From Flavobacteriaceae bacterium (GTDB lineage Bacteria > Bacteroidota > Bacteroidia > Flavobacteriales > Flavobacteriaceae), in the NCBI GenBank assembly GCA_009886265.1, contig QXZR01000108.1:1-34649 (forward strand): DNA of 34,649 nucleotides, in the 5' to 3' direction. Position 1 is the first letter of the stretch. Each line of letters begins with the position of its first letter. A program made the translations under genes and the position numbers. This document shows, in pieces, positions 1-34,649 of this stretch. The notes under the pieces are model-generated. The model saw nothing but the letters and a program-made list of their open reading frames with translations, ran no database searches and was not told the origin of the DNA.

Positions 1-96
1 TTAGTTTATAAATTTAATTATTTCATTTGTAATTACTAACGATTTGCTAATATTAATGTTAAAGCAAAAAATATTGCCTGATATAATACAAGATTG

Positions 97-104
97 TATA
101 TTTG
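97..104 (+). promoter_or_regulatory. Bacteroidota -7 box TATATTTG upstream of rplU, with TTG at 74-76 (20-nt spacing)
   Basis: Exact match to TAnnTTTG with TTG 20 nt upstream, ahead of the rplU start. Confidence 0.7.
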
Positions 105-140
105 CGCTCGCTTCAATAAGAAGTGTTAAAAACAAAAGAT

Positions 141-677
141 ATGTTTGCAATCGTAGAGATAGCAGGGCAGCAATTTAAAGTTGCAAAAGACCAAAAGGTA
201 TTTGTTCACCGATTGGACGCCAAAACAGGAGACAAGGTTTCTTTTGACCAAGTCTTTATGATGGCTGACGGTGATAAGATTACTGTAGGCGCCCCAGCTG
301 TAGCCAATGCTTCAGTAGAAGCAAAAGTGGTTCGTCACCTAAAGGATGACAAAGTAATAGTATTTAAAAAGAAACGCCGCAAGGGTTACCGTGTTAAAAA
401 CGGTCACCGTCAGTCGTTGACAGAAATTGTCATCGAATCTGTTGGAGTTGGTAAAGCCAAGAAGGCTGCACCAAAAGCTAAGGCAGAAGCGCCTAAAGCA
501 GAAGCACCAAAAGCTGCAGCTCCAAAGGCTGCAAAAAAAGCTGCCCCTAAAGCAGCTGCTGATTTTTCTTCAAAAACAGTAGCCGAGCTTAAGGAGCTAG
601 CCAAAGCAGCAGGAATTGCAGGAATTTCATCTATGAAAAAAGCCGACTTGATTGCGGCACTTGAAGCAAAAAAATAA
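141..677 (+). CDS. rplU: 50S ribosomal protein L21 with Ala/Lys/Pro-rich linker and C-terminal SAP/Rho-N-like helical extension
   Basis: MFAIVEIAGQQFKVAKDQKVFVHRLD...KKRRKGYRVKNGHRQ is typical of L21; ATG at 141 preferred over the GTG at 123. Confidence 0.95.
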   Translation: MFAIVEIAGQQFKVAKDQKVFVHRLDAKTGDKVSFDQVFMMADGDKITVGAPAVANASVEAKVVRHLKDDKVIVFKKKRRKGYRVKNGHRQSLTEIVIESVGVGKAKKAAPKAKAEAPKAEAPKAAAPKAAKKAAPKAAADFSSKTVAELKELAKAAGIAGISSMKKADLIAALEAKK

Positions 678-688
678 AAGATTAAGCC

Positions 689-949
689 ATGGCACACAAA
701 AAAGGAGTAGGTAGTTCGAAGAACGGAAGAGAATCGGAATCGAAACGCTTAGGCGTTAAGATTTTTGGTGGACAACAGGCTATCGCTGGGAACATTATTG
801 TTCGTCAACGCGGTACAGCACACCACCCAGGAGATAATGTATACTTAGGTAAAGACCATACGCTTCACGCTAGAGTGGACGGAGTAGTGCGTTTTACCAA
901 AAAGAAAAACAATCGCTCGTATGTTTCTGTAGATCCTATTCAGGCCTAA
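689..949 (+). CDS. rpmA: 50S ribosomal protein L27
   Basis: [29 protein letters not shown]...[10 protein letters not shown]. Confidence 0.97.
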
Positions 950-971
950 ACAGTAAACTATAAGAAAAAAC

Positions 972-998
972 AAAACCCCGCCATTGGCGGGGTTTTTT
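972..998. terminator. Intrinsic terminator (probably bidirectional) between rpmA and ahcY
   Basis: aaaaccccgccattggcggggttttttgg: GC-rich stem flanked by A-tract and T-tract between convergent genes. Confidence 0.9.
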
Positions 999-1021
999 GG
1001 TTTTAACAAATAAGTTACAGT

Positions 1022-2338
1022 TTAGTATCTGTAATATTCAGGTTTATAAGGTCCTTGAACAGGAACGCTAATATAATCTGCTTGGTCTTTGTCTAGCTCT
1101 TCAAGTTCAACGCCTAGTTTTTCTAGGTGCAAATGCGCTACTTTTTCATCTAAGTGCTTAGGTAACATATACACCTTGTTTTCGTAACTATCTGCATTTT
1201 TCCAAAGCTCTATTTGCGCCAACGTTTGGTTTGTAAAGGAGTTACTCATCACAAAACTAGGGTGGCCCGTAGCACATCCTAGGTTTACCAACCTACCTTC
1301 AGCTAAAACAATAATGTCTTTGCCTTCAACGGTATACTTATCTACTTGTGGCTTAATTTCTACTTTGCTTTCGCCGTAGTTTCCGTTTAACCAAGCCATG
1401 TCAATTTCGTTATCAAAGTGTCCAATGTTACATACAATGGCCTTGTCCTTCATGGCACGGAAATGTCGTTCAGCAACAATGTCTTTGTTCCCTGTCGCCG
1501 TTACAATAATGTCTGCATTACCAATAACTGTGTCTAGTTTTTTTACTTCAAAACCATCCATAGAGGCTTGAAGCGCACAAATAGGATCAATTTCAGTAAC
1601 GGTTACTATGGCTCCTGCTCCTTGGAAAGAAGCAACGGTGCCTTTACCAACATCACCATATCCAGCAACAACAACGCGCTTTCCAGCAAGCATGATGTCT
1701 GTTGCACGGCGTACCGCATCAACCGCTGATTCTTTACAGCCGTATTTGTTGTCAAACTTCGACTTGGTTACCGAGTCGTTTACGTTAATGGCAGGTAACG
1801 GAAGTGTTCCGTTTTGCATACGCTCATACAAACGATGCACACCTGTGGTTGTTTCTTCTGAGAGTCCTTTGATACCTGCAGCAAGCTCAGGAAATTCATC
1901 AAGAATCATATTGGTTAGGTCGCCACCATCATCTAAAATCAAGTTTAGGGGTTTGCGATCTTCACCAAAGAATATCGTTTGTTCAATACACCAGTTGAAT
2001 TCTTCTTCATTCATGCCTTTCCAAGCATAAACTGGAATTCCAGCAGCAGCAATAGCCGCTGCAGCATGGTCTTGTGTTGAGAAAATATTACATGAACTCC
2101 ATGTAACATCTGCCCCAAGCGCTGTAAGTGTTTCGATTAGCACAGCTGTTTGAATGGTCATGTGCAAGCATCCAGCGATGCGCGCACCTTTCAGCGGCTG
2201 CTCTGCACCATATTCTTCACGCAGTGCCATCAGTCCAGGCATTTCTGCCTCTGCCAATTCAATTTCTTTTCTTCCCCAATCAGCCAAAGTAATGTCTTTG
2301 ACTTTATAAGGTACGTAGGTAGTCGTTTTCGTAGCCAT
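1022..2338 (-). CDS. ahcY: Adenosylhomocysteinase
   Basis: [30 protein letters not shown]...[18 protein letters not shown]...[33 protein letters not shown]...PYKPEYYRY. Confidence 0.97.
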
Positions 2339-2343
2339 ATTTG

Positions 2344-2351
2344 TATATTTG
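2344..2351 (+). promoter_or_regulatory. Candidate -7 box TATATTTG for the PPTase-led gene run
   Basis: Exact TAnnTTTG about 37 nt upstream of ATG 2388; no clear TTG -33 element seen. Confidence 0.45.
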
Positions 2352-2370
2352 ATTTCTAGCAATTAGCTGA

Positions 2371-2378
2371 CAAATTTA
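2371..2378 (-). promoter_or_regulatory. Candidate -7 box TAAATTTG for ahcY, with TTG (plus-strand CAA 2399-2401) at 20-nt spacing
   Basis: Exact TAnnTTTG on minus strand plus a -33 TTG that falls inside the divergent PPTase 5' end. Confidence 0.6.
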
Positions 2379-2387
2379 CAACATATC

Positions 2388-3002
2388 ATGCCCATTTACA
2401 AAAAGGACAAGATTTCTTACAATACACTTTTTTTGGTGTGGCAGATAGATGAAACTGAGGATTGGTTGCGCCAAGACATTTCACTTACCGATATGTGTAT
2501 CAACAGGTTAGGCACTATGAAATCCACTGTACACCGAAAAGGCTTTTTGAGCGTTAGGCATTTGCTCAAGGCACTTGGATACACCCCAGCTGCATTGCAT
2601 TACGATGCTTTTGGAAAACCACATTTAGCTGACGGAAAATTTATTTCCATTACGCATTCTCATAATTTTGCTGCAATAGCAGTGGGTGACAACCCCCTTG
2701 GAATTGATATCGAAAAAGAACGACCCAAAGTACAGCGTATTGCACCTAAATTCTTACATAGCTCAGAGCATATGTCAGAAGAAACAGATCGTTTTAGAAC
2801 CACGCAATGGTGCATAAAAGAAGCCGCCTACAAGGCCTTTGGTAAAAAAGGATTGAGCTTTCTTCACCATATTAGAACTACTCAAATGGAAAGTGAGCAC
2901 CCCGTTGCAGCGGTTCATATAAATGAACAAATAATTGAATTAAAAAACTGGATTTATCATTGGCCGCAATTTTCTTGTGCCATAGCCATCAAAACATCAT
3001 AA
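2388..3002 (+). CDS. 4'-phosphopantetheinyl transferase superfamily protein
   Basis: ISITHSHNFAAIAVGDNPLGIDIEKERP ... WCIKEAAYKAFGKKGLSF (Sfp-type motifs GIDIE and K-E-A-K). Confidence 0.85.
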   Translation: MPIYKKDKISYNTLFLVWQIDETEDWLRQDISLTDMCINRLGTMKSTVHRKGFLSVRHLLKALGYTPAALHYDAFGKPHLADGKFISITHSHNFAAIAVGDNPLGIDIEKERPKVQRIAPKFLHSSEHMSEETDRFRTTQWCIKEAAYKAFGKKGLSFLHHIRTTQMESEHPVAAVHINEQIIELKNWIYHWPQFSCAIAIKTS

Positions 3003-3004
3003 AA

Positions 3005-3265
3005 ATGGAAATATCTGTTGAGCTAACATTAACCCCGCTTCAAGATAATTTTGAACCCCCAATAGTTGCATATATTAAAGCACTTCGCGCTTCTGGATGC
3101 ACCATTAAAGAAAGCCCTCTTAGCACACAAGTATATGGGGAGTTTGATACCGTAATGACGCTCATTACAAATACCACCAAGAAAGCATTTGAAGAAAGTG
3201 AACATATTATTCTAAACATGAAAATAGTTAAAACCAATCGCAGTGACTATGAGCCCTCTTTTTGA
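3005..3265 (+). CDS. MTH1187/YkoF-like (DUF77) thiamine-binding-type protein
   Basis: MEISVELTLTPLQDNFEPPIVAYIKALRASGCTIKESPLSTQVYGEFDTVMTLI: size and pattern of the family; next to PnuC-like gene and THI element. Confidence 0.75.
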   Translation: MEISVELTLTPLQDNFEPPIVAYIKALRASGCTIKESPLSTQVYGEFDTVMTLITNTTKKAFEESEHIILNMKIVKTNRSDYEPSF

Positions 3266-3878
3266 GTTTTTATTCGAACAATATTCAAGCTATGCAGCTG
3301 TGGATATTACACTCGAAATTACAGCTGTTATTTTCGGCTTTTTAAGTGTTTGGTTTGCCAAGCAGAACAATATTTGGGTATTTCCCACAGGGCTTATTTC
3401 TACTGCGATATTTGTGTACTTACTTTATAAATGGGTACTGCTAGGTGACATGATGATTAACGCTTACTATTTTGCCATGAGTGTCTATGGCTGGTACATA
3501 TGGACGCGAAAAGCAAACGATGTCTTTACTCCCATATCGCGTACTACAGCAGCAGAAAAAAAGACCTCCATAATTATTTTTGTAGCAACACTCGTCTTTG
3601 TTTTTGCAATATATGAGTCGGTGGGAAAGTGGAACACCTGGACAGCCTATGTTGATACGCTTACCACAGCTGTATTTTTTGTAGGCATGTGGTTAATGGC
3701 ACGTAAAAAAATTGAAAACTGGATTTTTTGGATTGTAGGTGATGTTATTTCGGTTCCCTTATACCTTTACAAAGGACTCGCTTTTACCTCCGTTCAATAC
3801 CTTATATTTACACTCATTGCCATTTACGGTTATTTAGCATGGAAGAAAACCTTAAACAACACTCAAGCAGCTGTATAA
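3249..3878 (+). CDS. PnuC-family transporter, likely PnuT-type (thiamine) by context
   Basis: Multi-TM PnuC pattern: FAKQNNIWVFPTGLISTAIFVYLLYKW...INAYYFAMSVYGWYIWTR...ENWIFWIVGDVISVPLYLYKGLAFTSVQYLIF. Confidence 0.85.
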   Translation: MSPLFEFLFEQYSSYAAVDITLEITAVIFGFLSVWFAKQNNIWVFPTGLISTAIFVYLLYKWVLLGDMMINAYYFAMSVYGWYIWTRKANDVFTPISRTTAAEKKTSIIIFVATLVFVFAIYESVGKWNTWTAYVDTLTTAVFFVGMWLMARKKIENWIFWIVGDVISVPLYLYKGLAFTSVQYLIFTLIAIYGYLAWKKTLNNTQAAV

Positions 3879-4396
3879 GAGTTGTGTTTTTTGGACCTGA
3901 ATCTACTGGCAAAACGACGCTGGCCAAGGCTCTGGCAAAAGCATTTAAAACAAGATGGGTACCTGAATTTGCACGCGAATATCTCGAAGAAAAACGGGCA
4001 CGAACTGGTGAAATATGTACTCCAGAAGATATTTATCCTATTGCTGAAGGGCAAATGAGACTAGAAAATCAAGCACTCCAACAAGCCGATAGATTTCTAT
4101 TTTGTGATACAAATTTGCTTTCTACCGAAGTATATGCAAAAGCTTATTTTGATGGCTGGTGTGACACACGCGTTTTAGAGGCAAACAAAGTAAATCACTA
4201 CGACATATACTTTTTAACGGATATTGACGTTCCTTTTGAGCAAGACTTGTTGCGTGACCGTCCCCATCAACGGCAAGAGATGTTAGCCGCTTTTAAAACT
4301 GCGCTAAACGAACACAATATTACCTACACTATTTTACAAGGTTCCCATGAGGCACGCATTTTGCAAGTCATGGACTATTTAAAACAATATGTATGA
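3839..4396 (+). CDS. NadR-like P-loop ATPase/kinase (AAA_28 type)
   Basis: Walker A FGPESTGKTTLAKALAKAF, WVPEFAREYLEEK, LFCDTNLLSTEVYAKAYF resembling the NadR ribosylnicotinamide kinase domain; overlaps the transporter 3' end. Confidence 0.8.
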   Translation: MEENLKQHSSSCIRVVFFGPESTGKTTLAKALAKAFKTRWVPEFAREYLEEKRARTGEICTPEDIYPIAEGQMRLENQALQQADRFLFCDTNLLSTEVYAKAYFDGWCDTRVLEANKVNHYDIYFLTDIDVPFEQDLLRDRPHQRQEMLAAFKTALNEHNITYTILQGSHEARILQVMDYLKQYV

Positions 4397-5913
4397 AACA
4401 TAGTTTTTCGAAACAAGATTTAGCACTATTTGAAGATGTTGGCATCTCAACAGATGATGTAGCAGCGCAACTTACACTTCTTGAAAAAGAGAGCAATGCT
4501 ACCAAACTGAATAGGCCAGCCACTCAAGGCGACGGCATACAAGTGTTATCACAACAACAAATGCAGGACTATGCCGCAATATTTGATTCGGTAAAAGAGT
4601 CTTTTTCACTTGTTCGCTTTATACCGGCATCTGGAATGGCCACTCGGATGTTTAAATTCTTGCATTATTTTGCCAATCGCTATGATCCCAATAAGGAAAC
4701 CTTACGTAGCTATCTCAACAGAAAAAAGACATACAAACTCGCCATATTTTTGGGTGGACTTGAAAAACTCCCTTTCTACCAAAGCATAAAATCTCAAATA
4801 ACAGAACTTCAAAATGGTGCTTTTCAAAAAGATTACAGGTTTCTGTTCATTCAAAAAACAGTAGCGCTATTAAGTACGCTGCCCAAAGCGCTTATTCCTT
4901 TTCACAACTACAAGGGTGATATCCGGAATGCTGCAGAAGAACAGTTGTTTTTTTCAAAGGAATTTATGGTAGCTAACAAGTCCATGAACATTCACTTTAC
5001 CATTCCGCCAGCATCAAAAGAAAGCTTTCAGCAGTCACTTTCAAAAAGCGTTGGCCAAATAAACACAACCGCCTCTATTCAAACCCACGTTTCTTTTTCT
5101 CATCAAAAAAGAAGTACAGATGCCATTGCTGCCAAGTTGGATAACAGTCCTTATCGCGATCAAGATGGGAATCTTTTTTTCAGGGCGGCAGGCCACGGGG
5201 CACTTATCGACAACCTAAACGACTTGAAAGAAGCCGTTGTTTTTTTAAGTAATATTGATAATGTTGCTGTTGGGGCTTATCACGAAAAAGCAAGCTATTA
5301 CAAAAAAATACTGGCAGGTGTGCTGCTATCCAAGCTAGAACAAATCTATAAGTTCAGTCAGGCGCTGGAAAATCAAGCCACAACGGATTTGGATTTGATT
5401 AAAACATTTGTTCAAGATCAACTCAATGTAGGTGTTCCCAAAAACTTGTCTAGAGAAGCTTTGCACGCATTCCTACAACAAAAGCTTAACCGTCCATTAC
5501 GTGTTTGTGGTATGGTTAAAAATGAAGGTGAGCCCGGCGGAGGTCCTTTTTGGGTTGAAAAGTCAGGTCAGACGAGTCTTCAAATTGTTGAGAGTGCACA
5601 AGTCAATATGTCAAATACCGCTCAAAAAGATATTTTTAAATCGGGCACGCACTTCAATCCAGTTGATATTGTTTGCGCTACCTATGACTACAAAGGGAAT
5701 AAATATAATTTGAAAAATTTTGTAGACAACGACAGTTTCTTTGTGGTTGAAAAGTCCATGGGTGGAGTAGCTATAAAGGCCATGGAACGTCCCGGTTTGT
5801 GGAATGGTGGCATGGCAGATTGGAACACCATTTTTGTGGAAGTACCCGTCCGTACTTTTAATCCTGTGAAAACAGTAAATGATTTGTTGCGACCCATGCA
5901 CCAATCGATTTAA
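4393..5913 (+). CDS. DUF4301 family protein, possible nucleotidyltransferase-like
   Basis: FIPASGMATRMFKFL near N-terminus, LPKALIPFH, FFRAAGHGALIDNLNDLKEAVVFLSNIDNVAVGAYH; ATGA overlap with the kinase gene. Confidence 0.75.
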   Translation: MKHSFSKQDLALFEDVGISTDDVAAQLTLLEKESNATKLNRPATQGDGIQVLSQQQMQDYAAIFDSVKESFSLVRFIPASGMATRMFKFLHYFANRYDPNKETLRSYLNRKKTYKLAIFLGGLEKLPFYQSIKSQITELQNGAFQKDYRFLFIQKTVALLSTLPKALIPFHNYKGDIRNAAEEQLFFSKEFMVANKSMNIHFTIPPASKESFQQSLSKSVGQINTTASIQTHVSFSHQKRSTDAIAAKLDNSPYRDQDGNLFFRAAGHGALIDNLNDLKEAVVFLSNIDNVAVGAYHEKASYYKKILAGVLLSKLEQIYKFSQALENQATTDLDLIKTFVQDQLNVGVPKNLSREALHAFLQQKLNRPLRVCGMVKNEGEPGGGPFWVEKSGQTSLQIVESAQVNMSNTAQKDIFKSGTHFNPVDIVCATYDYKGNKYNLKNFVDNDSFFVVEKSMGGVAIKAMERPGLWNGGMADWNTIFVEVPVRTFNPVKTVNDLLRPMHQSI

Positions 5914-5919
5914 TTGAAC

Positions 5920-5927
5920 TATATTTG
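5920..5927 (+). promoter_or_regulatory. -7 box TATATTTG preceding the TPP riboswitch
   Basis: Exact TAnnTTTG directly after the DUF4301 stop codon and just before the aptamer. Confidence 0.6.
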
Positions 5928-5932
5928 TAACC

Positions 5933-6001
5933 ATCTCTAGGGGTGCCTAACGGCTGAGATTATACCCATTGAACCTGGGCAGGTAATGCTGCCAAGGAAT
6001 T
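5933..6001 (+). promoter_or_regulatory. TPP riboswitch (THI element)
   Basis: ctaggggtgcctaacggctgagattatacccattgaacctgggcaggtaatgctgccaaggaa contains the conserved GGGGUGC...CUGAGA..ACCC..UUGAACCUG core. Confidence 0.95.
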
Positions 6002-6053
6002 TGTTTCACTTAAAAACCATCGTAAATAATACCCCTTTATTTGCTTCACGCAA

Positions 6054-8261
6054 ATGAAATACATTATTACACTTATGCTTGGTTGTAGCCTGATGGCACA
6101 ACAAGCAAACACCACACAAGACACACTCACAGCAAATACCGTAGCCCTATCATCTGTTACGGTTAGCGCCCTTAGGGCCAATGAAGATACGCCTATGGCG
6201 TTTACCAATACCTCTGAAGAAGAGTTAAACAAACAAAACTTGGGGAAAGACCTCCCTGTTTTGTTGCGCTTTTTACCCAATGTAGTGACCACTAGCGACG
6301 CAGGTGCTGGGGTTGGATATACTGGAATTAGGGTTCGGGGTAGCGACGCCACACGAGTTAATGTTACCATTAACGGTATTGCTTATAACGATGCCGAATC
6401 GCACGGAACTTTTTGGGTAAATCTCTCAGATTTTGCCTCTTCTGTTTCCGATTTGCAGTTGCAACGTGGCGTGGGCACATCTACCAATGGAGCTGCTGCT
6501 TTTGGCGCCAGTCTCAACATTAATACAACTGAGCCATCACAGGACGCTTATGCATTGTTGTCTTCTAGCGCTGGTAGCTTTAATACCTTTAAGAATACGG
6601 TCAAGTTTTCAACTGGGCTATCCAAAAGCGGATTTGAGTTCAGCGGACGCCTTTCTGGCATAACTTCTGACGGCTACATTGATCGCGCATCGTCTAACCT
6701 TAAAGGTTATTTCTTACAGGGAACCTATAGCAGCGTCAATACCAAAATAAAAGCATTGACCTTTGGTGGTCATGAGCGTACGTATCAAGCTTGGTATGGA
6801 GTCACGGCTGATACGTTATCAGTTAATAGAACCTATAACCCTGCTGGAGAACAGTACGACGAAGCAGGAGTATTGGAAGGCTATTACAATGATCAAGTAG
6901 ATAATTACAATCAAGATCACACCCAATTGCATATTGAACAGCGCCTAAGCAACTCTAGCAGGTTGTCCCTAGGGCTAAATTACACGCACGGCTATGGCTA
7001 CTATCAAGAGTTTTACGATTTGTGGTATGATCAAAATGTAAGTTTTGGAGGAGATACAGATTACGGCTATTTAAAATTACCACCGCTTTCAGTCAATGGG
7101 CAAAGCATAACAGCCACTGAAAACGCAGTGCGTAAGTGGTTAGACAACGATTTTTATGCCGCCAATGTGTTGTATCATTATCAAAAAGGCAAACACAACA
7201 TTAGCGCTGGTGCTTATTACAGTTCTTATGAAGGACTACACTTTGGCGAACTTATGTGGGCCAACAGGGTTGATGTGAATCCAGGTCATCGCTTTTATGA
7301 AAATACAGGTAAGAAAAAGGACGGTAATATCTTTTACAAATGGGATGTATCCGTCAATGAAAAATGGCATTTATATGCAGATGCACAACTTCGCTGGGTA
7401 GACTACAAGGTTAGTGGAGAAGTTGCGGGGCCAGAAAGCTTTACCGTAAACGACGCGCATACATTTTTTAACCCTAAAGCAGGTGTGTTGTATAAACCCA
7501 ATAACAACAACCAATTTTATATCTCTTTTGCCAAGGCACATAAAGAGCCAAACCGCACAGATTTTGAAAATGGTAGCCCTGTCCCAGAAGCATTAGATGA
7601 CTTAGAATTTGGATGGCGCTGGAAAACAGCAGATGCTTTTTTAAACGCAAATATTTATTTTATGAGCTACAAGAACCAACTGGTGCTCACAGGCGCCATT
7701 GACCAAGTGGGTGCACCTATCCGTGCCAATTCTGGAGACAGTTACCGCCGTGGTATTGAGCTAGAAGGCGGATGGAATATTACTTCTAATATAAATTGGC
7801 AAGCCAACGTAGCATGGAGTAGAAATAGGAATAGAGATAAGTTCTTTAAACGCGATGGTGTGTTGCAGTCACTGGGGGATACGCAGCTGGCATTTTCACC
7901 TTCGCTGGTTGCTTCCCAGCAATTAACGTATGCATCAGACAATTGGTCTGTTTCGTTTGTGAGCAAGTATGTGGGAGAGCAGTATATGGGGAATATAGAC
8001 GCCGAACTTTCTAAGCTGGATGGTTATTTGATAAACGACATTCAAGTACAGGCGTTGTTGCTGAATAAGCAAAATGGGCCTAGTCTGAATCTAAACCTAC
8101 ACTTGCACAATATTTTTGATGAGTTGATAAGCTCAAATGGGTATTTCTATACGTATGACGATGATTATTCTGTACCAAATGTTGTGACTACTATTGAAGG
8201 GGTTGGATACTACCCACAGGCAGGGCGCCATTTTATGGCCGGACTTACGCTTACATTTTAA
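6054..8261 (+). CDS. TonB-dependent outer membrane receptor, likely thiamine or thiamine-compound uptake
   Basis: Signal peptide, plug domain (VTVSALRANEDTPMAFTNTSEEELNKQNLGKDLPVLLRFLPNVVTTSDAGAGVGYTGIRVRGSDATRVNVTINGIAYNDAESHGTFWVNL), C-terminal beta strand GRHFMAGLTLTF; TPP riboswitch upstream. Confidence 0.92.
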   Translation: MKYIITLMLGCSLMAQQANTTQDTLTANTVALSSVTVSALRANEDTPMAFTNTSEEELNKQNLGKDLPVLLRFLPNVVTTSDAGAGVGYTGIRVRGSDATRVNVTINGIAYNDAESHGTFWVNLSDFASSVSDLQLQRGVGTSTNGAAAFGASLNINTTEPSQDAYALLSSSAGSFNTFKNTVKFSTGLSKSGFEFSGRLSGITSDGYIDRASSNLKGYFLQGTYSSVNTKIKALTFGGHERTYQAWYGVTADTLSVNRTYNPAGEQYDEAGVLEGYYNDQVDNYNQDHTQLHIEQRLSNSSRLSLGLNYTHGYGYYQEFYDLWYDQNVSFGGDTDYGYLKLPPLSVNGQSITATENAVRKWLDNDFYAANVLYHYQKGKHNISAGAYYSSYEGLHFGELMWANRVDVNPGHRFYENTGKKKDGNIFYKWDVSVNEKWHLYADAQLRWVDYKVSGEVAGPESFTVNDAHTFFNPKAGVLYKPNNNNQFYISFAKAHKEPNRTDFENGSPVPEALDDLEFGWRWKTADAFLNANIYFMSYKNQLVLTGAIDQVGAPIRANSGDSYRRGIELEGGWNITSNINWQANVAWSRNRNRDKFFKRDGVLQSLGDTQLAFSPSLVASQQLTYASDNWSVSFVSKYVGEQYMGNIDAELSKLDGYLINDIQVQALLLNKQNGPSLNLNLHLHNIFDELISSNGYFYTYDDDYSVPNVVTTIEGVGYYPQAGRHFMAGLTLTF

Positions 8262-8362
8262 TCTTAGATAGAAGTTGAGGATTTCATAGTAATAGCTGTA
8301 AATGAACGGGCTTACTAAAAATAGGTTTGATTTATTTTAAACACAAAACGTGCTCATTGGCT

Positions 8363-8788
8363 TTAATTATAAATACGTACCACAGTACCACTCTGTTGAA
8401 CTTTGTAAAATAGCAGGCTATAGGTGGCCCCTTCTGTAAGGGGTTGGCCTGTGGCCAAGCTATACTGATAGTCTTCGCAAGAGCAAGAAGCAGTAGCGCT
8501 AACCAAACCATCAGTTTGTAAGGTAGAACAGCTTTTAAGCTCGTGATTTGGGCAACTGGCTTCCCAAGCCATAATGGTATTGCCATTTAAATTATAAAGC
8601 AGCAAACCTCTTATGCCGTCATTAGGCCAATAAAGGCTGCCGCCTGGATAGCTTAAATTATTAAAAGATGGTAGTGCCAAATTAATAGTCAGGTTAAAAC
8701 TCTTTTCAAGCAAAAACGGGTTGCGTTCTACAGCTGTCTTTGAGCAGCCCAACACCACCAAAAAAACGATAAGTACTATGTATTTCAT
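8363..8788 (-). CDS. Small lipoprotein with degenerate Rieske-like C-terminal half
   Basis: MKYIVLIVFLVVLGCSKT lipobox; CPNHELKSCS...SCSCEDYQYSLATGQPL resembles a Rieske fold without the second His ligand. Confidence 0.6.
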   Translation of the reverse strand: MKYIVLIVFLVVLGCSKTAVERNPFLLEKSFNLTINLALPSFNNLSYPGGSLYWPNDGIRGLLLYNLNGNTIMAWEASCPNHELKSCSTLQTDGLVSATASCSCEDYQYSLATGQPLTEGATYSLLFYKVQQSGTVVRIYN

Positions 8789-8818
8789 TCGAAGATTATT
8801 CAAAATTGAGGAAAATTG

Positions 8819-8826
8819 TATATTTG
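8819..8826 (+). promoter_or_regulatory. -7 box TATATTTG for greA
   Basis: Exact TAnnTTTG immediately upstream of the leader hairpin. Confidence 0.6.
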
Positions 8827-8830
8827 TCCA

Positions 8831-8857
8831 AATCCCTTACGAATTAAGGGATTTTTT
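8831..8857 (+). terminator. Terminator-like hairpin in the greA leader (candidate attenuator)
   Basis: aatccctta-cgaat-taagggatt followed by tttt: 9-bp perfect inverted repeat plus T-run, between promoter box and greA ATG. Confidence 0.65.
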
Positions 8858-8872
8858 AACTATACCCCAAAA

Positions 8873-9346
8873 ATGAGTACAGTTTCATATTATACTGCCG
8901 AAGGGCTAAAAAAATTACGTGAGGAGTTAAATCACCTCAAGGACGTAGAGCGTCCTCGCGCTTCTCAAGCAATTGGCGAGGCTCGAGACAAAGGCGACTT
9001 GAGCGAAAACGCCGAATACGATGCTGCCAAAGAAGCACAGGGTATGTTGGAAATGAAAATTTCTAAGATGGAAGAAACCCTTGCCAATGCACGTGTTATT
9101 GACGAGTCGCAGTTGGATGTTTCTAAAGTATTGGTGCTTTCTAAAGTGCGCATTAAGAACCTTGCCAACAATATGGAGATGAATTATACCCTTGTTGCTG
9201 AAAGTGAAGCCGATCTTAAGTCTGGCAAAATTTCTGTGAGCTCTCCAATTGGTAAAGGTCTATTGGGTAAAGAAGTGGGTGATGTCGCAGAGGTCTCAGT
9301 GCCAAACGGTAAAATCAAGTTTGAAATCTTATCCATTGACCGCTAA
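8873..9346 (+). CDS. greA: Transcription elongation factor GreA
   Basis: VSYYTAEGLKKLREELNHLKDVERPRASQAIGEARDKGDLSENAEYDAAKEAQGMLE. Confidence 0.97.
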   Translation: MSTVSYYTAEGLKKLREELNHLKDVERPRASQAIGEARDKGDLSENAEYDAAKEAQGMLEMKISKMEETLANARVIDESQLDVSKVLVLSKVRIKNLANNMEMNYTLVAESEADLKSGKISVSSPIGKGLLGKEVGDVAEVSVPNGKIKFEILSIDR

Positions 9347-9741
9347 TGCCGTCTTTATTTAGTCGTATTATCGCTCGTGAACTTCCTGCCTATATTGTGG
9401 CTGAAGACGAACAGCACATAGCCTTTCTAGATATCAATCCCAATGTGTTAGGGCATACCCTTTGTGTGCCAAAAAAAGAGGTTGATAAACTTTTTGATTT
9501 AAGCGCTTCCGAATACCAAGAGCTGATGATGTTTAGCCGTAGTGTGGCTGCTGCACTCAAGCAAGTGGTTTCTTGTAAGCGCATCGGATTAACAGTAATT
9601 GGCCTAGAAGTACCCCACGTTCATGTTCATCTCATTCCTTTAAATGTTATGGCAGACGCAACATTTAAAAAGAAAGTTGCGCCGTCAAAAGAAGAGATGC
9701 AAACGTTAACCCAGCAAATCAGCGCTGTTTTTAAGCAATAG
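9346..9741 (+). CDS. HIT family protein
   Basis: SLFSRIIARELPAYIVAEDEQHIAFLDINPNVLGHTLCVPKKEVDKLFDL ... HVHVHLIPLN histidine triad. Confidence 0.95.
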   Translation: MPSLFSRIIARELPAYIVAEDEQHIAFLDINPNVLGHTLCVPKKEVDKLFDLSASEYQELMMFSRSVAAALKQVVSCKRIGLTVIGLEVPHVHVHLIPLNVMADATFKKKVAPSKEEMQTLTQQISAVFKQ

Positions 9742-10891
9742 GTAATTGTATCTCAAAGCAGGTACCCGATTCTGAACTGTTAAGCAGTCTTAATTTTCCA
9801 CCGTGATATTGTGCTACAATGCGTTTTGCAAGGGCAAGACCAAGACCCCAACCCCGTTTTTTTGTTGTTACACCAGCTTCAAATACCGAGCGATGTAATT
9901 TTTTAGGAATACCACTTCCGCTATCTTGAATGGATATAAGCGCAGTCTTGTCCCATGATAATTCAATGCTAATTTTGCCTTTTCCACGGATGGCATCTAT
10001 GCTATTTTTGATAAGGTTTTCCAAGACCCAACTCATCAGTTCGGCATTGATGCTCACTTCTTTTTCTTCGCCAATCAAATGTAACTCTAGCTTAATATCC
10101 TTGGGCATACGTATCTGCATATACTCCATTATGTCTTGAATAACAGCGCTTATTTTTGTTTTATTCCTGTTTGGAAGCGATCCAATTTTGGAAAAGCGCG
10201 CACTGATGGTTTCCAAGCGTGTTACGTCGCTTTTTATTTGGTTTAACATTTTTGGGTTTACATCCTCTTCTAATATGGCCAGCCAACCCAGCAAAGATGA
10301 AATAGGCGTTCCCAATTGGTGCGCAGTCTCCTTGGCCATGCCTGTCCATAGTTTGTTTTCAACTGCTTGTTGATTGGTTTTGTAGTAGGCGTAAACCAGC
10401 CCGCCTATAAATACGACAATCAATAAAAAAGCAAAAGGGTAATATCTTAATTGGTAAATGAGGTTGGACTTACCATAATACATTTTTTGATACAAACTGT
10501 CTTTGTATGTAATTTCTATGAGTGTGTGTGCCGCGCCAAATTCCTCTTTAAGCTTCTGGATATAACCCAATGAATCTTGGGCGAGTTTTCGTTGGTTGAT
10601 ATTGTTGGAAAACAACAAGTTGTTTTGGTCGTCAACAACAATCATAGGTATGCTGTTTTCAGCAGTTAGTATTTGAAAAGTCAACGGGTCAATAGGGTTG
10701 TCAAGATCTTTGTTGGAAGCCAGTTTTTGTTGTGCTAAACCCCAAAGCTCCATCTGTTGTTTCTCGTCATCTTCTATGCGCTGAATCAGCTTATAGGTGT
10801 TCCAAAGTGTTATGCCCGCAAAGCCAAGCGCCATTATAAACCCCACCAATCGGATTAGTCGCGGATAAGCCGTTAATGTATTAGCACTCAT
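9731..10891 (-). CDS. Membrane sensor histidine kinase (orphan, no adjacent response regulator)
   Basis: Two TM segments; MAKETAHQLGTPISSLLGWLAIL H-box; N-box ENLIKNSIDAI; SIQDSGSGIPKKL; KKRGWGLGLALAKRIVAQYHGGKL. Confidence 0.92.
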   Translation of the reverse strand: MSANTLTAYPRLIRLVGFIMALGFAGITLWNTYKLIQRIEDDEKQQMELWGLAQQKLASNKDLDNPIDPLTFQILTAENSIPMIVVDDQNNLLFSNNINQRKLAQDSLGYIQKLKEEFGAAHTLIEITYKDSLYQKMYYGKSNLIYQLRYYPFAFLLIVVFIGGLVYAYYKTNQQAVENKLWTGMAKETAHQLGTPISSLLGWLAILEEDVNPKMLNQIKSDVTRLETISARFSKIGSLPNRNKTKISAVIQDIMEYMQIRMPKDIKLELHLIGEEKEVSINAELMSWVLENLIKNSIDAIRGKGKISIELSWDKTALISIQDSGSGIPKKLHRSVFEAGVTTKKRGWGLGLALAKRIVAQYHGGKLRLLNSSESGTCFEIQLPIA

Positions 10892-11036
10892 GCCTACGAA
10901 TATAGTGTAATTTCAACGTTTAGATTATCTGCAAATTGAGTAGATTTGTATTGAATTCATCTTGATTTTTAGTTTCAACCATTTTTTAGGGAATAGAAAA
11001 AGTCAATATGAGTTCATTAATAACATTAACCAAAGC

Positions 11037-11399
11037 ATGGAAATTACAGGAAAAATCAAACAAATTGACGAGACAAAAGAATATGGATCCAATGGATTTC
11101 AAAAACGCGAACTCGTTCTAACGACCGAAGAGCAATATCCACAGCATATTTTGATTGAATTTGTGCAAGATAAGTGCAACATACTCAATGCATACAATGT
11201 GGGCCAACGCATTAAAGTGGGTATTAATATTCGCGGGCGCGAATGGCAAAGTCCACAAGGCGAAGTGAAGTATTTTAATTCTATCCAAGGATGGCGTATA
11301 GATGCTATTGATGAGGCTCCAGCACCACCGCCAGCCGCACCACCATTCGAAACCATGCCTGAAACAGATAAAGAAACGCCAGACGACCTACCGTTCTAA
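11037..11399 (+). CDS. DUF3127 domain protein, SSB-like OB-fold protein with DDLPF tail
   Basis: MEITGKIKQIDETKEYGSNGFQKRELVLTTEEQYPQHILIEF...VGINIRGREWQSPQGEVKYFNSIQGWRI...ETPDDLPF. Confidence 0.85.
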   Translation: MEITGKIKQIDETKEYGSNGFQKRELVLTTEEQYPQHILIEFVQDKCNILNAYNVGQRIKVGINIRGREWQSPQGEVKYFNSIQGWRIDAIDEAPAPPPAAPPFETMPETDKETPDDLPF

Positions 11400-11406
11400 C
11401 AACAAC

Positions 11407-12039
11407 ATGTATCATCTTTCTGAAGCATTGCGTTTTCCTTCACCTCATTTGGCAACGGAAGAGGGGATAGTTGCTGTTGGTGGAGACCTACGGCCAGAAC
11501 GTGTGTTGTTGGCCTATCAAAAAGGTATTTTCCCTTGGTTTGAAAAAGATGATTTTTTAATTTGGTGGAGCCCTGACCCAAGAATGGTGCTCTTCCCCGA
11601 CCAATTGAGAATTTCCAAAAGCATGCGCACTTTTATGCGTAAAAACACCTATGAAATTACTTTCGACAAGGCTTTTAATGAAGTGGTAAAGGCTTGTGCT
11701 CGAGTCAAACGTTTTGGGCAAACAGGTACGTGGATCACACCCGGACTTATGGAAGTTTATGAAACATTACACGAGCAAGGTCACGCACATTCCGTGGAGG
11801 TTTGGGACGGCCCCGAACTTGTAGGCGGGCTCTACGGCATTGATATTGGACAGGTGTTTTGTGGTGAAAGTATGTTTTCCAAATCCAGTAATTCCAGTAA
11901 GTTGGCCTTGATATATCTCGCGCGAGAACTCAAAAAAAACAACTATAAGCTTATTGATTGTCAGGTGCCCACTGCACATTTGGCCAGTATGGGCGCAACG
12001 CCGATTTCCCGAAAAGATTTCCTCAATTACCTAGAGTAG
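11407..12039 (+). CDS. aat: Leucyl/phenylalanyl-tRNA--protein transferase
   Basis: MYHLSEALRFPSPHLATEEGIVAVGGDLRPERVLLAYQKGIFPWFEKDDFLIWWSPDPRMVLFPD...GGLYGIDIGQVFCGESMFS. Confidence 0.96.
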   Translation: MYHLSEALRFPSPHLATEEGIVAVGGDLRPERVLLAYQKGIFPWFEKDDFLIWWSPDPRMVLFPDQLRISKSMRTFMRKNTYEITFDKAFNEVVKACARVKRFGQTGTWITPGLMEVYETLHEQGHAHSVEVWDGPELVGGLYGIDIGQVFCGESMFSKSSNSSKLALIYLARELKKNNYKLIDCQVPTAHLASMGATPISRKDFLNYLE

Positions 12040-12601
12040 ACACCTCTTTGTGTCTAAAACAACCCACCACATGATCGTTAACCATACCAACGGCTTGCAT
12101 ATGGGCATACATAGTTATCTTTCCAATATATTTAAATCCCCGCTGCTTTAGGTCATTGCTCATCTGTATTGCAAGCGAAGTGGTTTGCGGTAATTCTTTT
12201 TTTTGGGTGTAATGGTTTTGAATAGGGCTCCCATTTGTATAGGCCCACATAAAATCACTAAAACAACCGACCTCCTTTTGAATTTTAATAAAGGACTGTG
12301 CATTTGAAATGGCTGCATTGATCTTCCCTCGATTGCGGATGATGCCCTTGTCTTGCATCAGCCCATCTGCGTCATAGGTTGTCATTTGGGCAATGCGATT
12401 CACGTCAAAGTCATAAAAGGTCTTGCGAAAGTTATCGCGCTTCTGTAAGACCGACCACCAAGATAAGCCCGCTTGGAATGTTTCCAGTAGTAGGGCTTCA
12501 AACAATTTTACATCATCGTAAATGGGAACGCCCCATTCCGTGTCATGATAGGCAATGTAAGTGGGGTTTGCCAAACACCAGTCACAGCGATAAGGTTCCA
12601 T
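12023..12601 (-). CDS. tag: DNA-3-methyladenine glycosylase I
   Basis: CDWCLANPTYIAYHDTEWGVPIYDDVKLFEALLLETFQAGLSWWSVLQKRDNFRKTF. Confidence 0.95.
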   Translation of the reverse strand: MEPYRCDWCLANPTYIAYHDTEWGVPIYDDVKLFEALLLETFQAGLSWWSVLQKRDNFRKTFYDFDVNRIAQMTTYDADGLMQDKGIIRNRGKINAAISNAQSFIKIQKEVGCFSDFMWAYTNGSPIQNHYTQKKELPQTTSLAIQMSNDLKQRGFKYIGKITMYAHMQAVGMVNDHVVGCFRHKEVSTLGN

Positions 12602-12603
12602 AG

Positions 12604-13311
12604 TCAGGATTTTGCTTCTAAACTATGCAAAAATGCATCAAGTGTCAAGGCGGCTGATAGTGGATAGCTGCCTATGGCAGTTCTTTTTAAGGATGTAAGA
12701 TGCGCTCCACAGCCAAGTTTTTGGCCAAAATCGTGGGCTAGTGAACGAATGTAAGTTCCCTTACTACAGCTAACAGAAAAGCTAACATCTGGCATATTGA
12801 CGTCTGTTAATTCAAAATCGGTAATCTGCACTTCTCTAGATGGGATTTCAATTGTTTTTCCAGCTCTGGCCAGGGTGTACAAACGCTTTCCGTCTTTTTT
12901 TATGGCAGCGTATATGGGTGGTTTTTGTTGAATATTTCCCAAAAAACCAGCACGCACTTCTTCTAGCATTGCAGCGGAAATGTGGTCTGTGGGCTTTGGA
13001 TCGCTGACGCTGGTTTCCAAATCATAAGATGGTGTTGTAGCGCCCAAACGAAAGCTTCCTGTATAGGTTTTGTGCATTCCCATAAATTGCGCAATTTGTT
13101 TGGTCATGCGTCCTGTGCATATTAGCATCAATCCTGTAGCCAAAGGGTCTAAGGTGCCGGCGTGCCCAACTTTGATTTTTTTGATATCAAATTCTTTTCG
13201 AATGGCCCATCGCATTTTGTTTACCACTTGAAATGAAGTCCACGTAAGGGGCTTGTCAATGAGCAAAAGCTGCCCTTCTAAAAATGCTTCTTTTGTGCGT
13301 ATTATATCCAT
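12604..13311 (-). CDS. truB: tRNA pseudouridine(55) synthase TruB
   Basis: LLLIDKPLTWTSFQVVNKMRWAIR...KVGHAGTLDPLATGLMLICTGRMTK. Confidence 0.96.
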   Translation of the reverse strand: MDIIRTKEAFLEGQLLLIDKPLTWTSFQVVNKMRWAIRKEFDIKKIKVGHAGTLDPLATGLMLICTGRMTKQIAQFMGMHKTYTGSFRLGATTPSYDLETSVSDPKPTDHISAAMLEEVRAGFLGNIQQKPPIYAAIKKDGKRLYTLARAGKTIEIPSREVQITDFELTDVNMPDVSFSVSCSKGTYIRSLAHDFGQKLGCGAHLTSLKRTAIGSYPLSAALTLDAFLHSLEAKS

Positions 13312-14096
13312 GCAACTACAGATGCGGTTATGCCAACGATGAGGCAGTAAATAGCAAAATAACTAAGCTTGCTGCGTTTAACAAGTGCAATCATCCACGT
13401 ACAAGCCAAAACTCCTGAGGCTAAGGCAGCCAAAAACCCTACACTCATAGGTAGTAGGTCAAAACTAATATTTGCAGTTGCTTCTTGATCTAATATTGAT
13501 TTGGCCATGCTGCCCAAAATAAGCGGGATAACCATTAAAAAGGAAAACCGCGCTGCTTCAGGCCTGCTGACTCCAATGAGTAAGGCAACGGCAATTGTAG
13601 CGCCACTTCTCGATATCCCCGGAAGAATGGCAATCGCTTGCGCAATCCCAATGAGCAAAGCAATGTTGTAGGTGATGGGTTGCTTTTTGCTTGATGCCTT
13701 GTCGGTAAAAAAAAGCAAAACCGCTGTTAAACACAGCATAGCACCCACCAATGCTAAGTTTGTGTCAAAAAGTGCTGTTATTTGATCTTCAAAGAATAAG
13801 CCTATCACCACTGCAGGTATCATGGATACCACAACATAGCCAACAAAAGCGCGGGTTTCGGGCTGATCTTTTTTAAATATTCCACTAAGGATTGCTACAA
13901 TATCTTTTCTAAAAACAATTATGGTTGCAATTGCAGTGGCTGCGTGTACTAGAATAGTAAAAAGGAGATTTTCAGCGGGCAGTTGATCGTTGCCGAGAAT
14001 GGCCGTAAACAGTGCCAAATGACCACTTGATGATACAGGTAAAAATTCGGTTAGTCCTTGAACAACCCCCAATAAAATGGCTTCCCAAAAACCCAT
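13302..14096 (-). CDS. uppP: Undecaprenyl-diphosphate phosphatase
   Basis: EAILLGVVQGLTEFLPVSSSGHLAL ... ILPGISRSGATI. Confidence 0.96.
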   Translation of the reverse strand: MGFWEAILLGVVQGLTEFLPVSSSGHLALFTAILGNDQLPAENLLFTILVHAATAIATIIVFRKDIVAILSGIFKKDQPETRAFVGYVVVSMIPAVVIGLFFEDQITALFDTNLALVGAMLCLTAVLLFFTDKASSKKQPITYNIALLIGIAQAIAILPGISRSGATIAVALLIGVSRPEAARFSFLMVIPLILGSMAKSILDQEATANISFDLLPMSVGFLAALASGVLACTWMIALVKRSKLSYFAIYCLIVGITASVVAWI

Positions 14097-14326
14097 TATT
14101 TCTTTTTAGTAGCTAAAATAGCCACCACCAAAATCGCAAATCCTGCCAATACCAATGTGGGTGCTACACGAATGCGTAATGGGCTATACATTTCGGGATT
14201 AAATACGTTGGGGTCATCGCTGCCTCCACCCGTCATAAGTACAAAACCTAATACGATTAGTGCAACGCCTATACCCATAATGCGGTAGGCGCGTTTGCCA
14301 AATAAAAACTCTTTTTCGTTTTTCAT
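14096..14326 (-). CDS. DUF3098 small membrane protein
   Basis: MKNEKEFLFGKRAYRIMGIGVALIVLGFVLMTGGGSDDPNVFNPEMYSPLRIRVAPTLVLAGF; located between ftsX and uppP. Confidence 0.85.
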   Translation of the reverse strand: MKNEKEFLFGKRAYRIMGIGVALIVLGFVLMTGGGSDDPNVFNPEMYSPLRIRVAPTLVLAGFAILVVAILATKKK

Positions 14327-14327
14327 A

Positions 14328-15197
14328 TCAATACACAATATCATAGGTTAATTTGAGGTGTCTTTGGGTGGCAAAAAAAGCACTGATGGCACTTATCAGT
14401 ACTGAACAAAGCAGAATACCTGCCGACAACAATGCAATATTCTCAACGGACCCCCACCAGTCAACTTGAGGCGCCAAGCGCACCAAAAAACGTAAAAGGC
14501 CTGCAAAGCCAGCCAGCGCAAGCGCTGCACTAATGATACCCAAAAGCATATAACGCCACAAAAAGGGACGTCGAATAAATCCTTTCCGTGCACCTACCAA
14601 TAACATGGTTTGAATCACCAGTCGTTTGCTGTAAATCGACAATTTGATAGAGTGGTTGATGAGCAATAAGGCAATAGTCACAAAGACAGCACTACAAACG
14701 AGTAGCCAAAAACCGAAGCGTTCAATGTTCTGGTTTAGTAAAACAATAAGTGGTCTGTCGTATAGCACTTCAGAAATAAAGGGCTTTTGCTCCATGACGT
14801 CGCTTAGACTATCCAATACTTCGGTAGTGACAAATTCGGCCTTGAGTCCAATGTCTAGCGCATCTTGTAAGGGGTTATAGCCTAAAAAATCCATAAAATC
14901 TTCACCAATGGTGGCACTGTGCTCTGCGGCAGCAGTTTCCTTGGATACAAAGCGAACCGATTTGGTAAAGGGCGCCAATCGCATGGTGGTTGTCAGTTGT
15001 TCTCGTTCCATTTCTTTGGTTTCATCATCCAAAAAAACGGTCATGGTAACCTGTTCTTTAAAATAATTGGCAATGGACTGACTGTTGAGCAGGACAAAGC
15101 CCAAAACGCTCAATACAAAAAGCACCAAAGCAGTACTGCTTACAACAGAAAGATAAGAGGTTAAAAGACGGCGTTTGTATATACGAGTTGCAGACAT
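14328..15197 (-). CDS. ftsX: Cell division protein FtsX-like permease
   Basis: LTSYLSVVSSTALVLFVLSVLGFVLLNSQSIANYFKEQVTMTVFLDDETKEMEREQL...SKETAAAEHSATIGEDFMDFLGYNPL. Confidence 0.9.
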   Translation of the reverse strand: MSATRIYKRRLLTSYLSVVSSTALVLFVLSVLGFVLLNSQSIANYFKEQVTMTVFLDDETKEMEREQLTTTMRLAPFTKSVRFVSKETAAAEHSATIGEDFMDFLGYNPLQDALDIGLKAEFVTTEVLDSLSDVMEQKPFISEVLYDRPLIVLLNQNIERFGFWLLVCSAVFVTIALLLINHSIKLSIYSKRLVIQTMLLVGARKGFIRRPFLWRYMLLGIISAALALAGFAGLLRFLVRLAPQVDWWGSVENIALLSAGILLCSVLISAISAFFATQRHLKLTYDIVY

Positions 15198-15275
15198 AGT
15201 TGTTCTATGCCATAAAAATAGAAAATATGACGGAACAAATCTCACTCTTATCAATAAAGCTCGTGTTTAAAATGT

Positions 15276-15283
15276 TATTTTTG
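15276..15283 (+). promoter_or_regulatory. -7 box TATTTTTG for leuS
   Basis: Exact TAnnTTTG 17 nt upstream of the leuS ATG. Confidence 0.5.
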
Positions 15284-15299
15284 TTGCTTAATTGCACAC

Positions 15300-18113
15300 A
15301 TGGGGTATCCTTTTCAAGAGATAGAAAAAAAATGGCAGGCGATTTGGGCAACAAAAGAAACCTATAAAGTTGTACAACCATCCGACAAGCCAAAGTATTA
15401 TGTGCTTGATATGTTTCCCTATCCATCTGGTGCTGGTCTTCACGTTGGGCATCCCTTGGGTTATATTGCAAGTGATATAGTTGCGCGCTACAAACGCCAT
15501 AGCGGTTTTAACGTTTTGCACCCGCAAGGCTATGACTCTTTCGGGCTACCCGCTGAGCAATATGCCATCCAAACGGGTCAACACCCAGCCATCACAACCG
15601 AAACCAACATCAAACGCTATAGAGAACAGCTCGATCGCATGGGCTTTTCTTTTGATTGGTCACGGGAGGTGCGCACCTCAGACCCCTCTTATTACCGCTG
15701 GACACAGTGGATTTTTTCATTGCTCTTTGATGCGTGGTACGACAAGAACCAAGATAAGGCACGTGGTATAGGTGCACTTGTTGCACATCTTGAAAAGCAT
15801 GGAACGCAAGATTTAAACGCTGTTTGTGATGAGGAAACGCCATCGCTAACTGCAGCTGCATGGCAGCAAATGGACGCAACTGCACAGGAGCAATTTCTGT
15901 TGTATTATCGCTTGACCTATTTGGCAGAAACAGAAGTAAATTGGTGCCCCGCTTTGGGAACCGTACTCGCCAATGATGAGGTAATTCAAGGGGCTTCTGA
16001 ACGAGGCGGACACCCAGTAGAGCGCAAAAAAATGAAGCAGTGGAGCATGCGTATTTCTGCCTATGCCGACCGACTACTCGAAGGACTGAACGATATTGAT
16101 TGGCCTGAGCCACTCAAAGAAATGCAACGGAACTGGATTGGCAAATCCGTGGGTGCAAGTGTTCGTTTTCCAATAGAAAACAGCGATCGTAAAATAGAAG
16201 TGTTTACCACTAGAGCTGACACCCTTTTTGGTGTTACTTTTTTGACGTTGGCTCCAGAACACGAATGGGTAGCTGAAATTACTACAGATGAACAACGCGA
16301 AGCGGTTGTTGCCTATGTTACGCAAACAGCACAACGCAGCGAACGCGAGCGGATGAGCGATGTTTCACGTATAAGCGGTGTGTTTACAGGTGCCTATGCC
16401 ATTCACCCTGTTACCAATGAAAAAGTACCCATTTGGATAGGCGATTATGTATTGGCGGGATATGGAACAGGAGCAGTAATGGCCGTGCCTTGTGGAGATC
16501 AACGCGACTTCGATTTTGCCAAGCACTTCGAGCTACCGATTAAAAATATTTTCAAGGACGTTGATATTGCTGAAGCGGCTTTTTCGGATAAAGAAAAGAC
16601 TGTGATTGCGAACTCAGATTTTCTCGACGGACTTTCATATGTTGATGCCACTCAAAAAATTATTGAACATTTAGGCGCAATAGGCATGGGCGAAGGCGCT
16701 ACTACCTATCGCTTGCGCGATGCGGTTTTTAGCCGTCAGCGCTATTGGGGCGAGCCCATTCCCATGTATTTTGTCGAGGGGCTTCCAAGGCTTATTCCAG
16801 ATGATTGTCTGCCTTTGGAATTGCCAGAAGTTTCAAAATATTTACCCACCTCAGATGGCGCACCGCCACTGGGCAATGCAACACATTGGGCTTGGGACTC
16901 TAAGCAAAACAAGGTTGTTTCTAACGACTTAATTGACAACAAGCATGTGTTTCCATTGGAAAAGAACACCATGCCAGGTTGGGCGGGTAGCTCGTGGTAT
17001 TTTAATCGTTATATGGATGCGCAAAATACCGAGGCTTTTGCCAGTAAAGAGGCATTGAACTATTGGAAAGAAGTTGACCTGTATTTGGGAGGAAGTGAAC
17101 ACGCCACAGGGCACTTGCTATACTCCAGATTTTGGCAATACTTTATGTATGACTTGGGTCTTGTCCCCGTAAAAAACTACGCCAAAAAACTCATCAATCA
17201 GGGTATGATATTGGGCGAAAGTGCTTTTGTTTACCGACTTGCCGACACCCAAACCTATCTTTCTAAAGGACTTTGCAGCGGTAAAGAAGTCATTCCCGTT
17301 CATGTGGACGTTTCTTTGGTGTCTCCACAGAACGAATTGGATATTGAGGGTGTAAAAAAATGGCAACCCCATTTTGCCGATGCTAGCTTTGAATTAGAAG
17401 ATGGCAAATACATTGTTGGGCGCGAGGTAGAAAAAATGTCGAAGTCGAAGTATAATGTCGTCAATCCAGATGCCATTTGCAATCGATATGGGGCAGATAC
17501 CCTTCGCATGTATGAGATGTTTTTAGGCCCTATTGAACAGGCCAAGCCATGGAATACAGCGGGTATTTCAGGAGTCAGTAATTTTTTAAATAAGTTCTGG
17601 CGATTATTCCACCAATCGGATGTCTTTGGTGTGAGTGCGGAGAATCCTTCAAAAGCATCGTTAAAAACATTGCACAAAACCATTGAAAAAGTAACTCAAG
17701 ACATAGAAGCTTTTTCGCTGAATACTTCGGTTAGCGCCTTTATGATTGCAACCAACGAACTCACTTCGGAAAACTGTAATCAGCGTGAAATTCTAGAGCC
17801 ATTGACCATACTTCTTGCGCCATTTGCGCCTCATATTTGCGAGGAGCTTTGGGCGTTGTTGGGACATTCAGCGTCTATCACGACGGCTGCATATCCTATT
17901 CCTGATCCTGCCTATCTTAAAGATGACACCAAAGAATATCCCATAAGTTTTAATGGGAAGATGCGTTTTACGTTGTCGTTAGGCACCGCTTTGAGCAAGA
18001 ACGAAATAGAAGCTGCTGTGATGCAAGACGTGCGTACCCAATCGTATTTAGATGGGAAGGCTGCAAAAAAGGTAATCGTCGTCCCTAATAAAATTGTCAA
18101 TATTGTTATTTAA
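15300..18113 (+). CDS. leuS: Leucyl-tRNA synthetase
   Basis: YYVLDMFPYPSGAGLHVGHPLGYIASDIVARYKRHSGFNVLHPQGYDSFGLPAEQYAI ... YIVGREVEKMSKSKYNVVNPD (KMSKS). Confidence 0.98.
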   Translation: MGYPFQEIEKKWQAIWATKETYKVVQPSDKPKYYVLDMFPYPSGAGLHVGHPLGYIASDIVARYKRHSGFNVLHPQGYDSFGLPAEQYAIQTGQHPAITTETNIKRYREQLDRMGFSFDWSREVRTSDPSYYRWTQWIFSLLFDAWYDKNQDKARGIGALVAHLEKHGTQDLNAVCDEETPSLTAAAWQQMDATAQEQFLLYYRLTYLAETEVNWCPALGTVLANDEVIQGASERGGHPVERKKMKQWSMRISAYADRLLEGLNDIDWPEPLKEMQRNWIGKSVGASVRFPIENSDRKIEVFTTRADTLFGVTFLTLAPEHEWVAEITTDEQREAVVAYVTQTAQRSERERMSDVSRISGVFTGAYAIHPVTNEKVPIWIGDYVLAGYGTGAVMAVPCGDQRDFDFAKHFELPIKNIFKDVDIAEAAFSDKEKTVIANSDFLDGLSYVDATQKIIEHLGAIGMGEGATTYRLRDAVFSRQRYWGEPIPMYFVEGLPRLIPDDCLPLELPEVSKYLPTSDGAPPLGNATHWAWDSKQNKVVSNDLIDNKHVFPLEKNTMPGWAGSSWYFNRYMDAQNTEAFASKEALNYWKEVDLYLGGSEHATGHLLYSRFWQYFMYDLGLVPVKNYAKKLINQGMILGESAFVYRLADTQTYLSKGLCSGKEVIPVHVDVSLVSPQNELDIEGVKKWQPHFADASFELEDGKYIVGREVEKMSKSKYNVVNPDAICNRYGADTLRMYEMFLGPIEQAKPWNTAGISGVSNFLNKFWRLFHQSDVFGVSAENPSKASLKTLHKTIEKVTQDIEAFSLNTSVSAFMIATNELTSENCNQREILEPLTILLAPFAPHICEELWALLGHSASITTAAYPIPDPAYLKDDTKEYPISFNGKMRFTLSLGTALSKNEIEAAVMQDVRTQSYLDGKAAKKVIVVPNKIVNIVI

Positions 18114-18114
18114 T

Positions 18115-18372
18115 ATGATAAACCCAGAATACATTGGTTTTTTTGCTGCCACGCTAACCACCTCCGCATTTTTACCACAGGCGTTTAAAATTTGGAATTC
18201 CAAAAAGGCTGACGGTTTGTCACTCACGATGTATTTGGTGATGGCTGTAGGCACCCTAAGTTGGCTTGCTTATGGTCTATTGATTGAAAGTCCTTCTGTA
18301 ATCGTTGCCAACAGCATATCTGTCTCTATAATTGTATTTATTATTACTTTTATAATTCGCTCAAAAAAGTAG
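18115..18372 (+). CDS. SemiSWEET / PQ-loop family transporter
   Basis: 85 aa, IGFFAATLTTSAFLPQAFKIWNSKKADGLSLTMYLVMAVGTLSWLAYGLL: PQ-loop, three TM segments. Confidence 0.9.
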   Translation: MINPEYIGFFAATLTTSAFLPQAFKIWNSKKADGLSLTMYLVMAVGTLSWLAYGLLIESPSVIVANSISVSIIVFIITFIIRSKK

Positions 18373-18409
18373 AATGGTATTGTTTTTGTCACTTAAATAT
18401 TAAAAAACT

Positions 18410-19105
18410 ATGATGTTAGAATATTATTTAATCATTGCCTTGTTTGCAGGTGCTAGTATGTGGGTTCAATACAAGCTGAAGTCAACTTTTAAGAAGTACG
18501 GGAAAGTACAGTTAAGCAATCAAATGTCGGGTAGAGAAATAGCCGAAAAAATGTTGGCTGACCACGGTATTCGCAATGTGAAAGTTACAGCTGTCCGAGG
18601 TAAGCTAACAGATCACTACAACCCTAAAACCAGGACTGTAAATTTAAGCGAGAACGTTTATCACCAAGCAAATGCTGCTGCTGCTGCTGTGGCTGCCCAC
18701 GAATGTGGTCATGCCGTACAGCACGCCCAAAGCTATGAGTGGTTGCAGTTTCGTTCGCTTTTGGTTCCTGTGGTAAGCGTGGCTTCACGCATGTCCATGT
18801 ATATTATTTTTGTCGGGTTTATGTTTGGGATCAGCTCGGCAATGGGCTACAACCTAGCTGTTGCAGGTGTGGTACTGTTTGGATTAGGCACTTTGTTTAG
18901 TTTTATCACATTGCCTGTTGAGTATGATGCGAGTAAGCGTGCACTGGCTTGGTTACAACGCAAAAACATGGTCAACCAACGAGAATTTGCGATGTCAAAA
19001 GATGCCTTAAACTGGGCGGCAAGAACTTATGTTGTCGCTGCAATAGGTTCACTAGCAACACTCGTTTATTTTGCACTTAGCGTGGCAACAGGGTCTAGGC
19101 GCTAA
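18410..19105 (+). CDS. Membrane zinc metallopeptidase (YugP-like)
   Basis: AAAAVAAHECGHAVQHAQSYEWLQFRSLLVPVVS (HExxH-like HECGH); N-terminal TM. Confidence 0.88.
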   Translation: MMLEYYLIIALFAGASMWVQYKLKSTFKKYGKVQLSNQMSGREIAEKMLADHGIRNVKVTAVRGKLTDHYNPKTRTVNLSENVYHQANAAAAAVAAHECGHAVQHAQSYEWLQFRSLLVPVVSVASRMSMYIIFVGFMFGISSAMGYNLAVAGVVLFGLGTLFSFITLPVEYDASKRALAWLQRKNMVNQREFAMSKDALNWAARTYVVAAIGSLATLVYFALSVATGSRR

Positions 19106-19572
19106 ATACTGATTTGTCGATCGATTTGTTGGTGTAAAGAGATGAAGGTTTCGGTTCTTGAAACCCCCTCAATAGATTGAATCTTATGGTTGAGTAGCTG
19201 CATCAAGTGTTCGTTGTTTTTACACAAAATTTTAATCAAAATACTCCAGTTGCCCGTGGTATAGTGGCACTCTACAACTTCTGTAATTTTCTTTAATTGC
19301 GCGACGGCTTCAGGATTTCGCATGGCTTTGTCCAAGTATACGCCAATGTAGGCGGTTGTGGAATAGCCAAGAGATGCAGGATTTAGTTTCAAATAACTAC
19401 CGGTAATTAGATTGGCATCTTCAAGTTTTTTGAGCCGTTGGTGTACGGCTGAACCAGATAGGTCGAGTTGTCGCGCTATTTCTTGTACGGGTGTTCTTGC
19501 GTTTTCCATCAACACACGTAATATGGCTTTGTCTATGCCGTCTAACGAAACTTGTTTGTCTTCTTTTTTCAA
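19102..19572 (-). CDS. Lrp/AsnC family transcriptional regulator (apparent TTG start)
   Basis: LDGIDKAILRVLMENARTPVQEIARQLDLSGSAVHQRLKKLEDANLITGSYLKLNPASLGYS. Confidence 0.93.
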   Translation of the reverse strand: MKKEDKQVSLDGIDKAILRVLMENARTPVQEIARQLDLSGSAVHQRLKKLEDANLITGSYLKLNPASLGYSTTAYIGVYLDKAMRNPEAVAQLKKITEVVECHYTTGNWSILIKILCKNNEHLMQLLNHKIQSIEGVSRTETFISLHQQIDRQISI

Positions 19573-19625
19573 TACCTTTATGTTGAGACTATAAAACTAA
19601 TAAACTATTTTAGAAGAAAATAAAG

Positions 19626-20012
19626 ATGAAGCATAAACAGTTGCAAATATGGGGGGTGCTTTTTTGTGGAAGCGCCGTTATCTTAGGTGCTTTTGGGGCA
19701 CATTTATTGTCGAATCTGTTGTCTGTAGACGCCCTTCAATCCTTTGAGGTAGGGGTGCGTTATCAATTTTTTCATGGGATGGCATTGCTTTTTTTAAGCC
19801 TAACAACTAGTCCACAAAAGTTTATCAACAGAACCGCGCTACTCTTTATAACTGGAACCCTGTTATTTTCTATATCTATTTATCTCTTGTCTTTGTCAAC
19901 CATGTATGGCGATACAGGGCTACCAGCTATTTTGGGTCCAGTAACCCCAATAGGTGGTTTAATGCTTATTCTAGGATGGGTGAATTTGCTTGTTGGGTAT
20001 ATACGCGCCTAA
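19626..20012 (+). CDS. DUF423 family membrane protein
   Basis: LFCGSAVILGAFGAHLL...FEVGVRYQFFHGMALLFLSL...PVTPIGGLMLILGWVNLLVG. Confidence 0.9.
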   Translation: MKHKQLQIWGVLFCGSAVILGAFGAHLLSNLLSVDALQSFEVGVRYQFFHGMALLFLSLTTSPQKFINRTALLFITGTLLFSISIYLLSLSTMYGDTGLPAILGPVTPIGGLMLILGWVNLLVGYIRA

Positions 20013-20013
20013 A

Positions 20014-20799
20014 CTAGCGTTTGTTGGCTTTTGCGATATAATCGTCCAAGGCTTTGGTCATGGATGGATTTTCTGGTGTGGGCGCCAAGATGTCTATGCG
20101 TAAATTCTTGTCTAAAGCCGCTTTTTTTGTCGAGGTCCCAAATACTGCAATTCGGGTGTCTTTCTGATCAAAATCTGCAAAATTATGAAACAATGATTCT
20201 ATGCCAGAAGGGCTGAAAAACACCAAAATGTCGTAATAAACGTTCCGTAAATCAGACAAATCACTGATGACTGTTTTATAAAAAACGCCTTTTGTCCAGT
20301 TGATGCCTGTGGCGTCAAGCTTTTCAGGAACACTCGCCTTTAGCCTATCGGAGCAAGGAAGGAGAAAAGATTCATCTTTATATTTAACGACTTCTTTTAA
20401 TAACTCTTCTAGTGTACGCTTTCCCACATAGATTTTGCGTTTGCGATACACCACATATTTCTGCAGGTAGTACGCAACCGCTTCAGATTGACAAAAATAA
20501 CGCATGGTACTAGGCACCGTATAGCGCAATTCTTCAGCCAAACGAAAGAAGTGGTCAACAGCATTGCGACTCGTAAAAATAATCGCACTGAATTTTGTGA
20601 TATCAATTTTTTGCAAACGAACTTCTCTTGAAGACACACCTTCAACGTGAATAAAGGGTCTAAAGTCTATGGTAACCTTTCGCTTATCAATAAGCTGGTT
20701 ATAAGGAGAATTTTCAATTGACGGTGCGGGTTGTGAAACCAAGATGGTTTTCACTTTTGCCGGTTTTGTCAAAATTTCAGTATTTGTAATGCTAGCCAT
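20014..20799 (-). CDS. hemD: Uroporphyrinogen-III synthase
   Basis: KTILVSQPAPSIENSPYNQL...ITKFSAIIFTSRNAVDHFFRLAEE...DILVFFSPSGIESLFHNF...IAVFGTSTKKAA. Confidence 0.88.
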   Translation of the reverse strand: MASITNTEILTKPAKVKTILVSQPAPSIENSPYNQLIDKRKVTIDFRPFIHVEGVSSREVRLQKIDITKFSAIIFTSRNAVDHFFRLAEELRYTVPSTMRYFCQSEAVAYYLQKYVVYRKRKIYVGKRTLEELLKEVVKYKDESFLLPCSDRLKASVPEKLDATGINWTKGVFYKTVISDLSDLRNVYYDILVFFSPSGIESLFHNFADFDQKDTRIAVFGTSTKKAALDKNLRIDILAPTPENPSMTKALDDYIAKANKR

Positions 20800-21410
20800 A
20801 TAGGGGCAATTTCAGAGGCGCAAATATACAAAATAATATAGACCGGCATAGCATTGAGTTGTCTAAAATATAGTTTGAGCGTATTGAGATGTATGGCCAA
20901 CATTGCAATTGCGTAGCTTGAGGCAAAAAGAATGGATATTATTTTGCCAAAACCAATGAAAGCCAAGCCGAATAGTAAACAGCCAAATAAGAATGTTATT
21001 TTTTCTTTGTTTAACGTGCGGATGTAAAATAGCCTAAGGAGTGCTTCTTGTTTATTGAAAAACGACATGAAACCACTTTCAAGAAATGTCCTCAATATCC
21101 AAAAAATCATGAAACCACCAGCGTAATACAATACTTCACCATCAAAACTTGCTATGTAAAAGCTCTTGTTTTGAAAAATGCTTAGAACAAGGCCAAACAC
21201 CAAGCTTCTTAAGACAAAAGTCAATATTGAAAAAGCACGATATACCTTGAAGGTCTTATTAAACTCTTCAGTATGTCCAACCCCAATCCAAAAACGCATC
21301 AACGACTTTAGGCGCCAGGGATTAACAAGTTTTAGTGCGGCAAGTAGCGTCAAGGTCAAAATCAAATAAAGCCCAAAATAGTGGTCGCCAAGTTCTCGCA
21401 GTTCATACAT
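20769..21410 (-). CDS. DUF4271 membrane protein
   Basis: Multi-TM; position overlapping hemD; YYFAGG-like FDGEVLYYAGGFMIFWILRTFLESGFMSFFNKQEALLRLFYIRTLNKEKITFLFG. Confidence 0.75.
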   Translation of the reverse strand: MYELRELGDHYFGLYLILTLTLLAALKLVNPWRLKSLMRFWIGVGHTEEFNKTFKVYRAFSILTFVLRSLVFGLVLSIFQNKSFYIASFDGEVLYYAGGFMIFWILRTFLESGFMSFFNKQEALLRLFYIRTLNKEKITFLFGCLLFGLAFIGFGKIISILFASSYAIAMLAIHLNTLKLYFRQLNAMPVYIILYICASEIAPIWLALQILKF

Positions 21411-21414
21411 GCCA

Positions 21415-21422
21415 CAAAAGTA
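21415..21422 (-). promoter_or_regulatory. -7 box TACTTTTG ending 4 nt before the DUF4271 ATG
   Basis: Plus-strand CAAAAGTA 21415-21422; ATG first base at 21410. Confidence 0.5.
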
Positions 21423-21473
21423 TCTAAATTTTTAAGGGTTATCCACTTATTTAAATGCGTATTTTAGCTGTGT

Positions 21474-22199
21474 ATGAACGCAACAGTTGTAGTCATCCCT
21501 ACCTTTAATGAGGCAGCGAATATTCAAGGCATCTTACGTGCCGTTGTGGATTTGCCTGCAGCCTTTGATGTGTTGGTTGTTGATGACAATTCACCAGATG
21601 GGACAGCTGATTTGGTTCGTGAATTAAGGGCAACATTTCCCCAACTTCATTTAGAAGTGCGACAAAATAAAGATGGCCTTGGACCAGCCTATATCCACGC
21701 ATTTAAGTGGGCGATGGACAAAGGCTATACCTATCTTTTTGAGATGGATGCAGACTTTTCCCACCCGCCCAAAGCACTCGTACCCATGCTGGCACTACTT
21801 GAAGAAGACAAGGCAGATGTTGTCGTGGGTTCGAGATATAAAAAAGGAATCCGTGTTCGCAAATGGCCCTTAGGGAGAATTATACTTTCCCTTGGCGCAT
21901 CGCTATATGTCAGAATTATTACGGGTCTGCCCGTTGCTGACCCTACGGCTGGATTTGTAGGTTATAAAACCAAAGCGCTTTCTGCACTGAATTTGGATGA
22001 TATCCGATTTAAAGGATATGCCTTTCAAATTGCACTTAAGTTTTGGTTGTGGAAAAAGAACTTTCGAATTGTCGAATTCCCCATTACTTTTAGCGACAGA
22101 ACAGCAGGGGATTCAAAAATGAATACTTCAATCATTAATGAGGCTATTTTTGGTATTATTGGTATGAAATGGCGTAGTGTATTTAATAAACAAGCATGA
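21474..22199 (+). CDS. Polyprenol monophosphomannose synthase-like GT2 glycosyltransferase
   Basis: VVIPTFNEAANIQGILRAVVDLPAAFDVLVVDDNSPDGTADLVREL...FEMDADFSHPPKALVPML...VVGSRYKKG. Confidence 0.93.
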   Translation: MNATVVVIPTFNEAANIQGILRAVVDLPAAFDVLVVDDNSPDGTADLVRELRATFPQLHLEVRQNKDGLGPAYIHAFKWAMDKGYTYLFEMDADFSHPPKALVPMLALLEEDKADVVVGSRYKKGIRVRKWPLGRIILSLGASLYVRIITGLPVADPTAGFVGYKTKALSALNLDDIRFKGYAFQIALKFWLWKKNFRIVEFPITFSDRTAGDSKMNTSIINEAIFGIIGMKWRSVFNKQA

Positions 22200-23533
22200 G
22201 TAAAATATTAATTAAGGGAGCAAAGGTGGTGAACGAGGGGCAAACAGCCTTGCTTGACGTGCTTATTGAGGGGGAGCGCATTGCTGCTATCTCGGCCAAT
22301 ATGACCGTAACACCAGATGTGGAAGTAATAGATGCATCAGGGAAATTTTTGCTTCCAGGTTGCATAGACGATCAAGTTCATTTTCGCGAGCCAGGACTTA
22401 CGCACAAGGCAACCATTGGCACGGAATCAAAGGCTTGTTTGGCTGGAGGGATTACCTCTTTTCTAGAGATGCCCAACACCAATCCACAAACCACCACCGC
22501 ACAGGCGTATAATGATAAGCTTGACGTGGCTGCCCAAACCTCTTGGGTTAATTATGGCTTCTTGTTTGGTGGTACCAATGACAATCTTGAGGAAATAAAG
22601 GCAATTGATCCAAAAACGACACCTGGGCTAAAGTTGTTTTTAGGCTCTTCGACCGGAAATATGCTGGTAGATGACCCCAACACACTGAAAGAAATATTTT
22701 CAGCATTTCGACTTCCCATTGCTGTGCACTGTGAGGATGAACAAACCATAAGGGCTAACCTTGCTGAATATGTCAAAAAATTTGGGGATGATATCCCCAT
22801 TGAATATCATCCAGATATTCGCTCTGCGGAGGCTTGTTATTTATCTTCTTCAAAAGCCATAGCATTGGCTAAAGAAACAGGCGCACGTTTACACGTATTC
22901 CATTTGTCTACGGCAAGAGAAACGGCATTATTCCAAAACGATGTGCCCCTAGCCGAAAAACAAATTACGTCTGAAGTGTGTATTCATCATTTGTGGTTTT
23001 CTGATGAAGACTATACAAAAAAGGGCACCCATATTAAGTGGAACCCTGCAGTAAAATCTGCTGTAGATAGAGCGGGTCTTTGGGAAGCACTCAACGATGA
23101 TCGTATCGATATTATTGCTACCGACCACGCACCGCATACTTTGGAAGAAAAAAATCAGGTTTACACTAAAGCACCATCAGGCGGGCCAATGGTACAGCAT
23201 GCGCTAGCTGTAATGCTCGAATGTGTAAATCAAGGTAAGATCAGCCTTGAGAAAGTAGTAGAGAAAATGTGTCATAACCCTGCCATTTTATTTTCTATTA
23301 AAGAGCGCGGCTACATAAGAGCCGGTTACTACGCTGATTTGGTTCTTGTTGATGCCAATCAAGCGCATACCATTACACGGGATAGTCTTTTATACAAATG
23401 TGGTTGGTCTCCTTTGGAGGGGACAACATTACGTGGAGCTGTAACCCATACTTTTCTAAATGGAGCGCTTATGTATGAAAACGGAAATATAAAAGAATCC
23501 AATCACGCCAAACCTTTAAGCTTTACGAGATGA
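22196..23533 (+). CDS. Dihydroorotase
   Basis: LLPGCIDDQVHFREPGLTHKATIGTESKACLAGGITSFLEMPNTNPQTTT...HVFHLSTARE...IDIIATDHAPHTLEEK. Confidence 0.93.
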   Translation: MSKILIKGAKVVNEGQTALLDVLIEGERIAAISANMTVTPDVEVIDASGKFLLPGCIDDQVHFREPGLTHKATIGTESKACLAGGITSFLEMPNTNPQTTTAQAYNDKLDVAAQTSWVNYGFLFGGTNDNLEEIKAIDPKTTPGLKLFLGSSTGNMLVDDPNTLKEIFSAFRLPIAVHCEDEQTIRANLAEYVKKFGDDIPIEYHPDIRSAEACYLSSSKAIALAKETGARLHVFHLSTARETALFQNDVPLAEKQITSEVCIHHLWFSDEDYTKKGTHIKWNPAVKSAVDRAGLWEALNDDRIDIIATDHAPHTLEEKNQVYTKAPSGGPMVQHALAVMLECVNQGKISLEKVVEKMCHNPAILFSIKERGYIRAGYYADLVLVDANQAHTITRDSLLYKCGWSPLEGTTLRGAVTHTFLNGALMYENGNIKESNHAKPLSFTR

Positions 23534-23880
23534 GAACTTTTTTTGTATTAGGTGTCTTTCTGCTGTTAGCTGCTTGTGCGCAAGACAGGATTGCCAAACC
23601 CGAACCCTTGATGAGTGAAGAACAACTCATCAATTTTCACATTGATTTGGCCTTAATAAATGCAGCTATTGGATATAACGAAACCCACTATGTACCCTTG
23701 GACTCACTTTATAAGTTTCACGGTATAGATAGCCTTACTTTTGTGAAAAACAATACGTATTACGCCTCAAAATCAAAGCAGTATACGCGCATTTTCGAGA
23801 CGGTTGAATCACGTTTAAAAGCGATGGAAGAGCGCGATACATTAGGGTTGCCTCAACGATTAATTGACAATAAATTGTAA
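23530..23880 (+). CDS. DUF4296 lipoprotein
   Basis: MRTFFVLGVFLLLAACAQD lipobox; MSEEQLINFHIDLALINAAIGYN...LDSLYKFHGIDSLTFVKNNTYYASKSKQYTRIFE. Confidence 0.85.
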   Translation: MRTFFVLGVFLLLAACAQDRIAKPEPLMSEEQLINFHIDLALINAAIGYNETHYVPLDSLYKFHGIDSLTFVKNNTYYASKSKQYTRIFETVESRLKAMEERDTLGLPQRLIDNKL

Positions 23881-23910
23881 CCCTATCTTTCGGGTTCGTT
23901 AACATAGGTT

Positions 23911-23918
23911 TATATTTG
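23911..23918 (+). promoter_or_regulatory. -7 box TATATTTG for tyrS
   Basis: Exact TAnnTTTG 14 nt upstream of the tyrS ATG. Confidence 0.55.
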
Positions 23919-23932
23919 CTAAAAATAAGTAC

Positions 23933-25234
23933 ATGGCATCATTTGTAGAAGAACTTACTTGGCGCGGAATGGTGCATGACATCATGCCAGAAACCGACGC
24001 AACCCTTGCTAAGGGAATGACGTCTGGATATATTGGGTTTGACCCAACTGCAGACTCGCTTCACATTGGCAGCTTGGTTCAAATCATGATTTTGATGCAT
24101 TTTCAACGTTACGGCCATAAACCCTACGCACTTGTGGGTGGCGCAACTGGTATGATTGGTGATCCATCTGGGAAATCTGCCGAGCGAAACTTGCTGGACA
24201 ACAAAACACTTGAGCAAAACTGCAACGGTATTGAAAAACAATTATCAAAATTTTTAGATTTTGACAGCAAAAAGCCTAACGGTGCCGTGATGGTCAACAA
24301 CCTAGATTGGATGGCTTCATTTAAACTTATTGATTTTGCCCGCGATATTGGCAAACACCTTACGGTGAATTATATGATGGCAAAAGACTCTGTGAAAAAG
24401 CGCCTTGGCGCAGAAGCCAAAGAAGGCATGTCTTTTACAGAGTTTACCTATCAACTTATTCAAGGGTATGATTTTCTTCATTTGTATGAGCACCACAATT
24501 GTTTGCTTCAAATGGGTGGAAGCGACCAATGGGGAAATATTACTACAGGAACCGAACTTGTTAGACGCAAACTTTCTGGCAAAGCCTATGCGCTAACCTG
24601 TCCGCTTATTACAAAATCTGATGGCACTAAATTTGGAAAAACAGAAGGAGGTAATGTTTGGCTAGATCCAGAAAAAACATCGCCATATAAGTTTTATCAA
24701 TATTGGCTGAATGCTTCCGATGAAGATGCTGAAAAGTATGTCAAGATTTTTACTTTTCTAACTAAAGATGAAATAGACACACTAATAGCTGCACACCGTG
24801 AAATGCCACACCAAAGACAGCTTCAGCGAAAACTGGCTCAAGAGGTTACTGCCATGGTTCATTCGGCTGAGGATGTAGTACGTGTAGAGCAAGCTGCTCA
24901 AATTTTATTTGGTAAGGCGACAACAGATTCCCTGAAAGCATTAGACGCACAAACGCTGTTGGATATTTTTGAAGGGGTTCCTCAAGCAGAAGTAACAGCT
25001 GAAAAATTAGCAGCCGACGGACTTTCCATAACAGATGCATTAGCAGCTGAGACTGGCTTTCTAAAATCCAATGGAGAAGCCCGCAGGGCACTAAAAGAAA
25101 ACTCGATTTCTGTAAATAAAGAAAAGGTAACAGAGGCAAAACACATCACCTCCTCTGACCTTATTTGTGGTAATTATGTGTTGCTACAACGCGGTAAGAA
25201 AAATTATTTTTTACTTGTTGTTAAGTCGTCATAA
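23933..25234 (+). CDS. tyrS: Tyrosyl-tRNA synthetase
   Basis: [56 protein letters not shown] ... [20 protein letters not shown] ... [18 protein letters not shown]. Confidence 0.98.
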
Positions 25235-26156
25235 GCGAGCAACCTCTAACATCTGAGGCATCAAATCTGCCCAACACTTCAAAAGTGCCATCAGCATGGC
25301 ATTTCCCTAGGTCTTGCGTGGCTAAAAACGCACAAGAATCTTTATTAGATAAGTCAATAATATTAATGCCTCCCGAACCTGTTTTAGATATTTTGTTTGG
25401 CTCGTGCACATCCCGTATCAGTACTTGCATAATTGATGCTGGGCGAAACAACCCCTTTCCTTTAGAATAGGCTTGCGATAGCATTTCAGTCATGCCATAT
25501 TCACTGTGGATGTTGGAAACTCCAAAACCTTTTTGAAGCAATTCGTGTAACGCTTCACGCACGAGCTCCTTCCTTCTTCCTTTCATGCCACCCGTCTCCA
25601 TTATAGTGGTATGCTGAAGCTGCATTGGGTGCTGTTCGCAAAAATCCAGCAGCGCAAAACTCACGCCAATCAGAAGAGTTGGTTTTTGTTGTGCATCTAA
25701 AGATTTTAAGGCCTTATGAAGCGCTTCAAATTGATTGAGGTAGAATCCACTGAACTCCTTTTTTGCCTTCCCGATTAAGTCACGACACATATACAACAAA
25801 GAAGCATTGGGCCTTTCAATATACCCCGGGAGTAGTGCTAGAATGTGATAATCTTCCGGTTGGCCATAAAATTGTGCAAAGCCTTTTCGAAAACTATCTT
25901 CGTATTGCGCTAACGATGCTACGTGGTGTTTGCTTGTAACCCCACCTGTACCCGAACTTTCAAATACAAATGCGTCATCTTTTTTACAACTTACACGGTG
26001 TGTTTTAAAAAAAGTGATGGGTAAAAAGGGAATCTGAAGCGTGCTTTTTACATCGGATGGACTCACATTGGTCAGGTCACAAAAAGAGCGATATACAGGG
26101 TTGTGCTCAAACTGATAAGCAAATAACGCCAAGGCTTCTTTTTCAAACAGATTCAT
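25221..26156 (-). CDS. LuxE-like acyl-protein synthetase / ANL-type adenylation domain protein
   Basis: [17 protein letters not shown]...[49 protein letters not shown]...[14 protein letters not shown] at 26156. Confidence 0.85.
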
Positions 26157-26162
26157 AATGGT

Positions 26163-26170
26163 CAAATGTA
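26163..26170 (-). promoter_or_regulatory. -7 box TACATTTG ending 6 nt before the LuxE-like ATG
   Basis: Plus-strand CAAATGTA 26163-26170. Confidence 0.5.
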
Positions 26171-26216
26171 TTGATGATTTTTTAAATCCTTAATCACTTC
26201 GAGCACTATAATTTTT

Positions 26217-26224
26217 TATATTTG
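26217..26224 (+). promoter_or_regulatory. -7 box TATATTTG for the two-component operon
   Basis: Exact TAnnTTTG 17 nt upstream of the response regulator ATG. Confidence 0.55.
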
Positions 26225-26241
26225 AGCAGAACGACTGAGGC

Positions 26242-26922
26242 ATGAAAAAAAAGGATACACGTATTTTATTGGTTGATGACGAGCCAGACATCTTAGAGAT
26301 ATTAGATTATAATATATCGAGTGAAGGTTATCAGGTTAAAAGGGCAAAAAATGGTGTAGAGGCCTTGGCGAAAGCCAGCGAATGGAAGCCTCATTTGGTG
26401 TTACTCGACGTGATGATGCCTGAAATGGATGGCATTGAAACCTGCGAACAACTACGTAAAAATCCCAATCTCTCTGAATTGGTCATTGTTTTTTTAACGG
26501 CGCGAAGTGAAGACTATTCCCAGGTGGCAGGTCTTGAGGCAGGTGCAGATGACTATATAACAAAACCGATTAAGCCAAAAGTGCTTTTGAGTAAAATCAA
26601 AGCAATCCTACGTCGATTCAAGGGGAACAATTCAAAGAATTATTTTGAAGTTGGCGACCTAGTGGTAAACAGAGAAGAATATATGGTAACCTATAAGGGC
26701 CAAGAACTCAATTTACCTCGCAAGGAGTTTGAACTGTTGTCGTTACTTGCATCTAAACCTCAGAAAGTATTTGAACGCGGAGAAATTTTAGATAGGGTAT
26801 GGGGCAATGAGGTTGTTGTCGGAGGTAGAACCATTGATGTGCACATTCGTAAACTACGTGAAAAAATAGGGGATAAACACTTCAAAACGATTAAAGGAGT
26901 AGGTTACAAATACGTGGATTAG
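26242..26922 (+). CDS. OmpR/PhoB-family response regulator
   Basis: ILLVDDEPDILEILDYNISSEGYQVKRAKNGVEAL...VLLDVMMPEMDG...DYITKPIKPKVLLSKIKAILRR; C-terminal winged helix VVVGGRTIDVHIRKLREKIG. Confidence 0.96.
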   Translation: MKKKDTRILLVDDEPDILEILDYNISSEGYQVKRAKNGVEALAKASEWKPHLVLLDVMMPEMDGIETCEQLRKNPNLSELVIVFLTARSEDYSQVAGLEAGADDYITKPIKPKVLLSKIKAILRRFKGNNSKNYFEVGDLVVNREEYMVTYKGQELNLPRKEFELLSLLASKPQKVFERGEILDRVWGNEVVVGGRTIDVHIRKLREKIGDKHFKTIKGVGYKYVD

Positions 26923-26923
26923 C

Positions 26924-28000
26924 ATGGCTAAAAGACCGTTAAAATCCTATCGATTTTCACTGATTTCATCGTTGTTAATAACGGCTCTTATCCTGCTGGT
27001 GACTGTAGGCTTTTCAGTCGTTTTTACCGAAATTTTTCTTTTTAGCACTACCAAAATACTTGCGCTTTTAAGCTGTGGTTTTGTCATTTTCATTTCCGTA
27101 TTTTTAGTACTCAACTATAGGATTGAAAAATTCATGTACAAGGAAATAAAACAGCTATATCAGGATTTAGAGCCTGAGTTTAGAGGGGAACTGAACGACA
27201 TTCTTATTACGGACAATATGGACTCGCTGCTCGAAAATGTTAAAGAATTGGCGCTCAGGCGAAGTGTAGAATTGGACAGCCTAAAAGACCAAGCATCTTT
27301 CCGCCGTGAATTCTTGGGAAATGTTGCACATGAACTTAAAACGCCATTATTTACAGTCCAGGGTTATATACTCACGCTTTTGGATGGCGCACTTAAAGAT
27401 GCCTCAGTTAATAAAAAGTACTTGGAACGTGCCAATAAGGGGGTAGAGCGACTTACATATATTGTAAAAGATTTGGATTTACTGACCAAGTTAGAAAAAG
27501 AGGACACCCAACTTGAAATGGAAGAATTTGACATCCTCGAATTAATCCAAAGCGTATTTGAATTGCTTGAAATGGAAGCTTCAAAATCCAATATCGAACT
27601 TGAGTTTGACCAGAAATACGAAAAAGCCATAACGGTATATGCCGATAGAGAGCGGGTGCAACAAGTTTTGACAAACCTTATCATGAATTCCATTAAGTAC
27701 GGCAAAAAGAAAGGTACTACAGAAGTAAGCGTTCAGCCTATTTTTGAGAATAAAATTATTGTCAGAGTGCGTGACAACGGAGAGGGCATTGAAGAGGAGC
27801 ATTTGCCACGCTTATTCGAGCGTTTCTACCGTGTCGATAAAAGTGGTAATCGCCGCAGGGGTGGATCTGGTTTGGGCTTGGCGATTGTTAAGCACATTAT
27901 CGAAGCGCATAAAGAACAGATTTTTGTTGAAAGCCAACCAGAAATTGGCTCTGAATTTTCATTTACTTTAGAGAAGTCAGAACTGATAGAGGCCCTCTAA
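26924..28000 (+). CDS. PhoR-like sensor histidine kinase
   Basis: Two TMs; FLGNVAHELKTPLFTVQGYILTLLDGAL; NLIMNSIKYGKKKG; VRDNGEGIEEEHLPRLFERFYRVDKSGNRRRGGSGLGLAIVKHIIEAH. Confidence 0.96.
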   Translation: MAKRPLKSYRFSLISSLLITALILLVTVGFSVVFTEIFLFSTTKILALLSCGFVIFISVFLVLNYRIEKFMYKEIKQLYQDLEPEFRGELNDILITDNMDSLLENVKELALRRSVELDSLKDQASFRREFLGNVAHELKTPLFTVQGYILTLLDGALKDASVNKKYLERANKGVERLTYIVKDLDLLTKLEKEDTQLEMEEFDILELIQSVFELLEMEASKSNIELEFDQKYEKAITVYADRERVQQVLTNLIMNSIKYGKKKGTTEVSVQPIFENKIIVRVRDNGEGIEEEHLPRLFERFYRVDKSGNRRRGGSGLGLAIVKHIIEAHKEQIFVESQPEIGSEFSFTLEKSELIEAL

Positions 28001-28009
28001 AAACATATT

Positions 28010-28699
28010 GTGGGAAGTAAGAATAAGTTAAAACGATTTAAAGAAAACGAGTCATTTGAAAATGTGATTCAGCCCAGTAGAGCTGATTTGCTTTCCAAAT
28101 CCTTTGCGCACAAGGGGGCTTGGTCGGCTTTTTTTAAAAATGATAACCCCATAGTTGTTGAGTTGGGTTGTGGTAAGGGTGAGTATACCGTTGGTCTAGC
28201 CCGAAAAACCCCCAATACAAACTATATAGGTATTGATATCAAAGGTGCGCGCTTTTGGCGTGGCGCCAAAACAGCCCTTGAAGAAGGGCTTCAAAATGTA
28301 GCATTTGTGCGCACACAAATCGAACTCATTGAAGCGGTTTTTGCTCAGGGAGAAGTTGCGGAGATTTGGATTACTTTTCCAGACCCCCAGTACAAGTTTA
28401 GGCGCAAACACCACCGATTGACCAATCCAACATTTCTGCGGAGCTACCAACAAGTACTTCAGCCCGAAGGTATTGTGCACCTCAAAACAGATGCTGCTTT
28501 TTTGCACGGTTATACGCTTGGTGTTTTAGACGGATGGCGTATAAAACCACTAATGGCACATCACGACATCTATCAATATGTGCATGCCCCAGCAGACGTT
28601 ATTGGTATTCAAACTTTTTACGAGCAACAATACCGTGAGCAAGGCATTCCCATTACCTATCTTAAATTCTCTTTTCCTACAGATGCAACAACAAAATGA
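28010..28699 (+). CDS. trmB: tRNA (guanine-N7-)-methyltransferase (GTG start)
   Basis: MGSKNKLKRFKENESFENVIQP...VVELGCGKGEYTVGLARKTPNTNYIGIDIKGARFWRGAKTALEEGLQNVAFVRTQIE...WITFPDPQYKFRRKHHRLTNPTFL. Confidence 0.95.
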   Translation: MGSKNKLKRFKENESFENVIQPSRADLLSKSFAHKGAWSAFFKNDNPIVVELGCGKGEYTVGLARKTPNTNYIGIDIKGARFWRGAKTALEEGLQNVAFVRTQIELIEAVFAQGEVAEIWITFPDPQYKFRRKHHRLTNPTFLRSYQQVLQPEGIVHLKTDAAFLHGYTLGVLDGWRIKPLMAHHDIYQYVHAPADVIGIQTFYEQQYREQGIPITYLKFSFPTDATTK

Positions 28700-29006
28700 C
28701 TTTTTTGAACGTGTATACGAAGTAGTGCGACAAATACCCTTTGGTAAGGTAACTACCTATGGGAGTATTGCACAATATTTAGGCGCTGCTAAAAGCGCAC
28801 GAACGGTTGGTTATGCCATGAATGCCGCACACGCCAAACCCGATGTTCCAGCCCATCGCGTGGTGAATCGTATTGGATTGCTCACTGGAAAACATCACTT
28901 TGGCGGAATCAATACCATGCAGCAATTGTTAGAATCAGAGGGGCATGTGATTGTTGATGATCAAATTCAACATTTCGATGCTGTTTTTTGGAACCCAAAT
29001 GCATAG
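28683..29006 (+). CDS. MGMT-family DNA base-flipping protein, alkyltransferase-like (ATL) type
   Basis: FFERVYEVVRQIPFGKVTTYGSIAQYLGAAKSARTVGYAMNAA...VPAHRVVNRIGLLTGKHHFGG: PAHRV in place of active-site PCHRV. Confidence 0.9.
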   Translation: MQQQNDFFERVYEVVRQIPFGKVTTYGSIAQYLGAAKSARTVGYAMNAAHAKPDVPAHRVVNRIGLLTGKHHFGGINTMQQLLESEGHVIVDDQIQHFDAVFWNPNA

Positions 29007-29028
29007 CCCTAGTCTTAATGCGATATGC

Positions 29029-29036
29029 TATATTTG
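29029..29036 (+). promoter_or_regulatory. -7 box TATATTTG for mrp
   Basis: Exact TAnnTTTG 18 nt upstream of the mrp ATG. Confidence 0.55.
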
Positions 29037-29054
29037 TAAACTTATTTAGACTGA

Positions 29055-30194
29055 ATGAAAATTACACGCCCTGCAATTGAACAAGCATTATCCAGTATAA
29101 GTTTACCTGGTGCAGGTAAAAATCTTATAGAGGCCAATGCTGTTAAGAACATCAATATTTTTGGTGATGAGGTGGTGGTTGATGTAGAGACGGATAACCC
29201 AGCATTACAGGCCAAAAAGAAAACCGAGGTATCTATCATGAAAGCCATTCATGACCAGGTAAATGAAAAGGCCAAAGTAAAGGTGAACATTTTGGTCAAA
29301 GCAGTCGAAAAAAAGGACGCTAATTTAATTAAAGGCAAGCCTATTGCGGGTATTCAGCACATTATTGCGGTTGCTTCTGGAAAAGGCGGTGTAGGTAAAT
29401 CTACGGTTACGGCAAATCTGGCGGTATCCCTTTCCAATATGGGCTTTAAGGTAGGTGTCTTAGATGCGGATATTTATGGCCCTTCTATGCCCATCATGTT
29501 TGACGTGGCTAATGAACGCCCACTAGCAAAAAATATTGATGGTGTTTCCAAAATGGTTCCAGTTGAGAACTTTGGTGTTAAGTTGTTGTCTATTGGATTT
29601 TTTACCAAACCAGATCAAGCGGTTATTTGGCGTGGTCCTATGGCGGCAAAAGCACTTAACCAAATGATTTTTGATGCTGCCTGGGGAAAGCTGGATTTTT
29701 TATTAATTGACCTACCACCTGGTACAGGGGACATTCATTTAAGCATCATGCAATCGTTACCCATTACTGGGGCAGTGGTTGTCAGCACACCACAGGCCGT
29801 GGCACTAGCCGATGCAAAAAAAGGCGTTGCTATGTTCCAGCAAAAAAACATTCAAGTGCCGGTGTTAGGTATCGTTGAGAATATGGCGTATTTCACTCCC
29901 GAGGAGTTGCCTGACAATAAATATTATATTTTTGGCAAGTCTGGAGCAAAGTATTTAGCAGAAGATTTAAAAATTCCTTTTTTGGGAGAACTGCCACTTG
30001 TACAAAGTATTCGTGAAGCAGGAGACATGGGTCGGCCTGCAGCCATGCAAGAAAAAACAGTTGTTGCAGATGCCTTTACGGAAGTCACCCGAGCTGTTGT
30101 GTCAGAAGTGGTACGACGAAACGAACAACTACCGCCTACCGAGGCGATTAAAATAACCACTATGGCAGGTTGTGCTGCTGTAACAAAAAAATAG
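29055..30194 (+). CDS. Mrp/ApbC-family P-loop ATPase (Fe-S carrier family)
   Basis: N-terminal DUF59-like region, VASGKGGVGKSTVTANLAVSLSNMGFKVGVLDADIYGPSMPIMF, LLIDLPPGTGDIHLSIMQSLPITGAVVVSTPQ. Confidence 0.95.
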   Translation: MKITRPAIEQALSSISLPGAGKNLIEANAVKNINIFGDEVVVDVETDNPALQAKKKTEVSIMKAIHDQVNEKAKVKVNILVKAVEKKDANLIKGKPIAGIQHIIAVASGKGGVGKSTVTANLAVSLSNMGFKVGVLDADIYGPSMPIMFDVANERPLAKNIDGVSKMVPVENFGVKLLSIGFFTKPDQAVIWRGPMAAKALNQMIFDAAWGKLDFLLIDLPPGTGDIHLSIMQSLPITGAVVVSTPQAVALADAKKGVAMFQQKNIQVPVLGIVENMAYFTPEELPDNKYYIFGKSGAKYLAEDLKIPFLGELPLVQSIREAGDMGRPAAMQEKTVVADAFTEVTRAVVSEVVRRNEQLPPTEAIKITTMAGCAAVTKK

Positions 30195-30197
30195 GCT

Positions 30198-30428
30198 ATG
30201 TCAGATTTAAACCAACGTATTGAACAAGCTCTTGAAGAAATCCGTCCATTTTTAAAATCCGATGGGGGAGATATTGAACTTGTAGGCATTGAAAATAACA
30301 CGGTTAAAGTCCAACTTTTGGGCGCCTGTGTGGGTTGTTCTGTAAATCAGATGACACTCAAGCAAGGGGTTGAATTGACCGTAAAAAAATACGCTCCCGA
30401 GATTGACCAAGTGGTTAGTGTAGACTAA
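30198..30428 (+). CDS. NifU C-terminal-domain (Nfu) Fe-S scaffold protein
   Basis: IEQALEEIRPFLKSDGGDIELVGIENNTVKVQLLGACVGCSVNQMTLKQGVE (CxxC). Confidence 0.95.
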   Translation: MSDLNQRIEQALEEIRPFLKSDGGDIELVGIENNTVKVQLLGACVGCSVNQMTLKQGVELTVKKYAPEIDQVVSVD

Positions 30429-30434
30429 GCATAA

Positions 30435-30465
30435 AAAAGCCCCCGCATCGGAAGCTTTTATTTTT
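30435..30465. terminator. Terminator between nfu and the convergent membrane protein gene
   Basis: aaaagc-cc-ccg-cat-cgg-aa-gctttt followed by attttt; A-tract upstream makes bidirectional use possible. Confidence 0.65.
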
Positions 30466-30481
30466 AAAGGCAGCAATTGTT

Positions 30482-30889
30482 TTAGCTTGTTTTTCTGGAA
30501 ACAAAGGCAACCAAAACACCACCTATCGTGTACATGGCTAGCCAATAAACACTGTCTAAGGCATAATATTCTGCTTCAGCAAAATCAGTTGTAGCATAGT
30601 TAATAAAACTCATAGAAGCAATTGTGAATAATGTGGCCCAGATACCAAAGGCAAAACCTTTTTTATTGCTGTATATCCCATTAGACCATTTTTGGAAAAC
30701 ACGTACAAATGTGTAAGAAAACAACAGCACACCAATTCCTAATATTCCAAAATAATAGGAATCTCTAGCAATGGGATTGATTACGTATTCACTAAGACAT
30801 GCATCTGCCACAGTGTAAAATAAGGGCGGAACAAAATAAAAAAATAGGGAGACCACAATAGTTGACCAGATAATAGATTTAGAAAACAT
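30482..30889 (-). CDS. Uncharacterised four-TM membrane protein
   Basis: Hydrophobic segments IIWSTIVVSLFFYFVPPLFYTV, YYFGILGIGVLLFSYTFVRVF, FAFGIWATLFTIASMSFI, YWLAMYTIGGVLVAFVS; candidate -7 box on minus strand at 30916-30923. Confidence 0.65.
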   Translation of the reverse strand: MFSKSIIWSTIVVSLFFYFVPPLFYTVADACLSEYVINPIARDSYYFGILGIGVLLFSYTFVRVFQKWSNGIYSNKKGFAFGIWATLFTIASMSFINYATTDFAEAEYYALDSVYWLAMYTIGGVLVAFVSRKTS

Positions 30890-30974
30890 AATATTCAATT
30901 TAGGTTAAGTATATTCAAATGTATAAAATTTAAATTAAGATATGTTTTAGCCCTTACAACAGTAATTAAGCATG

Positions 30975-30982
30975 TATATTTG
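30975..30982 (+). promoter_or_regulatory. -7 box TATATTTG ending 6 nt before the mvaD ATG
   Basis: Exact TAnnTTTG; ATG at 30989. Confidence 0.6.
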
Positions 30983-30988
30983 TGGAGC

Positions 30989-32062
30989 ATGGAAAAGCGC
31001 TTTATTTCTAGTAACGCCCAACCCCAACAAGATGCTTATCATACCAAATGGCAAGCACCAAGCAATATAGCCCTTGTAAAATATTGGGGAAAAACGCTTC
31101 CGCAATTACCTAAAAATGCATCTTTAAGCTTTACCCTCTCCGATGCGCAGACCAAAACGGAAGTTAATTTTACACCATTAGGCGCCCCCACCAAAAAAGT
31201 CTCTTTCAGCATCCTTTTTGAAGGAGAAGAAAAGCCGAGTTTTCGGCCAAAACTCGAAGCCTTTTTTGATCTCATTACAGCTTATCAGCCTTTTTTGTTG
31301 CACTATGATATCGCCATAAGTTCTCATAATACTTTTCCGCACAGCAGTGGCATTGCCTCTTCTGCCTCGTCTATGGCTGCACTGGCAGCTTGCTTGGTAG
31401 ATTTGGAATCTCAATTGTCGCCCATGGATGAAAAACTAAAGCTAGAAAAAACATCTTTTTTAGCACGACTTGGATCTGGGAGTGCCTCCCGCAGTGTGCA
31501 AGGCCCAATGATGGCCTGGGGCACGCACCCTTCAGTTATAGCTTCCTCAGACTTGATAGCAGTTACCGTAAATGATATACACCCTATTTTTACAACCTAT
31601 TGCGACACCATTTTATTGGTAGACAAAGGGCAAAAGCAAGTGAGCAGCACGTTGGGGCACAAACTGATGCACAACCACCCTTATGCCTCTCAACGATTTG
31701 CACAAGCCAATTCGCAACTGGCAGCTTTGTTGTCAGTGCTTAAAAGTGGAAACCTAGACGCTTTTATATCAATAGTCGAAAAAGAAGCCTTGGATTTACA
31801 TGCCATGATGATGACTTCTGACCCCTATTTTATTCTGATGCAACCCAATACTCTGCAAATTATAAATGCAGTCTGGCAATTCAGGTTTGAAACAAAAATG
31901 CCGCTTTGCTTTACGCTAGATGCAGGCGCTAATGTTCACTTACTTTATCCAAGCAATGTGGCAGATAAGGTTAAGGCATTTATAGCTTCGGATTTACTTC
32001 AATTTTGCCAAAACCGCCAATGTGTGCACGATGTGGTTGGTACAGGAATAAAAAAGTGCTAG
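30989..32062 (+). CDS. mvaD: Diphosphomevalonate decarboxylase
   Basis: WQAPSNIALVKYWGKTLPQLPKNASLSFTL...PHSSGIASSASSMAALAACL...ARLGSGSASRSVQGPMMAWG...FTLDAGANVHLLYP. Confidence 0.94.
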   Translation: MEKRFISSNAQPQQDAYHTKWQAPSNIALVKYWGKTLPQLPKNASLSFTLSDAQTKTEVNFTPLGAPTKKVSFSILFEGEEKPSFRPKLEAFFDLITAYQPFLLHYDIAISSHNTFPHSSGIASSASSMAALAACLVDLESQLSPMDEKLKLEKTSFLARLGSGSASRSVQGPMMAWGTHPSVIASSDLIAVTVNDIHPIFTTYCDTILLVDKGQKQVSSTLGHKLMHNHPYASQRFAQANSQLAALLSVLKSGNLDAFISIVEKEALDLHAMMMTSDPYFILMQPNTLQIINAVWQFRFETKMPLCFTLDAGANVHLLYPSNVADKVKAFIASDLLQFCQNRQCVHDVVGTGIKKC

Positions 32063-32067
32063 CTTTG
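32060..32067 (+). promoter_or_regulatory. -7 box TAGCTTTG with TTG at 32037-32039 (20-nt spacing), ending 5 nt before the mevalonate kinase-like ATG
   Basis: Complete TTG-N20-TAnnTTTG pattern inside the mvaD 3' end. Confidence 0.55.
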
Positions 32068-32072
32068 TTGCT

Positions 32073-33002
32073 ATGAAGGGTCCGTTGTTTTACGCAAAAA
32101 TTTTACTCTTTGGAGAATATGGCATCATAAAAAATGCCAAGGCACTGTCCATTCCTTACAACTACTACAAGGGTGCTTTACGCATGGATAACAATACTTC
32201 CGAAGCAGCGGTTTTTTCTAACGCCAAACTCAAAGCATTTGCCGAACACCTAACAACCTTAGACAATGTATTGGTGACGTTTGACCACAAGCGTCTAATA
32301 TCCGATTTGTCCAAGGGTATGTACTTTGACAGTAGTATTCCACAGGGTTATGGTGTGGGGAGTAGTGGTGCGTTGGTAGCTGCCATATACGACCGTTATG
32401 CGTTTGAAAAAATTACTGTGTTGGAGAACCTTACGCGTCAAAAGCTTACCAAGCTTAAAAGTATTTTTTCCGAAATGGAATCTTTTTTTCATGGAAAATC
32501 ATCAGGCTTGGATCCGCTCAACAGCTTTTTGAGCTTGCCCATACTCATCCATTCCAAATCGGAAATTGAGCCAACGGGAATTCCATCTCAATCGCAAAAA
32601 GGAAAAGCGGCCGTTTTTCTGTTAGACAGCGGCATGACTAGTGAAACAGCGCCTTTGGTGTCCATTTTCTTGGACAACCTTGAAGCACCTGCCTTTCGCA
32701 AAATGATGAAAGATGAATTTATCACCATATCTGATCGCTGTATTGAGCACTTTTTGAGTGGTAATATTTCAGATTTATTTTCGGATGTGAAAAAACTTTC
32801 ATCTGTTGTACTAGAGCATTTTAGCCCCATGATCCCAAAGCGCTTTCGTGCTGTTTGGAAAAAGGGTATTGAAACCAATGCGTATTACTTAAAACTCTGC
32901 GGCTCTGGCGGCGGAGGTTATATTCTTGGCTTTACCCAAGACTTGCCAAAGGCAAAAAACATACTTGCAGACCATCAAATAGAGGTCGTTTACACATTTT
33001 AA
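32073..33002 (+). CDS. GHMP kinase, likely mevalonate kinase
   Basis: AKILLFGEYGIIKNAKALSIPYNYYKG...SSIPQGYGVGSSGALVAAIYDRYA...FFHGKSSGLDPLNS...LCGSGGGGYILGFT. Confidence 0.88.
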   Translation: MKGPLFYAKILLFGEYGIIKNAKALSIPYNYYKGALRMDNNTSEAAVFSNAKLKAFAEHLTTLDNVLVTFDHKRLISDLSKGMYFDSSIPQGYGVGSSGALVAAIYDRYAFEKITVLENLTRQKLTKLKSIFSEMESFFHGKSSGLDPLNSFLSLPILIHSKSEIEPTGIPSQSQKGKAAVFLLDSGMTSETAPLVSIFLDNLEAPAFRKMMKDEFITISDRCIEHFLSGNISDLFSDVKKLSSVVLEHFSPMIPKRFRAVWKKGIETNAYYLKLCGSGGGGYILGFTQDLPKAKNILADHQIEVVYTF

Positions 33003-33003
33003 G

Positions 33004-33891
33004 ATGCGTGCCCCATCTTCATCAAAGCAATTGTTTTTACAGGCAATTGGTCTGTTCTCTCTAGTAAGAGTTGTCAATGTTGGTGTCCTGATGCTGGCCC
33101 AAGTACTCGCCGCAGTATTTATCTTTTCTAAAATAGACATCATACCAACGTTAAAGAATGTTGAACTATGGCTGATAGTGCTAGCAACGGGATTTAGTGT
33201 TTCTGGCGGGTATATTTTTAATGCTTTTTTTGACGAGGAGAAAGACCTTATCAATCGTCCTCAAAAAACCATCCTAGAGCGTCATATTTCTGCCAAAGCC
33301 AAATTGGCTATGTATTTCATCTGCTCGGTGATGGCACTTTTGGTAGCCAGCTATGTGTCGTTCCGTGCGGTGTTGTTTTTCACATGCTATATGGTGGCAA
33401 TGTTTGTGTACTCCTCGCTTCTTAAACGCGATTTGTGGTTTGGCACTTTAACCAGTACACTGCTAACGGTATTACCCTTTTTTGCCATTACGGTTTACTA
33501 CAATAATTTTTCATTGGAAATTTTTACCCACGCAGCCTATTTGTATACGCTGGTGAGCATTCGTGAATTTGTAAAGGACTTGTATAACCTTAAAGGGGAT
33601 TTGGCGCAGAACTACCATACCTTTCCAGTGGTTTGGGGCGAAAAACGAACCAAAAAACTCATTAGTATTTTGATAGCATGTGCATTGATGGTGATTGTAT
33701 TGCTGTACACATTTTTTTCACTCAATGCCATGATTTATTATTTCGTATCTGCTTTTGTTTTGTTGCTGCTATTGCTCCTGTTATTGTGGCGACTTTCTAG
33801 CACTAGACATATGGGATTATTACTCCAATTAACACGGCTTATAATTTTATTTGGCATAATAAGTCTGCCTTTACTACGCCTTAACGTTTAA
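33004..33891 (+). CDS. UbiA-family prenyltransferase, possible geranylgeranylglycerol-phosphate geranylgeranyltransferase-type
   Basis: Multi-TM; GYIFNAFFDEEKDLINRPQKTI and REFVKDLYNLKGDLAQNYHTFPVVWGEK Asp-rich motifs. Confidence 0.85.
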   Translation: MRAPSSSKQLFLQAIGLFSLVRVVNVGVLMLAQVLAAVFIFSKIDIIPTLKNVELWLIVLATGFSVSGGYIFNAFFDEEKDLINRPQKTILERHISAKAKLAMYFICSVMALLVASYVSFRAVLFFTCYMVAMFVYSSLLKRDLWFGTLTSTLLTVLPFFAITVYYNNFSLEIFTHAAYLYTLVSIREFVKDLYNLKGDLAQNYHTFPVVWGEKRTKKLISILIACALMVIVLLYTFFSLNAMIYYFVSAFVLLLLLLLLLWRLSSTRHMGLLLQLTRLIILFGIISLPLLRLNV

Positions 33892-33897
33892 GCTTCT

Positions 33898-33905
33898 TAC
33901 TTTTG
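33898..33905 (+). promoter_or_regulatory. -7 box TACTTTTG upstream of the rluB-like gene
   Basis: Exact TAnnTTTG between the UbiA stop codon and ATG 33924. Confidence 0.45.
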
Positions 33906-33923
33906 CAAGGCATAACCACGGCC

Positions 33924-34649
33924 ATGAATAAGAAAAAACCACAAAAACCCAGCGAAGGGATTCGATTGAATAAGTTTATTGCCCATGCGGGTATTTGTTC
34001 ACGCCGAGAAGCGGATATGCATATCAAGATAGGCTCTGTAAAAGTGAACAACAAGGTCATGACCGAGATGGGTTATAAGGTTAAGCCAACAGATGAAGTA
34101 CAATTTGATGGGCAGCGCTTAAGGGCCGAAAAACCTACCTATGTATTGCTGAACAAGCCAAAAGGATTTCTTGCTACCACACGCGATGAAAAAGGTCGAA
34201 AAACCGTAATGGATTTGGTGGCCAATGCTACAAAGGCGCGCATCGTGCCTGTGGGCAGGTTAGATCGCCCCACTACTGGGCTGTTGTTGTTTACCAATGA
34301 TGGAGATTTGGCTAAAAAACTCACACACCCAAGCACAGGCGTAAAAAAACTCTATCACGTTGTGCTAGACAAAAACGTAAGTGGACAGCATTTGCAAAGC
34401 ATTAAAGCGGGTATCACCCTTGACGATGGAAGTATTAAAGCCGATGAAGTGAGTTATGTGCAGGGTGCCTCTAAACGCGAGGTGGGTATTGCCCTCCATT
34501 CGGGACGCAACAGAATCGTGAGACGTATTTTTGAGCACTTAGGCTATGAAGTAATAACCCTAGACCGCGTGTTGTTTGCAGGACTTACAAAGAAAGATTT
34601 ACCCCGTGGACACTGGCGTCATTTATCTCAGACAGAGGTACAGCAGTTA
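33924..34649 (+). CDS. RsuA/RluB-family pseudouridine synthase, truncated at the window end
   Basis: Open from ATG 33924 to the last base (242 codons, no stop): S4 domain IRLNKFIAHAGICSRREADMHIKIGSVKVNN, catalytic VGRLDRPTTGLLLFTNDGDLAKKL; absent from the ORF track because it runs off the edge. Confidence 0.93.
   Translation, partial: MNKKKPQKPSEGIRLNKFIAHAGICSRREADMHIKIGSVKVNNKVMTEMGYKVKPTDEVQFDGQRLRAEKPTYVLLNKPKGFLATTRDEKGRKTVMDLVANATKARIVPVGRLDRPTTGLLLFTNDGDLAKKLTHPSTGVKKLYHVVLDKNVSGQHLQSIKAGITLDDGSIKADEVSYVQGASKREVGIALHSGRNRIVRRIFEHLGYEVITLDRVLFAGLTKKDLPRGHWRHLSQTEVQQL

Follow-up and report, generated by a model that had tools for sequence, protein, structure and literature searches.

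The locus at positions 2388-8261 of the window (the whole stretch of DNA analyzed, 34,649 nucleotides of Flavobacteriaceae bacterium contig QXZR01000108.1; all features lie on the forward strand) probably encodes a thiamine uptake system, composed of a TonB-dependent receptor, a PnuT-type PnuC transporter and a NadR-RNK-type P-loop kinase (KIN) that traps thiamine as TMP, with TPP feeding back on the receptor only. KIN most likely stands in for thiamine pyrophosphokinase (TPK) as a thiamine kinase whose product is TMP, and its assignment as thiamine kinase (EC 2.7.1.89) is made on genomic grounds. The receptor would move thiamine over the outer membrane, the transporter would equilibrate it over the inner membrane, and a small cytosolic thiamine-binding protein may hold what is imported. 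Facilitated diffusion is the mode described for PnuT-type transport, which makes a thiamine-trapping enzyme necessary to the cell. KIN would convert thiamine to TMP, which could not exit the cell, ThiL, encoded elsewhere, would convert TMP to TPP, and TPP would act back on the receptor alone, whose promoter is separate. Documented here are the gene content, the patterns of conservation and co-occurrence, the phylogeny, and support from sequence for a promoter element and a hairpin; the substrates of KIN and of the transporter, the order of switching and the role of the binding protein are inferred.

All parts of the locus, in the gene order given by an earlier sequence-only reading, were recovered by Pfam matches and an aptamer search. 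An Sfp-type 4'-phosphopantetheinyl transferase (PPTase, 2388-3002; PF01648, 41.4 bits) is the conserved upstream neighbor, in the same position in most relatives, and the inner-membrane genes do sit behind it, its stop codon lying 2 nt ahead of the ATG of the YkoF/MTH1187-type thiamine-binding protein (3005-3265, 86 aa). The latter passed the Pfam cut-off for PF01910 Thiamine_BP (34.1 bits, cut-off 24.9), failed the stricter TIGR00106 cut-off (16.3 against 54.7), and weakly matched the SP2199 and YkoF structures. The inner-membrane transporter (3249-3878, start codon ATG at 3249) has a PnuC-family fold (PF04973 NMN_transporter, 181 bits, cut-off 27.3) and is a predicted PnuT, carrying thiamine. 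KIN (3839-4396, 185 aa; PF13521 AAA_28, 145.8 bits) and DUF4301 (4393-5913; PF14134, 567.5 bits) follow, then the TPP riboswitch aptamer (THI element, 5929-6016) and, directly behind it, the TonB-dependent outer-membrane receptor (6054-8261; PF00593/PF07715), predicted to take up thiamine. The overlaps noted earlier were found where described: 17 nt between binding protein and transporter, conserved among relatives, 40 nt between transporter and KIN, and 4 nt (ATGA) between KIN and DUF4301. The same arrangement was seen again in dozens of Flavobacteriaceae loci and is therefore not due to chance. Receptor similarity was not used as evidence, because a NadR-linked receptor scored much as some THI-linked ones did (153 bits against 160 bits and up).

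The closest known counterpart is the Bacteroides OMthi-pnuT-tnr3 thiamine uptake system (BT2390, BT2396-2397; PMC5613172), which likewise combines a THI-controlled TonB receptor, a PnuC-family transporter and a cytosolic phosphorylating trap enzyme, and in which split operons are also known (PMC5613172). The trap enzyme there is a thiamine pyrophosphokinase, whereas here it appears to be a NadR-type kinase; the window locus also adds the thiamine-binding protein and DUF4301, and no separate THI element serves its transporter and kinase. KIN plus ThiL would take two steps for the job of the single TPK (Tnr3) in Bacteroides. The usual thiamine-trapping enzyme appears to be replaced by a small kinase of an NAD-salvage family. 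Enterobacteria salvage thiamine by ThiK plus ThiL (thiamine to TMP to TPP), and KIN plus ThiL would share this two-step route; ThiK, however, has an aminoglycoside-phosphotransferase fold and KIN is a P-loop kinase, the two being not homologous as far as known.

Profile libraries have so far labelled the KIN gene only AAA_28 or NadR-like, and a thiamine-kinase role would name it. Its nearest characterized relatives are NadR RNK domains: KIN matched TIGR01526 (NadR) over model positions 164-318 only, and this partial match, with NadR structures, shows an RNK kinase domain, but the curated NadR score was not reached (95.1 bits, cut-off 341). PnuC-NadR systems for nicotinamide riboside (NR) salvage also place a PnuC-family transporter beside an RNK-fold kinase, the only solved relative of the transporter is an NR transporter, and the PnuC and KIN genes have no THI element in front of them. 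The locus could on these points be an NR salvage pair, with PnuC importing NR, KIN making NMN and the THI element controlling only the neighboring receptor. This is very unlikely, as KIN forms a group of its own, separate from NadR-RNK (support 91/80), the 185-aa protein lacks the NMNAT domain, its P-loop lying near its start, and its lid motif is D[DP]LR[DE], against mostly DG-R in NadR. In the PnuC tree, a branch with 100/99 support held the KIN-linked PnuCs, including that of the window, second PnuC copies (one of which, L162, carries its own THI element) and one TPK-linked PnuC (L193); the NadR-linked PnuCs were on separate branches outside it, as was another TPK-linked PnuC (L189). By this phylogeny the window's PnuC belongs with the thiamine-linked rather than the NR-linked PnuCs. 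The WxxWxxxD/N motif was dropped as a substrate marker, as D and N both occur in thiamine- and NR-linked proteins. Nearly all relatives carried a THI element. The true PnuC-NadR clusters found were different loci from the one under study, even within the same family (L155), and L155, the one scanned with Rfam, had no THI element; clusters of the present type standing beside NAD genes without a THI element, which would have spoken against the sequence-only reading, were not the pattern seen. No kinase relatives were found in viral contigs.

NR salvage also fails to explain the distribution of thiamine enzymes, which supports thiamine trapping by KIN after PnuT-type transport, as had been suggested by analogy with NadR. 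Across 51 Flavobacteriaceae genera, KIN was found in 49, TPK in 2 and ThiL, above its cut-off, in all 51, while a true ThiE match was present in only 16; every one of the 35 genera without ThiE had ThiL and KIN and lacked TPK. In 48 genera the KIN and PnuC matches were separated by about 30 nt, and in one more (G110) KIN was in the same locus with PnuC relocated behind the receptor. Both KIN-less genera agree with this pattern, as one (G100) has TPK and the other (G113) has no PnuC. In the class of the window, 16 had KIN only, 4 TPK only, 4 both and none neither; the surveyed genomes are related, so that these KIN and TPK counts are not independent, and TPK was searched with a single Pfam model (PF04263), which matched neither any protein of the locus nor the window's genome. 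KIN was lost from 9 loci in at least three events, all within the Flavobacterium lineage; all 9 genomes were TPK-positive and no KIN was found elsewhere in them. TPK was present in all 25 Flavobacterium genomes sampled, many of which also keep KIN, and this counts as one event rather than independent support. Elsewhere in the phylum TPK sits behind a THI-controlled receptor. A decayed TPK beside PnuC-KIN-TBDR (L179) was considered as a general relic and set aside, such remnants being absent in Flavobacteriaceae (one weak fragment). The idea that KIN is a chance neighbor was rejected because of the co-occurrence pattern.

Since ThiL is kept without ThiE, it needs TMP derived from thiamine, and KIN, adjoining the transporter, is the best candidate source. 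The earlier suggestion of thiamine or a precursor as substrate can be narrowed to thiamine as the likely one, HMP being disfavored because most genomes have no ThiE. In other bacteria THI elements also control precursor transporters, and an HMP (pyrimidine precursor) uptake system with KIN as HMP kinase would fit that precedent; it is nevertheless extremely unlikely, as ThiE is required for HMP use and the 35 genera without it all bear KIN. KIN occupies the place of TPK and might be expected to act as a pyrophosphokinase, making TPP from thiamine directly, but RNK-type enzymes transfer a single phosphate and the universal presence of ThiL, also where ThiE is missing, points to a TMP intermediate, which makes this highly unlikely. 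TMP may also come from sources other than KIN, such as ThiK/YcfN-type thiamine kinases (APH fold) or KIN2, the second AAA_28 paralogue (G000:C60). Against a thiamine role for the locus, KIN and PnuC lie outside visible TPP control, in an inner-membrane operon without its own THI element. The TMP source in Flavobacteriaceae with ThiL but neither ThiE nor TPK is a gap in vitamin B1 metabolism that a NadR-family kinase would fill, and such a thiamine kinase would alter auxotrophy predictions across a large bacterial family.

DUF4301 had been listed as an uncharacterized gene, a description that needs correction. Its AlphaFold2 model (pLDDT 88.9; best Foldseek match 3r3i, E 5e-11, probability 1.0) indicates a nucleotidyltransferase of the UDP-sugar-pyrophosphorylase fold. 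GHG, IDN and PVKTxxDLL motifs are shared with UDP-glucose and UDP-GlcNAc pyrophosphorylases, but the nucleotide-binding loop reads PASGAASRM, a long helical insert precedes the PK motif, the full-length TM-score is about 0.4-0.5, and the curated PF01704 (UDPGP) cut-off was failed (17.5 bits against 22). DUF4301 also occurs alone: many genomes have it but neither KIN nor PnuC, its neighbors there vary, and no consistent thiamine link was found among them outside this locus, so a thiamine role is doubtful; it is probably, judging from the model, a sugar-nucleotide enzyme sharing the operon. The two genes are fused in 27 loci from at least two lineages (Flavobacterium, Croceivirga) and overlap by 4 nt elsewhere, and NadR and RibF likewise join a kinase to a nucleotidyltransferase. 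A single two-step KIN-DUF4301 enzyme, whose product would be a nucleotidylated vitamin or sugar with no bearing on TPP supply, is still very improbable: DUF4301 persists in the 9 loci that lost KIN, two KIN-bearing genomes (G029, G088) have no DUF4301, and one relative has a fusion of KIN with an aldose epimerase, which weakens the fusions as evidence for one enzyme. By analogy with RibF and NadR, where kinase and adenylyltransferase act in sequence on a vitamin, KIN might make TMP and DUF4301 might couple a nucleotide to it, so that a thiamine dinucleotide, for example adenosine thiamine diphosphate, would result; the chance of this is remote. We know of no earlier dedicated enzyme for thiamine dinucleotides, and DUF4301 would, if this were true, be the first, in a vitamin B1 uptake operon.

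The aptamer is divergent. In a 401-nt search it scored 43.8 bits (RF00059, E 1.7e-7), under Rfam's gathering threshold (54.3); a default scan therefore missed it and a relaxed search recovered it. Its core is intact (CUGAGA ... ACC ... GAACCUG) and lies ahead of a thiamine-related gene. Aptamers of relatives scored 35-45 bits, whereas other loci within the same class or family reached 58-62 bits, among them a KIN-THI-TBDR locus (L175) at 58.6 bits, which comes from a different family of the class. A model search found no THI element in 2000-4500, the region of the inner-membrane genes; only the receptor is directly preceded by one, as first read, and the inner-membrane genes are outside the control of this riboswitch. 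Just upstream of the first aptamer stem, TATATTTG (5920-5927) matches the Bacteroidota -7 promoter element TAnnTTTG, a motif that 52 of 60 loci have close to the aptamer but that only 6.2% of random windows contain. The arrangement described as a locus split around a riboswitch thus stands, but as two transcription units, the split arising because a promoter element and a switch belong to the receptor alone.

In 78 loci the receptor was preceded by the THI element and a conserved platform motif in the same layout, and CCCC(U)n of the platform can pair there with AnGGGG of the aptamer. In the window, AGGGGT (5939-5944) is complementary to 6031-6036, and the lengths of the A-run and T-run covary across the 78 loci. 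The platform holds hairpin A (6024-6042), formed by AAATAA (6024-6029) and TTATTT (6037-6042) with CCCC (6032-6035) in the loop, and hairpin B (6039-6055), formed by ATTTGC (6039-6044) and GCAAAT (6050-6055), in which the receptor's AUG has its A and U paired. As a MAFFT alignment misaligned the two sequence classes of the platform, stems were folded one by one; for hairpin B, 37 sequences gave a mean z of -3.6, with the AUG paired in 34. The riboswitch is predicted to be a translational switch that hides the receptor start codon. With TPP bound, the aptamer would retain GGGG, leaving CCCC free, hairpin B would form and the AUG would be hidden; without TPP, AnGGGG would pair with CCCC(U)n, favoring hairpin A and leaving the AUG open. 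The mode of TPP riboswitch action in Bacteroidota has been called uncertain (PMC5613172), and a conserved start-codon switch makes it testable.

The locus was read, with very high confidence, as a thiamine uptake locus. Its NadR-type kinase (KIN, 3839-4396), which the sequence-only reading had suggested might trap thiamine after PnuT-type transport, is likely to be the trapping enzyme, working with ThiL, and is the leading candidate for that role. The system type is already known; the new parts are the enzyme replacing thiamine pyrophosphokinase (TPK) and the switch. PnuT and Omr1 were reportedly first proposed in a comparative study of 2002. A literature search pairing COG3172 with thiamin returned no paper, and nothing on the present locus came from searches on NadR and a thiamin kinase or on flavobacterial TPP riboswitches and TonB; most subscription papers were outside their scope, and prior mention is possible.

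The genes and the 17-nt, 40-nt and ATGA overlaps previously described were present when checked in the window, with a PPTase gene (2388-3002) followed by the thiamine-binding protein (3005-3265), PnuC (3249-3878), KIN, DUF4301 (4393-5913) and the TonB receptor (6054-8261). The window's genome is 1.45 Mb and 82% complete. Genome contigs were scanned with a DUF4301 alignment, yielding 80 loci, nearly all from Flavobacteriia; as these were retrieved via DUF4301, the sample is uninformative on the frequency of KIN without DUF4301. Across the 80 loci and further genome regions, the common order was ahcY, PPTase, (PcrB), thiamine-binding protein, PnuC, KIN, DUF4301, (ArfB), THI, receptor, a small lipoprotein-like gene and greA. 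The lipoprotein-like gene (8363-8803, minus strand) carries a Rieske-like CPNH...CSC pattern, had no Pfam match above cut-off, and lies in opposite orientation 3' of the receptor in most relatives. The contig of L063 is recorded under a Klebsiella pneumoniae MAG, yet its locus is typical of Flavobacterium: a mislabelled or contaminated bin.

Family counts in 51 Flavobacteriaceae genera were made independently of DUF4301. AAA_28 proteins occurred in all 51 and KIN proper in 49, with ThiL above cut-off in 51/51, PnuC in 50/51, ThiE with a real score in 16/51 and TPK in 2/51. The substrate of ThiL is thiamine monophosphate (TMP), yet 35 genera, the window's own incomplete genome among them, kept ThiL without ThiE or TPK, so TMP must be supplied by a thiamine kinase or by uptake; KIN was present in 35/35. 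In the two genera without KIN proper, AAA_28 was represented solely by the paralogue KIN2: G100 lacked KIN and had TPK, and G113 lacked KIN, TPK and PnuC and had ThiE. KIN2 (~180 aa; L150:4703-5239, G000:C60) is a second AAA_28 protein, only distantly related to KIN and found in most Flavobacteriaceae.

Among 99 genomes sampled across the phylum, those of the window's class had KIN alone in 16 cases, TPK alone in 4 and both enzymes in 4, and none lacked both; given the margins, the chance of that empty cell was 70/10626 (~0.007), ignoring relatedness. The four with both were Flavobacterium-like, with a fused KIN-DUF4301 gene. TPK was present in 25/25 Flavobacterium-lineage genomes tested, and within this lineage KIN was lost at 9 loci, in at least three separate losses on the DUF4301 tree. 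KIN was not found elsewhere in these nine genomes (G084 and eight others, the eight giving weak matches only, 22-28 bits). At an Aquimarina site (L103), the binding protein, PnuC, KIN and receptor were lost and DUF4301 kept, in a genome that has neither KIN nor TPK. Outside the window's class, THI, receptor and TPK were consecutive in six of the TPK regions examined, the same order as is known in Bacteroides (PMC5613172). KIN seems to have taken over TPK's place. A TPK-like protein adjoining PnuC-KIN-receptor (L179:14026-14586) scored 66 bits to Flavobacterium TPK, lacked the catalytic motifs and gave no match to the Pfam TPK model; it is a decayed or repurposed TPK.

With regard to NAD salvage, full-length NadR adjoined PnuC at four loci (L155, L174, L183, L186), and Rfam identified no THI element in the L155 cluster. 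In the PnuC tree, the window's protein grouped with other KIN-linked PnuCs and with one that is TPK-linked (support 100/99), and the four NadR-linked PnuCs lay outside this group. Some distant KIN-linked PnuCs and a second TPK-linked PnuC also fell outside, so this tree is supportive, not decisive. KIN and NadR RNK domains were separated (support 91/80), and the lid motif was D-[DP]-[LQ]-R-[DE] in KIN vs. mostly D-G in NadR. In G110, KIN was in place and PnuC was relocated behind the receptor and of another subfamily (PnuC2), which suggests exchangeable transporters for a single substrate. A strong THI element (L162:8726-8831, 62.4 bits) lay directly 5' of a second PnuC copy in G141, which is independent evidence for thiamine PnuCs in this family. 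PnuC2, a distinct second subfamily, was seen directly 3' of the receptor at L071:20132-20728 and L153:9321-9893, the usual PnuC of L153 being missing between the binding protein and KIN.

The TPP aptamer (5929-6016) had an intact core and matched RF00059 at 43.8 bits (E 1.7e-7, 401-nt search), below the gathering score of 54.3; no further THI element was found upstream of the operon in 2000-4500. TAnnTTTG, the Bacteroidota -7 box, occurred near the aptamer's 5' side at 52/60 loci vs. 6.2% of random windows, usually no more than a few bases from the first stem, and in the window at 5920-5927 (TATATTTG). Given this element beside the aptamer, the receptor probably forms a transcription unit of its own and would be the sole gene of the locus that the riboswitch controls. 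A shared motif, GAATAATnnCC[CT]C(T)nATTCG...AUG with close variants, links the aptamer to the start codon at 78 loci, its CC[CT]C(U)n being complementary to the aptamer's AnGGGG. A-run and T-run lengths covaried: three A were found in 49/53 leaders with CCCC and four T, and four to six A in 19/22 CCTC leaders; the window leader has one A and three T. Hairpin B (6039-6055) pairs the A and U of AUG and formed in 34/37 leaders (mean z -3.6 vs. shuffles), with stem sequences differing between lineages. It shares ATTC (ATTT in the window) with hairpin A (6024-6042), and the two are mutually exclusive. On the simplest reading, the platform would be a translational off-switch; we infer the order of its switching events.

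The AlphaFold2 model of DUF4301 (33 aligned sequences as input; pLDDT 88.9, pTM 0.90) matched UDP-glucose/UDP-GlcNAc pyrophosphorylases (best 3r3i, E 5e-11, probability 1.0, full-length TM-score 0.42). The invariant motifs GHG, D-N (mostly IDN) and PVKTxxDLL are reminiscent of that superfamily. KIN and DUF4301 were fused at 27/84 loci in at least two lineages, and two Flavobacteriaceae genomes (G029, G088) had PnuC-KIN with DUF4301 absent from the genome. As DUF4301 stands without a KIN locus, among varying neighbours, in other bacteria and persists where KIN was lost, it probably has its own job, perhaps in sugar-nucleotide metabolism. In G072 (L176:8363-9808), KIN was fused to an aldose 1-epimerase domain, with a good THI element and receptor downstream.
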